In this document: positions 1 to 52,345 of the stretch, in pieces
Layout: every line of letters begins with the position of its first letter
Numbering within the stretch: position 1 is the stretch's first letter
Assembly: GCA_024693545.1 (NCBI GenBank)
Contig: JAILKT010000030.1
Coordinates: 1 to 52,345 of the forward strand
DNA length: 52,345 nt
From: Lachnospiraceae bacterium
GTDB taxonomy: Bacteria > Bacillota > Clostridia > Lachnospirales > Lachnospiraceae
Reading direction: 5' to 3'
The notes under the pieces: generated by a model
Databases searched by the model: none
What the model was told of the DNA's origin: nothing
Seen by the model: the letters and a program-made list of their open reading frames with translations, nothing else
Made by a program: the position numbers and the translations under genes

Positions 1-488
1 CAACTTGGGACAGCTACAAGATTGTTGCATTTAATGATGCTGAAGGTGTTCCCGCAGGAACGATCGCAGATGATATCTCTACAATCTATGCTTGCCGTGT
101 AACAGTTAAGGCTGCTGATGTTCCGGATACAGCACTTATCATCAATGCTGAATCAGCTAACTGGGAACAGCATGATAATCCCGGATGGGAAGCTTCGGGT
201 GACAATTATGTAGCTACTCTTAAGAAGGATGGTCCTTTCGCTCTTTTCAAGACTCCCGATACATATGCACAGATCTGCTTCGGAACATGGGGTAATGTTG
301 ATATCGAATTAGTAAGTGCAGAGTGGCTTGACAAAGACGGCAACGTTATTAAGGCTTACGGTACAGGTGCAGCAGGTGCTACACTTCCTAAGACCGGCGT
401 TGTTTCGGCAGTTGTATTCTACGGAATCGGCTCTCTTCTTATCGGTGGCGGTGTTGTAGCTACTAAGAAGGCTAGAAAAGAAGCTTAA
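1..488 (+). CDS. C-terminal part of an LPXTG-type cell-wall anchored surface protein (5' truncated by window)
   Basis: Open frame from base 3 to the stop at 486-488, ending ...TLPKTGVVSAVVFYGIGSLLIGGGVVATKKARKEA*: LPKTG motif, hydrophobic span, basic tail. Confidence 0.85.
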   Translation, partial: TWDSYKIVAFNDAEGVPAGTIADDISTIYACRVTVKAADVPDTALIINAESANWEQHDNPGWEASGDNYVATLKKDGPFALFKTPDTYAQICFGTWGNVDIELVSAEWLDKDGNVIKAYGTGAAGATLPKTGVVSAVVFYGIGSLLIGGGVVATKKARKEA

Positions 489-518
489 TTCATATTATTA
501 TATTTATAATATTTAAGG

Positions 519-548
519 AACAGGGTCATGTTTATCCATGACCCTGTT
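519..548 (+). terminator. Rho-independent terminator after the LPKTG protein
   Basis: AACAGGGTCATG-TTTATC-CATGACCCTGTT, perfect 12-bp stem followed by TTATCTT. Confidence 0.85.
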
Positions 549-652
549 TTATCTTACTTTAGAAGGCCTCTTTTTATAATGAATTATGACAGAGTTCGCA
601 TGCCGGACTTGAATATTAATAATATTCTATGAAATTTATTACAAAATCCTCC

Positions 653-681
653 TTGACAAGCTGTATAATTACAAGTAAAAT
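653..681 (+). promoter_or_regulatory. Sigma-A type promoter for rplU operon
   Basis: TTGACA (653-658), 17-nt spacer, TAAAAT (676-681). Confidence 0.75.
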
Positions 682-687
682 ACATTT

Positions 688-771
688 TGTGTGCCGCACA
701 ACGAGGCTCTAAATGTTATGCATAAAACATAACTGCCACAGTTGGCGAGTAATGATGATAGGAGGTGTCTT
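688..771 (+). ncRNA. Putative ribosomal protein L21 leader
   Basis: About 85-nt structured 5' UTR of rplU (e.g. GTTATG-cataaaa-CATAAC hairpin). L21 leaders are known in Firmicutes. Not verified with a covariance model. Confidence 0.5.
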
Positions 772-1080
772 ATGTACGCTATTATTGCAACAGGCGGTAA
801 GCAGTACAAGGTAGCTGAAGGTGACATCATCAGAGTTGAAAAGCTCGGGCTTGAAGCCGGAGAAACAGTTACTTTTGATCAGGTTCTTGCTTACAACAAC
901 GGAAGTCTTGTTATCGGTGATCCCATAGTTAAGGGTGCAACTGTAAGCGCAAGTGTTGTTGCTGAAGGTAAGGCTAAAAAGGTTATTGTTTACAGATACA
1001 AGAATAAGTCGGGTTACCACAAGAAAAACGGTCACAGACAGGCATTCACGCAGGTTAAGATTGATAAGATCAATGCGTGA
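772..1080 (+). CDS. rplU: 50S ribosomal protein L21
   Basis: MYAIIATGGKQYKVAEGDII...; ATG at 772 preceded by GGAGGTG. The ORF-track start at 742 lies in the leader. Confidence 0.97.
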   Translation: MYAIIATGGKQYKVAEGDIIRVEKLGLEAGETVTFDQVLAYNNGSLVIGDPIVKGATVSASVVAEGKAKKVIVYRYKNKSGYHKKNGHRQAFTQVKIDKINA

Positions 1081-1082
1081 CG

Positions 1083-1418
1083 ATGGTTTTTATGATTAAA
1101 GTTTCGTTTAAGTATGATCACAATAATGATCCGGTAGGTTTCATCTGTACCGGTCATGCAGGGTTTGCCGCTTTTGGCAAAGACATAGTTTGTGCAGCAG
1201 TTTCGGCACTTGTGATCAATTGCGTCAATTCTGTTTCTCATTTTACTTCATCTGAATATGATCTTGAAAGTGATGAGAAAAAAGGGTATATAAGATTTGT
1301 ACTCAAGGGAGATCCGTCAAAAGAAGCAGTACTTCTTATGAAAAGTCTCGAACTTGGAATAGATGCAATAGTTAATGATGAAGGCAGCAAATATGTTAAG
1401 CTGGTTGATTGGTCCTGA
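1083..1418 (+). CDS. prp: Ribosomal-processing cysteine protease Prp (YsxB family)
   Basis: GHAGFA and DIVCAAVS motifs (His/Cys), located between rplU and rpmA. Start codon uncertain (1077, 1083 or 1092). Confidence 0.88.
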   Translation: MVFMIKVSFKYDHNNDPVGFICTGHAGFAAFGKDIVCAAVSALVINCVNSVSHFTSSEYDLESDEKKGYIRFVLKGDPSKEAVLLMKSLELGIDAIVNDEGSKYVKLVDWS

Positions 1419-1480
1419 TACAAAATATATGTATCTTTCTGATTACCGGCGTTGAACACTTATTATTGGAGGTGTAAGTC

Positions 1481-1762
1481 ATGTTGAAGATGACATTACA
1501 ATTTTTCGCTCACAAGAAAGGTGTTGGCTCGACGAAGAACGGTAGAGATTCCGAGTCAAAGCGTCTTGGACCCAAGCGTGCTGATGGACAGTTCGTTAAG
1601 GCAGGCAACATTCTTTTTAAGCAGCGTGGAACAAAGATTCATCCCGGAGTTAATGTAGGCAGAGGAAATGATGACTCTTTATTTGCTCTTGTTGACGGTA
1701 CATTAAGATTCGAGAGAAAAGGCAGAGATAAAAAGCAGGCAAGCGTTTATCCCATTGCTTAA
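1481..1762 (+). CDS. rpmA: 50S ribosomal protein L27 with cleavable N-terminal extension
   Basis: [39 protein letters not shown]...; RBS GGAGGTG. Confidence 0.97.
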
Positions 1763-1782
1763 TTTTCAAATTGTTCATGTTT

Positions 1783-1810
1783 CAGGGCTTATATGAATAT
1801 ATAAGCCCTG
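1783..1810 (+). terminator. Hairpin between rpmA and obgE (partial terminator/attenuator)
   Basis: CAGGGCTTATAT-GAAT-ATATAAGCCCTG, perfect 12-bp stem followed by TTGTTCTTT. Confidence 0.65.
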
Positions 1811-1831
1811 TTGTTCTTTAAGGGGAAATCT

Positions 1832-3115
1832 ATGTTTTTAGATACGGCTAAGATTTTTATAAAGTCAGGAAAAGGTGGAGACGGCCATGTAAGCTTTCGA
1901 CGTGAAAAGTTTGTTCCTGACGGGGGACCTGACGGCGGTGACGGCGGAAAAGGCGGAGATGTAGTTTTTGAAGTGGATAAGGGTCTTTCGGCATTGAATG
2001 ATTATCGTTATTCACATAAGTTTTGTGCGCAAAACGGTGAAGACGGAAATAATAAGCGTTGTAGCGGTAAAGACGGAAAAGATCTTATCCTTAAGGTACC
2101 GGAAGGTACCGTTGTCAGAGAAGAAACAACCGGAAAAGTTGTTGCGGATATGTCAGGTGATAATCTTAGACAGGTTGTTCTCAGAGGTGGTCGCGGCGGA
2201 AAAGGGAATATGCATTATGCTACTTCGACTATGCAGGCACCAAAGTATGCCCAACCCGGCCAAACTTCACGTGAGCTTAATGTTATCCTTGAATTAAAAG
2301 TACTTGCCGATGTCGGACTTGTCGGATTTCCGAATGCGGGAAAGTCGACACTTCTTTCACGTGTATCGAATGCTCAGCCTAAAATAGCAAATTATCCATT
2401 TACAACATTAAATCCTATACTCGGAGTAGTTGAAAAAAATGTTACAAAGCCTTTTGTGATCGCTGATATTCCCGGTCTGATCGAAGGTGCGTCAGAAGGA
2501 GTAGGCCTTGGGATCAAGTTTTTAAAACATATTGAAAGAACCAGACTTTTAATTCACATTGTTGATGCTGTTTCACCGGATGAGATCGATCCGAGCGAGG
2601 CTATCGAAAAAATTCGAAATGAACTTTCTTCATACAGTGAGGATCTTTTAAAAAAGCCCTTTGTGATCGCTGTCAATAAGCTTGATGCACTTACTGAGGA
2701 TGAAAGAGAAGATGTTTTAAAATCTGTAAGGGATCATTTTAAAGATAAAGAAGTATTCGGAATATCGGCTGTAAGCGGCGAAGGAATTCCCGAGCTGATC
2801 TCACGTGTCAGCAATCTACTTGAAAATATGAAAGAAGAAATACTTTATTTTGAGCCTGATTTCGTTTATGAAGAGGATTCGGCTGCAGGTCTTCCTTTTA
2901 CAGTTTCATACGATTCCGAAGAGCGTGTATATCTTGTTGACGGACCGAGGATAGAAAGGATGCTTGGATATACGAATCTTACGTCCGAAAAGGGTTTCGA
3001 TTTCTTCCAGAAATTTATGAAAGAAAACGAAATACTGACTCAGCTTGAAGAACTCGGTATAAATGACGGAGATACCGTCAGGATCTATGGATGGGATTTT
3101 ACTTATTATAAATAA
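1832..3115 (+). CDS. obgE: GTPase Obg/CgtA
   Basis: MFLDTAKIFIKSGKGGDGHVSFRREK... Gly-rich Obg fold, GFPNAGKST, DIPGLIEGA, C-terminal OCT domain. ATG at 1832 preferred over 1811. Confidence 0.97.
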   Translation: MFLDTAKIFIKSGKGGDGHVSFRREKFVPDGGPDGGDGGKGGDVVFEVDKGLSALNDYRYSHKFCAQNGEDGNNKRCSGKDGKDLILKVPEGTVVREETTGKVVADMSGDNLRQVVLRGGRGGKGNMHYATSTMQAPKYAQPGQTSRELNVILELKVLADVGLVGFPNAGKSTLLSRVSNAQPKIANYPFTTLNPILGVVEKNVTKPFVIADIPGLIEGASEGVGLGIKFLKHIERTRLLIHIVDAVSPDEIDPSEAIEKIRNELSSYSEDLLKKPFVIAVNKLDALTEDEREDVLKSVRDHFKDKEVFGISAVSGEGIPELISRVSNLLENMKEEILYFEPDFVYEEDSAAGLPFTVSYDSEERVYLVDGPRIERMLGYTNLTSEKGFDFFQKFMKENEILTQLEELGINDGDTVRIYGWDFTYYK

Positions 3116-3202
3116 GATTGATATTTTTTTGAGTTTGTTTCTAAAGGACATACATTAATCGGCAGGCAGGACCTGTTCTAAAATATATAAGGTATATAAA
3201 TA

Positions 3203-3793
3203 ATGGATGAATATGTCAAAATTATTATAAAGGCAGATGAATATATGCGTAAAAATCTGTCAGAACACAGAGCTTCTCATATCAGAGGAGTGGCGATAGA
3301 ATCACGCAGACTTGCCGTGCGATACGGATATGATCCGCGCAAGGCGTTTCTTGCGGGTTATTTACATGACTGTGCCAAAGGATTTACAAAAGAAGAAAAT
3401 GAGTTTTATGTAAATAAATATAATATTGATGTTCCCGCTGAAGAATGGTCGATCGGAAATTCCCTTATACACTCAAAGGTAGGTGCTTTTTTTGCAAAAG
3501 AGTATTTTGGAGTTGAAGACAAAGAAATATTGGATGCAATATATTATCACACTGTCGGAAGACCTGAAATGACGCTTTTGGATAAGATTGTTTTCACAGC
3601 GGATTATATCGAACCCGAAAGAGACCAGAATTCTTTTGTACCTCTAAGTGTTCTCAGACCTTTATCATACGAGGATCTTGACAAAGCGGTTTGTGAAATT
3701 CTCAGATGCTGTTATGAATATATAACAAAAAAATCCAGCAATTATGTTAGTCCCGATACGAAAAAAACATATGACTATTATATCAATAAATAA
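3203..3793 (+). CDS. yqeK: YqeK family HD-domain hydrolase (symmetrical Ap4A hydrolase)
   Basis: HD motif (YLHDCAKG), H...YHTVG...D pattern; sits directly before rsfS as is common in Firmicutes. Confidence 0.9.
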   Translation: MDEYVKIIIKADEYMRKNLSEHRASHIRGVAIESRRLAVRYGYDPRKAFLAGYLHDCAKGFTKEENEFYVNKYNIDVPAEEWSIGNSLIHSKVGAFFAKEYFGVEDKEILDAIYYHTVGRPEMTLLDKIVFTADYIEPERDQNSFVPLSVLRPLSYEDLDKAVCEILRCCYEYITKKSSNYVSPDTKKTYDYYINK

Positions 3794-3810
3794 TTAAAGG
3801 AGAATGCCTG

Positions 3811-4152
3811 ATGGAGAGCTACGATCTTTTAAAAGTTATAAAAAAGGCTATTGATGACAAAAAAGGCGAGGATATTAAGATACTAAATATTGAGAAGCTA
3901 AGCGTTATATGTGATTATTTTGTCATCACACACGGATACAATCAGCCTCAGGTTGAAGCGATTACAGACAGTATTATTGATGAACTCGGCAAAATTGGTG
4001 TATTACCGAAGAGGATCGAGGGACAAAAAAACAGCGGATGGATACTTATTGACTACGGTGATATTGTTGTACACGTTTTTATGAACGATCAAAGAAGCTT
4101 TTATGAGCTTGAAAGAATTTGGAAAGACGCTGAAAACGTATATTTTGACTAA
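3811..4152 (+). CDS. rsfS: Ribosome silencing factor RsfS (YbeB/iojap)
   Basis: CDYFVITHGYNQPQVEAITDSI...RIEGQKNSGWILIDYGDIVVHVF. Confidence 0.95.
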   Translation: MESYDLLKVIKKAIDDKKGEDIKILNIEKLSVICDYFVITHGYNQPQVEAITDSIIDELGKIGVLPKRIEGQKNSGWILIDYGDIVVHVFMNDQRSFYELERIWKDAENVYFD

Positions 4153-4195
4153 TAAGGGTTTCGGTATATCGTTTTTTATAGATAAAACGAAAATC

Positions 4196-4209
4196 CAAAC
4201 AAAAGTTTG
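4196..4209 (+). promoter_or_regulatory. Candidate LexA operator upstream of lexA
   Basis: CAAAC-AAAA-GTTTG perfect dyad overlapping the -35 hexamer. Resembles Gram-positive LexA boxes (CGAAC-N4-GTTCG). Confidence 0.55.
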
Positions 4210-4235
4210 ACAACAAAATGTTCGTATGATAGAAT
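4207..4235 (+). promoter_or_regulatory. lexA promoter
   Basis: TTGACA (4207-4212), 17-nt spacer, TAGAAT (4230-4235). Confidence 0.7.
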
Positions 4236-4273
4236 TTAATTGATATAAATCTTTTTTTTCATTTGGAGGTTAT

Positions 4274-4897
4274 ATGGGCGCTAAAAAATCTAAGCTTCCC
4301 GGAGCTAAACAGCAGCAGATCCTTGATTATATTAAAGAATTTATTATCGAAAGAGGATTTCCCCCTTCGGTTCGTGAAATATGCAACGCTGTTAAGCTTA
4401 GTTCAACATCTACCGTTCATTCCCACCTTTCGGCACTTGAAGAAAAAGGTTATATTAAGCGTGACGGTTCAAAGTCACGTACTATAGAGCTTGTTGACGG
4501 ACAGTTTAATTCACTTCGTAAAGAAGTTGCAAACGTTCCCGTAGTCGGAACTGTTACTGCCGGTATGCCTATTCTTGCCGTTGAAAATCTTGATGGTTAT
4601 TTCCCCATTCCTATTGAATATCTTCCCAATTCCAAGACGTTTATGCTTAAGGTTAAGGGGCAGAGTATGATCAATAAAGGGATATTTGACGGAGACCAGA
4701 TACTTGTTAAGCAGCAGAATGTTGCTCAGAACGGAGACATGGTTGTTGCGCTTATTGATGACAGTGTGACTGTTAAGACCTTTTACAAAGAAAAAGATCA
4801 TATCAGACTTCAACCGGAAAATGATACAATGGATCCTATAATTGTAGATAATTGTGAGATCCTCGGTATAGTTATCGGATTGTTCAGGCTTTATTGA
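4274..4897 (+). CDS. lexA: SOS repressor LexA
   Basis: N-terminal wHTH, AG cleavage site (TVTAGMPI), catalytic Ser (GQSM) and Lys (SVTVKTF). Confidence 0.97.
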
Positions 4898-4900
4898 TCT

Positions 4901-5638
4901 TCAGTTGTCGGCAGCCATGCTTTCGGAACTGTAAAATGTCGGGACTCCTGTTTTTACTGCATGAAACATTCTGTCTTTAAATCCGTGGTTTTCATATTCC
5001 AACTTGTTTACAAGTTGTTTGATATATTCTCTTTTGGTATTGCCATCAACGGGACAGGGATTTTTTACGATCGGCAGTTGCATTTTATTGGTAAAACCCT
5101 TAACGTCTGCTTCGTCAACGTACATTAACGGTCGAATGAGCGTTATATCTGTTCTGTCTAGATATGTTACAGGTGCAAAACAATAGAAATGTCCCTCATA
5201 GATAAGTGACATTAAAGCAGTTTCAATTATGTCGTCACGATGGTGTGCATATGCCGATTTATTGCATTTGAGTTCTTTTGCTTTATCATTAAACGCACCT
5301 TTTCGCATTTTTGCACAAAGAGAGCAGGGATTTGATTCGTTCCGTATATCAAATACTACATCCTTGATCTGTGTCCTTATCACTGTATAATTTACATCGA
5401 GCTCTTTACAAAGCTTTTCGATGTTTTCCACATTAAATCCATCAAACCCCAGATCGACAGTAATTGCTTCAATTTCAAATTTCTTTGGATAAAAGCGTCT
5501 TAATCCGGAAAGGGCATATAAAAGAGTAAGTGAGTCTTTCCCGCCGGATATACCGATGGCTATTCTGTCGTTTTCATCTATCATATTATATTCATCTACA
5601 GCTTTTCTGGTGAGACTTAAAAGTCGTCTTAAGGTCAT
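4901..5638 (-). CDS. ttcA: TtcA-family tRNA thiolation ATPase (PP-loop)
   Basis: SGGKDS PP-loop; NPCSLC and KNPCP cysteines; convergent with lexA, 3-nt gap. Confidence 0.82.
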   Translation of the reverse strand: MTLRRLLSLTRKAVDEYNMIDENDRIAIGISGGKDSLTLLYALSGLRRFYPKKFEIEAITVDLGFDGFNVENIEKLCKELDVNYTVIRTQIKDVVFDIRNESNPCSLCAKMRKGAFNDKAKELKCNKSAYAHHRDDIIETALMSLIYEGHFYCFAPVTYLDRTDITLIRPLMYVDEADVKGFTNKMQLPIVKNPCPVDGNTKREYIKQLVNKLEYENHGFKDRMFHAVKTGVPTFYSSESMAADN

Positions 5639-5820
5639 TGTTCTTTCCTCTGATTTCAGTAAAATTTGTTGAACTACCTACTATTTATATGATAGAAAAC
5701 AGTTATAGTCAAGATTTATAGTATTCTTTGATTTTGTAATAAAGTATGGTAAAATAAAACGATGTGGGATATACTTCTCACATATGAATTTATAAATGAA
5801 ATTTACTTTGGGAGATAACG

Positions 5821-6789
5821 ATGAAAGCTAAAAAGATTATATCGGTTTTTCTTGTATTTATTATGATCGCAGCTGTTTTTACGGGATGTTCTTCATCCGA
5901 AAAGGCAATAAATTCAGATACGGAAGTTTCAAAGGATGAAACTCCCGTCAGCACTGATAATAATATCGAAGACAAAAATACTGAATCTGAAAGCGGGACT
6001 GTAACAACTCCGTCGGAATCAAGTGATTCAGTTAAAAATGAAAGTGATATCGAAGCTTCTGACGGTGAAAGTATAACGGAGCAGCAGGATTCTTCGGAAA
6101 TGACCGGTTCGCTTACGATCACTGCCGAAGACGGTGGTGAAGTGAAAGAAGACGGCAACAAATATATACTTACCAAAACCGGTGAGTATCATGTACGTGG
6201 TACATGCGGCAACCGCATCATCTATGTGGATGCTCCCGAACAGGATTTGGATATTCATCTTGAAGGTGTAAGTATGACCTCTGAAATTGGTGCATTGATT
6301 TATGTTGAGAATGCAGAAGAAGTGACGGTTTCTGCAACCGACGGTACAAATAACGAACTTATTGATAACAGACCGGCCAGAGCGAACAAAAACGAAGATG
6401 CCGAATACGGAAATGCTGCTATTTATTCCAAAGACGATCTTAAATTCAAAGGACGCGGACGCCTTACCGTTAAAGGATCGTACAATAACGGAATTGCTTG
6501 CAAGAATGACATTAAGATAAAGAACCTTACTCTTAATGTTACCGCACAAAACAACGGAATCAAAGGAAATGATTCCGTTACGATCGAGTCGGGTAATATT
6601 ACTATAGAAGCAATCGACGGTAACGGCATCAAAACCGAAAATACCCATATCAGCGATAAGGGCAATCAAAAGGGTTATGTTACAATAACCGGTGGCAAGG
6701 TAAACATAACAAGCGGTGATGAGTCTATAGATGCTGCTTACGATCTGATCATCGATTCCAATAATGCATCGGTTGTTAGAAATAAATAA
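5821..6789 (+). CDS. Lipoprotein with Cthe_2159-like carbohydrate-binding domain (Pfam PF14262-like)
   Basis: Lipobox FTGCSS; acidic Ser/Glu linker; repetitive beta-helix-like GNITIEAIDGNGIKTEN / GKVNITSGDESIDAAYD. Confidence 0.7.
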   Translation: MKAKKIISVFLVFIMIAAVFTGCSSSEKAINSDTEVSKDETPVSTDNNIEDKNTESESGTVTTPSESSDSVKNESDIEASDGESITEQQDSSEMTGSLTITAEDGGEVKEDGNKYILTKTGEYHVRGTCGNRIIYVDAPEQDLDIHLEGVSMTSEIGALIYVENAEEVTVSATDGTNNELIDNRPARANKNEDAEYGNAAIYSKDDLKFKGRGRLTVKGSYNNGIACKNDIKIKNLTLNVTAQNNGIKGNDSVTIESGNITIEAIDGNGIKTENTHISDKGNQKGYVTITGGKVNITSGDESIDAAYDLIIDSNNASVVRNK

Positions 6790-6900
6790 CCGGGTGACCT
6801 GACTGCTGTATTTATCTCACTTAGAGAAGATCCTCACATTTTTGAACATGTGGACTGCTTGCGAGCGAGACCATAGTATCAGAGTAATGAGTGAAAGGAA

Positions 6901-8013
6901 TTGTTTATGAACATATATGACTTTCAAAAAAAGTGGCGAAAACCCCTGTTTTGGATAGGAGTCTTTTTCTGTCTGAGTTGTTTGTTCATGGAAATTCTTA
7001 TTTTTATTATTCCTCAATTTAGGATGCAGATTAAATGTACCGATGATGTATATAGGTTCAGATATATTTTAATTCCTACGATCCTGAATGTAAGTGCTGT
7101 TTTGGTTGCATTTATAATGATCCGTTCGTCACGGGTTTCTCAGCGATTAAAGAATTATTCCATATGTGGCATGCTTCTTGTTATCTGTATGGTCATTCAG
7201 ATATTTCACGGCATATATGCGTCGGTTCTCAGCCTTCCGAGTCTTGCAATTTTTATTTCGGCTGTATTTGCCGAAAACAGATTAACTTATACGATTACCG
7301 TTATTTCGCTTATTTCTACTTTAACGTCATATATTGTCGGACACAAGTTTTTTGATGAATCAGATATATTTATATCTAATTATATTATCGCCAGTGCGAT
7401 CATAATAATTGCGTATTTCTGCTCGAATCTTTTGCTCAGATTCATTTATTCACAGCTTCATACCGTGAAAAAGGGTCATACAAATGAAGAAAGACTTATT
7501 AACAAAATGAGGCTCGATCCGCTTACGGGATTGTATAACAGAGGCGGAATGGATTCGATCATGGACGAACTCATTAAAAACTATGATCCGGAACATGCAC
7601 TATATCTTTTAATGATCGATATTGATAATTTCAAAAGTGTAAATGATACTTACGGTCATCAGAACGGTGATACGGTTCTTCGAACGCTTGCACAGGTTAT
7701 CCTGGATATGGGAAGAAAGGACATCATTCCTTGCCGCTACGGTGGAGAAGAAGTGTGTGTCATGTTCAGGAACATGGACATTGATGACGCTATCCGTAAG
7801 TCTAACAAGATATTGTCCGATTTCAGAAATGTAAGATATGATTTCTCAGGCGACCACAGCATTACATTCAGTGCCGGTTTTGTTCAGTATGAGCCTAAAT
7901 ACACCAAAGATGAATGGATTAAAATTGCCGATACAAGGCTGTATTTTGCCAAACAAAACGGTAAGAACAGAGTCATATCCATACCTGTTGAGGAAACAAC
8001 TCAGATCATCTGA
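6901..8013 (+). CDS. Membrane diguanylate cyclase (GGDEF domain)
   Basis: N-terminal hydrophobic spans, then DPLTGLYNRGG...DIDNFKSVNDTYGHQNGD...RYGGEEVCVMF. Confidence 0.92.
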   Translation: MFMNIYDFQKKWRKPLFWIGVFFCLSCLFMEILIFIIPQFRMQIKCTDDVYRFRYILIPTILNVSAVLVAFIMIRSSRVSQRLKNYSICGMLLVICMVIQIFHGIYASVLSLPSLAIFISAVFAENRLTYTITVISLISTLTSYIVGHKFFDESDIFISNYIIASAIIIIAYFCSNLLLRFIYSQLHTVKKGHTNEERLINKMRLDPLTGLYNRGGMDSIMDELIKNYDPEHALYLLMIDIDNFKSVNDTYGHQNGDTVLRTLAQVILDMGRKDIIPCRYGGEEVCVMFRNMDIDDAIRKSNKILSDFRNVRYDFSGDHSITFSAGFVQYEPKYTKDEWIKIADTRLYFAKQNGKNRVISIPVEETTQII

Positions 8014-8037
8014 TATTTCTTTGAATGGAGATCTTTT

Positions 8038-9504
8038 ATGAAAAAATCAGTTTTAATTCTATTTTCGGTGCTTTTGAGCGTCTTTGTTTTGTTGCCTTCC
8101 GAGAATGCCGAAGCTGCAAAAAAAGACGAAGAATTGATTAATCTTATTATTGACGGCGAAAATACCGTTTATGACGGTACTGTTGCCGGATTTATTTTTA
8201 ATGATAAAAAGATAAATATTAAAAAAACACCGACGTATATTTTTGATGATACGGCATATATTAATATCAAGAAAGTCATAAAGAAAGCAATTCCCGATGC
8301 TAAGTATTTTTACAATAAATCGATTGGGCGTATAAAGATCACGCGTGGGGATTGCTCTATTATTTTTTATACCGATAATATGATCGTGTATAAAAACGGT
8401 AAAGCTACATATAACAGAAATATTCCGAAGTGTATCGAGCAGGATGGAAACGGTGGAAATTATTATCTACCCGGAAGGCTTGTCTTTGAGACACTTGGCT
8501 ATTCGTATGTTTGGGACGACGAAAACAAAGTATCAAAAGTCACTGAAACAGCCGCTACAGGAAAGGCTTATGAGCTTTATAAATACGGTATTGTGCTCGA
8601 TAATAAGGTGACACGTGACATTGACAATTATCACGGGGAACTGAATATCAAGCTTCCTGATTCTGTAACATCTGAGGATGTTGTTATTTCTGATAATATA
8701 TATAAAAACGAGATCTATATAAGTATTAAGGGTGATCACAAAAAATTCTTTGACAATCTGTCTTTTAATGATGACTGTGAGAACTGTGTTGTGCAGATAC
8801 GCGAAGAGTATCACCCGGAAGATGACATTACTTTGCTTAAGATAATAACTCAAACCGATTCTGAAGGGCTTTGTCTGCTTCATAAGGATCTGATTTCAGA
8901 TGAAAATATAAAGCTTATATTTGACAGAGCAGGAGATCTGTATGATAAGATTGTGATCCTGGATGCTGGACACGGTGCAAACGATCCCGGAACACAGAAT
9001 TTCGGAATTGATGAAAAAGACTGTAATCTTATTATTACGAAACTTATCGGTAGAATTATCGAAAAATCCGGAATTAAGGTTTTTTATACCAGATACGATG
9101 ATACGCTTATAGCGCTTCGCGACAGAGCTTATCTTGGTGGCAGGCTTGATGCCGATATGTTTGTTTCGATACATCATAATGCTAACAACAGCCCCGAAAA
9201 GAACGGAACAAGTGTTTATTACAGTCTTCTTAATTATAACGCAACGCTTGAAAACACTCTTACAAGTCGTATTATGGCTGAGACCATGCAAAATGATCTG
9301 ATCGAAAAAATTCAAACAAATGACATGAAAGTGTTAACAACTGATTTTACAGTAACGAAGTATAATAATGTACCTTCGGTTCTGGTTGAGCTTTCGTTTT
9401 TGAGTAATCCGGAAGAATGCTATCGCTCAATAACCGATGAGTTCAGAAATGCAGCCTCTGAATCGATAGCGGGCAGTATTCTAAAGCTTTACAACCAGGG
9501 ATGA
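8038..9504 (+). CDS. Secreted N-acetylmuramoyl-L-alanine amidase (Amidase_3) with N-terminal copper-amine-oxidase-N-like region
   Basis: Signal peptide; VILDAGHGANDPGTQ, SIHHNANNS, VPSVLVELSFLSNPEE. Confidence 0.9.
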   Translation: MKKSVLILFSVLLSVFVLLPSENAEAAKKDEELINLIIDGENTVYDGTVAGFIFNDKKINIKKTPTYIFDDTAYINIKKVIKKAIPDAKYFYNKSIGRIKITRGDCSIIFYTDNMIVYKNGKATYNRNIPKCIEQDGNGGNYYLPGRLVFETLGYSYVWDDENKVSKVTETAATGKAYELYKYGIVLDNKVTRDIDNYHGELNIKLPDSVTSEDVVISDNIYKNEIYISIKGDHKKFFDNLSFNDDCENCVVQIREEYHPEDDITLLKIITQTDSEGLCLLHKDLISDENIKLIFDRAGDLYDKIVILDAGHGANDPGTQNFGIDEKDCNLIITKLIGRIIEKSGIKVFYTRYDDTLIALRDRAYLGGRLDADMFVSIHHNANNSPEKNGTSVYYSLLNYNATLENTLTSRIMAETMQNDLIEKIQTNDMKVLTTDFTVTKYNNVPSVLVELSFLSNPEECYRSITDEFRNAASESIAGSILKLYNQG

Positions 9505-9568
9505 AGATACAGAATTTTGAATAATAAGAAGCGTAAATATATGCGTTTCTATCAGGAGGAACTAAAAG

Positions 9569-10588
9569 ATGAAAAAAACAGGAATAGTTTTTTTGTTACT
9601 GATCTTGGCATTGGCAGTCGTGGGGTGCAGTTCGAATAAAGACGAAAAGACAGCAGACAATAAATCGTCAGAAAACGCTGTTACAAACACTTCGGGTAAA
9701 GACGAAAAGGCAGCAGACTCAAATGTATCGGAAAATGCAGATACAGTTGAGAATAAAAAGGACGGCGAAACGGATACCGAAACAGACGGCTCAAAAGATG
9801 AAACAAATCTTTATCAGGCATTTATGGACGGTACCGGCAGCGCGAAATATACCGGATCGGGAGACAGAACCTCTTACCTGGATACAAAGGCAGTTCTTGA
9901 GGTTGGCAAATCATATACATGGGACGATATATCAAAAGCACTTGAAACAGTTGATGAATTTTCAGAAGTCAAACAGTCAGGTGATGTCACATATCACATG
10001 ATCGACTGCGGAAAAGACGGAATTCTTGAACTTTATGCGGAAGCTCCGTTTAATGAAGAATATACATTATATATGATAGTTAAGGAATTTGACGGTGAAC
10101 TTCAAATTATCTTTACACAGGACGGATGGTCAAGAAGTAGTGTTCTTGTCGGTGAAAACGGTGAGGTTATTACAGGAGGATCTGCCGGAGCTGCCGTTCA
10201 TGTTTCCGACTATGCATATATTGATGCAGAAGGAAAATATAAGTATTATTACGGTGTAACAGAAACTTTAACACTTTTCGGTGATTACTACGCATTTACA
10301 ACGGGGGATGATTTTGTTACGATCCCTACCGAAGGACTTGACAGTGAGCATATCGGAATTGATGATTATTATATTGAAGACGAAAACGGCGGAAGAGTTC
10401 ATTATCATCATTATTTTATGATTGACGACGATTTCAATGATATAACAACGGATGCGGATTACAGTGATGATAACGAAATAAAGAAGAGATTTGCTGATGC
10501 AGGAATTAAAACATATACATCGGCAGAAATCGATGAGATCCTTTCGACTAAGGGAACCGAGCTGAATATCCCGGATACAATGAAGTGA
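9569..10588 (+). CDS. Lipoprotein of unknown function with acidic repetitive linker
   Basis: MKKTGIVFLLLILALAVVGCSSNK lipobox; RBS AGGAGG; two 20-aa imperfect repeats after the Cys. Confidence 0.75.
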   Translation: MKKTGIVFLLLILALAVVGCSSNKDEKTADNKSSENAVTNTSGKDEKAADSNVSENADTVENKKDGETDTETDGSKDETNLYQAFMDGTGSAKYTGSGDRTSYLDTKAVLEVGKSYTWDDISKALETVDEFSEVKQSGDVTYHMIDCGKDGILELYAEAPFNEEYTLYMIVKEFDGELQIIFTQDGWSRSSVLVGENGEVITGGSAGAAVHVSDYAYIDAEGKYKYYYGVTETLTLFGDYYAFTTGDDFVTIPTEGLDSEHIGIDDYYIEDENGGRVHYHHYFMIDDDFNDITTDADYSDDNEIKKRFADAGIKTYTSAEIDEILSTKGTELNIPDTMK

Positions 10589-10621
10589 TATAGTGTCATA
10601 TAAATATAGTTTTTCTGAGAT

Positions 10622-10657
10622 AAAAGGCTGAGGATGTCCATGGCGCCTCAGCCTTTT
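10622..10657. terminator. Bidirectional terminator between convergent genes
   Basis: AAAAGGCTGAGG-N12-CCTCAGCCTTTT. Confidence 0.9.
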
Positions 10658-10658
10658 G

Positions 10659-11723
10659 TTATTTTTCGTGTTTTCTAAGCTTAACAGCATCTTTAGCGCT
10701 GCGTCTTCTGTCATCTTCAAGCTCAGCATAGTGTTTACGTGTAGTATTAACGTCTTTATGGCCAAGAACATCTGCAACAAGATAAATGTCACCGGTCTCT
10801 TTATAAAGGGCCGTTCCGTAGGTGCTGCGAAGCTTATGAGGAGTAATATGTTTCATAGAAGTTACCAGCCCTGCATACTTTTTGACCAGATTTTCAACCG
10901 ATTTAACGCAAAGACGTTTCTTTTGATTAGAAAGAAACAAAGCATCTTCGTGACCGGTACAAACATCGCTTATAGCATTTCTTTCATCAAGGTAAGGCAA
11001 GAGAGTGGCGCTTACTTCCTCACCAAAATAGACATATGATTCATAACCGCCTTTTCTTGTTATCTTTACACGACTGTTTTTAAGATCAAGATCTTTAATA
11101 TTTATTCCTACAAATTCTGTTACACGGACACCCGTACCAAGAAGAAAAGTTATTATGGCAAGATCTCTGGTTTTTAGCTTTTCACGATATTTGAGCATAT
11201 GATCTGAACAATTATAATTACCTGTTTCTATAAGTGTAAGCATATCTGAAACTTCGTCGCCGTCAAGCCTCACGATGGCTTTCTTGTGCAGTTTCGGCAT
11301 GTCGACTTTTACAACGGGGTTATCATTGATCATATTATTTTTAAAAAGATATCCGTAAAGGCTTCTCAGAGCCGACATTTTACGTTTAAGAGCTGTTTCC
11401 GAATTGGTAACTTCACGGCCGGTTTCATCGGTATAAAGACGAAGATGATCAAGATATTCTTCAATATCAAAAGGTTCAAGGTTTTCAAGGTCACCAAGGG
11501 AAATGTCACGGATTTCTTTATTCTTAAACAAAGGATTTGAATCATGAAGCCAGGTAAAAAATACTTTCAGATCAACTGCGTATGCAAGACGCGAACGTGA
11601 CTGCATCCTTTGTTTCATTCCACGCATATACGTAGTAACATAACCCGGAAGTTCAGCAAGATACTCACGCAGAGCTTTTGTATAATCGATTTCTTTTTGT
11701 TCATGGTAAGATTTGTTATCCAT
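10659..11723 (-). CDS. Xer-family tyrosine site-specific recombinase
   Basis: R (GTGVRVTE), K, HKLR, LGHKD, Y (KHYAE) catalytic residues; N-terminal SAM-like domain. Confidence 0.9.
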   Translation of the reverse strand: MDNKSYHEQKEIDYTKALREYLAELPGYVTTYMRGMKQRMQSRSRLAYAVDLKVFFTWLHDSNPLFKNKEIRDISLGDLENLEPFDIEEYLDHLRLYTDETGREVTNSETALKRKMSALRSLYGYLFKNNMINDNPVVKVDMPKLHKKAIVRLDGDEVSDMLTLIETGNYNCSDHMLKYREKLKTRDLAIITFLLGTGVRVTEFVGINIKDLDLKNSRVKITRKGGYESYVYFGEEVSATLLPYLDERNAISDVCTGHEDALFLSNQKKRLCVKSVENLVKKYAGLVTSMKHITPHKLRSTYGTALYKETGDIYLVADVLGHKDVNTTRKHYAELEDDRRRSAKDAVKLRKHEK

Positions 11724-11769
11724 ATAAAACCCCTTACTAAAGTTTCGTTAAACCTAGATTTATAGAATA

Positions 11770-11798
11770 ATTATATATCAAAAGCTCTCTCTTGTCAA
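11770..11798 (-). promoter_or_regulatory. Promoter for xer gene
   Basis: On - strand: TTGACA, 17-nt spacer, TATAAT. Confidence 0.8.
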
Positions 11799-11866
11799 TA
11801 GATATAATCGCCGTTTTTTCTTTATTTTAAAGGCTTTTATGATATATTGATATAAAAAAACACAAA

Positions 11867-11892
11867 AAGCACGGACCATCTTTTCCGTGCTT
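11867..11892 (-). terminator. Terminator of blaI-like gene
   Basis: On - strand AAGCACGGA-N8-TCCGTGCTT followed by TTTGTGTTTTTTT. Confidence 0.8.
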
Positions 11893-11929
11893 CCTGCGCC
11901 ATAAAACAAAACCCTCTCCAATATTTACA

Positions 11930-12295
11930 TCAAGGCTTATACTCGTTAATAATATTTTCAAGCTCCAAAAGTTCTGTAGCTTTCAGTTTGTTGTTTTTCA
12001 GGAATTCGCTGACGAATCCTGTAAACGAACCATCAAATAGTTTTTCCAATAATGACAAACTCTCGGTTTGTCTGACTTCAGCTTTAGTTATTAGTGCTTT
12101 ACAAAAGAATCCGGGATCTTGTCTGTCGATCGCACCCTTATCTATAAGTCGTTTAATGACTGTATAAGTGGTATTCTTTTCCCAACCGATATATTCTTTT
12201 ATTATTTTTGCTATATCCTTGGCGGCCAACATCTTGTTTGACCATAAAAGCTCCATAACATTGAGCTCGCCCTCATGCAGTCGAATCTCTCCCAT
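11930..12295 (-). CDS. BlaI/MecI/CopY-family transcriptional repressor
   Basis: HEGELNVMELLWSNKMLAAKDIAKIIKEYIGWEKNTTYTVIKRLIDKGAIDR typical of BlaI. ATG at 12295 has RBS GGAGGGG, so the 12322 start is less likely. Confidence 0.88.
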   Translation of the reverse strand: MGEIRLHEGELNVMELLWSNKMLAAKDIAKIIKEYIGWEKNTTYTVIKRLIDKGAIDRQDPGFFCKALITKAEVRQTESLSLLEKLFDGSFTGFVSEFLKNNKLKATELLELENIINEYKP

Positions 12296-12323
12296 GGATA
12301 AAATCCCCTCCGGAACACTCATT

Positions 12324-12335
12324 CTACTTATGTAG
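12324..12335 (-). promoter_or_regulatory. Candidate BlaI-type operator
   Basis: CTAC-TTAT-GTAG dyad between promoter and start, similar to the BlaI/MecI site TACTACATATGTAGTA. Confidence 0.55.
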
Positions 12336-12354
12336 CATCTAGTGAACAGGTACT

Positions 12355-12383
12355 ATTCTATATCAATAGAAAAGATTTGTCAA
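12355..12383 (-). promoter_or_regulatory. Promoter of blaI-like gene
   Basis: On - strand: TTGACA (12383-12378), 17-nt spacer, TAGAAT (12360-12355). Confidence 0.78.
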
Positions 12384-12410
12384 GCCCAGAAATGTACTTT
12401 TTTCAAGGTT

Positions 12411-13679
12411 CTACAGTTGTGGAATGAAGTTTTCCAGGTATTCACATCCATATATAGGCATGTAAATTATGTCTTTTGAATCACTAAATGAGCTTTCAGT
12501 AAACTGAAATATCACTGATGTCATTTTACCATATTCTTTTAAAAATTCAAAATAATTAATTTTTCTTTTTGATCTGTTGCAAATAACTTTTACCGGGCAG
12601 AACTTGCCGTCGGATTCTATCAGAACATTGATCTTGAAACGATTTTTACCTGTCCAGGAAAATGTTTTTATCCCTTTCTCGGCTAAGATATTTCTGATAT
12701 GATTTTCTATGACCAGTTCTTTTATCTTCTCTTCTGAAAGCTGAAGATTATATTTGTTTTTTATTAGTAAATATCTGTATATCGCGTCATCTGTGAGTGC
12801 AAGACTGTAGGACGTGCTGCCGAGTCTCGGTATCTTTATGATAACATCGTCTTCTATCAGGTCTTCGATATCTTTTTCAAGCTGTCTTTTGTCTATATGC
12901 CGTCTACCGGTTTTAGATATAACGAATTTGGAATTTTTTGAACATTCCGGAATAGTGTTGATTATCTGTATTTTATTATGGGCACTCGTACTGTTTTGCT
13001 CTTTTATGCATATGTTGCCGATAAGACCTTTGTATCTTTCGGCTGCCAGATCTTCAGGGAACACCTCTGTATCTTCTTTGGCCGACTCATAAACGGCACG
13101 TGGATACCCTCCCGTTGATATATACTGGTAGTACATGTCTGTCAGTTCGTTATGGATCAGAGAAGGCATATTTTTTTTCTCTTTCATATGTGCTTCGACA
13201 ACACCGGCATAAAAACTGTCACCTGATTGTCTTAAAAATTCTGTAAAAGATACTTTATTTGCGCATATGCAGGCGTCAAACAATGCCGAATGTTTTTTTG
13301 ACCATGCCTGTTCGCTTGTAATATAGATGATCTTTAGATCTTTATATTTATAAGATTTCTTCTTTTCTGTAAGAAGTTCGGTAAGACCTTTTATATGATC
13401 GGTTTCCAAAAATTCGTCCAAAATAAACGTAACAGAATGTAAAACTTCCGATAAGCTGTATGCATTGACAAGAGCTTCGGTAATGTCCATTCCTTCTTTA
13501 AGATTATTTATCAGATTCGATATGTCATCACTTCTGAAATTAATGATAATATATCCGCCATGTATATCCTCAAAAAGACTGTTGGCAAAATAAGTCTTTC
13601 CAAGACCTTCAAGCCCGTATAAAAGTATTCTTTTATGATCGGTATTTTTTAGAAGATCTTTAATTCTTTCTTTAAACAT
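12411..13679 (-). CDS. AAA ATPase with DUF4143-like C-terminal region
   Basis: Walker A GLEGLGKT, Walker B-like VTFILDEF, SFTEFLRQSG...YYQYISTGGYPRAV. Confidence 0.75.
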   Translation of the reverse strand: MFKERIKDLLKNTDHKRILLYGLEGLGKTYFANSLFEDIHGGYIIINFRSDDISNLINNLKEGMDITEALVNAYSLSEVLHSVTFILDEFLETDHIKGLTELLTEKKKSYKYKDLKIIYITSEQAWSKKHSALFDACICANKVSFTEFLRQSGDSFYAGVVEAHMKEKKNMPSLIHNELTDMYYQYISTGGYPRAVYESAKEDTEVFPEDLAAERYKGLIGNICIKEQNSTSAHNKIQIINTIPECSKNSKFVISKTGRRHIDKRQLEKDIEDLIEDDVIIKIPRLGSTSYSLALTDDAIYRYLLIKNKYNLQLSEEKIKELVIENHIRNILAEKGIKTFSWTGKNRFKINVLIESDGKFCPVKVICNRSKRKINYFEFLKEYGKMTSVIFQFTESSFSDSKDIIYMPIYGCEYLENFIPQL

Positions 13680-13712
13680 ATTGCTTATTCTCCGTCTTTA
13701 ATTGAACACCGT

Positions 13713-14633
13713 TTACTGAATGCGAAGCTTATCAAGTATATTCCTGAAATATTCGGGTGGCTCGTCTCTAACTTCTATATATTGACCGTCTGACGGCCTT
13801 TTTAATCCGATGATCCATGCATGAAGTGTCTGACCGACAGTTCCGAACCCTTTTCTGTATCCTCCGTAGACCTCATCTCCCAGTATCGGATGCCCTGCAG
13901 ATGCCATATGAACTCTTATTTGGTGCGTTCTGCCTGTTTCGAGTCTGCATTCGATAAGAGAATAACCTTTGAAGCGTTCAAGGGTTTTATAATGCGTTAC
14001 GGCGTTTTTTCCCATAGGGTCGATCGCCATTTTTTTTCTGTCGGTTTTATTACGAGCCAAAGGTTTATCTATTGTTCCTTCATCATCTGTATTACCGCAG
14101 CATATTGCAAGATAACGACGTGTTACCGAATGCTCTTTGAGTTGTTCGGCGACAAAGCGATGAGCGATATCGTTTTTACAGACTACAAGCAGACCTGAAG
14201 TATCTTTATCTATTCTGTGTACAATTCCCGGACGAAGTACTCCGTTTATACCGGAGAGTTTTCCGTCTAAATAATTTATAAGGCCGTTGACAAGAGTGCC
14301 TGTATAATTACCCGGTGCGGGATGCACAACCATATTCTGAGGTTTATAAACTATAAGTATGTCATTATCTTCATAACGGACATCTATTTTTATATTTTCA
14401 GGTAAAATATCGGGAATCTTAAGTTCAGGAACATCGATTTCGGCTATATCGCCTTCGCTGACTTTAAGACTTGGTTTAACGGATGAGTTGTTCAGAATGA
14501 CAAGGTCTTCATCAATGAGCTTTTTGATATAGCTTCTCGACAGATCGGGACAAAGACTTGCAAGATATGAATCAATTCGCATGCCTTCGCTCTCATCGGA
14601 AACTATAAACTTTAGCTTTTCTGACATAGGCAT
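13713..14633 (-). CDS. rluD: RluA/RluD-family 23S rRNA pseudouridine synthase
   Basis: S4 domain; HRIDKDTSGLLVVCK; ETGRTHQIRVHMA. Confidence 0.93.
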   Translation of the reverse strand: MPMSEKLKFIVSDESEGMRIDSYLASLCPDLSRSYIKKLIDEDLVILNNSSVKPSLKVSEGDIAEIDVPELKIPDILPENIKIDVRYEDNDILIVYKPQNMVVHPAPGNYTGTLVNGLINYLDGKLSGINGVLRPGIVHRIDKDTSGLLVVCKNDIAHRFVAEQLKEHSVTRRYLAICCGNTDDEGTIDKPLARNKTDRKKMAIDPMGKNAVTHYKTLERFKGYSLIECRLETGRTHQIRVHMASAGHPILGDEVYGGYRKGFGTVGQTLHAWIIGLKRPSDGQYIEVRDEPPEYFRNILDKLRIQ

Positions 14634-14647
14634 TGTCCTTTCGATAA

Positions 14648-15205
14648 TTATTTTGTTTCATCTTTTTCCGGATCGGAACTGTCTTCTTCTCTATTTTTTT
14701 TGGATCTTTTGATCTTTAAAAATTCGAAATCGGCATCTTTATAGTAGAAAATAAGAAGCACAGCGGTAAGTATCCCTCCGACAGTAACATAACAATCGGC
14801 AATATTAAAAACAGGGAAGTCTATTAGACTGAAATACAGAAAATCGGTAACTGCAGAATAAAAAAGTCTGTCAATAACATTGCCGACAGCGCCGGAGAAT
14901 AATAAAATCAGCATTATTCTGAGTGGTCTGAGTCGTTTATTGTCTTTAGGCATCTTATAATATAAAAAGCTTATAACAAACATTAATATGAATGAAAAAA
15001 CAGTTATTAAAAATGAAACGGAATTAAACAATCCCCATGCAACTCCGGTATTAAAGACTAACCTGAATTCAAATACCCCGTCTATAAGAATAAACGGTGA
15101 ATCTGTTAAAGTGCAGCGAGCGATCGCTTTTGTTATCTGATCTAATGATATTAAAATTACTGCTATGATAATGGCAGGCAGATTTTTCTTTAATGCTTCT
15201 CTCAT
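14648..15205 (-). CDS. lspA: Lipoprotein signal peptidase II
   Basis: Four TM spans; FNTGVAWG; GAVGNVIDR; VTDFLYF catalytic Asp residues intact. Confidence 0.95.
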   Translation of the reverse strand: MREALKKNLPAIIIAVILISLDQITKAIARCTLTDSPFILIDGVFEFRLVFNTGVAWGLFNSVSFLITVFSFILMFVISFLYYKMPKDNKRLRPLRIMLILLFSGAVGNVIDRLFYSAVTDFLYFSLIDFPVFNIADCYVTVGGILTAVLLIFYYKDADFEFLKIKRSKKNREEDSSDPEKDETK

Positions 15206-15246
15206 ATCCGTTTTCCGTTTTTATATGTTATCGTTTCCTTAAAAAA

Positions 15247-15270
15247 AGATCCGCCTGATTCAGCGGATCT
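15247..15270 (-). terminator. Terminator between divIVA and lspA
   Basis: On - strand AGATCCGC-N8-GCGGATCT followed by TTTTTT. Confidence 0.8.
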
Positions 15271-15282
15271 AAATTACTTTTA

Positions 15283-16029
15283 TTAGTTGTCCCCGAAATC
15301 GATATAGCCAAAACCAGTGCCATCGCTATCAAAATCTTCTTCATCGAAGTCTTTTTCGATGCCTTCATCTTCTTTTGAGAGTGCGGCAGCTTCCTGAGGA
15401 GTCACAGAATATTTTCTTTGCTCTGTGTTATGTTTCTTGGGATCATTTTGTACGTTTTTGTTAATCAATGAATCCGATTTACGCACATCTATCGAAGTAT
15501 CGTTCTCCTCTTCAGCATCAGCCAGCATTGATGAAACCGACTGATTTGGCTCATCTTCAACCAGATCAAAATTCTTGATATCAAGATCGTAAGCTTTTGA
15601 ACTGATAAGCTCTACCTGAGCATTTGCAAGATTTTTAAATTCTGCCCTGTATTTTTCGTACTGACGTATAAGCGCATTAGTCTGACGCTGAAGCGAAGAA
15701 AGCTCATTACGTGCATCAGCAACGATTATACTGGCTTTTGTACGTGCTTCCTGTTCGATACGCTTGGCTTCTTTAGCTGCGTTGGAACGAGTCTCGTCTG
15801 CTGTCTTTTCTGCAAGAACCAACGCTTTTTGCAGAGTTTTTTCAATGGTCTTATAATACTGGATTCCTTCGTTAAGAACTGAAACCTTATCTTTAAGCTC
15901 CATGTTTTCTCTGTAAATGTCTTCGTATGAACGGAGAACCTCGGCTCTGAAATTCTCCACATCTTTTTTATCGTAACCAAGTCCGCCTGACTTGAATGAT
16001 TTGCTCTGAACTTCAACAGGAGTAAGCAT
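15283..16029 (-). CDS. divIVA: DivIVA-domain cell division/polarity protein
   Basis: MLTPVEVQSKSFKSGGLGYDKKDVENFRAEVLRSYEDIYREN; coiled-coil; acidic tail. Confidence 0.93.
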   Translation of the reverse strand: MLTPVEVQSKSFKSGGLGYDKKDVENFRAEVLRSYEDIYRENMELKDKVSVLNEGIQYYKTIEKTLQKALVLAEKTADETRSNAAKEAKRIEQEARTKASIIVADARNELSSLQRQTNALIRQYEKYRAEFKNLANAQVELISSKAYDLDIKNFDLVEDEPNQSVSSMLADAEEENDTSIDVRKSDSLINKNVQNDPKKHNTEQRKYSVTPQEAAALSKEDEGIEKDFDEEDFDSDGTGFGYIDFGDN

Positions 16030-16046
16030 TATGATCTCCTTTTATA

Positions 16047-16622
16047 TTATTTCATAAGGTTGACGTTGTATCCGGATTGTTCAAGAATATCATTATAATC
16101 ACCGGTAACATCAATATTGTAAGGTGCTACTACAAATATGTTCTCGCTGATCGGGAAAAGCTTGCCGTTGAGTGAATATACAGAACCGGCAATAAAGTCA
16201 ATGATCCTCTGCGCAAGAGCAAGATCAACGTCCGCAAGAGTGATTATCGCACAACAATTTGAAAGAAGAACGTCACAAACATCCTGTGATTCATTAAATG
16301 AACTACACTTCATGATACAAACTTCGTTACCTTTGTTTGTTTTCTGAATGGGAACAACTTTACTTCCTTCTGCTCTCTCAATTCTAAGACGTTTTGATTC
16401 TTCCTGTCCCTCAATATATGTGGAAGAACCAAATCTCTCTGAAAGGCTGTGAGCTTCTTCACGTCTGGGCTGGTACTGTGAGCCGCTATACGAAGCTCTC
16501 TGCTTTGATTGACCGTATTCTTGAGCTTCTTCCTCTTCAAGCTCTTCCTCATACTTGTCAAAATCTTCATCGCCGTAAGGCTTTCTAAAACTTTGGAATA
16601 AATTTTGAATTGATTTAAACAT
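16047..16622 (-). CDS. sepF: Cell division protein SepF
   Basis: Acidic linker then EVCIMKCSSFNESQDVCDVLLSNCCAIITLADVDLALAQRIIDFIAGSVYSLNGKLFPISENIFVVAPYNIDV. Start chosen at 16622 (RBS GAGGTAG). Confidence 0.95.
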   Translation of the reverse strand: MFKSIQNLFQSFRKPYGDEDFDKYEEELEEEEAQEYGQSKQRASYSGSQYQPRREEAHSLSERFGSSTYIEGQEESKRLRIERAEGSKVVPIQKTNKGNEVCIMKCSSFNESQDVCDVLLSNCCAIITLADVDLALAQRIIDFIAGSVYSLNGKLFPISENIFVVAPYNIDVTGDYNDILEQSGYNVNLMK

Positions 16623-16623
16623 A

Positions 16624-17379
16624 CTACCTCGATTCAGATTTGGCGCCATAATCTCTTGCGCCGAAAATCCCTGTCCCTACTCTGATATGAGTTGCGCCTT
16701 CTTCGATGGCAGTCTCAAAATCAAGAGTCATACCCATCGATAAAACGCTCATATCGATATTATCGTAATTTTTAGACTTTATGTCAACAAATAAATCCCT
16801 CATTTTCCTAAAATAAGGACGATTTGTATCGGGATCGTCGCAAATAGGTGCAACGGTCATCAAACCGCGTATTTTTATATTAGATAACTCAGCGAGAGAA
16901 TCTGTAAAAGCAACGGCTTCTTCCGGCCGTATGCCGTATTTTGATTCTTCGCCGGCAATATTGATCTCAAGAAGTATGTCGGTGATCAAATCCTTCTTTT
17001 TGGATTCTGAGTCGATCACTTTTGCCAGTTTGAGTGAATCAACGGAATGAATGAGCTCTGTTTTTCCTATGAGCTGTTTTACTTTATTTGTTTGCAGATG
17101 TCCGATAAAATGCCACTTGATCTTCGCTGCTGTCTGCGGGCTTTTGGTTGAAAAATAATCATTGACCTCGATCTGTTTATCAAGAAGCTCTTTTACCCAG
17201 TTCTCTCCGAATTCATATTGCTCATTCTCTGCGGCAATACACACGGAATCGGCAGGATTAAGCTTGCTGACGGCAATAAGCGTTATTTCTTTCGGATCTC
17301 TTCCTGCGCGATCTGCTGCTGCTATTGCCCTCTTTCTGATCTCATCAAGGTTTAATTTGATCTGATCATGTTCTGACAT
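16624..17379 (-). CDS. yggS: YggS/PLPHP-family PLP homeostasis protein
   Basis: LIAVSKLNP (PLP Lys), FGENWVKELLDK, WHFIGHLQTNKVK, LSMGMTLDFETAIEEGATHIRVGTGIFG. Confidence 0.95.
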   Translation of the reverse strand: MSEHDQIKLNLDEIRKRAIAAADRAGRDPKEITLIAVSKLNPADSVCIAAENEQYEFGENWVKELLDKQIEVNDYFSTKSPQTAAKIKWHFIGHLQTNKVKQLIGKTELIHSVDSLKLAKVIDSESKKKDLITDILLEINIAGEESKYGIRPEEAVAFTDSLAELSNIKIRGLMTVAPICDDPDTNRPYFRKMRDLFVDIKSKNYDNIDMSVLSMGMTLDFETAIEEGATHIRVGTGIFGARDYGAKSESR

Positions 17380-17419
17380 GAATAATGCCTCCAAAACAAT
17401 TTAATAATATAAGATGCTT

Positions 17420-18973
17420 TTATAATATAAGGTCCGATTCTTTTCCTTTGGAACCGTCAAGAGCTATATGATCGTATTCCCTGATGCCGTCAGGCGTTGA
17501 CGGGCTGATGATCACATAATCACTTCCGGTCTCAAGTCTTTCAATCCTGACAAATTGATAAATGGCTTTATTTACATTATAAACACCATCCAGGCTGTTT
17601 GTGGAAGAAATGATTATACGGTTACCGGTGTCCGGATTATTGATTATATCACCTTCAGAAACGTACAAGGGGTCTATATAGGCGTAATAACCGTCTGAAT
17701 AGAATTTTGTTGGATAAATGGGCGTGAGGATTATCTCTCCCGATTCGGGATCGAATTCTTCTTTCATAATAGCCGATTTATTATCTTTATCCTGAACAAA
17801 CATATTCAGAGGACAAAGGTAAAACTGCTTTTGCACGATGCTCGAAATCGGGATCTTCAGACCTTCATCCCTTTTATTTATGAATCTGACGGACAAAAGA
17901 CGATCATCGATAAATTCAGACATATAGTTGTTTAGTTTTATCTCAACAAAATAGTCGGTTCCGATGGAATACGGTGTTGTGGTTACGGTAACCGGTGTTG
18001 TTTTGTTACCTATAAGAACTTTTGCCTCGCGAGTTCCGACATTATCAACATAAAAATCTTCGGTTACTTTACATACGATTGCCCAGTTTTCGTCTCCGCA
18101 TATCCTGTATACGGGATCGTCCTGAGCTATCAATCCTGTACTTCTCAGATTGACAACATCGGGTGCAGTATCAAACATATCTGCCGTAACCATCTCGGTA
18201 GTAATTCCGTTATATGCATCATATTTAAATGATACAACGCCGGAATAAGGGGTTTGACAAACATGCAGCCTTCCGCTTGTATTTTCATTTTCGACATACC
18301 CCTTGAGGTTCTCGATCATATTGTTGCTGACAAAATCATATATCATCGAATCGAGCTGTTCTTTAAAGTCGCCGACATTACCGATGATAGTAGATGAATC
18401 TCCTTCAAGATAGCGTGCTATCGATGATTTGATCTCTTTTATCTGCGATTTATCGAGCTTTTCGTTTACAAAATCCTTTTTAAGGGTATTATATGAATTA
18501 CTCATTGAATCAACACAATAGATAATACTGTTTTTAGCAGATTTCTTTTTGTTTCTGACGAAATAACTGATATATCCGGAATAGTCCGAAAAAACTATTC
18601 TTTCGTCCCTGACAGCAATACCGCTAAAGGTTGTATCATAGCTGAGCTGAGCCGCTTTAACCTCATAGATCGATATTTTATCGCGGGAAGACATCATGAT
18701 CAGATTGACCACAAGATAGACTATTACAGCAAACAAAAACAACGCACTCACAGAAAAGGGATTGCGCTTTTTATGTTTTTTCTTCTTAATCGGTGCATCA
18801 TTCTTAGGCGAAGTATTATCCGAAGCAGCAGAGCTTTGCCGGGAGGGATCCTTTTCGCCATAACGCATATATGAACCGTTACTGCTTATGTTTGTCTGTT
18901 TTTCAGGTTCGGCAGGGTTTCCCGTAGGATTACCCTGCCGACCTTTAATGTTGATAATATTATCTTTATACAT
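17420..18973 (-). CDS. HlyD-like single-pass membrane protein of unknown function
   Basis: About 70-aa low-complexity basic N-terminus, one TM (VSALFLFAVIVYLVVNLIMM), extracytoplasmic region resembling barrel-sandwich/HlyD adaptor proteins; no transporter genes adjacent. Confidence 0.6.
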   Translation of the reverse strand: MYKDNIINIKGRQGNPTGNPAEPEKQTNISSNGSYMRYGEKDPSRQSSAASDNTSPKNDAPIKKKKHKKRNPFSVSALFLFAVIVYLVVNLIMMSSRDKISIYEVKAAQLSYDTTFSGIAVRDERIVFSDYSGYISYFVRNKKKSAKNSIIYCVDSMSNSYNTLKKDFVNEKLDKSQIKEIKSSIARYLEGDSSTIIGNVGDFKEQLDSMIYDFVSNNMIENLKGYVENENTSGRLHVCQTPYSGVVSFKYDAYNGITTEMVTADMFDTAPDVVNLRSTGLIAQDDPVYRICGDENWAIVCKVTEDFYVDNVGTREAKVLIGNKTTPVTVTTTPYSIGTDYFVEIKLNNYMSEFIDDRLLSVRFINKRDEGLKIPISSIVQKQFYLCPLNMFVQDKDNKSAIMKEEFDPESGEIILTPIYPTKFYSDGYYAYIDPLYVSEGDIINNPDTGNRIIISSTNSLDGVYNVNKAIYQFVRIERLETGSDYVIISPSTPDGIREYDHIALDGSKGKESDLIL

Positions 18974-18975
18974 TT

Positions 18976-19401
18976 TTATAAGGCAACGATCACCATTTTC
19001 TTGATTGCTTCAGGCATATCTTCTGCATCTACGGACATACTGATAACGAAATCCACATCAAATTTACTTGAAATCATATCAAGCTTTTCGATTATCGGTA
19101 CATATGAAATATCGGTATTTTCTATACAGGAAATGTTTAAAAAACAATCAAGGAAAACTTTTTGAAGATCATGATCCTGTGAGATCATTCCGCAGATAAA
19201 ACCAAGAAATTCTTCGTGTGATTCAACACAATAATCTTTAACATTAATAAGTCTTACATTTTTATGGAGATCATACATGTGTTTGGTGTTCTTATCAAGA
19301 TAAACTATAGATCCTTTGGACTGTGTAACCTCCGTGTTTACTTTGTCGAGAAGAATTTTAGTTTTTCCCTTACCCTTGCCACCGGCAATTATCTGTATCA
19401 T
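18976..19401 (-). CDS. Small P-loop protein of unknown function
   Basis: MIQIIAGGKGKGKTKILLDKVN: Walker A-like GGKGKGKTK at the extreme N-terminus; 2-nt gap to the HlyD-like gene. Confidence 0.6.
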   Translation of the reverse strand: MIQIIAGGKGKGKTKILLDKVNTEVTQSKGSIVYLDKNTKHMYDLHKNVRLINVKDYCVESHEEFLGFICGMISQDHDLQKVFLDCFLNISCIENTDISYVPIIEKLDMISSKFDVDFVISMSVDAEDMPEAIKKMVIVAL

Positions 19402-19458
19402 AATGATCGCCCCTTTCGGTTTTTGATACTTAAATTATACTATCAGGGGCAGTTTTAT

Positions 19459-20523
19459 TCAAGACGTGGGACTTAAAATATAGTTAAATATTCTGTTCAT
19501 TGCATTATAAAGTTTTTCTTTGTCTTCGGCTCCGAATACTTCGGTAATAAAGCCCTGTCCGTCATAGTCTTCGCTATACAGCATAAGACATTTACCTGCG
19601 GCAACCGTATCCCCCGTTTTCCCGCCTTGGACTGTCAGACCGTAGGGGACACTGTATGTTCCCATAAAATAAAGATTAGTAGGTTCCATGTAAAGTGACT
19701 TCTCTTCACCCGCAATGGTTTTGATAGTAACGGTATATCCCGTTGACTTAAACATTTCTTTTAATGTGTCGTATTTTAGACATTCGTTGAAGATCAGATA
19801 CATATCATAGGCTGTTGTGTAGTGATTGGGGTCATGGAGACCGTGAGGATTTACAAAATTTGTGTTTATACAACCGAGTTCCTTCGCTTCAAGGTTCATC
19901 ATTTTGATAAAATCGCGTTCCGATTCGGCTACATGTTGTGAAATGGCAAGAGCAGCGTCATTTCCTGAATAGACAAGTAAACAGTAAAGCAGGTCTTTCA
20001 TGGTTAAAGTATCACCCGCGCTAAAGCCGCAAAGCTGTGCGCCTTTAAGTGTGATACCGCAGTTATCCTCTTCTATTGTAACTATATCATCAATATCGCA
20101 GTGCCTGATCGCGATAAGCGCTGTCATGAGTTTTGTGGTGCTGGCGGGATAGACTTTTTCATGCATCTGTTTTGAATAAAGGATCTGCGTTGTATTTATG
20201 TTGAAAGCAAGTGCGCTTATATAATCTGCTTCCGAATCAAGCTGTTCTATCGAAGTGTCTTCGTTTGAATAGCATATTTTTTCATACATGAAGCCGATAG
20301 TATCTTCATTCTCAAGTTTATCCTGCGCTTCTGACGGCGCCGCTTCTGACGGCGTCAGAAGTGCATTATTATCTTCTCTCAGAGCTTCGGTATCCGCTTC
20401 ACTTAAACCCATTTCATTATTATATTTCTCAGCAAAAAAAGAGGAAGAATAATTCCTTCCCCCAAGTGAACATCCTGTCAGAAGTATAACACAAGCAAGT
20501 ATTAATGGTACAATTCTCGCCAA
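19459..20523 (-). CDS. dacF: D-alanyl-D-alanine carboxypeptidase lipoprotein (PBP5/DacF type)
   Basis: Lipobox LTGCS; PASTTKLMTALIA, YSGNDAA, GGKTGDT; TTG start overlapping the mgsA 3' end. Confidence 0.93.
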   Translation of the reverse strand: MARIVPLILACVILLTGCSLGGRNYSSSFFAEKYNNEMGLSEADTEALREDNNALLTPSEAAPSEAQDKLENEDTIGFMYEKICYSNEDTSIEQLDSEADYISALAFNINTTQILYSKQMHEKVYPASTTKLMTALIAIRHCDIDDIVTIEEDNCGITLKGAQLCGFSAGDTLTMKDLLYCLLVYSGNDAALAISQHVAESERDFIKMMNLEAKELGCINTNFVNPHGLHDPNHYTTAYDMYLIFNECLKYDTLKEMFKSTGYTVTIKTIAGEEKSLYMEPTNLYFMGTYSVPYGLTVQGGKTGDTVAAGKCLMLYSEDYDGQGFITEVFGAEDKEKLYNAMNRIFNYILSPTS

Positions 20524-20897
20524 TCGAGATCTCCTCTCTCGAGCGCTTTAATAAGCAGCTCCGATGTTGCCAAATTAGTTGCTATAGGAATATTATGCAT
20601 ATCACAGAGTGACAGAACACTTTGCGCATCGGGTAAAAGTCTCGAATGTTCCTGCGGATCTCTCAGATAAAAAACAATATCAATATCGTTGTTTTCTATC
20701 AGAGTACAAAGCTGTTGTTCGCCGCCCAAAGGACCTGCCAGGCATTTGTGTACCGATAAACCGGAAGCTTCGCTTATAAGCCTGCCGGTAGTCTGTGTTG
20801 CGTAGAGTGTATGTTCGCTCAAAATGTCTCTATATGCTATACATAGATTCTGCATAAGCATTTTTTTAGTGTCATGTGCTATAAACCCAATATTCAT
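20502..20897 (-). CDS. mgsA: Methylglyoxal synthase family protein (with catalytic-site substitutions)
   Basis: MNIGFIAHDTKKMLM...LYATQTTGRLISEASGL...LAGPLGGEQQ...FYLRDP...IPIATNLATSELLI. Confidence 0.88.
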   Translation of the reverse strand: MNIGFIAHDTKKMLMQNLCIAYRDILSEHTLYATQTTGRLISEASGLSVHKCLAGPLGGEQQLCTLIENNDIDIVFYLRDPQEHSRLLPDAQSVLSLCDMHNIPIATNLATSELLIKALERGDLDWRELYH

Positions 20898-20925
20898 AAA
20901 AAGTTTCCCCCGCACTCGGAACATA

Positions 20926-22146
20926 TCAGTCGTTGATCGACTCAAATTCATCGGTTGTTTTAACAATCTTATGAGCCGGTTGCATACTGATGTTTAGAAG
21001 CATCCCAATCATACCCAAATACACAAGGAGTGACGATAGTCCCGCACTCATCAGAGGTAACGGAATTCCCGTATTGGGAAGAAGTGACGTTACAACTCCG
21101 ATGTTAATAAATACCTGAAATAAAAACAATGAACCTATACCTATCGCAATCATTTTTCCGAGATAATCTTTTGCCCGAAGTGCAATCCTGAATGACAGCA
21201 TTATAAGTAAAAGAAACAAAAGAATAACGACAACCGATCCTATAAAGCCGAATTCTTCCGCTATTCCGGTAAATATGAAATCACTTTCTTTGACCGGTAC
21301 GTACATTGTACCGGTAAGTTTATTGTTTTCTTCAAAAACACGACCAAAAAGCTCTCCGGACTTGATCGCCGAAGCCGCATTGGTCTGCTGATATGTAAGC
21401 TCCGGATAAAGTTCCGGAGTTTTAGCGGCTAATAATCTATTTTGCTGATATTCTTTCAATATAACCTGAAAAGGCTGTTGTACGTACCAATATAAAACTC
21501 CCAGTGTCGGTATGGTAACACCCGCTATCGCCAGAAGATATTTAAATGGTACGCCCGAAACAAAAAGCATTGCCGAGAAAAGAAGAACTACAACAATACT
21601 GGTAGAAAGATCTGTCTGAGTCAGTATTAAAAAAGTAGGTATCATTATGATCACTATCGCTAAGATCAGTACCCAGATCTTTTTAATCTTCTTTCTTAGC
21701 AGGTCAAAGTATTTTGCAAAAAAAATGATCAACGAAACTTTGACGACATCAGACGGTTGAAACTCAAATCCATCGTTATTTATACCGGCAGTAGGATCTC
21801 CACCTACCTTTATCCATCTTCTGGCATCGTAATGAGCCCATCCGTAAACGAGCCCACTGTTGCTGAAACGACATATCAAAAGCAATGCTATACCTATCAG
21901 ATAGATTAAAATAAAGAATCTTGCCAATACATGGTAATCTATTCCGGCAAAAAACATAATGACAAAAAAGCCGATACCGTAACCTAAAAGCTGTTTTGAA
22001 AAAAAGTCAATATCACCGTCGTCAAGTACATACATCATGTATATGCTTATACCGCCGATTATATATACGGTTAGAAATGTCAACCATGAAAAACTCTTAT
22101 AGTCGTATTCTTTAAATGCATGAATAAGAGCTTTTAGTGTTTTCAA
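20926..22146 (-). CDS. rodA: Rod-shape SEDS glycosyltransferase RodA
   Basis: Multi-TM SEDS protein; FTGIAEEFGFIGS, GIPLPLMSAGLSS. Confidence 0.95.
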   Translation of the reverse strand: MKTLKALIHAFKEYDYKSFSWLTFLTVYIIGGISIYMMYVLDDGDIDFFSKQLLGYGIGFFVIMFFAGIDYHVLARFFILIYLIGIALLLICRFSNSGLVYGWAHYDARRWIKVGGDPTAGINNDGFEFQPSDVVKVSLIIFFAKYFDLLRKKIKKIWVLILAIVIIMIPTFLILTQTDLSTSIVVVLLFSAMLFVSGVPFKYLLAIAGVTIPTLGVLYWYVQQPFQVILKEYQQNRLLAAKTPELYPELTYQQTNAASAIKSGELFGRVFEENNKLTGTMYVPVKESDFIFTGIAEEFGFIGSVVVILLFLLLIMLSFRIALRAKDYLGKMIAIGIGSLFLFQVFINIGVVTSLLPNTGIPLPLMSAGLSSLLVYLGMIGMLLNISMQPAHKIVKTTDEFESIND

Positions 22147-22418
22147 CCTCTTCTGATCTCCTTAACGGGAATATTGGCAAATAATACAGGAACAAGACCT
22201 TCGCCATTTTCTCCCTCTGTTTGTTGAATTTTTATATCAAGGCCCGCAACATCAATCTCGATATATTTAGAGATAACGTTAATGATATCGTTCTTGATCT
22301 TTTCCATAATCTCGGGTGAGCATCCTGCTCTGTCCGATGCAAGAGCAAGCTGAAGTCTTCCCTTTGCGATATTACTGGATGAGACCGTTTTCTTTTTGAA
22401 AATATCTAAAAATGACAT
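22143..22418 (-). CDS. minE: Cell division topological factor MinE
   Basis: KGRLQLALASDRAGCSPEIMEKIKNDIINVISKYIEID; follows minD; ATGA overlap with rodA. Confidence 0.95.
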   Translation of the reverse strand: MSFLDIFKKKTVSSSNIAKGRLQLALASDRAGCSPEIMEKIKNDIINVISKYIEIDVAGLDIKIQQTEGENGEGLVPVLFANIPVKEIRRG

Positions 22419-22452
22419 AATATAACCCCTCTCTGTAAAATTAGACTAATGC

Positions 22453-23238
22453 TTATTTTTTCCTGCCGAATAACCTTCCGAAGAAACCTTTTCTGGCCGA
22501 GAGGTCAAGGAAAGGAACTTCTTCACCGGCAATTCTCTTACAAATGTTCATATAAGCCTGACCTGCAAGTGAATCACCTCCGACAAGAGGTTCACCATTG
22601 TTTGTGGACACTACGATGTTTTCGTCATCGGGAACGATTCCGATAAGATCGATCGCCAAAATATCAACAACATCCTGACTTGACATCATGTCGCCCCTTG
22701 CAACCATATCCATTCTTAATCTGTTAACAATGAGCTGAGTCTTTTTCATCTCGTTGGCTTCGAGCAGACCGACTATTCTGTCGGCATCTCTTACGGCTGA
22801 AACCTCAGGAGTCGTAACAACAAGTGCTCTGTCTGCACCTGCAATGGCGTTCCTGAAGCCCTGTTCGATACCTGCGGGACAATCCATGATAACATAATCA
22901 AAATCATCTCTGAGCTGATCGCAGAGCTGCTTCATCTCATCCGGGGTAACTGCGGTTTTGTCTCTTGTCTGCGCCGAAGGAAGAAGGTAAAGATTGTTAT
23001 ATCTTTTATCTTTTATAAGAGCCTGCTTGATACGGCAGTTTCCTTCGATTACATCAACAAGGTTATAAACAATTCTGTTTTCAAGACCCATAACCACATC
23101 AAGGTTACGAAGTCCTATATCTGTATCAATAAGAACTACTTTTTTGTCGAGCTTTGCGAGCCCGGTTCCGACATTGGCTGTTGTAGTGGTTTTTCCTACG
23201 CCACCTTTACCGGATGTAACAACAATTACTTCTCCCAT
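22453..23238 (-). CDS. minD: Septum-site determining ATPase MinD
   Basis: VTSGKGGVGKTTTTANVG deviant Walker A; C-terminal amphipathic tail FFGRLFGRKK. Confidence 0.97.
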   Translation of the reverse strand: MGEVIVVTSGKGGVGKTTTTANVGTGLAKLDKKVVLIDTDIGLRNLDVVMGLENRIVYNLVDVIEGNCRIKQALIKDKRYNNLYLLPSAQTRDKTAVTPDEMKQLCDQLRDDFDYVIMDCPAGIEQGFRNAIAGADRALVVTTPEVSAVRDADRIVGLLEANEMKKTQLIVNRLRMDMVARGDMMSSQDVVDILAIDLIGIVPDDENIVVSTNNGEPLVGGDSLAGQAYMNICKRIAGEEVPFLDLSARKGFFGRLFGRKK

Positions 23239-23239
23239 T

Positions 23240-23917
23240 TTATTCTTCCTCCGTTAATTGAATCTCATTAATTATATTTTTGCCTGCAGGTTCAATAAAT
23301 ATCGTATCATTTTCCAGAAATGCGATACTTGGCTGCGTAGCGGCCTTTGACTTGCTTGGTTCGTCCGGTGCGCGTGCTATCGTATCAGCAATCCTGACCT
23401 GCATAGGGCTCATCTCAAGAGCAAATATAAAAGCATTTTTATTTCCCATTGCTCCTGCAAATGCTGTTCCTTTAACAGCGCCGAGAACGATAATGTTACC
23501 GTTTGAAACTACCGATGCACCGGGGTTTATATCACCAAGTATAATTATACTGTTCTCAGTATCAAGAGATTGACCGGATCTGAGGTTCCCTTTATAAAAT
23601 CTGGCAAGATAAGGGTCTTTCATCAGCTCTCTCGTAACTCTGACCATTTCTGCTTTTTTCATATCTTCTTCGTTGTCAAAGAATGCTGTTACGTCAAGCT
23701 GACAGTTATTTCCTATCGTCTTAAGCAATATGGTCTGTTGTTCATCGGTAAGTTCCATGCCGGTAAATGTAATAGCCATTTTTGCATCACCGAGAAACGA
23801 GGCGGATGCTTTAAATTTGGCTGCAACGGCGTTTTTTATTTCTTCAAATTTTTTTGTACCGTCAAGGACTACGGTAATACCATTGCTTCCGGCTTTTATG
23901 GTTACTGTATTTTCCAT
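23240..23917 (-). CDS. minC: Septum-site determining protein MinC
   Basis: C-terminal RSGQSLDTENSIIILGDINPGASVVSNGNIIVLGAVKGTAFAG. Confidence 0.95.
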   Translation of the reverse strand: MENTVTIKAGSNGITVVLDGTKKFEEIKNAVAAKFKASASFLGDAKMAITFTGMELTDEQQTILLKTIGNNCQLDVTAFFDNEEDMKKAEMVRVTRELMKDPYLARFYKGNLRSGQSLDTENSIIILGDINPGASVVSNGNIIVLGAVKGTAFAGAMGNKNAFIFALEMSPMQVRIADTIARAPDEPSKSKAATQPSIAFLENDTIFIEPAGKNIINEIQLTEEE

Positions 23918-23946
23918 CGGATACTCTCCTTATACTATTTTGCATT

Positions 23947-23969
23947 TGATCACAGGGCTGCTGCGATCA
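23947..23969 (-). other. Intra-operon hairpin at the PBP2 stop / minC leader
   Basis: On - strand TGATCGCAG-CAGCC-CTGTGATCA, 9-bp stem with one G-U; no strong T tail. Confidence 0.4.
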
Positions 23970-26840
23970 GTCGGATACGACGATGTTTGTAACGCTTGTG
24001 GTCGTAAGATCACCGCTGAGAAGTGCTTCTTTGTTCTCGTCATTGAAGTAGAGACCGTAAACTTCCCGCGCAAGCTTCGCTGCGTTAGCCGAGGCGTAGC
24101 CGTTGGGGATTACGACTGTAACGCTTATCTCCGGATCGTCATAAGGAGCAAACGATATAAATAAAGCGTGACTGGGGTGTGTCAGACTGACCTGAGCGGT
24201 TCCTGTTTTACCTGCCACTTCAAATCCGAGATCTCCGTATAGATCATTAAGGCTGTTAGCCGATGTATTAACAACGTTATACATACCCTTCTGAACTGCA
24301 TTCCATTCGGAATTCGAGTAATCTTCTATCTGATTATACACTTCCGCATGCTTATCTTCAATTGTATTTTTTTCCTTGTCTTCTATTTTATCGACTAAAG
24401 AAAGATTGAAAACAGTGCCTTTATTGGCAATTGCGGTTACATATCTCGATATCTGGATCGGAGCAAACGAATGGTAATATCCTATAGATGTTCTTACGGC
24501 ATCGGTACTCGAAATAGCCGGCAGTGACTCGGGAACTTCAATACCGGATTTATCCGAAAGTCCGAATTTTGAAGCATACTTCTGAATCTTTGATATTCCG
24601 AGTGAATCGGAATACATACCGTTTTGATCCAGTGACATTTCATATCCGACTTCATAGAAAAAGTAGTTACATGAGTGCTGAATAGCCTGCGTAAGGTTTA
24701 GCGAGCCGTGGTTTCCCGGATATTTCCAGCATTTCGGTGAGGGATCTACAAGTTCGAATATACCTTTATCAGTAATTTTTGTTTCTGTTGTAATAATGCC
24801 TTCGCCAATACCAGCCAGAGCCATAAGCGGCTTAAATGTTGAACCTGTTGCCGTTACCTGCATGGCAGGTCTGTTAAGAAGAGGTGTCGCCTTATTGTTT
24901 ATAAGTTTTTGGTAATATTCCCAGTCAAGTTTATTGGCAAGCCTGTTACTGTCATAGCTCGGGTATGTAACGCAGGCGATCACATCTCCGGTATTAACAT
25001 CAGTGATAACAATTGAGCCCGAACATGGTTCAAGCGCTAGCATACCGGGTGTTATCTCAAGTGTTTCGAGCTTTTTCAGAACAAAGCTGTAAGCTGATGT
25101 TGTTCCGCTCGAAAGCTTATTGTAATCGTTTTTGTTGTATTCGATGATACCCTGATCATAAAGAAGAAGACAAACATCCCTTCCTGTAAGAGTAAGATTG
25201 AATACGAGCATTCTGTAAAGGATCTTATCAAAGTCATCGTTATGATTAAGACTTATAAAAATTTTATTAAGTATCTTTTCGTACGTTTCTTTGTTGGTAT
25301 TATAATCATCGGCAACATTGATCGATGAAAGATCGACCCACTGATTGTCTATTGCGTATTTTATAAATTCACTTAGTGAAATCTTATTATCCGCATATTT
25401 GACGTATACGGGGTCCTTTTCGCTAATAAGCTCCTTTTTTATAATGCCGCTGTTCTTTAAAAGAGAATATATAAAGCTTATATACTCCATCGACTCGTCT
25501 CCGAGATCTTCGTTACTTATGGGATTGTTGTAATCGAGAATCTTTCGTATAAGATTAAATACATTCGATTTTTTATTGAGGTACAGTCCGTAAACCTTCT
25601 TCTCAAGCGCTGTGGCATCTGACTCGGCAAAATGTTTAAAATCTATAACGGAGTTATCAAAAAAAGCGTTATAAACCTCATAGATCGGAATGGTGATCTG
25701 TGAAGCCGACTTTCCCTTTCCGCCATAGCTGAAAGAATCAACGATCTTAGAACGAAGGATAGCCGCTATATTGTTTTCAAGTATATGATAAAGTGCAATC
25801 TGAAGCTCTCTGTCGAGTGTAAGATATATGTCGGATCCTGCTACGGGATTTGTTATTGTTTCGGTTGAAAGCACCTTACCGCTGCTTGTAAGAGAAAGAT
25901 TGATCTTACCTTTTCTCCCGCGAAGAAGGCTGTCAAGTTCCTTTTCGATACCTGTTTTACCTATTTGATCGGAAGTATTATATACAGGTTCGTCAAACTC
26001 TTCGGAATCGTTGAGGTCTTCGGTTTCTTCCTCACTCATTGTTCCGGTGTAGCCGATTATGTGTGAAAAATAAAGAGTATCGTAGTAACGGCGTGTTGAA
26101 ACCTGTTTGATCTCAACGCCGAGCAAAGAAGCCGAGTTCTCTTCTATAGCGGCAATCGTTTTTTTGTCAACATCTGTACAGATGGTAAACTGCGCATATT
26201 GAGGGTTTAGAGTAAAAAGCGCATATCTGACAGACATTATCTTGAGCGTCTCTTCTATGGAGTATTCATCACTGATACCGAACATACGACTGGCCTTGTC
26301 GCCGTTTTTAAGGAAATTATAAACCTCTTCTGCCGTTGCGGCTTCCTGTTCGGGTGAAAGGTCCGATACGCTTTTAAGTCCATAGGCGTTCTTCTTGAAA
26401 CGGAGAAGTGCCATATCTTTGATATTAAATGAGAATTCTTTGTTTTTATATTCTATAGCAAAATCAAGTTCAAGCTCTTTATTGTTCTTTTCGATGATCT
26501 TGATGAGCTGGGATATCATTTCGTTTTTTTCCTGATTACCGGTAAGAAGCGCACTGTTACCCATTACAATATTATAGCTTTCGGTATTGTCGGCAAGAAT
26601 ATTGCCCTTTTTATCAAAGATACGTCCTCTTGTACTGTCGGAAAAACGATACTGATTTGTTTTGTAGGAAGATGATGAAACTGTTCTTGCGACGTTTTCG
26701 CTATCGGCATTCATTTCATAAACCTGAAGATTATATAACCTTATTATGAGAATAAAGAACAGGATAAATGCCAGCAATATCAGATAGATATGCCGTAAGC
26801 TGAATATTCTTTTTAGCTTTTCAAGAATTATATCAAGCAT
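23967..26840 (-). CDS. mrdA: Class B penicillin-binding protein 2 with large insertion
   Basis: N-terminal TM; RGRIFDKKGNILA; TATGSTFKPL (STFK), QHSCNYFF (SCN), AGKTGTAQ (KTG); follows mreD. Confidence 0.93.
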   Translation of the reverse strand: MLDIILEKLKRIFSLRHIYLILLAFILFFILIIRLYNLQVYEMNADSENVARTVSSSSYKTNQYRFSDSTRGRIFDKKGNILADNTESYNIVMGNSALLTGNQEKNEMISQLIKIIEKNNKELELDFAIEYKNKEFSFNIKDMALLRFKKNAYGLKSVSDLSPEQEAATAEEVYNFLKNGDKASRMFGISDEYSIEETLKIMSVRYALFTLNPQYAQFTICTDVDKKTIAAIEENSASLLGVEIKQVSTRRYYDTLYFSHIIGYTGTMSEEETEDLNDSEEFDEPVYNTSDQIGKTGIEKELDSLLRGRKGKINLSLTSSGKVLSTETITNPVAGSDIYLTLDRELQIALYHILENNIAAILRSKIVDSFSYGGKGKSASQITIPIYEVYNAFFDNSVIDFKHFAESDATALEKKVYGLYLNKKSNVFNLIRKILDYNNPISNEDLGDESMEYISFIYSLLKNSGIIKKELISEKDPVYVKYADNKISLSEFIKYAIDNQWVDLSSINVADDYNTNKETYEKILNKIFISLNHNDDFDKILYRMLVFNLTLTGRDVCLLLYDQGIIEYNKNDYNKLSSGTTSAYSFVLKKLETLEITPGMLALEPCSGSIVITDVNTGDVIACVTYPSYDSNRLANKLDWEYYQKLINNKATPLLNRPAMQVTATGSTFKPLMALAGIGEGIITTETKITDKGIFELVDPSPKCWKYPGNHGSLNLTQAIQHSCNYFFYEVGYEMSLDQNGMYSDSLGISKIQKYASKFGLSDKSGIEVPESLPAISSTDAVRTSIGYYHSFAPIQISRYVTAIANKGTVFNLSLVDKIEDKEKNTIEDKHAEVYNQIEDYSNSEWNAVQKGMYNVVNTSANSLNDLYGDLGFEVAGKTGTAQVSLTHPSHALFISFAPYDDPEISVTVVIPNGYASANAAKLAREVYGLYFNDENKEALLSGDLTTTSVTNIVVSD

Positions 26841-26877
26841 CTTGTTTCTCCGGTTTCAAACATTCAAACATCAAAGT

Positions 26878-27402
26878 TCATTCTTCGGTCTTATCGAAAC
26901 GAAGCAAAAAATTATTAATAAGTCGAAGTATTCTGTACAATATAATGCTTACCAAAACTGTGTAAACTATCTTGGGTATCGTTATTCTGTATATATAAAA
27001 TGAGAGGTTGGTCCGTCCCTGCAGAAGATAAAAAACGATAAAAAACATGATATTGTACAGCAGCTCTCCTGCAGCGGTCAAAAGGATCGGCGTCATGTGA
27101 TCCTCGTCATCGTATATCTTGTTTGCAAATCCCGAAAAATTACCAACGATTATGTAAAAGATCGGAAAAACACCGATCACATTGCCATAGCAGCAGTCTA
27201 TAAAAAATCCGCACAGAAGTCCTGTTATCATAGCCCTTATCCGTCCATGCATATATCCTGTCGAAACGACAAGTATCATAAGCAGATCGGGAACAACTCC
27301 GGCAAGAGAAAACGACGAAAAAAGGCCTGTCTGAAGAACATACAGGATAAAAGTTCCGAATATAAGTGTAATTGCTCTAATTATCACTTCTGAAAACCTC
27401 AC
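26878..27402 (-). CDS. mreD: Rod shape-determining protein MreD
   Basis: Small multi-TM protein between mreC and PBP2; PDLLMILVVSTGYMHGRIRAMITGLLCGFFIDC. Confidence 0.9.
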   Translation of the reverse strand: MRFSEVIIRAITLIFGTFILYVLQTGLFSSFSLAGVVPDLLMILVVSTGYMHGRIRAMITGLLCGFFIDCCYGNVIGVFPIFYIIVGNFSGFANKIYDDEDHMTPILLTAAGELLYNIMFFIVFYLLQGRTNLSFYIYRITIPKIVYTVLVSIILYRILRLINNFLLRFDKTEE

Positions 27403-28279
27403 TTATTCCGTCGTACTGTTCACGTAGCTGAGTGATTATAAGAACAGCATCTATATGTTCAAAGTCAACCACAGGAGTAAGTTTACACTGCTGGGACAGT
27501 TTTGTCGGATCCACTCCTATATCACTTACGTAGCCGACAAGGATACCGGGAAGGTACTTATCGCTTATGTATGACGTAACTACCTCATAGTTGTCATATA
27601 TCTGTGCATTCAGGCTTATCTGTGAAACGTTTATGTAACCTTTGTCGATAAGTTCAAGATCTCCGCTGACAATACATGTATCGGAAGTCTTTAGGAACAT
27701 TCCGCTGACCTTACTGGCGTCATCTATGATCGTACGAATTCGTGCCCAGTTGCTTCCTGTTTCTGTCACGATACCTACAAGTCCGTTTCCGGCAAGAACG
27801 TTCATGTCTTTAAGAATGCCGTCGTTTTCACCTTTGTCAATTATAAACTCACCGCTGTAACTGTTGGGATCTTTGCTTATAACCTTGGCTGCGACTTTAT
27901 CGTATTGATCGTAAAGTGCATCGAGATTATACAGTTCTCTGTAATATGACAGTTCATATTTTTCCTGATTCAGGATCTGGTTTGTGTTTTTCAGATCGTC
28001 TATCTGTTCGCGAAGTTCACGGTTCTCTTCTATCAGCTTGTCCATATTCGAAAAATGCTCTGCTTTGTTTTCGAAATAATCGCCCAGATCGTTGATCCCT
28101 TTTTGCATGGGCGCAACAACAGAACCTATAACATTTTTTACGGGAGAAAATACCTCAGAGAATCTATAGGATACAACGATTAAAATTACGCAAAAGACCG
28201 TAAGACCCCAAAATACAATTTTGGGGTTTATCACGATTTTCTTTCTTGGTTTATTCTTGATCTTAGGCTTCATGATCAA
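27377..28279 (-). CDS. mreC: Rod shape-determining protein MreC
   Basis: N-terminal TM, coiled coil, AAKVISKDPNSYSGEFIIDKGENDGILKDMNVLAGNGLVGIVTETG. Confidence 0.95.
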   Translation of the reverse strand: MIMKPKIKNKPRKKIVINPKIVFWGLTVFCVILIVVSYRFSEVFSPVKNVIGSVVAPMQKGINDLGDYFENKAEHFSNMDKLIEENRELREQIDDLKNTNQILNQEKYELSYYRELYNLDALYDQYDKVAAKVISKDPNSYSGEFIIDKGENDGILKDMNVLAGNGLVGIVTETGSNWARIRTIIDDASKVSGMFLKTSDTCIVSGDLELIDKGYINVSQISLNAQIYDNYEVVTSYISDKYLPGILVGYVSDIGVDPTKLSQQCKLTPVVDFEHIDAVLIITQLREQYDGISEVFRSDN

Positions 28280-29307
28280 TCCTTATAATTCATCTGTTTT
28301 AATACGTACGATAAGCTTGAGAGCGAAGGACTTTCGATGATCCTTCCTATGCCGAGTGCAACGGAATTGGCGGGATCGCTGCATATGTTGACGTTAAGCT
28401 CGGTTTCGGAGCCGAGTAATTTAGAAAGATCCTGTATGCTTGCCGATCCACCCGTAACATATATTCCGGAATCAATGATGTCTGATGCGATTTCGGGCGG
28501 TGTATGTTCAAGGATCATCCTAACGTTGTCGACGATGTTTTGCAGATGCTCTCTTATGGCTGTATAAACGAAAGCGCTGTCAATCTCCTTTTCAATGGGA
28601 AGTCCGCTTACAACATCACGTCCGTAAACTTTGATCGCTTTCACTTCGTCTTCACCGGGCAGGACTGCTGTTGCAAGATTGATCTTTATGATCTCTGCAG
28701 TTTTGTTTCCGATGATAAGATTATATTTTTTCTTAACGGCCGAAATTATGTCTTCATCAAACTTATTGCCACCGATAGGTATAAGTTTGCTTAAAACGAT
28801 ACCTCCGAGAGAAAGAACGGAAATCTCGGTGGTGTCAGCGCCTATATCGACAACCATCACTCCGCTTGCATCAGTTACGTTGAGTCCGACACCCAAGGCA
28901 TCGGCGATGGGACGTTCGACTATCTTAACCTTACGGGGCTTGATATTTGTACTGGCGACAAGATCGGTAAAGGCTTTCTTTTCGACTTCGGTAATATCTG
29001 TCGGAGTTGTAACGATAAACTCGCTTCCGTTAAGCTTTCCGTGTGTAGCGGCAAGTTCTTCGAATACGATGTTGAGCATTGCCTGCATATGTTTAATATC
29101 AGCGATAACTCCGTATTTTACAGGATATGTAACCTCTATGTTGGAAGGTGCTTTTCCGAACATCTCAAAAGCTTCGTCACCGACAGCTATTATCCGGTTG
29201 CCGTCAGCAACTGCGATTATATTTTTAGCGTCATAAATAACGCCTTCATTTTTCTTGTAGATCTTAAGAACTCTTGTTCCGAGATCGAGGCCGTAGGTCT
29301 TTGACAT
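28276..29307 (-). CDS. mreB: Actin-like rod shape protein MreB
   Basis: GLDLGTRVLKIY, VMVVDIGADTTEISVLSLGGIVLSKLIPIGGNKFDEDI, GIYVTGGSASIQDL. Confidence 0.94.
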   Translation of the reverse strand: MSKTYGLDLGTRVLKIYKKNEGVIYDAKNIIAVADGNRIIAVGDEAFEMFGKAPSNIEVTYPVKYGVIADIKHMQAMLNIVFEELAATHGKLNGSEFIVTTPTDITEVEKKAFTDLVASTNIKPRKVKIVERPIADALGVGLNVTDASGVMVVDIGADTTEISVLSLGGIVLSKLIPIGGNKFDEDIISAVKKKYNLIIGNKTAEIIKINLATAVLPGEDEVKAIKVYGRDVVSGLPIEKEIDSAFVYTAIREHLQNIVDNVRMILEHTPPEIASDIIDSGIYVTGGSASIQDLSKLLGSETELNVNICSDPANSVALGIGRIIESPSLSSLSYVLKQMNYKD

Positions 29308-29392
29308 AAATCCTCCATATCAGATTCATTATTTTCTGCTCATAATACATATATTTTATATTTAATGTATTTTTAGGCACCAAACTATTATA

Positions 29393-30352
29393 CTATATTC
29401 TGTTAAAAAACGAAACCATAAAAGAGATCATATCTTCTTCGCTTTTATGATCGCGCCTGTCAACATATGTTATGTTTTTCTCTCTTTTCCACCACGTAAG
29501 CTGTTTACGGGCAAAATGACGGGTATCTCTTTTTATTAGCCTGACAGCTTCGTCAAGAGTGATGAGCCCATTTAAATGATCGTCTATTTCCTTGTATGAC
29601 AGTCCCAGCATCGAGATGTTTTTTTGAGTACAGCCCATGTTTCGAAGTCTTTGTACTTCGTCGATCAGACCTTCTTCCATCATTTTATCAACTCTTTTGT
29701 CAATCCCGGAATATATTTCGTTTCTGTCATCGGTTACTACAAAATATACAAAATCATAAGGAGAATTTTTTGATCTTTCCTCCATGTTGTGATCCGAAAT
29801 CCTTCGTCCCGTAATCTCGAAATATTCAATGGCATGAAGAACTTTTTTTATATTGTTCATATGAATCGAAAGAGCTGACTGCGGGTCTATCTTTTGAAGA
29901 TATGCATGCATGTCTTCCGGACTGTTTTTGAAACGTTTCTGTATATCTTCCCTTACTTTTTCCGATGTTTCATCATCATATTCAGTAAAATCGATATCAT
30001 AAAGAAAAGCCTGAATATAAAATCCTGTTCCTCCGACCACTATCGGAACCTTTCCGCGAGAGGCAATGTCATAAGCTGCCTCTCTCGCAAGTTCCTTAAA
30101 TTTTATTACACTGAAGTCTTCGTCAGGATCGCATATATCGATGAGATGATGCTTTACACCACCCATTTCTTCGCGTGTGATCTTGGCAGTACCGATGTCC
30201 ATTCCTCTGTATACCTGCATTGAATCTGCAGAAATGATCTCTCCGCCTATCCGTTTTGCTATTTTAACGGACAGGGAAGTTTTTCCGACGGCTGTCGGAC
30301 CTGCTATGACCATTATTTTTATTTTTTCATCACTCATATTTTTTCCGATCAT
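29393..30352 (-). CDS. miaA: tRNA dimethylallyltransferase MiaA
   Basis: IAGPTAVGKTSLSVKIAKRIGGEIISADSMQVYRGMDIGTAK; ATGA overlap with mutL. Confidence 0.97.
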   Translation of the reverse strand: MIGKNMSDEKIKIMVIAGPTAVGKTSLSVKIAKRIGGEIISADSMQVYRGMDIGTAKITREEMGGVKHHLIDICDPDEDFSVIKFKELAREAAYDIASRGKVPIVVGGTGFYIQAFLYDIDFTEYDDETSEKVREDIQKRFKNSPEDMHAYLQKIDPQSALSIHMNNIKKVLHAIEYFEITGRRISDHNMEERSKNSPYDFVYFVVTDDRNEIYSGIDKRVDKMMEEGLIDEVQRLRNMGCTQKNISMLGLSYKEIDDHLNGLITLDEAVRLIKRDTRHFARKQLTWWKREKNITYVDRRDHKSEEDMISFMVSFFNRI

Positions 30353-32391
30353 ACAATACGTTTAAACAGTTTTTCCATTTCATCTTTGGTTATGCTGATG
30401 AAAATAGGTCTGCCGTGTGGACAATTAAAAGGATCTTTTGCTCTTATGAGCTGTTCTATCAGCGCTTTGGCTTCCTCATAGGATATTTTAGAATTGCCTT
30501 TTATAGCGGCTTTGCAGGCTCTTGTAGCGAGCTGTTCCCTCAGAGACAGCGTTTTCTCTTTATCAAACGTTTTATCCAGCATATCATTGAGAAGTTCGAG
30601 AAACAGATTTTTGGGGTCTATTCCATGGTCCTGCAGAGGTACTGCGGTAAGTAAATATTCTCTTCCGCCGTAAGGTTCGATCTCAAAACCGAGTTCTCTG
30701 AACTTGTCCATATTGGAATCAAGACATTCGATCTCTTTGACATTGAGAGAAACACAGATACCCGGCATCAGCGCTTGAGGATTGCATATTTCTTCAGCGG
30801 CCATACTCATAAATTTTTCATACATGATCTTTTCATGAGCGGCATGCTGATCGATAAAAAATGCCTCGTCACCGTGCGATATAAGCCAGTAGGTGTCAAA
30901 AACCTGTCCGATTATGTTGTAATCGGCGTTGAGAGAATTCTTAAAGCTTTCCTTGGTCTCCTCTTCTATATCACCCGTATCGGTATTCAGACTGAATTGA
31001 GGAGCGTTTTTGTATAGAGTTTGTCCGTCACGGCCGGGTGAAGCAAAAGAATTTTCTTTAAAAAATCCTTTTTCTTCGATAGTAAGCTTCTGCTTTGATG
31101 TGGAAAGTTCTATACCGCTTGTCTTCAGAAAACTTCCGCCTTCGTCATTATCATTTCTCTTATTATCCTCAGTGTCTTTTTCATCATCGTAAACATTCGG
31201 CAGCGGCATATATTGATTTTTTTGAACGGAATGAGCCTCCTGCGGGGCGTAGCGCTCCTGCTGAGTCCCCTCCTGCGGTGCGTAGCGAGCCAAGACGGGG
31301 CTGTCTTGCGACGGACGAGTATCGGATGATAATATACTCGCCGAAACATCAGAAGGCTCATATGCGCTTTTAAACGGCTTGTAAGCAGGTTCCTCTAGCG
31401 CTTTCGGAACAATCTGAATATTTTCAAGAGTTTTCTTTACCGTATGATATACAATATCATAAATATCAACGGAATCTTTAAATCTGACTTCAAGTTTTGC
31501 GGGATGTACATTAATATCAACCAGTTCTTTGTCTATTTCCAGAAACAGAACCGTAAATGGAAATTTATGTTGCATAAGGAAAGGCGCATAAGCGTCTTCT
31601 ATAGCCTTTGTTACGGTTTTATTTCTGATATAGCGTCCGTTTACATAATAATATTCGTCGGACCTGTTTGCACGTGCCACAATAGGCTTTGCAATGAATC
31701 CGCTAACCTTCAGCGGGCCGTCTTGACTGATGACAGGCGTGAGGCTTTCGCTCATCTCTCTTCCGTACATGGAATAGATGATATCTTTTATGCTACCGTT
31801 ACCGTTTGAAAAGAATACGGAACGTCCGTTGCTTATAAGTCTGAAAGATATTCCCGGATTTGCGATGGCGATCTTTTCTATCACATCAGTGATATAGGCG
31901 GTTTCGGTGGTTGCCGACTTAAGGAATTTCTTCCTTGCCGGTATCTTTGAAAATATATCCTTAACTATGATCGTTGTGCCGTCCGGTGCGCCTACCTGAG
32001 TTACATTGTCCGATCTGCCGGGTTCATATCTTGCTCCCAGAAGCGCGTCTTTTTCTTTTGTTATTATCTCGGTGTCGGATACACTTGCTATGCTTGGAAG
32101 CGCCTCACCTCTAAAACCCAGTGTGCTGATCGTGAACAGGTCGGATGCATCCTTTAATTTACTTGTGGCATGAGGGAGAAATGCGGTTTTTACTTCGTTT
32201 ATGTTTATACCGCATCCGTTATCGGTTATCCTGATCAGTTCACTGCCGCCGCCTTTGATCTCAACCGTAATCGTGCTTGATGATGCATCTATTGCGTTTT
32301 CAACAAGCTCCTTTACGACAGACGAAGGTCTTTCGATCACCTCTCCGGCTGCTATTCTGTTAATCGTTTCGACATCAAGGATATTGATCAT
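30349..32391 (-). CDS. mutL: DNA mismatch repair protein MutL (endonuclease-type)
   Basis: MINILDVETINRIAAGEVIERPSSVVKELVENAIDA; DQHAAHEKIMYE endonuclease motif; CPHGRP. Start 32391 preferred. Confidence 0.97.
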   Translation of the reverse strand: MINILDVETINRIAAGEVIERPSSVVKELVENAIDASSSTITVEIKGGGSELIRITDNGCGININEVKTAFLPHATSKLKDASDLFTISTLGFRGEALPSIASVSDTEIITKEKDALLGARYEPGRSDNVTQVGAPDGTTIIVKDIFSKIPARKKFLKSATTETAYITDVIEKIAIANPGISFRLISNGRSVFFSNGNGSIKDIIYSMYGREMSESLTPVISQDGPLKVSGFIAKPIVARANRSDEYYYVNGRYIRNKTVTKAIEDAYAPFLMQHKFPFTVLFLEIDKELVDINVHPAKLEVRFKDSVDIYDIVYHTVKKTLENIQIVPKALEEPAYKPFKSAYEPSDVSASILSSDTRPSQDSPVLARYAPQEGTQQERYAPQEAHSVQKNQYMPLPNVYDDEKDTEDNKRNDNDEGGSFLKTSGIELSTSKQKLTIEEKGFFKENSFASPGRDGQTLYKNAPQFSLNTDTGDIEEETKESFKNSLNADYNIIGQVFDTYWLISHGDEAFFIDQHAAHEKIMYEKFMSMAAEEICNPQALMPGICVSLNVKEIECLDSNMDKFRELGFEIEPYGGREYLLTAVPLQDHGIDPKNLFLELLNDMLDKTFDKEKTLSLREQLATRACKAAIKGNSKISYEEAKALIEQLIRAKDPFNCPHGRPIFISITKDEMEKLFKRIV
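31236..31287. repeat. Two 19-bp GC-rich direct repeats (33-bp period) inside the mutL linker
   Basis: CCTCCTGCGGGGCGTAGCG (31236-31254) and CCTCCTGCGGTGCGTAGCG (31269-31287), encoding RYAPQE twice. Confidence 0.85.
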
Positions 32392-32464
32392 TTTATCTCT
32401 CCGGTTTCTAAGTGCTGCATTTTTTTTTAACATTCCGGTGCGGAAACATCGCCGGCGCCGTGTT

Positions 32465-35146
32465 TTATTTGAGTTCTTCCTTTAAATCGCTTAAGATGTT
32501 CATACATTCTATAGGAGTAAGCGATGTGATATCCAGTTCCCGAATCCGCTTTATCACCTCGGATTCGTTTTTGTCATCTTCCGAGTCAGCCGGCTGAAGA
32601 TCGGGATCAAAAAAGTTTATCTGGCCTTCTCCGACATATCTGTTACTTCTTTTTCTTCTGGGCGTAAGATCGTTTTCTATCCTTTCGGATATTTCGTTAT
32701 TGGCGAGAAGCTTTGTTATATCCTTTGCTCTTTTGATGATCGAGCGGGGAAGTCCTGCCAGCTTGGCCACTTCTATTCCGTAACTTCTGTTGGCGCCCCC
32801 TCTGATTATCTTACGAAGAAATACGATATCCTCGCCCTCTTCTTTTACAGCCACGCAGTAATTGATAACTCCTTCGAGTCGTCCTTCAAGTTCGTTAAGT
32901 TCATGATAATGTGTGGCAAACATTGTTTTTGCACCTATGAGCTTCTTACTGCAGATGTGCTCAAGAACAGCCCAGGCGATCGCCAGACCGTCAAACGTAC
33001 TTGTTCCGCGTCCGATCTCATCAAGTATGATAAGGCTTTTAGCCGTGGCGTTTCTGACTATAACCGACACTTCGTTCATTTCAACCATGAATGTACTCTG
33101 ACCCGAAGCAAGATCGTCCGATGCACCGACTCGTGTAAATATTCTGTCTACGACGCCTATATGCGCTTTCTTTGCAGGCACAAAGAAACCGCACTGAGCC
33201 ATAAGCACAATAAGAGCTGTTTGACGCATATACGTCGATTTTCCGGCCATATTCGGACCTGTTATGAGCAGTACCCTGCTTACCTGATCGTTTAAAAGAC
33301 AGTCATTATCTACAAAATTCTCTCTTCCGATAAACTGTTCGACAACGGGATGACGTCCTTCTATGATATCTATTACAGCGCTGTCATCGACATCCGGTCG
33401 TACATAGCCGTTTCTTTCTGCAACAACGGCTATGCTGCACATGGCATCGATACAGGCTATACAATGTGCCGTGCCGAGGATTCTTGATATATTTTCGGAT
33501 ATCACATCTCTGATCTCGTTAAATATATCATATTCAAGTGAAAAAAGTCTGTCCTGTGCGTGAAGTATCTTGTCTTCAAGTTCTTTGAGTTCCTCGTTCG
33601 TATATCTTTCGGCACCGGTAAGTGTCTGCTTTCTTGTCCAGCTTTCGGGAACCATCTCTTTAAATGAATTAGTAACTTCATAGTAGTAACCGAATACCTT
33701 GTTGTACTTTATTCTTAGATTTCTTATACCTGTTTCTTCACGTTTTTTTGTTTCGAGTTCAAGAAGCCAGTTCTTTCCTTCAGTCTTGGCGTTTCTTAAT
33801 GAATCAACCTCTTCGTTAAAGCCCGGCTTTATTATACCGCCTTCTTTGATCGAAAGCGGCGGATCCTCGCTTATGGCTTTATCGATCAGCTCAAAAAGAT
33901 CATAGAGAGTATCAAATCGATCATATATGTTTTTAATTATCAGACTGTTAAATGCTTTTAAAAGATCTTTAACGGCAGGCAAGGTGTAAAGTGAAGAACC
34001 GAATGCCTTTAAATCTCTCGGAGTAGCGCTTCTGTAGCTGATACGTCCCGAAAGACGTTCAAGGTCATATACGCTGCCCAGATATTCACGTATCTCTTCC
34101 CTGTCGATCATATTGTTTTTAAGCTCTTCGACGCAGTCCAGCCTCATATTGATTTCGGACGGGTCTACAAGCGGTTGCTCTATATAACTTTTTAAAAGTC
34201 TTCCTCCCATTGCTGTACGTGACTTGTCAATAACCCACAGAAGAGAACCTTTTTTCTCCTTGTCTCGCATCGTTTCGAGCAGTTCGAGATTCCTTCGTGT
34301 CGAATTATCGACTATCATATAGCGGCTGCGACAATATGTTGATATTTTTGTAAGATTTGAAAGCTCATTTTTTTGTGTGTGTTTGAGAAACAAGAAAAGA
34401 TTTGCTGCCGCAATCATTCCGAAGGGATAGTCATTGACTGTTGCCTTTATTTCCTCTTTGTCTTCGAAATGCTCGATAAGGCAGTCTGTATTATCTGTCT
34501 CATATCGATCATCAAGAAGAGAGGGACTCAGGTTCCCCGAAGGATCTATGTCTTCAAGCGATAATCCGCTGCTTAATGCGTCATCGTTCAGAAGTACCTC
34601 TTTGGGATTGTATCTGAGGACTTCATCGTGTGTTTCCGCTACTGTTTTACATTCGGTCACATAGAACTCACCTGTCGAAATATCGGTAGCTGCAAGCCCG
34701 AAAATACTATCCGTCATAACTATGCAAACAAGAAATGAATTACTTTTTTCTTCAAGTGCATCGGCCGATATATTTGTTCCGGGAGTGACAATTCTGATCA
34801 CTTCTCTTTTTACAAGTCCTTTGGCAAGAGCAGGGTCTTCTACCTGTTCACAGATAGCGACCCTGTAGTTCTTTCCGACAAGTCTGGAAAGGTATGATTC
34901 ATAAGAATGATAAGGAATGCCGCACATTGCCGCTCTCTTGTCGAGACCGCAGTTTTTTCCGGTCAGAACAAGTTCCAGCTCGGATGAGACTTTTACGGCA
35001 TCTTCGAAAAACATTTCGTAGAAATCTCCCAATCTGTAAAAAAGTACGCAATCGTGGTATTCATCTTTTACAGACTTATATTGTTCCATAAGCGGCGAAA
35101 GCTGCATGCCCTTTACATCATTAAGGCTGGTGTATAATTCTTCCAT
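32465..35146 (-). CDS. mutS: DNA mismatch repair protein MutS
   Basis: N-terminal QYKSVKDEYHDCVLFYRLGDFYEMFFEDA; LLITGPNMAGKSTYMRQ; LIILDEIGRGTSTFDGLAIAWAV. Confidence 0.98.
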   Translation of the reverse strand: MEELYTSLNDVKGMQLSPLMEQYKSVKDEYHDCVLFYRLGDFYEMFFEDAVKVSSELELVLTGKNCGLDKRAAMCGIPYHSYESYLSRLVGKNYRVAICEQVEDPALAKGLVKREVIRIVTPGTNISADALEEKSNSFLVCIVMTDSIFGLAATDISTGEFYVTECKTVAETHDEVLRYNPKEVLLNDDALSSGLSLEDIDPSGNLSPSLLDDRYETDNTDCLIEHFEDKEEIKATVNDYPFGMIAAANLFLFLKHTQKNELSNLTKISTYCRSRYMIVDNSTRRNLELLETMRDKEKKGSLLWVIDKSRTAMGGRLLKSYIEQPLVDPSEINMRLDCVEELKNNMIDREEIREYLGSVYDLERLSGRISYRSATPRDLKAFGSSLYTLPAVKDLLKAFNSLIIKNIYDRFDTLYDLFELIDKAISEDPPLSIKEGGIIKPGFNEEVDSLRNAKTEGKNWLLELETKKREETGIRNLRIKYNKVFGYYYEVTNSFKEMVPESWTRKQTLTGAERYTNEELKELEDKILHAQDRLFSLEYDIFNEIRDVISENISRILGTAHCIACIDAMCSIAVVAERNGYVRPDVDDSAVIDIIEGRHPVVEQFIGRENFVDNDCLLNDQVSRVLLITGPNMAGKSTYMRQTALIVLMAQCGFFVPAKKAHIGVVDRIFTRVGASDDLASGQSTFMVEMNEVSVIVRNATAKSLIILDEIGRGTSTFDGLAIAWAVLEHICSKKLIGAKTMFATHYHELNELEGRLEGVINYCVAVKEEGEDIVFLRKIIRGGANRSYGIEVAKLAGLPRSIIKRAKDITKLLANNEISERIENDLTPRRKRSNRYVGEGQINFFDPDLQPADSEDDKNESEVIKRIRELDITSLTPIECMNILSDLKEELK

Positions 35147-35149
35147 GGT

Positions 35150-36811
35150 TTAGTAAACCTTCCATTCATTTGTTTCCAAGTAGTTCTGAGCCATTTCGGT
35201 TGCAGTGGTTATGATCTCGTCCGGGTAACCGAGAATCGAAAGAAGCTTGATAGCGTTTCTCGATACGGCCCGTCCGTCGCGCAGTTGATAATCAAACAAT
35301 ACTTCGTTTTCACTTACCTGTTCTTCAAAGTGATAATTATTATAATAATTTTCGAGAATATAAGTAAGCTCAATATCGTGAGTTGCCGCAAAGCAGATCG
35401 ATTTCGAAGTAGCAAGCGAATAAAGGATCCGTGAAGAGGCTGCGATCCTTTCCAGCGTGTTTGTTCCTTTTAAAACCTCGTCTATAAATACAAGCGAGGG
35501 AACGTCCTCATTCATCCTCTCGATGATCCTCTTAAGAGACCTGATTTCAACGATATAGTAACTCTGACCGCCTATAATGTCGTCTTTTAAAGCCATGGAA
35601 GACATTATATTGAAAAATGATGTTTCATATGATCTTGCCAGAGCGGTATATATTGTTTGTGAAAGTATCTGATTGATCGCTACGCTTTTTATAAATGTGG
35701 ATTTTCCGGATGCATTCGAGCCGGTCAAAAGAATACTCCTGTCGGTAGTGAACGAAGAAGGAACAGGATCCTCGACAAGCGGATGAAACATACCGTCTGC
35801 CGATATCTTTCTTTCGTCCGAAAATACCGGTACACAATTCCTGCCCATAAGCTCTCTGAACGAAGCAACCGAGATCATACTGTCAAGCAGTCCGATTGTT
35901 TCGAATATCTCGTAAAAAGTCTTCTCCTTGTTCAGGAAAGTTTTATACATAAAATTAAACTTAATCAGATCAAGATGAAATATCATTCTGAGGTAATCAA
36001 GCATGATCTGTGCAAGATCCGAAGAGTTAAGTCCCGAACTCGATACAAGCCATGAGCCGTGTCTCATGCCGTTGAATTCTTTGATACATGATTTTAGACG
36101 ATCCATATAAGGCTTTAATTCATCGTTCGAAACATTAATCTTTTTGGCAGAATCAAGCGATCTTATTATAAAGCCTATTATCACGAAATAATTATCAACT
36201 TTAGCCTTATATTTAAAATACGAGAATATATTAACAAATAGCATTATTACGGTAGCTGTTATTCCAAGGGGAGGATTGACAAAAATATATACCACCGAAA
36301 GAGCAAGCAGAAAATCCAGGAGTAAATGAATAGATGCGCCTTCGAGTGTAGCATTTTTAAGACTGCCCATATACTCAAAGACAGATATCTTTTTCATGAT
36401 ACCCATTATTGCAAATTGAGTTGAAAGTTCGTTTCGGAGTTTTTTGTCACGCGAAAAAATATTGATAAGTTTGCCGCGTTCTTTAAGTTTTTCTTCCGAT
36501 ACCTGCGGTGAACGGAGCAACGCATATAAATACTCTTCCCCGTATGCGCTGTTACAGGCATTGATCAGATTATAGACATTATCCATACTGAGATCGTTCC
36601 ATGTGATATCATCAATATCATAAGGAGTGGGATGATCTTTGAAATAGTACTTTAACGCTTCGGATTTCTCGGATGAATACGTTTTCTGCGGTATTTTTCC
36701 ATAGGCATAATCTACTTTGGCCAAAAGCTTTTTGGCTGTTTTTCTTTGATCATAGATGCCTTTTATGAATAAAATGACAACTACTGCGATCACGATCAGT
36801 GCCACTTGCAT
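35150..36811 (-). CDS. Membrane-anchored MutS-family ATPase (paralog without mismatch-recognition domain)
   Basis: N-terminal TM (VALIVIAVVVILFIKGIY), internal hydrophobic pair, then LLTGSNASGKSTFIKS, LVFIDEVLKGTNTLERIAAS, CFAATHDIEL. Confidence 0.85.
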   Translation of the reverse strand: MQVALIVIAVVVILFIKGIYDQRKTAKKLLAKVDYAYGKIPQKTYSSEKSEALKYYFKDHPTPYDIDDITWNDLSMDNVYNLINACNSAYGEEYLYALLRSPQVSEEKLKERGKLINIFSRDKKLRNELSTQFAIMGIMKKISVFEYMGSLKNATLEGASIHLLLDFLLALSVVYIFVNPPLGITATVIMLFVNIFSYFKYKAKVDNYFVIIGFIIRSLDSAKKINVSNDELKPYMDRLKSCIKEFNGMRHGSWLVSSSGLNSSDLAQIMLDYLRMIFHLDLIKFNFMYKTFLNKEKTFYEIFETIGLLDSMISVASFRELMGRNCVPVFSDERKISADGMFHPLVEDPVPSSFTTDRSILLTGSNASGKSTFIKSVAINQILSQTIYTALARSYETSFFNIMSSMALKDDIIGGQSYYIVEIRSLKRIIERMNEDVPSLVFIDEVLKGTNTLERIAASSRILYSLATSKSICFAATHDIELTYILENYYNNYHFEEQVSENEVLFDYQLRDGRAVSRNAIKLLSILGYPDEIITTATEMAQNYLETNEWKVY

Positions 36812-36917
36812 TGATACATCCTCCCCGATGAATACTGTATTGTTATAAATATATGATTTCCCCGGGTTATAAGCGGTACTGAAAAAATAATATCATTCGG
36901 CGCAAAACCCGTTCTTA

Positions 36918-36946
36918 ATAATATAGTTTTGAGGGGGGATTGTCAA
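36918..36946 (-). promoter_or_regulatory. Promoter upstream of the mutS-like / mutS / mutL run
   Basis: On - strand TTGACA, 17-nt spacer, TATTAT. Confidence 0.78.
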
Positions 36947-36997
36947 TAAACGCACCTGCTGATAAGTCATTAAAATCTTATAAAAAAGTAAAGAAAA

Positions 36998-37031
36998 ACC
37001 GGGATAGATATCGGCATAAATCTACCCCGGT
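36998..37031 (-). terminator. Terminator of NlpC/P60 gene
   Basis: On - strand ACCGGGGTAGAT...ATCTATCCCGGT followed by TTTTTC; one G-U pair. Confidence 0.82.
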
Positions 37032-37055
37032 AAACAATGAATTGTTTTCAAACCA

Positions 37056-38180
37056 TCAATCAAGGAAATTCTTAATCATAGCTACTTTCATACAATTAAT
37101 ATCAGAAATAACGGCACAACCCGAATTACTGCTTTCATGAATGATCTGTCCACCGCCGATATATATGGCGACATGACTTACACGACCCTTCTTAAGCTTG
37201 TAAAATACAAGATCACCGGGCTTTGCATTTTCATATGTAACCTTGCGGCCTTCAGATGCTCCAGCAAGTGTATAAGAAGAACGACCTATACTCTGAAGAT
37301 CAAAACCGCACTTTTTATAAATTGCGCAGCAGAATCCAGAACAATCTGCTCCTTTTTTAAGGCTGAGACCGCCCCAAACGTATTTAAGACCGAGATGCTT
37401 CTTTGCTTCGCTAATGATACCTGCTCTTATCGCGGTTACGTTTTTAACGCCTATATCTCCGACTACTTCCTCTACAGAACAACCGTAAACAAGATTTCTT
37501 CCGACAGTAACAAATTTTTTCAGAGCATAACAAGGCTTATCATCATAAATAACAGCAACCCACTCTGATTTATCGGGTCCGAGAACTACCTGATTGGCAG
37601 TATCGACCAAAACTGATTCGTTTTTATAAATTGTAGCAACGACATTATCCGAGTTCTCCGTTGAAGGAGTGCTCCTGAGATTGAGTGCGCCCGAATTTGC
37701 CGTAGCAACGACGGGAGCAACTTCTTCCACCTTTGCCTTTGCTGCTATACCTTTATAGAGATACTCTTCCGCAACATATCCTTCAAGCTCGCCCGATTTG
37801 ATCTTCACAAAACCGTATTCGGGATCGGAAATGATATAACATACACCATTCCTTGGAAGATAACCTATTATATCGGAATCGGTTGTAGCGGCTTTACGAA
37901 CATTTAGAAATGCATCGACTTTAGCAAATGCCGCATTATCGGGAAGAGAAAGATCGTTTGAAAGAAGTGTTGAAACAAATGCGTCTTCATCTTCGATGAT
38001 CACATCGTCTGCATTTTCGTAGAAATTATCGATAACCAAAGATGCACCGCAAAGAGATGTCTCACCTTTAACTGTATCGGCATGCGCAGCATTAAAGCCC
38101 ATGAAAACGATCATGGCACCTGTTATCAGGAAAAGATATGAAATCTTGTTGCGCATTGACTTTAACATCTTAAACCTCAC
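37056..38180 (-). CDS. Secreted NlpC/P60 endopeptidase with SH3-like domains
   Basis: Signal peptide; two SH3b-like segments (FLNVRKAATTDSDIIGYL; LNLRSTPSTENSDNVVATI); ADCSGFCCAIYKKCGF, VSHVAIYIGGGQIIHES. Confidence 0.93.
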   Translation of the reverse strand: MRFKMLKSMRNKISYLFLITGAMIVFMGFNAAHADTVKGETSLCGASLVIDNFYENADDVIIEDEDAFVSTLLSNDLSLPDNAAFAKVDAFLNVRKAATTDSDIIGYLPRNGVCYIISDPEYGFVKIKSGELEGYVAEEYLYKGIAAKAKVEEVAPVVATANSGALNLRSTPSTENSDNVVATIYKNESVLVDTANQVVLGPDKSEWVAVIYDDKPCYALKKFVTVGRNLVYGCSVEEVVGDIGVKNVTAIRAGIISEAKKHLGLKYVWGGLSLKKGADCSGFCCAIYKKCGFDLQSIGRSSYTLAGASEGRKVTYENAKPGDLVFYKLKKGRVSHVAIYIGGGQIIHESSNSGCAVISDINCMKVAMIKNFLD

Positions 38181-38197
38181 ACTTCAAACAACACAAA

Positions 38198-38214
38198 TGT
38201 TACGAAAATGTTAC
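38198..38214 (+). promoter_or_regulatory. Candidate WalR (YycF) binding site
   Basis: TGTTAC-GAAAA-TGTTAC matches TGT[AT]A[ATC]-N5-TGT[AT]A[ATC] exactly; lies between promoter and start codon of the NlpC/P60 gene. Confidence 0.5.
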
Positions 38215-38227
38215 GATAGCAAAACAA

Positions 38228-38256
38228 ATTATATACCCCAATTTATAAATTGTCAA
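38228..38256 (-). promoter_or_regulatory. Promoter of NlpC/P60 gene
   Basis: On - strand TTGACA, 17-nt spacer, TATAAT. Confidence 0.85.
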
Positions 38257-38314
38257 CAAATTCTTAAAGAAACACACTAAAATCGGTATTTAACAAAATT
38301 ATCTATTTATTTTT

Positions 38315-39337
38315 TCACCATTCAACATTATCATGCTCTTTGGTCTTGTCTCTCATAAACAGATCTGACACAGCCTTCAGAGCCGGCTTTTTGTCAAAAA
38401 GAATATAATTTACCTGCTCTATTATGGGCATTTCTACTTTATATTTCCGGGCAAGCTTTAATGCAGCTTTAGCGCAGTATACGCCTTCAACAACCTGCTT
38501 GACCTCTTTCATAGCCTCTTGCGCAGACATTCCTTTTCCGATAAGGAAACCTGCATTCCAGTTACGACTGTGATGTGATGTGGCCGTAACAAAAAGATCC
38601 CCGATCCCCGAAAGACCGCAAAGTGTTTCGAGTCTGCAACCCATCTTTACGCCTAGTCTGCTGATCTCAGCAATTCCTCTGGTCATCAGAGCCGCCTTTG
38701 TGTTATCACCGAATCCGAGACCGTCAGAAATTCCTGCCGCAAGGGCTATAACATTTTTTATCGAGCCGCCGAGACCAACGCCGATCATATCGTCACTCGT
38801 ATATACCCGGAACCTGTCTGTCATAAACGTATCCTGAATAAACAGAGCCGTTTCTTTTGTTTTGGAAGCAACAACAACAGTGGTAGGTATAAGCCTTGAT
38901 ACTTCTTCCGCGTGACTTGGTCCCGATAATACGCTGTTGTCACCCTGAGGGATCTCATCATCGATTACTTCACTCAGAGTTTTAAGAGTGTCCTCTTCTA
39001 TTCCCTTTGCAACATTTACTGTTTTCATTCCTGCTTTAATATACGGTGAAACCATGCGGGCAACCTTGCGAACAAACGGAGACGCAACCGCAAAAACAAC
39101 AAGAGACGGATCGTTTTTGGTAACGGCTTCTTCAAGATCGTTCGTAAGCCTTACGGAATCGGGAAGCAAAGCTCCGGGAAGATTTTTGATCTCTTTACGG
39201 TTTTTTGTGAGCTCCTGAATTTCAGTGGTTTCGCTGCTGGACCAAAGACATACATCTATTCCTTTGCCCGAAAGAAGTATGGTAAGAGCAATTCCCCACG
39301 TACCTGCACCAAGAACAGTAACAGTCATATTTTTCAC
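38315..39337 (-). CDS. gpsA: NAD(P)-dependent glycerol-3-phosphate dehydrogenase
   Basis: VLGAGTWGIALTILL; GPSHAEEV; GLGGSIKNVIALAAGISDGLGFGDNTKAALMTRG. Confidence 0.96.
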   Translation of the reverse strand: MKNMTVTVLGAGTWGIALTILLSGKGIDVCLWSSSETTEIQELTKNRKEIKNLPGALLPDSVRLTNDLEEAVTKNDPSLVVFAVASPFVRKVARMVSPYIKAGMKTVNVAKGIEEDTLKTLSEVIDDEIPQGDNSVLSGPSHAEEVSRLIPTTVVVASKTKETALFIQDTFMTDRFRVYTSDDMIGVGLGGSIKNVIALAAGISDGLGFGDNTKAALMTRGIAEISRLGVKMGCRLETLCGLSGIGDLFVTATSHHSRNWNAGFLIGKGMSAQEAMKEVKQVVEGVYCAKAALKLARKYKVEMPIIEQVNYILFDKKPALKAVSDLFMRDKTKEHDNVEW

Positions 39338-39372
39338 CTCATTAAAATTATTATGGATAGTCTGTATATACT

Positions 39373-40035
39373 TTATTTTGTATTGTTTTCTTTATGAGCG
39401 TTGCTATCGATCTTAACCCTCTGCCCTATCTTGTTTTCTTCTCCTCTGATAAGACGTTTGATGTTTTTTCTGTGCATTATAAATGCGGATATCGTATAAA
39501 GGCATGAGACGATAATAAGCCATGGATAATAGGCGTCATCGCACATTCTGAAAACAACCCAAAACGGTATTACCAGAGAAATAACCAGTGAACCGATTGA
39601 AACATATTTTGTAAAAAGAACAACAATTGCAAAAAGTACGATTCCGAAAGGAATGATAAGCGGGTCGAAACCGGAGCATACGCCGGCTGTTACTGCGATT
39701 CCCTTACCACCTTTGAATTTAAGCCAGATAGGGAAATTATGTCCGATGACGCATGCAAAGCCATAGATGAGTATTGCAAGATGCATATACGGCTCTTCAG
39801 CAAAAAAGACAAATCTAAACAGTAAGATTGGAATGAGAGCTTTGAGATAATCGCCGATAAATGTAAGTATACCTCCCAGTCTTCCGACTGTTCTGAAAGC
39901 ATTAGTCGTTCCCGAACTACCGCTTCCGTACTCTCTTATGTCGATATGTCTGATCTTTCCAACAATATAACCGAAAGAAATTGACCCGAGAAGATATCCT
40001 GAAACTATCAGGCAGATAACGAGCCATATATTCAT
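39373..40035 (-). CDS. plsY: Acyl-phosphate glycerol-3-phosphate acyltransferase PlsY
   Basis: GYLLGSISFGYIVGK, GSGSSGTTNAFRTVGR, GHNFPIWLKFKGGKGIAV. Confidence 0.95.
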   Translation of the reverse strand: MNIWLVICLIVSGYLLGSISFGYIVGKIRHIDIREYGSGSSGTTNAFRTVGRLGGILTFIGDYLKALIPILLFRFVFFAEEPYMHLAILIYGFACVIGHNFPIWLKFKGGKGIAVTAGVCSGFDPLIIPFGIVLFAIVVLFTKYVSIGSLVISLVIPFWVVFRMCDDAYYPWLIIVSCLYTISAFIMHRKNIKRLIRGEENKIGQRVKIDSNAHKENNTK

Positions 40036-40097
40036 TTTATTCGCCTCCGGAATAATTTAATAATTCTGTAAATATATACGTTCCTGTATAAATAATG

Positions 40098-41429
40098 TCA
40101 CGTCTGTTCTTTTTCACTTCTTTCGCGTATCAGAAGTCTTATTGATGTACCGTTGAAACCGAAAGCCTCTCTTATCTTGTTTTCGATATAACGCTGATAT
40201 GAAAAGTGGAAAAGTTCTTTATCGTTTACGAAACAAACAAATGTAGGCGGCTTGACCGATACCTGTGTAACATAAAAGATCTTAAGCCTCTTGCCTTTGT
40301 CCGAGGGCGGCTGCTGAAGCACAGTCGCTTCCGTTATTATTTCATTTAAGACACCTGTCTTGATCCTTAAGTTCTGGCTTTGGATCACTTCTTCGATGGA
40401 ATCGAATATTTTACCGATCCTTTGACCTGTCAGGGCCGAAATAAATATGACTTCTGCATAAGGAATAAACGAGAGTGTTTTAAATATCTCGTCCCGATAT
40501 TTATATATTGTCTTGTCATTTTTTTCAATGGCATCCCATTTATTTACAACAATAATGATCCCGCGTCCACGCTCATGAGCAATGCCGACGATTTTGGCAT
40601 CCTGTTCGGTGACTCCTTCGACTGCATCTATCATAAGAATGACGATATCGGATTTTTCAACGGCTGAAACGGTTCTTATTACCATGAATCGTTCAAGCTC
40701 TTCCTTTATCTTGTTTTTCCTTCGAAGACCGGCGGTATCGACAAATATATAATCTTTACCCTGATAGTTTACATATGTATCGATCGCATCTCTTGTAGTT
40801 CCCGCAATATCCGAAACAATACATCTGTTTTCACCGAGAAGTTTGTTAATAAGTGAAGATTTACCTACATTAGGCTTACCGACTATAGCTATCCTCGGTC
40901 TCTCTTCCACCTCATTTTCGAGATTGTCTTTTGGGAAAAGCTCTATAACTGCATCAAGCAGCTCACCGAAACCGGTTTTTCCGGTCGATGAGATCGGATA
41001 AGGTTCTCCGAGACCAAGGTTATAGAACTCATAGACATCAGCTTCCATTTTTTGGAAGTTATCGACTTTGTTTACACAAAGTACGATAGGTTTTCCGCTT
41101 CTTCTGAGCATATCGGCAACCATACCGTCACGATCGACAAGACCGTCTCTGATATCAACCATAAAAATGATAATATCGGCGGTATCAATTGCTATCTGCG
41201 CCTGTTCGCGCATAGATCTGAGGATGATATCTCCGCTTTCGGGCTCGATTCCGCCCGTATCGACTATTGTAAAACTATTTCCAAGCCATTCGGCATCGCC
41301 GTAAATCCTGTCTCGGGTTACGCCGGGATAATCCTTGACTATCGAAATCTGTTCTCCGCATAATGCATTAAAAAAACTTGACTTACCTACATTAGGCCTG
41401 CCGACTATCGCCACTATCGGCTTGCTCAT
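40098..41429 (-). CDS. der: Ribosome-associated GTPase Der (EngA)
   Basis: Two G domains (VGRPNVGKSSFFNAL; VGKPNVGKSSLINKL), C-terminal KH-like. Start 41429 with RBS GAGAGAGG. Confidence 0.97.
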   Translation of the reverse strand: MSKPIVAIVGRPNVGKSSFFNALCGEQISIVKDYPGVTRDRIYGDAEWLGNSFTIVDTGGIEPESGDIILRSMREQAQIAIDTADIIIFMVDIRDGLVDRDGMVADMLRRSGKPIVLCVNKVDNFQKMEADVYEFYNLGLGEPYPISSTGKTGFGELLDAVIELFPKDNLENEVEERPRIAIVGKPNVGKSSLINKLLGENRCIVSDIAGTTRDAIDTYVNYQGKDYIFVDTAGLRRKNKIKEELERFMVIRTVSAVEKSDIVILMIDAVEGVTEQDAKIVGIAHERGRGIIIVVNKWDAIEKNDKTIYKYRDEIFKTLSFIPYAEVIFISALTGQRIGKIFDSIEEVIQSQNLRIKTGVLNEIITEATVLQQPPSDKGKRLKIFYVTQVSVKPPTFVCFVNDKELFHFSYQRYIENKIREAFGFNGTSIRLLIRERSEKEQT

Positions 41430-42789
41430 AAGGCACCTCTCTCTCATGAACCGGCACATAATCAGTGCACAGTACGTTTATTAACGAAATACCGTTTGAT
41501 TTTACTATACGTATATTTTTTTGTAAAGCGCTTTCAATGTCACATACCCTCAGATCATCAAGAAATACATCTTCTCCGGCTCTGAGCATACATGTCGGAA
41601 GGACCAGATAATCACCGCAGTCTCTGCCCTTTAACTGGGCAATTATGTCCCCGGCGGTAACAAGACCCGCAACAGTGATCTTTTCACCGAAGAAATCATT
41701 TCTGATCCCCACAACCTCAACTTTACAAAAAGGGTATTCTTCGGTAATCCTGTCCATCAGACTTCGTAATATCTTTTCTATCGCTTTTCCGGTTACAAAT
41801 GTAAATTTACCCCTGATCAGCCGGTCTTTCGATGACGGATCTTTTTTAAATTCATCAAAAGCCTCTTCAAATTCATCTATGAGTGAACGGGTCATTCCAA
41901 CACCGTTTTCAATCTGGGGAAAGCCTTCATATTCTTCGGCAGGAGGTATCGGGGTACCGGAATTAAGATAAAACTCATCTGACGCATATATGAGACTTGT
42001 ACCGTATTTTTCTTTGTAATACTTCCTGTATGGCTCGATCTGTTTGATCACATCTTTGCATTCTTCATTTGTAAATGCTTCGATGGGAGCCAGTCCTTCC
42101 CTGTATTTTGTGATACCGATAGGCACTATGGACAGGCTTTTCATTCCGGGCATATAGTCTTCAAGATGTTTAAGCGTATAATCAAGCTCTTTCCCGTCGT
42201 TGTAACCCTTACATAAAACTATCTGTCCGTTTATTTCTATCCCCGCGTCCACAAAGGTTCTTATATGTCTCAGAGCTTCACCCGAACGCTTATTTTTAAG
42301 CATTTTAACACGTAACTCTTTATTCAGCGTGTGAATTGAAATATTTATGGGCGACATCTTATAAAAGCATATTCTTTCTACGTCTTTATCTGACATATTT
42401 GTCAGGGTAACGTAGTTTCCCTGAAGAAATGAAAGTCGTGCATCATCATCTTTGAAATAAAGTGTTTTACGCATCCCCGGAGGCAGCTGATCAATAAAGC
42501 AGAATATACATTTATTACAGCAGTGATGGTATTCCGACATAAGACCGCCTTCAAAAACAAGGCCGAGTTCCTGACCGTAATCCTTTTCTATATCGTAATC
42601 CCATTCTTCGCCGTTTTTGTCTATAACGGTTATAACTATATCTTCATCCTGAGCGAGATATCTGTAATCAAACACATCTTCAACTATTTTGTCATTGATC
42701 ATCAGCAGCCTCGAACCGGGTTCTATCCCAAGTTCTTCAGCAATCGATCCGGGTTCGACCGATACAATTAAATGGCCTTTGTTTTCCAT
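41392..42789 (-). CDS. DUF512 / PDZ radical SAM protein
   Basis: N-terminal PDZ-like region; CCNKCIFCFIDQLPPGMRKTLYFKDDDARLSFLQGNYVTLTN. Confidence 0.9.
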   Translation of the reverse strand: MENKGHLIVSVEPGSIAEELGIEPGSRLLMINDKIVEDVFDYRYLAQDEDIVITVIDKNGEEWDYDIEKDYGQELGLVFEGGLMSEYHHCCNKCIFCFIDQLPPGMRKTLYFKDDDARLSFLQGNYVTLTNMSDKDVERICFYKMSPINISIHTLNKELRVKMLKNKRSGEALRHIRTFVDAGIEINGQIVLCKGYNDGKELDYTLKHLEDYMPGMKSLSIVPIGITKYREGLAPIEAFTNEECKDVIKQIEPYRKYYKEKYGTSLIYASDEFYLNSGTPIPPAEEYEGFPQIENGVGMTRSLIDEFEEAFDEFKKDPSSKDRLIRGKFTFVTGKAIEKILRSLMDRITEEYPFCKVEVVGIRNDFFGEKITVAGLVTAGDIIAQLKGRDCGDYLVLPTCMLRAGEDVFLDDLRVCDIESALQKNIRIVKSNGISLINVLCTDYVPVHEREVPYEQADSGDSRQA

Positions 42790-42810
42790 TTATTCCTCTT
42801 TCCTTTTATA

Positions 42811-42862
42811 GTCTGTTTAAGACCTATGATGTTACAGTCAGTTTAAAACCATAGATGTTACA
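42811..42862. repeat. Two 26-bp imperfect tandem repeats upstream of DUF512 gene
   Basis: GTCTGTTTAAGACCTATGATGTTACA / GTCAGTTTAAAACCATAGATGTTACA, 21/26 identical, directly adjacent. Confidence 0.85.
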
Positions 42863-42880
42863 GTTATGCCTAAGCACAGG

Positions 42881-43261
42881 CTATATATAATCAAAAGCAT
42901 TTTTTATTATCTTGATATCATCACCAAGTATCGATACCACATCGAACCTGACAGGAGTTGTTTCGGGATATGCGTTTTTTGTCATATAAAAAAGTGCGCT
43001 ACTGCAAATTCTTTTGATCTTTCGGGCATCAACAGCTTCAAGTGGATCGCCTTCGGAATCATCGCTTCTGTATTTTACCTCGATAAAACAAAGATATTCT
43101 TCGTTTTTGGCAATGATATCTATTTCTCCGCCCTTGCAATAAAAGTTTTTTTCTATGATCATATAGCCGAGTTCCTGTAATTTTATTGCCGCTATTTCTT
43201 CGTAGCTTGCGCCTATTTCCCTTTTATTCAAATAATTACTCCGTTTCTTTAATAAGGTCAT
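42881..43261 (-). CDS. yraN: YraN/UPF0102 family endonuclease-like protein
   Basis: GASYEEIAAIKLQELGYMIIEKNFYCKGGEIDIIAKNEEYLCFIEVKYRS. Confidence 0.93.
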   Translation of the reverse strand: MTLLKKRSNYLNKREIGASYEEIAAIKLQELGYMIIEKNFYCKGGEIDIIAKNEEYLCFIEVKYRSDDSEGDPLEAVDARKIKRICSSALFYMTKNAYPETTPVRFDVVSILGDDIKIIKNAFDYI

Positions 43262-43536
43262 CCCTTCAGTTTTTCTCTGACAGAATCCACTTTATCGACA
43301 TACATGAGCACTTCGATCACGGCCTCGTATAACTCAGGCGGAATATATTCGTCAAAATCAAGCTTTGAAAGTGTATTTGCCAGTCTGGCATCAAAGTGTA
43401 TCGGAACATTATGTTCACGTGCCTGTTCGATAATCTTTTCGGCTACGTGACCTTTTCCTGTGGCAAGAATTTTCGGTGCCTCATCGCCTTTTTCAAATCC
43501 GAGGGCGACGGCAGTTTTTTGTTTCTTTTCGATCAT
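43258..43536 (-). CDS. Stand-alone FlhB C-terminal-like protein (EscU/YscU/FlhB family)
   Basis: KTAVALGFEKGDEAPKILATGKGHVAEKIIEQAREHNVPIHFDARLANTLSKLDFDEYIPPELYEAVIEVLMYV. Confidence 0.85.
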   Translation of the reverse strand: MIEKKQKTAVALGFEKGDEAPKILATGKGHVAEKIIEQAREHNVPIHFDARLANTLSKLDFDEYIPPELYEAVIEVLMYVDKVDSVREKLKG

Positions 43537-43587
43537 ATATACCTCCGCTTTTTTTGCTCGAGGTTTGCGCAGTAATATGATTATGCT

Positions 43588-44346
43588 TTATATCAGATTA
43601 CTGACAAAAGAAAGCCTGTGAATCGGGGTAAGTCCCATCTTTTTTATGGCATCGATATGTTGCTTTGTTCCGTAGCCTTTGTTTTGAGCAAAGCCATATT
43701 CCGGATACTGTTTATCATATTCGTCCATCAGTCTGTCTCTTGTTACCTTGGCCATAATACTTGCTGCCGCAATCGAAACACTTTGAGCATCTCCGTGCGT
43801 TATGGAGATCTGTCTTATGTCTGTATCGGGTATCCTAACGTAATCGTTAAGTAATATATCAGGTTTTTTACCCAGTCCTTCAATTGCTTTTTTCATTGCT
43901 TCGTAAGTAGCGTTGAGTATGTTTATCTCGTCGATCCTTTTATTATCCGAAAATCCAACACTTGAAGCAATTGACAATTCTTTTATTTTATAATAAAGTT
44001 CTTCTCTTCTTTTGGCGGAAAGCTTTTTTGAATCATTTAAATATAATATTTCAACATCTTTTCGAAGTATAACGGCTCCTGCACAAACAGGACCTGCGAG
44101 GGGTCCTCGCCCTGCTTCGTCAATTCCGCATATCAACTCACATTCTCCGTATTTTTTTTCGAAGAATTTCATTGTTTCGAGTCTTGCCCGTTCTTTTTTT
44201 AGCTTTTCGATCCTTGTAACAGCGGATGCTATGATCTTTTTTACCGAATCCCTGTTGTCTTCGGAATATTCTTTTATCAATGCATCAAGTTCGTTTTCTT
44301 CGCAGTTTGTAAAAATCTCTTTAATATATGATATCTTCTTTTCCAA
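43588..44346 (-). CDS. rnhB: Ribonuclease HII
   Basis: CGIDEAGRGPLAGPVCAGAVIL; SIAAASIMAKVTRDRLM. Confidence 0.97.
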   Translation of the reverse strand: MEKKISYIKEIFTNCEENELDALIKEYSEDNRDSVKKIIASAVTRIEKLKKERARLETMKFFEKKYGECELICGIDEAGRGPLAGPVCAGAVILRKDVEILYLNDSKKLSAKRREELYYKIKELSIASSVGFSDNKRIDEINILNATYEAMKKAIEGLGKKPDILLNDYVRIPDTDIRQISITHGDAQSVSIAAASIMAKVTRDRLMDEYDKQYPEYGFAQNKGYGTKQHIDAIKKMGLTPIHRLSFVSNLI

Positions 44347-44364
44347 AACAAGCTCCGATCTTTA

Positions 44365-45207
44365 TCATTCAAGTGTAATTTTTCCGAGACGTGAAGCTCT
44401 GAAATCATCAATTATAAGCTTGGATGCCTTTATAATATCCGGCTCTCCGCCTGCCATAAGAGCACCTCTGGCTATCGCGATCGATTTGATGATCTCGTTT
44501 ATATCTTCGGGAACAGGTAAGTCATCTTTAAAATATCTGTTTTTTATCGCACCCGGATATCTCTCTTTCAAGATACCGAGAAGATAATAGCAAAGCTCTT
44601 CGGGATAAAGTATATCATCATTTATAGAGCCTATAAAGGCAATGTTCATCCCAATTTTTTGATCTTCAAACTTCGGCCATAAGATTCCGGGGGTATCCAG
44701 AAGTTCAACCTGTCTGTTTAGCCTTATCCACTGTCTTCCTTTGGTAACACCGGGCTTGTTTCCTGTTTTGGCACATGCTTTACCCGCTATTGAATTAATA
44801 AAGGTCGATTTGCCGCTGTTGGGAATTCCGGCAACCATAGCTCTTATAGGGCGACCTATGATCCCTCGCGATCTGTCACGTTTTATCTTTTCCTCGCAAG
44901 CCTTTGTTATAATATCAAGGCTGCCTTTTATGCCTGCAGCGGTTCTGGAATCACAGGTATTGACAAAAAAGCCTTTTTCTTCGTAATACTTCTTGAAATA
45001 AGATGTTCTTACGGGATCTGCCAGATCGCATTTATTAAGGATCAAAACTCTGTATTTATTTTTTCCCAGAACATCAATATCCGGATTTTTGCTTGAAAGA
45101 GGTATCCTTGCATCGAGGATCTCAACTATAGCATCGATCACTTTGAGATCTTCTTCCATCTGCCTTTTGGCTTTACTCATATGTCCGGGGTACCATTGAT
45201 AAACCAT
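44365..45207 (-). CDS. rbgA: Ribosome biogenesis GTPase RbgA (YlqF)
   Basis: Circularly permuted GTPase: WYPGHMSKAKRQMEEDL, LNKCDLAD, GIPNSGKSTFIN, LLDTPGILWP. Confidence 0.96.
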   Translation of the reverse strand: MVYQWYPGHMSKAKRQMEEDLKVIDAIVEILDARIPLSSKNPDIDVLGKNKYRVLILNKCDLADPVRTSYFKKYYEEKGFFVNTCDSRTAAGIKGSLDIITKACEEKIKRDRSRGIIGRPIRAMVAGIPNSGKSTFINSIAGKACAKTGNKPGVTKGRQWIRLNRQVELLDTPGILWPKFEDQKIGMNIAFIGSINDDILYPEELCYYLLGILKERYPGAIKNRYFKDDLPVPEDINEIIKSIAIARGALMAGGEPDIIKASKLIIDDFRASRLGKITLE

Positions 45208-45216
45208 TATGTTCTC

Positions 45217-45828
45217 CTATTCTTCATCGTTTTCATTTGTCTTCAGATTAAGCTTACTGATAATAGAGAATGGCGAAATACTGATGAATGCTTCGCCTAT
45301 GATCTCATCCTTCGTAACATTGCCAAAATTAAAATATCTGCTGTCTTCACAATCGTTTCTGTTATCTCCGAGTACAAAATATTCATCCTCATCAAGCAAA
45401 ACATCTTCTTCAAACAGACCCGCAGTTATCATAGGTTCAACATTTATAGGTTCATCGATCATAATTCCGTTAACATAGAGATTTCCGTCGGTCACCCGGA
45501 TCTTTTCACCCGGAAGTCCGTAAACACGCCTGCAAGCGTAATAACTGTGCTCTTTTCCCGACTTATTAAATACTATAACATCAAATCTTTCGGGTTCCGA
45601 TAAAAGATATGCCATTCTGTTAACAATGATTATATCATCATCTGAAAGTGTCGGTTCCATCCCGCTTCCGACCATATTTGTTTTTTCGAGTGCCACAACC
45701 GTAAAAAGCCATCCTAAAAATATGGCTATAGAAGACGCAACGATCCATAGAATGATCCTTACGATAAGCTTATTTCGTTTGCTTTTCTTTTCCTGCCGGT
45801 CAAAATCAAATTCAAATTCGGTATCCAT
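45217..45828 (-). CDS. Signal peptidase I-like protein lacking canonical catalytic Ser/Lys
   Basis: SPase I fold boxes: NMVGSGMEPTL, RFDVIVF, ACRRVYGLPGEKI, YFVLGDNRNDCEDSR; canonical rplS-lepB-rbgA position. Confidence 0.85.
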   Translation of the reverse strand: MDTEFEFDFDRQEKKSKRNKLIVRIILWIVASSIAIFLGWLFTVVALEKTNMVGSGMEPTLSDDDIIIVNRMAYLLSEPERFDVIVFNKSGKEHSYYACRRVYGLPGEKIRVTDGNLYVNGIMIDEPINVEPMITAGLFEEDVLLDEDEYFVLGDNRNDCEDSRYFNFGNVTKDEIIGEAFISISPFSIISKLNLKTNENDEE

Positions 45829-45884
45829 TTTACGTTCCCTTCTAGGAATCTATATCGTATTATATTTTATATCCTCGGACAAAA

Positions 45885-45913
45885 AATAACAACCACGATA
45901 CGTGATTGTTATT
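45885..45913 (-). terminator. Second terminator downstream of rplS
   Basis: On - strand AATAACAATCACG-TAT-CGTGGTTGTTATT followed by TTTTG. Confidence 0.78.
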
Positions 45914-45951
45914 CAAGTCTCGCCCGCCGGGAAAAACTGAGACATAAAACA

Positions 45952-45980
45952 AAAAGGAACGGCATAAAGCCGTCCCTTTT
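45952..45980 (-). terminator. Terminator of rplS
   Basis: On - strand AAAAGGGACGGC-TTTAT-GCCGTTCCTTTTTGTTTT. Confidence 0.85.
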
Positions 45981-45997
45981 CAAAACCGCTCATTTGA

Positions 45998-46345
45998 TCA
46001 GCGAATAACTTCCTTAACCTTAGCAGCCTTACCTGTTCTCTGACGAAGGTAGAATAACTTGGCACGTCTAACCTTACCGAGTCTGACAACTTCAATCTTT
46101 GCAACAATGGGTGAATGAAGAGGCCATGTCTTCTCAACGCCAACGCCGTTTGAAATTTTTCTGACTGTGAAAGTTTCTCTTGCTCCACCGTTCTGTCTCT
46201 TGGTAACAACGCCTTCGAAAACCTGCTGTCTCTCACGGTTACCTTCTTTAACAAGTGAAGAAACCCTAACAGTATCACCAACATTAAATTCGGTGATGTC
46301 GCTCTTTAACTGAGCTGCTTCAATGTTTTTGATAATATCGTTCAT
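45998..46345 (-). CDS. rplS: 50S ribosomal protein L19
   Basis: [60 protein letters not shown]. Confidence 0.98.
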
Positions 46346-46425
46346 TTCGAACCTCCTGATTAAATGTCAGTGTTCATTCTACTTTCTTTTGGAACAGTAC
46401 AGCGGAACACCCTTTTTTACATGCC
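46346..46425 (-). ncRNA. Putative ribosomal protein L19 leader
   Basis: About 80-nt 5' UTR of rplS (GGGTGTTCCGCTGTACTGTTCC...) between a promoter and start. L19 leaders are known in Firmicutes; no covariance search done. Confidence 0.45.
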
Positions 46426-46430
46426 CATCT

Positions 46431-46459
46431 ATATTATCATGATAAATTCTCTATTGCAA
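46431..46459 (-). promoter_or_regulatory. rplS promoter
   Basis: On - strand TTGCAA, 17-nt spacer, TAATAT. Confidence 0.6.
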
Positions 46460-46499
46460 GAACTTTTTTCGCCGGAATATATTAAAGTGTTTTCGGTGA

Positions 46500-46522
46500 G
46501 AATTTGCTTTTGAAGCAAATTC
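46500..46522. other. Perfect 10-bp hairpin downstream of the methyltransferase gene
   Basis: GAATTTGCTT-TTG-AAGCAAATTC; no clear T tail on the - strand. Confidence 0.5.
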
Positions 46523-46525
46523 GGT

Positions 46526-47191
46526 TTATTTTGATATCAGGACGTGATAATGAAATGATGAGTGTCCGTGTCCAAACTCTTCGTAAAAGTTTTCTACATG
46601 ATATATTGATTCGAGTTTGAATTCTTTTGTAAGTTCAAAAACACCTTCGTAATCAGCAAAATAATGAGGAACACCGTATTCGGGTCCTTCTCTCATGCAG
46701 ATCTTTGTGTTTGGATCGATGAGAGGCCAATCTGTATTTTTAAAGCCGTATGTAGCTTTTGAAGCAAGCGAAAAATAGCACTCGCCACCCTTTTTAAGGA
46801 CCCTGTGAATTTCAGCTATCGATCTTATTACACCCTGCGTATCTGTATGATTTATAACATTTCTGCAGAATATACAGTCGATGGAGCTGTCGGAATAAGG
46901 GAGAGAAAGCATATCTCCCACTTTACCCACAACTGAAAGCCCCTCTCTTTTCGCCCATTCACAGGTCGCTTTTACGGCTTCTTCTTCAATGTCAAAGCTG
47001 TTGACATCAAAACCTGCCTGAGCGAACTGGATACTGTGACGACCCATTCCGCAGCCAAGATCAAGAAAAACCTTATAATCTTTTTTTCTCCATCTGTCCA
47101 GAAAATAATAACTCTCTATAGCGGGTTCGATCCAAACATTTTTTTCGTTTTCGGGAACAACTTTCCAGTTCCATCCTTTGGATTCAACCAT
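46526..47191 (-). CDS. SAM-dependent class I methyltransferase
   Basis: FLDLGCGMGRHSIQFAQAGFDVNSFDI (motif I); RNVINHT; substrate unknown. Confidence 0.85.
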   Translation of the reverse strand: MVESKGWNWKVVPENEKNVWIEPAIESYYFLDRWRKKDYKVFLDLGCGMGRHSIQFAQAGFDVNSFDIEEEAVKATCEWAKREGLSVVGKVGDMLSLPYSDSSIDCIFCRNVINHTDTQGVIRSIAEIHRVLKKGGECYFSLASKATYGFKNTDWPLIDPNTKICMREGPEYGVPHYFADYEGVFELTKEFKLESIYHVENFYEEFGHGHSSFHYHVLISK

Positions 47192-47225
47192 AACAGACCT
47201 CCTGAACGTTTTAAATTAAATAATT

Positions 47226-47253
47226 GCGCACCCCCACGTTAATGAGGATGCGC
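47226..47253 (-). terminator. Terminator of hydF
   Basis: On - strand GCGCATCCTC-ATTAAC-GTGGGGGTGCGC with G-U pairs, then AATTATTTAATTT. Confidence 0.6.
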
Positions 47254-47301
47254 ATGAAAAATCAACGCTTATAAAATTATATCATATCATCAGCCATTCT
47301 G

Positions 47302-48555
47302 TCATCCGAATATCGCATCATGAAGAGCGGGGAATATTCTTAAAGTTCTTTCGAGCGTACCCGATGCCATCGCAAGTGTTATACCGTAATTTGTGAACGG
47401 AATATTATATTCCTTTGCTTTTCCGAGCCTGTATGCGACTTCTTTATCACTTACCATACATGCTCCGCAATGGATAAGCATACTGTACGATGACAGATCC
47501 TCGGGGAAACCCTGCCCGCTTGTATATTCATAATTAAAATCCTTACCCGTAAGCTTTTTGATGGCCTTGGGAAGTTTTACGGTCCCTATGTCATTGCATT
47601 GTCTGTGATGTGTACAGCCTTCACAAACAAGTATCTTAGCATTGCCGGCGAGGTCCTTCGCAGCGTTAATGCCGATAGCGGCTTCGTTCAAAAAGCCTTT
47701 ATATCTGGCCATAAGAATTGAAAAAGTCGTCAGCGGTACCTCATCGGGCACTATGTCCTTGATCTGCATAAGAGCCTGAGAATCCGTTATAACAATAGTC
47801 GGTGCATTTTTCAGGCTGTCCAGAGTATCTTTTAAAGCTTTTTCGGTTGTAACGACAGCGCTTACTCCGTACTCTATAAGTTCTCTTATTGTATGAGTCT
47901 GGGGAAGAATAAGTCTGTCTTTCGGCGCCGATTCGTCTATCGGACATACAAGAACGGCTACATCACCGGGTTTCAAAAGATCAATAATTATTTTTGCATC
48001 TTTTTTTACATCGGGAAGGAGTTCCGAAAGTGCGATCCTGAGTTCCGCAACACCACGCATGCTTGTCGCACTGACAAACACTCTGGGAATAGGCTTTATA
48101 TCCATGAGAGACGATATTTCATCAAGCTTTTTTCCGAGCGTGACACGATCTTCGCCGTTACACAGGTCTTCTTTGTTAAAAACTGTAATGAACGGAATCT
48201 TTATTCCGATAAGAGTTCTTATGAGTTCCTCATCGGCAAGAGTGATCCCAACTGAAGAATCGATAACCACAACGCCTATATCGGTATTTGTCATCGTCCT
48301 TTTTGTCCGGGCGACTCTCTTCTCACCGAGTTCGCTTTTATCGTCAAAGCCCGGAGTGTCATAGAGAATTACGGGTCCGAGAGGCAAAATTTCCATGGAT
48401 TTTCCTACCGGATCTGTGGTGGTCCCTTTTACTTCCGAGACGAGTGCAACTTCCTGACCCGTAACAGCGTTTACGAGACTGGATTTCCCGGCATTTGTAC
48501 AACCTAAAAATGAAATTTTGATTCTTTGTGCTGAAGAAGTGTCATTTAAACTCAT
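47302..48555 (-). CDS. hydF: [FeFe]-hydrogenase H-cluster maturation GTPase HydF
   Basis: GCTNAGKSSLVNAVTGQEVALVSEVKGTTTDPV; C-terminal CEGCTHHRQC and HCGACMV cluster ligands. Confidence 0.95.
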   Translation of the reverse strand: MSLNDTSSAQRIKISFLGCTNAGKSSLVNAVTGQEVALVSEVKGTTTDPVGKSMEILPLGPVILYDTPGFDDKSELGEKRVARTKRTMTNTDIGVVVIDSSVGITLADEELIRTLIGIKIPFITVFNKEDLCNGEDRVTLGKKLDEISSLMDIKPIPRVFVSATSMRGVAELRIALSELLPDVKKDAKIIIDLLKPGDVAVLVCPIDESAPKDRLILPQTHTIRELIEYGVSAVVTTEKALKDTLDSLKNAPTIVITDSQALMQIKDIVPDEVPLTTFSILMARYKGFLNEAAIGINAAKDLAGNAKILVCEGCTHHRQCNDIGTVKLPKAIKKLTGKDFNYEYTSGQGFPEDLSSYSMLIHCGACMVSDKEVAYRLGKAKEYNIPFTNYGITLAMASGTLERTLRIFPALHDAIFG

Positions 48556-48584
48556 AAATACTCCTTTCCGATTACTGTTTTACA

Positions 48585-49700
48585 TCAGAATACACCTGCC
48601 GATGAGCTGGGCTCAAAAATAGAACGTGCTTCTTCATCCGTAAGCGTTATATTAAATATCTCTTTATAATAATCAACTGTTTCTTTGATAATGTCAATAT
48701 CTTCAAAGAGCGAAGGATAAATTGTTTTTGCCATCCATTTGAGTGTAACGGGAGTATCGATACCCGGTGTATATGAACGATACATTCCGAGAGGCATTTT
48801 AAATACACGTTTATTCTTGATCGCATCTATTTGTGACCAATCATAATTTCCTACAGTATTATTATAGAGATCTTCGGGATAATACTTATTGAAATTGGTC
48901 ATAAGTATTGTGTCGGGATTCCATTTGTATACCTGTTCGAGAGTGACGGGTACGGAATTGTCTTTTTCAAGCTCTTCAGCCACGTTCTTTGCCCCCGCAG
49001 CTTCAGCCCACCACTGTCCGAAGAAATTTTTGCCCGAAGAAACAAGTGATGAATCGCTGTACTGGAAAACAACAAATACTCTTGCTTTTTCTTCGTCGGA
49101 AAGATTCCCAACACGGTCTTTTATGAGCTCGATCGCATCTTCACTGTATGTTTTGACTTTTTCACATCTGTCACTTGCATCGTTGGGGAAAATAGCCTTA
49201 AGTACTTCGAGCCAGTGATTAAGAGTTTCGATACAGTCATAATTCCATTTGTTTACTGAAAGAGCGACAGCTGCAAGACCTGCGTTTCTGAGTTTTTCAC
49301 CGAGTGCGGGTGTGGATGCACTGTAAATAACAAGATCGGGATTTTGCTTGAGGAGCTCTTCGATATTGACATCGTCACCGTCGACTGCCGAAGTGTCAAC
49401 ATTTAAAAGTTCGGGATAAAGCTTTCCGAGTAGTGAATTCTTAGCTGCTGTCATACTTGCCGGAGCCATCTCTACGATCTTTTCCGCTGTGTTAAAAAAT
49501 ACGCAAAGAACCGAGGGAATGGGGAAAATGTTAGTTACCGCTATTCTTTTTACTTCCTTCGGAACCTTAACTTCGATTCCGAGGTGATCTGTGACTGTTC
49601 TGAATTCCGAATCTTCGGAATCACTTTGTTGATTACTGCATGCACAAAGCACAGAAACAGCCATTGCACATACAAGTATTAATGCTATGATTTTTTTCAT
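48585..49700 (-). CDS. ABC transporter substrate-binding lipoprotein (iron/siderophore/cobalamin type)
   Basis: Lipobox VLCACSN; FRTVTDHLGIEVKVPKEVKRIAV; NPDLVIYS; upstream FecCD permease and ATPase. Confidence 0.88.
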   Translation of the reverse strand: MKKIIALILVCAMAVSVLCACSNQQSDSEDSEFRTVTDHLGIEVKVPKEVKRIAVTNIFPIPSVLCVFFNTAEKIVEMAPASMTAAKNSLLGKLYPELLNVDTSAVDGDDVNIEELLKQNPDLVIYSASTPALGEKLRNAGLAAVALSVNKWNYDCIETLNHWLEVLKAIFPNDASDRCEKVKTYSEDAIELIKDRVGNLSDEEKARVFVVFQYSDSSLVSSGKNFFGQWWAEAAGAKNVAEELEKDNSVPVTLEQVYKWNPDTILMTNFNKYYPEDLYNNTVGNYDWSQIDAIKNKRVFKMPLGMYRSYTPGIDTPVTLKWMAKTIYPSLFEDIDIIKETVDYYKEIFNITLTDEEARSIFEPSSSAGVF

Positions 49701-49786
49701 AATGGTACACTCCTGTTGTTTTTTATATAAAGAGATCTGTAAAGACTCCTTATTTCATCATTCCGATATTCAGAGCATTTATTACT

Positions 49787-50587
49787 TCATGCCCGGATAA
49801 TGCTTCTTCTCACGGGGATTATATCGGTGTATTCGCCGAATTCACCGCTTACTTTACCTATACATACATCAACACCGTAGTATTTCCTCATATTATCTTC
49901 TGTTATTACATTTTCGATATCATCAAAAACATAAGAACCGTCAAGAGCTATCATAAGAGCTTTATCCGCCCATCTGACGGCATTTCCGGGAAAATGCGTA
50001 TTAAATATGCATGATATTCCTTCTTTTGAAAGTCTGTCTATCGTTTCCAGAACAAGAAGCTGATTTTGGTAATCGAGATTTGATTCGGGTTCATCCAGTA
50101 TCATAACCTTCGGATCGTTTACAATTGCTCTTGCTATAAGAACCATCTGGTATTGTCCGCCGCTGAGTTCGTTACAGCTTTTGTAAGCGATATTACTGAG
50201 ACCCATTCTCTCGATAACTTTATCCGCAGCTTCTTTGTCGGCAGAACCGGGCAAAGAAAAAACTGATATATTTCCGGCTCTTCCGAGAAGTATCATGTCG
50301 TAAACACTCAGGTCCGGAGGCATTATTCTTTTCTGAGGAACATATGACAAGATTTTAAAAAGCTTTTCGCTGCTTTGAGCGCTTATGTCCTTGCCGTCTA
50401 TTGATGCTGTTCCTTTATCCCATTTGAGGAAACCGCACAGACAGCGAAGGAGCGTCGTTTTACCTGCACCGTTTTGCCCCATGACAGCCAGCTTCTCTCC
50501 GGAAGCAAGATCAAAAGATATATCCTCAAGCAACGAACCCGCATGCTTATCATACGAAAAATAACAATGACTGACTGTAAGTCTCAT
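49787..50587 (-). CDS. ABC transporter ATP-binding protein (FecE/BtuD-like)
   Basis: GQNGAGKTTLLRCL; LSGGQYQMVLIARAIV; VMILDEPESNLD. Confidence 0.93.
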   Translation of the reverse strand: MRLTVSHCYFSYDKHAGSLLEDISFDLASGEKLAVMGQNGAGKTTLLRCLCGFLKWDKGTASIDGKDISAQSSEKLFKILSYVPQKRIMPPDLSVYDMILLGRAGNISVFSLPGSADKEAADKVIERMGLSNIAYKSCNELSGGQYQMVLIARAIVNDPKVMILDEPESNLDYQNQLLVLETIDRLSKEGISCIFNTHFPGNAVRWADKALMIALDGSYVFDDIENVITEDNMRKYYGVDVCIGKVSGEFGEYTDIIPVRRSIIRA

Positions 50588-50623
50588 ATGATTTAACCTC
50601 CATATACATATTCAGAATATGTT

Positions 50624-51655
50624 TCAGCCCGAAAAGCGAGATCCTTTCTTTTTTAACATCAGGATAAAGAAAGGGGCTCCGATTATTGCTGTGAGTACCG
50701 ATATGGGTATTTCTTTCGGGGAAATGGTTCTTGCAAGTGTATCGACTATCATCATAAAGCCGGCGCCTATACTGATCGATGCAGGAATAAGCTTTACATT
50801 GTTACTTCCGAAAAGCATCCTGCAAAAGTGTGGAACTATCAAACCAACCCAGCCGACCTGACCACACATAGATACGCAAGATGCCGTGATCATTGTTGCA
50901 CCGACTATACAAACATTTCTGAGCCTTTTTATATTAACACCCATGCTCCGCGCCTCATCCTCCTGAAGAGGGAGCAGATTAGTTCTGTATCTGATAAGAA
51001 AGAAGAAAATAAGACAGATGATTATCGGAGGCGCCCCTATCGCAAGCGTTGAAATTCCTGCCGAGTCCATTCCTCCCAGAAGCCAATAAGTTATTGCAGG
51101 CAGTTGTGACTCTGTGTCGGCTGTGAATTTCACAAGAGAGATAAGAGCCGAAAAAAGTGAGCCTACCATGATACCGGCGAGGACCATATTGATCCTTCCC
51201 TCCGGAGCAGCTTTTCCGAAAAGCGCAGTTATGACCACGGCCAATATGCCGAAAATCACTGCCATAAGCTGAATTCCGGTCATATTAAGACCGATAAGCA
51301 TAGCAAGAACAGCGCCGAATCCCGAACCCGAAGCTACACCGAGCGTATCAGGTGTTGCAAGAGGATTGGAAAACAATCCTTGAAATATCGCACCGCTGAC
51401 TGAAAGACCTGCGCCTGCGAGTGCAGCAAGAAGAAGCCTTGGCAGTCTCATCGAGCGGATCACGACGTCATTCATTCCTGAAGCTTCCTGACCGGAGAAG
51501 AGTCTGCCTATAGAAACGATCACTTCGTCTATTCCTATACCGATCCGTCCTACAGCGAGTCCTATGATCAGTACGATGATGGGAAATACGATCAAAAAGA
51601 TCCGAGTGAACGCCGAGGAACTTTTTTTACCGTTAGTTTTTATCAAATCATTCAT
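50624..51655 (-). CDS. FecCD-family iron-chelate/cobalamin ABC permease
   Basis: LRLPRLLLAALAGAGLSVSGAIFQGLFSNPLATPDTLGVASGSGFGAVL; GQVGWVGLIVPHFCR. Confidence 0.94.
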   Translation of the reverse strand: MNDLIKTNGKKSSSAFTRIFLIVFPIIVLIIGLAVGRIGIGIDEVIVSIGRLFSGQEASGMNDVVIRSMRLPRLLLAALAGAGLSVSGAIFQGLFSNPLATPDTLGVASGSGFGAVLAMLIGLNMTGIQLMAVIFGILAVVITALFGKAAPEGRINMVLAGIMVGSLFSALISLVKFTADTESQLPAITYWLLGGMDSAGISTLAIGAPPIIICLIFFFLIRYRTNLLPLQEDEARSMGVNIKRLRNVCIVGATMITASCVSMCGQVGWVGLIVPHFCRMLFGSNNVKLIPASISIGAGFMMIVDTLARTISPKEIPISVLTAIIGAPFFILMLKKKGSRFSG

Positions 51656-51765
51656 AAAAAAACCGCCTTAATTTCCACCCGGCACTGATGAAAATACGGC
51701 GATACAAATGTAAACGGCGAATCACTCCGCCATATAATAAGTTTTGGGCTCCGTATCTTCCACCT

Positions 51766-51781
51766 CAATGATAATGATTTC
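51766..51781. promoter_or_regulatory. Candidate Fur-like box upstream of the ABC operon
   Basis: CAATGATAATGATTTC resembles GATAATGATAATCATTATC. Partial match. Confidence 0.35.
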
Positions 51782-51798
51782 GGTGTCAGGGGAAATGC

Positions 51799-51829
51799 TA
51801 TAGGAGCATCACACTGCGATGCTCCTATA
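51799..51829. terminator. Perfect 12-bp hairpin between the carbohydrate-active gene and the ABC operon (terminator or leader)
   Basis: TATAGGAGCATC-ACACTGC-GATGCTCCTATA. Confidence 0.6.
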
Positions 51830-51858
51830 ATATACATCTCAATTCAGATTAAATCAAG

Positions 51859-52345
51859 TTATTTACAAAAAACAAATTTATCTATTTTGCAAAGCTCTCT
51901 GTTATCGAAAGCATATGCCATCCAGTTCTTTCTTCCTGTTTCGATGGTAAAATAAAGATCATGCTTTCCCGATACAGGCGGTATAACGGCTTCAAGAACA
52001 GTACTTACGGGTGAAATCTCAACAACTGCCACAGGCTTCGAATCGGGCGAATCGAAATGAATGTTGATTATTCCTTTTTGTCCTACTCCGATCTGATTTA
52101 TCATAAGCTTCAGATGATTGCCGCAGCTGTTGTCATCAAAATCAAATGTCTTAAAACCGATCACACATCCACCGCATATATTAGATATCGGTCTTGTGAA
52201 TACGTCGAGTTCGGTGATATATGCGCCGCCGGTAAGAACACAGGCCGATTCCGCATATGTTACTTCGTAAGGTCTTAAAGCCGGCGCAAATCCACCGTGA
52301 GAAGTCATATTTGCTTCTTTAAATGTTCCGTCGGGATTGCGGAAT
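51859..52345 (-). CDS. C-terminal part of a probable carbohydrate-active enzyme (5' end beyond window)
   Basis: Frame stays open to the window edge (FRNPDGTFKEANMTSHGGFAPALRPYEVTYAES...); C-terminal beta-rich region resembling a carbohydrate-binding module. Confidence 0.5.
   Translation of the reverse strand, partial: FRNPDGTFKEANMTSHGGFAPALRPYEVTYAESACVLTGGAYITELDVFTRPISNICGGCVIGFKTFDFDDNSCGNHLKLMINQIGVGQKGIINIHFDSPDSKPVAVVEISPVSTVLEAVIPPVSGKHDLYFTIETGRKNWMAYAFDNRELCKIDKFVFCK

What the first reader, a model, noticed from the sequence alone, without database searches (positions are those of the whole stretch)
45217..45828. lepB at the canonical locus appears to encode a signal peptidase pseudo-enzyme
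Seen: the protein keeps the SPase I layout (N-terminal TM, xGMEPT, PERFDVIVF, RVYGLPGE, GDNR..DSR). The residue expected to be the nucleophilic Ser (SMxPT) is Gly56 (VGSGMEPT; codon 45661-45663). The expected general-base Lys (KRVxGLPGD) is Arg100 (ACRRVYGLPGE; codon 45529-45531). The box E Ser is also Cys (GDNRNDCEDSR). Established: type I signal peptidases use a Ser/Lys dyad, and S. aureus SpsA is a precedent for an inactive paralog. Inference: this is either a repurposed pseudo-enzyme (chaperone, or regulator of an active paralog) or an unusual variant using the shifted Ser55. The ORF is intact, so it does not look like simple decay.
Basis: partly seen in the sequence, partly recalled or inferred. 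Interest (0 to 1): 0.72.

Follow-up and report, generated by a model that had tools for sequence, protein, structure and literature searches.

The report
Signal peptidase lacking its catalytic residues
In a large family of gut bacteria (Lachnospiraceae), one of two copies of the enzyme that trims export signals off proteins has repeatedly lost the two residues it needs to cut, yet stays under strong selection, so it probably does a different, non-cutting job; the protein in this window is one of these.

Summary
Confirmed and extended. Window ORF 45217-45828 (-) is a full-length type I signal peptidase (SPase I) homologue between rplS and ylqF, with Gly56 for the catalytic Ser, Arg100 for the general-base Lys and Cys160 for the box E Ser. 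It is not an error: sister species share it with different synonymous codons, and dN/dS between two of them is 0.066. The genome has a second SPase with an intact dyad. Across Lachnospiraceae the operon is typically rplS-SPase(A)-ylqF-SPase(B)-rnhB. A and B are separate clades that arose by duplication within the family. The dyad is lost in 39 of 174 slot-A genes, 0 of 131 slot-B genes, and 0 of 53 SPases beside ylqF in other families of the class; on the tree this needs about 15 changes (at least 6 forced by well-supported branches). Arg100 is conserved, but Ser is lost in 22 of 47 Lys-lost proteins against 2 of 81 Lys-kept ones, so Ser/Arg is not a working dyad. The fold and peptide-cleft residues are kept. 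Best reading: a recurrent non-catalytic SPase, probably a binder or chaperone of signal peptides or exported precursors, like SipA of S. pyogenes and SpsA of S. aureus, but in a housekeeping operon. The function is inferred, not shown.

The parts
45217..45828 (-). SPase I homologue, 'slot A' lepB, dyad lost (G56/R100/C160), 203 aa
45661..45663 (-). codon of Gly56 (position of the catalytic Ser)
45529..45531 (-). codon of Arg100 (position of the general-base Lys)
45349..45351 (-). codon of Cys160 (position of box E Ser, E. coli Ser278)
45337..45369 (-). box E GDNRNDCEDSR, residues 154-164, otherwise conserved
45691..45804 (-). N-terminal helix incl. single transmembrane segment (residues 9-46 in the AF2 model)
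45950..45982 (-). terminator-like hairpin between rplS and the SPase gene
   Evidence: one found, 0.9 expected in shuffles, so weak
45998..46345 (-). rplS (ribosomal protein L19), upstream neighbour
44365..45207 (-). ylqF/rbgA GTPase, downstream neighbour; its start lies 9 bases after the SPase stop
43588..44346 (-). rnhB; in most of the family a second, intact SPase (slot B) lies between ylqF and rnhB, absent here

Best explanation
The gene encodes a membrane-anchored, catalytically dead type I signal peptidase (S26 non-peptidase homologue). It belongs to a Lachnospiraceae-specific paralog ('slot A', between rplS and ylqF) that arose by duplication, and in which the Ser/Lys dyad was lost many times while another SPase (slot B, or in this genus a copy near ftsH) does the cutting. 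Shown by computation: dyad loss, recurrence, slot specificity, purifying selection, kept fold and cleft, active paralog present. Inferred: it has no peptidase activity, and it acts by binding signal peptides or N-terminal membrane segments of exported precursors without cleaving them (chaperone or substrate-holding role), a role that slot A had before it lost catalysis.
For: Residues. Intact paralog in own genome; in all six subclade genomes and nearly all dyad-lost genomes checked. Slot A 39/174 lost, slot B 0/131, other families 0/53. A and B are separate clades, duplicated inside the family. About 15 dyad changes on the tree, at least 6 forced; Ser 13 changes (at least 8 forced), Lys 14 (at least 6 forced); Ser lost in 22/47 Lys-lost rows versus 2/81 Lys-kept. 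dN/dS 0.066 for a pair with G56/R100/C160 at unsaturated dS 0.65. S56 became an average-rate site after K->R while M57, L61, R101, G154, S163 stay invariant. AF2 pLDDT 90.9. Fold matches SpsB and SipA. Codons differ synonymously between species.
Against: No activity or binding data. Many slot-A members keep Ser with Arg, so weak or pH-shifted activity cannot be excluded for those. Arg100 is itself conserved (1 change over tree length 5.4), which pure loss of catalysis does not predict. Two incomplete MAGs (G015 66%, G020 71% complete) showed no second SPase. No neighbour or co-occurring gene points to a specific client.
Confidence: 0.6

Rival explanations
1. Dead SPase that acts on the active SPase (hetero-oligomer partner, regulator or scaffold) rather than on substrates.
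For: An active paralog is present in nearly every genome examined; tandem A/B arrangement in 115 loci.
Against: In the window genus slot B is absent from the locus and the active copy is of a distant clade elsewhere, so a specific A-B partnership is not conserved. No interface tested.
Confidence: 0.2
2. Still a protease with an unusual mechanism: Ser/Arg dyad in orthologs, shifted Ser55 or Cys in the window protein.
For: Arg100 is conserved in 19 of the 20 orthologs of its lineage and Ser is kept in 15 of 20; Ser55 is present in the four G56 genus members.
Against: Ser is lost preferentially where Lys is lost (22/47 vs 2/81), and Arg persists where Ser is Ala/Gly/Val. Site 55 is among the fastest sites. 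Cys160 is at the Ser278 position, not the nucleophile's. Arg has too high a pKa for a general base (general knowledge).
Confidence: 0.1
3. Decaying or neutral relic kept open by its place in an essential operon and by translational coupling to ylqF.
For: The ylqF start is 9 bases downstream; slot A evolves faster than B (mean pairwise identity 0.41 vs 0.52).
Against: dN/dS 0.03-0.11, 0.066 in the unsaturated pair; cleft and box E residues invariant over tree length 5.4; ortholog found in all 24 genus genomes.
Confidence: 0.05
4. Sequencing, assembly or contamination artefact of one MAG.
For: MAG is 84% complete with 4.65% contamination.
Against: Same substitutions with different codons in independent MAGs of several species (L033, L035, G003, G008, G019); synteny kept.
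Confidence: 0.01

Closest known systems
S. aureus SpsA (inactive SPase I paralog beside the essential SpsB)
   Same: SPase I homologue lacking the catalytic residues in a genome with an active SPase; dispensable (PMC12445088). Tandem placement with an active copy, as in most Lachnospiraceae loci (SpsA/SpsB adjacency from memory).
   Different: SpsA is one lineage with no known role. Here the loss recurs in many lineages of one paralog within a bacterial family, with Arg the commonest replacement for Lys and locus rplS-ylqF.
S. pyogenes SipA (Asp48/Gly85; PDB 4n31)
   Same: SPase I fold, dyad replaced, peptide-binding cleft kept (PMC4049620); fold match TMt 0.79.
   Different: SipA sits in a pilus cluster and is needed for pilus polymerisation with a class B sortase. 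The Lachnospiraceae gene sits in a ribosomal/housekeeping operon with no pilus genes beside it.
Canonical type I signal peptidases (E. coli LepB, S. aureus SpsB, B. subtilis SipS)
   Same: Membrane anchor, boxes A-E layout, GLPGE, GDNR..DSR, fold.
   Different: Catalytic Ser, general-base Lys and box E Ser all replaced.
Lachnospiraceae slot-B lepB
   Same: Same operon, same family, sister paralog.
   Different: 0 of 131 lost the dyad; slower evolving.

Membership tests
type I signal peptidase (S26A), active enzyme | S26 fold and sequence homology | tested here: met
   PF10502 117.5 bits, TIGR02227 119.5 bits, fold match to SpsB
type I signal peptidase (S26A), active enzyme | N-terminal membrane anchor | tested here: met
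   helix 9-46 in the model; hydrophobic stretch in sequence
type I signal peptidase (S26A), active enzyme | box B nucleophilic Ser | tested here: not met
   Gly56
type I signal peptidase (S26A), active enzyme | box D general-base Lys | tested here: not met
   Arg100
type I signal peptidase (S26A), active enzyme | box E Ser (E. coli Ser278) orienting the Lys | tested here: not met
   Cys160
type I signal peptidase (S26A), active enzyme | peptidase activity on signal peptides | not testable with these tools
   needs assay or complementation
pseudo-SPase (SpsA/SipA-like, S26 non-peptidase homologue) | SPase fold without the Ser/Lys dyad | tested here: met
pseudo-SPase (SpsA/SipA-like, S26 non-peptidase homologue) | active SPase elsewhere in the genome | tested here: met
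   C116 copy SSSM..KRVIGLPGE..GDNRNFSKDSR
pseudo-SPase (SpsA/SipA-like, S26 non-peptidase homologue) | peptide-binding cleft residues conserved | tested here: met
   M52, M57, L61, V86, L153 invariant in 23 genus orthologs; cleft mapping from E. coli SPase by memory
SipA (pilus-assembly pseudo-SPase) | encoded in a pilus cluster with class B sortase | tested here: not met
   rplS-ylqF-rnhB operon; two sortase matches lie on other contigs

The most novel reading that the evidence does not exclude
Lachnospiraceae carry a second, membrane-bound SPase paralog whose essential role is not cutting; catalysis is dispensable there and has been discarded more than ten times, leaving a family-wide class of signal-peptide-binding pseudo-proteases in a ribosomal operon, with convergent Lys->Arg as a retained charge that serves the non-catalytic role.
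Probability: 0.4. Interest if true: 0.75.

Novelty: new variant of a known kind. Interest (0 to 1): 0.6.

Why it matters
SPase I is treated as an essential drug target and lepB annotation is taken as evidence of secretion competence. Here automated models (TIGR02227, an 'equivalog') call a protein without either catalytic residue 'signal peptidase I', well above cut-off. Recurrent loss in one of two paralogs, with an intact internal control (slot B) in the same operon, is a natural experiment for what an SPase does besides cutting. That question is also open for SpsA and only partly answered for SipA. Both dyad-intact and dyad-lost species can be compared within one family of common gut bacteria.

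Tried and rejected
Shifted Ser55 nucleophile (site not conserved). Cys160 or Cys99 as nucleophile (Cys99 absent in G003/G008; Cys160 at the wrong position). Ser/Arg working dyad as the general explanation. Artefact or private mutation. Relic kept for operon reasons. Sister N-terminal motif 'DYDFDR.E' as a mark of dyad loss: it does not track loss in the wider family. Pilus/sortase link: sortases exist in the genome but not beside the gene. Literature searches for Lachnospiraceae pseudo-SPase, SPase pseudoenzyme and Lys->Arg variants found nothing relevant in the held library; most subscription papers are not held, so absence is weak evidence.

Full report
Observation. The ORF at 45217-45828 (-) encodes a 203-aa protein with all the architectural marks of a type I signal peptidase. 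Alignment to solved SPases places Gly56 at the nucleophile and Arg100 at the general base; Cys160 replaces the box E Ser.

Active copy in the same genome. G000 is an incomplete MAG (84.3% complete, 4.65% contamination). It holds one other SPase I, on contig C116, with SSSM...KRVIGLPGE...GDNRNFSKDSR, i.e. an intact dyad. The same copy is found in the same-genus genomes G003, G008, G019 and G022; G001 also has an intact second SPase.

The genus. All 24 genomes of the genus searched have one ortholog, at 48-78% identity to the window protein. Residues at positions 56/100: S+K in four genomes, S+R in fourteen (two of them in the window's subclade), A+R in one, S+Q in one, and G+R in four including the window's. 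Codons for Gly56 (GGG/GGT) and Arg100 (AGG/AGA/CGT) differ between species, so the residues have been held through synonymous change. The unsaturated pair G003-G008, both G56/R100/C160, has dN/dS 0.066 (dN 0.043, dS 0.65); other pairs are near saturation and only indicative.

The family. A scan of named genomes and a sample of 299 family genomes plus fetched loci gave 328 distinct SPases. The usual Lachnospiraceae operon is rplS - SPase A - ylqF - SPase B - rnhB. A and B fall into separate clades (one change of slot on the tree). With SPases from other families of the class as outgroup, A+B form one group with support 100 and A with support 98, so the duplication lies inside the family. The dyad is lost in 39 of 174 slot-A proteins and in 0 of 131 slot-B proteins (Fisher 4.6e-11, not corrected for relatedness), and ten further orthologs of the genus with loss sit where ylqF is not adjacent. 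In 83 ylqF loci from other families, 53 SPases were found, all S+K, and no second slot. Sampling of the family was ranked by similarity to the window's lineage, so the 39/174 fraction is not an unbiased frequency.

Recurrence. On a 133-row IQ-TREE with the three trait columns removed, intact/lost needs 15 changes, at least 6 forced by starred branches. Ser loss needs 13 (at least 8 forced), Lys loss 14 (at least 6 forced) and Arg 13. Ser is lost in 22 of 47 proteins without Lys, and in 2 of 81 slot-A proteins with it. Examples besides the window: A+R in L063/L087, A+R in L094/L099/L108, V+R in L064, and a clade with Tyr/Asn/Asp + Glu/Ala/Asp/Gly in which even the invariant Gly of GDN is mostly Cys. 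In SipA the same Gly is replaced after Lys loss (PMC4049620).

Constraint. In the Lys-lost lineage of the window's genus (20 proteins, tree length 5.4) site 56 changed 3 times (an average site), site 100 once, while M57, L61, R101, G154 and S163 did not change. In the Tyr/Glu clade sites 56 and 100 are among the faster sites (84th percentile), with M57, L61, R101 and S163 invariant. The zero changes of S56 and K100 in 'intact' slot A are by definition and are not evidence.

Structure. The AF2 model (98-row alignment of window and locus proteins) has mean pLDDT 90.9 and pTM 0.81. Best PDB matches are S. aureus SpsB (E 7e-9) and S. pyogenes SipA (TMt 0.79), then E. coli SPase. No coordinates were available, so a relocated base was judged from sequence alone.

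Mechanism. Shown: a full-length SPase fold with cleft residues kept, no dyad, strong purifying selection, and an active-looking SPase elsewhere in the genome. Inferred: no cleavage; binding of signal peptides or N-terminal membrane segments without cutting. SipA shows that this arrangement (dyad changed, cleft conserved, assembly function) exists (PMC4049620). The conserved Arg100 suggests the positive charge matters to that role or to folding next to box E; this is unexplained. Rivals and their probabilities are listed separately.

Novelty. Dead SPases are known (SpsA, SipA). A paralog lineage in which the dyad is lost again and again, with an intact sister gene in the same operon, was not found in the held literature; the library is partial. 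I file it as a new variant of a known kind.

Noticed in passing
L240:1428-2969, L241:4350-5891, L242:4874-6454: In sister lineages of the genus an exonuclease VII large subunit (xseA) fused to an N-terminal DUF5710 domain sits between the S+R SPase and ylqF (domains from Pfam for L240 and L241; L242 judged by its similar start), and rplS is no longer next door.
   Followed up: partly
L043, L044, L045, L046, L049, L060, L139: In one dyad-lost clade the invariant Gly of the GDN motif (E. coli Gly272) is Cys ('VLCDNRNECEDSR').
   Followed up: partly
L041, L071 (two copies between ylqF and rnhB); L124 (copy upstream of rplS): Extra SPase copies around the same operon, up to three in one locus.
   Followed up: no
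L116, L125: Two slot-A proteins lost Ser (to Ala) but keep Lys, the reverse order of the common path.
   Followed up: no
window 45950-45982 (-): Terminator-like hairpin between rplS and the SPase gene, which may uncouple the SPase-ylqF part from rplS.
   Followed up: no
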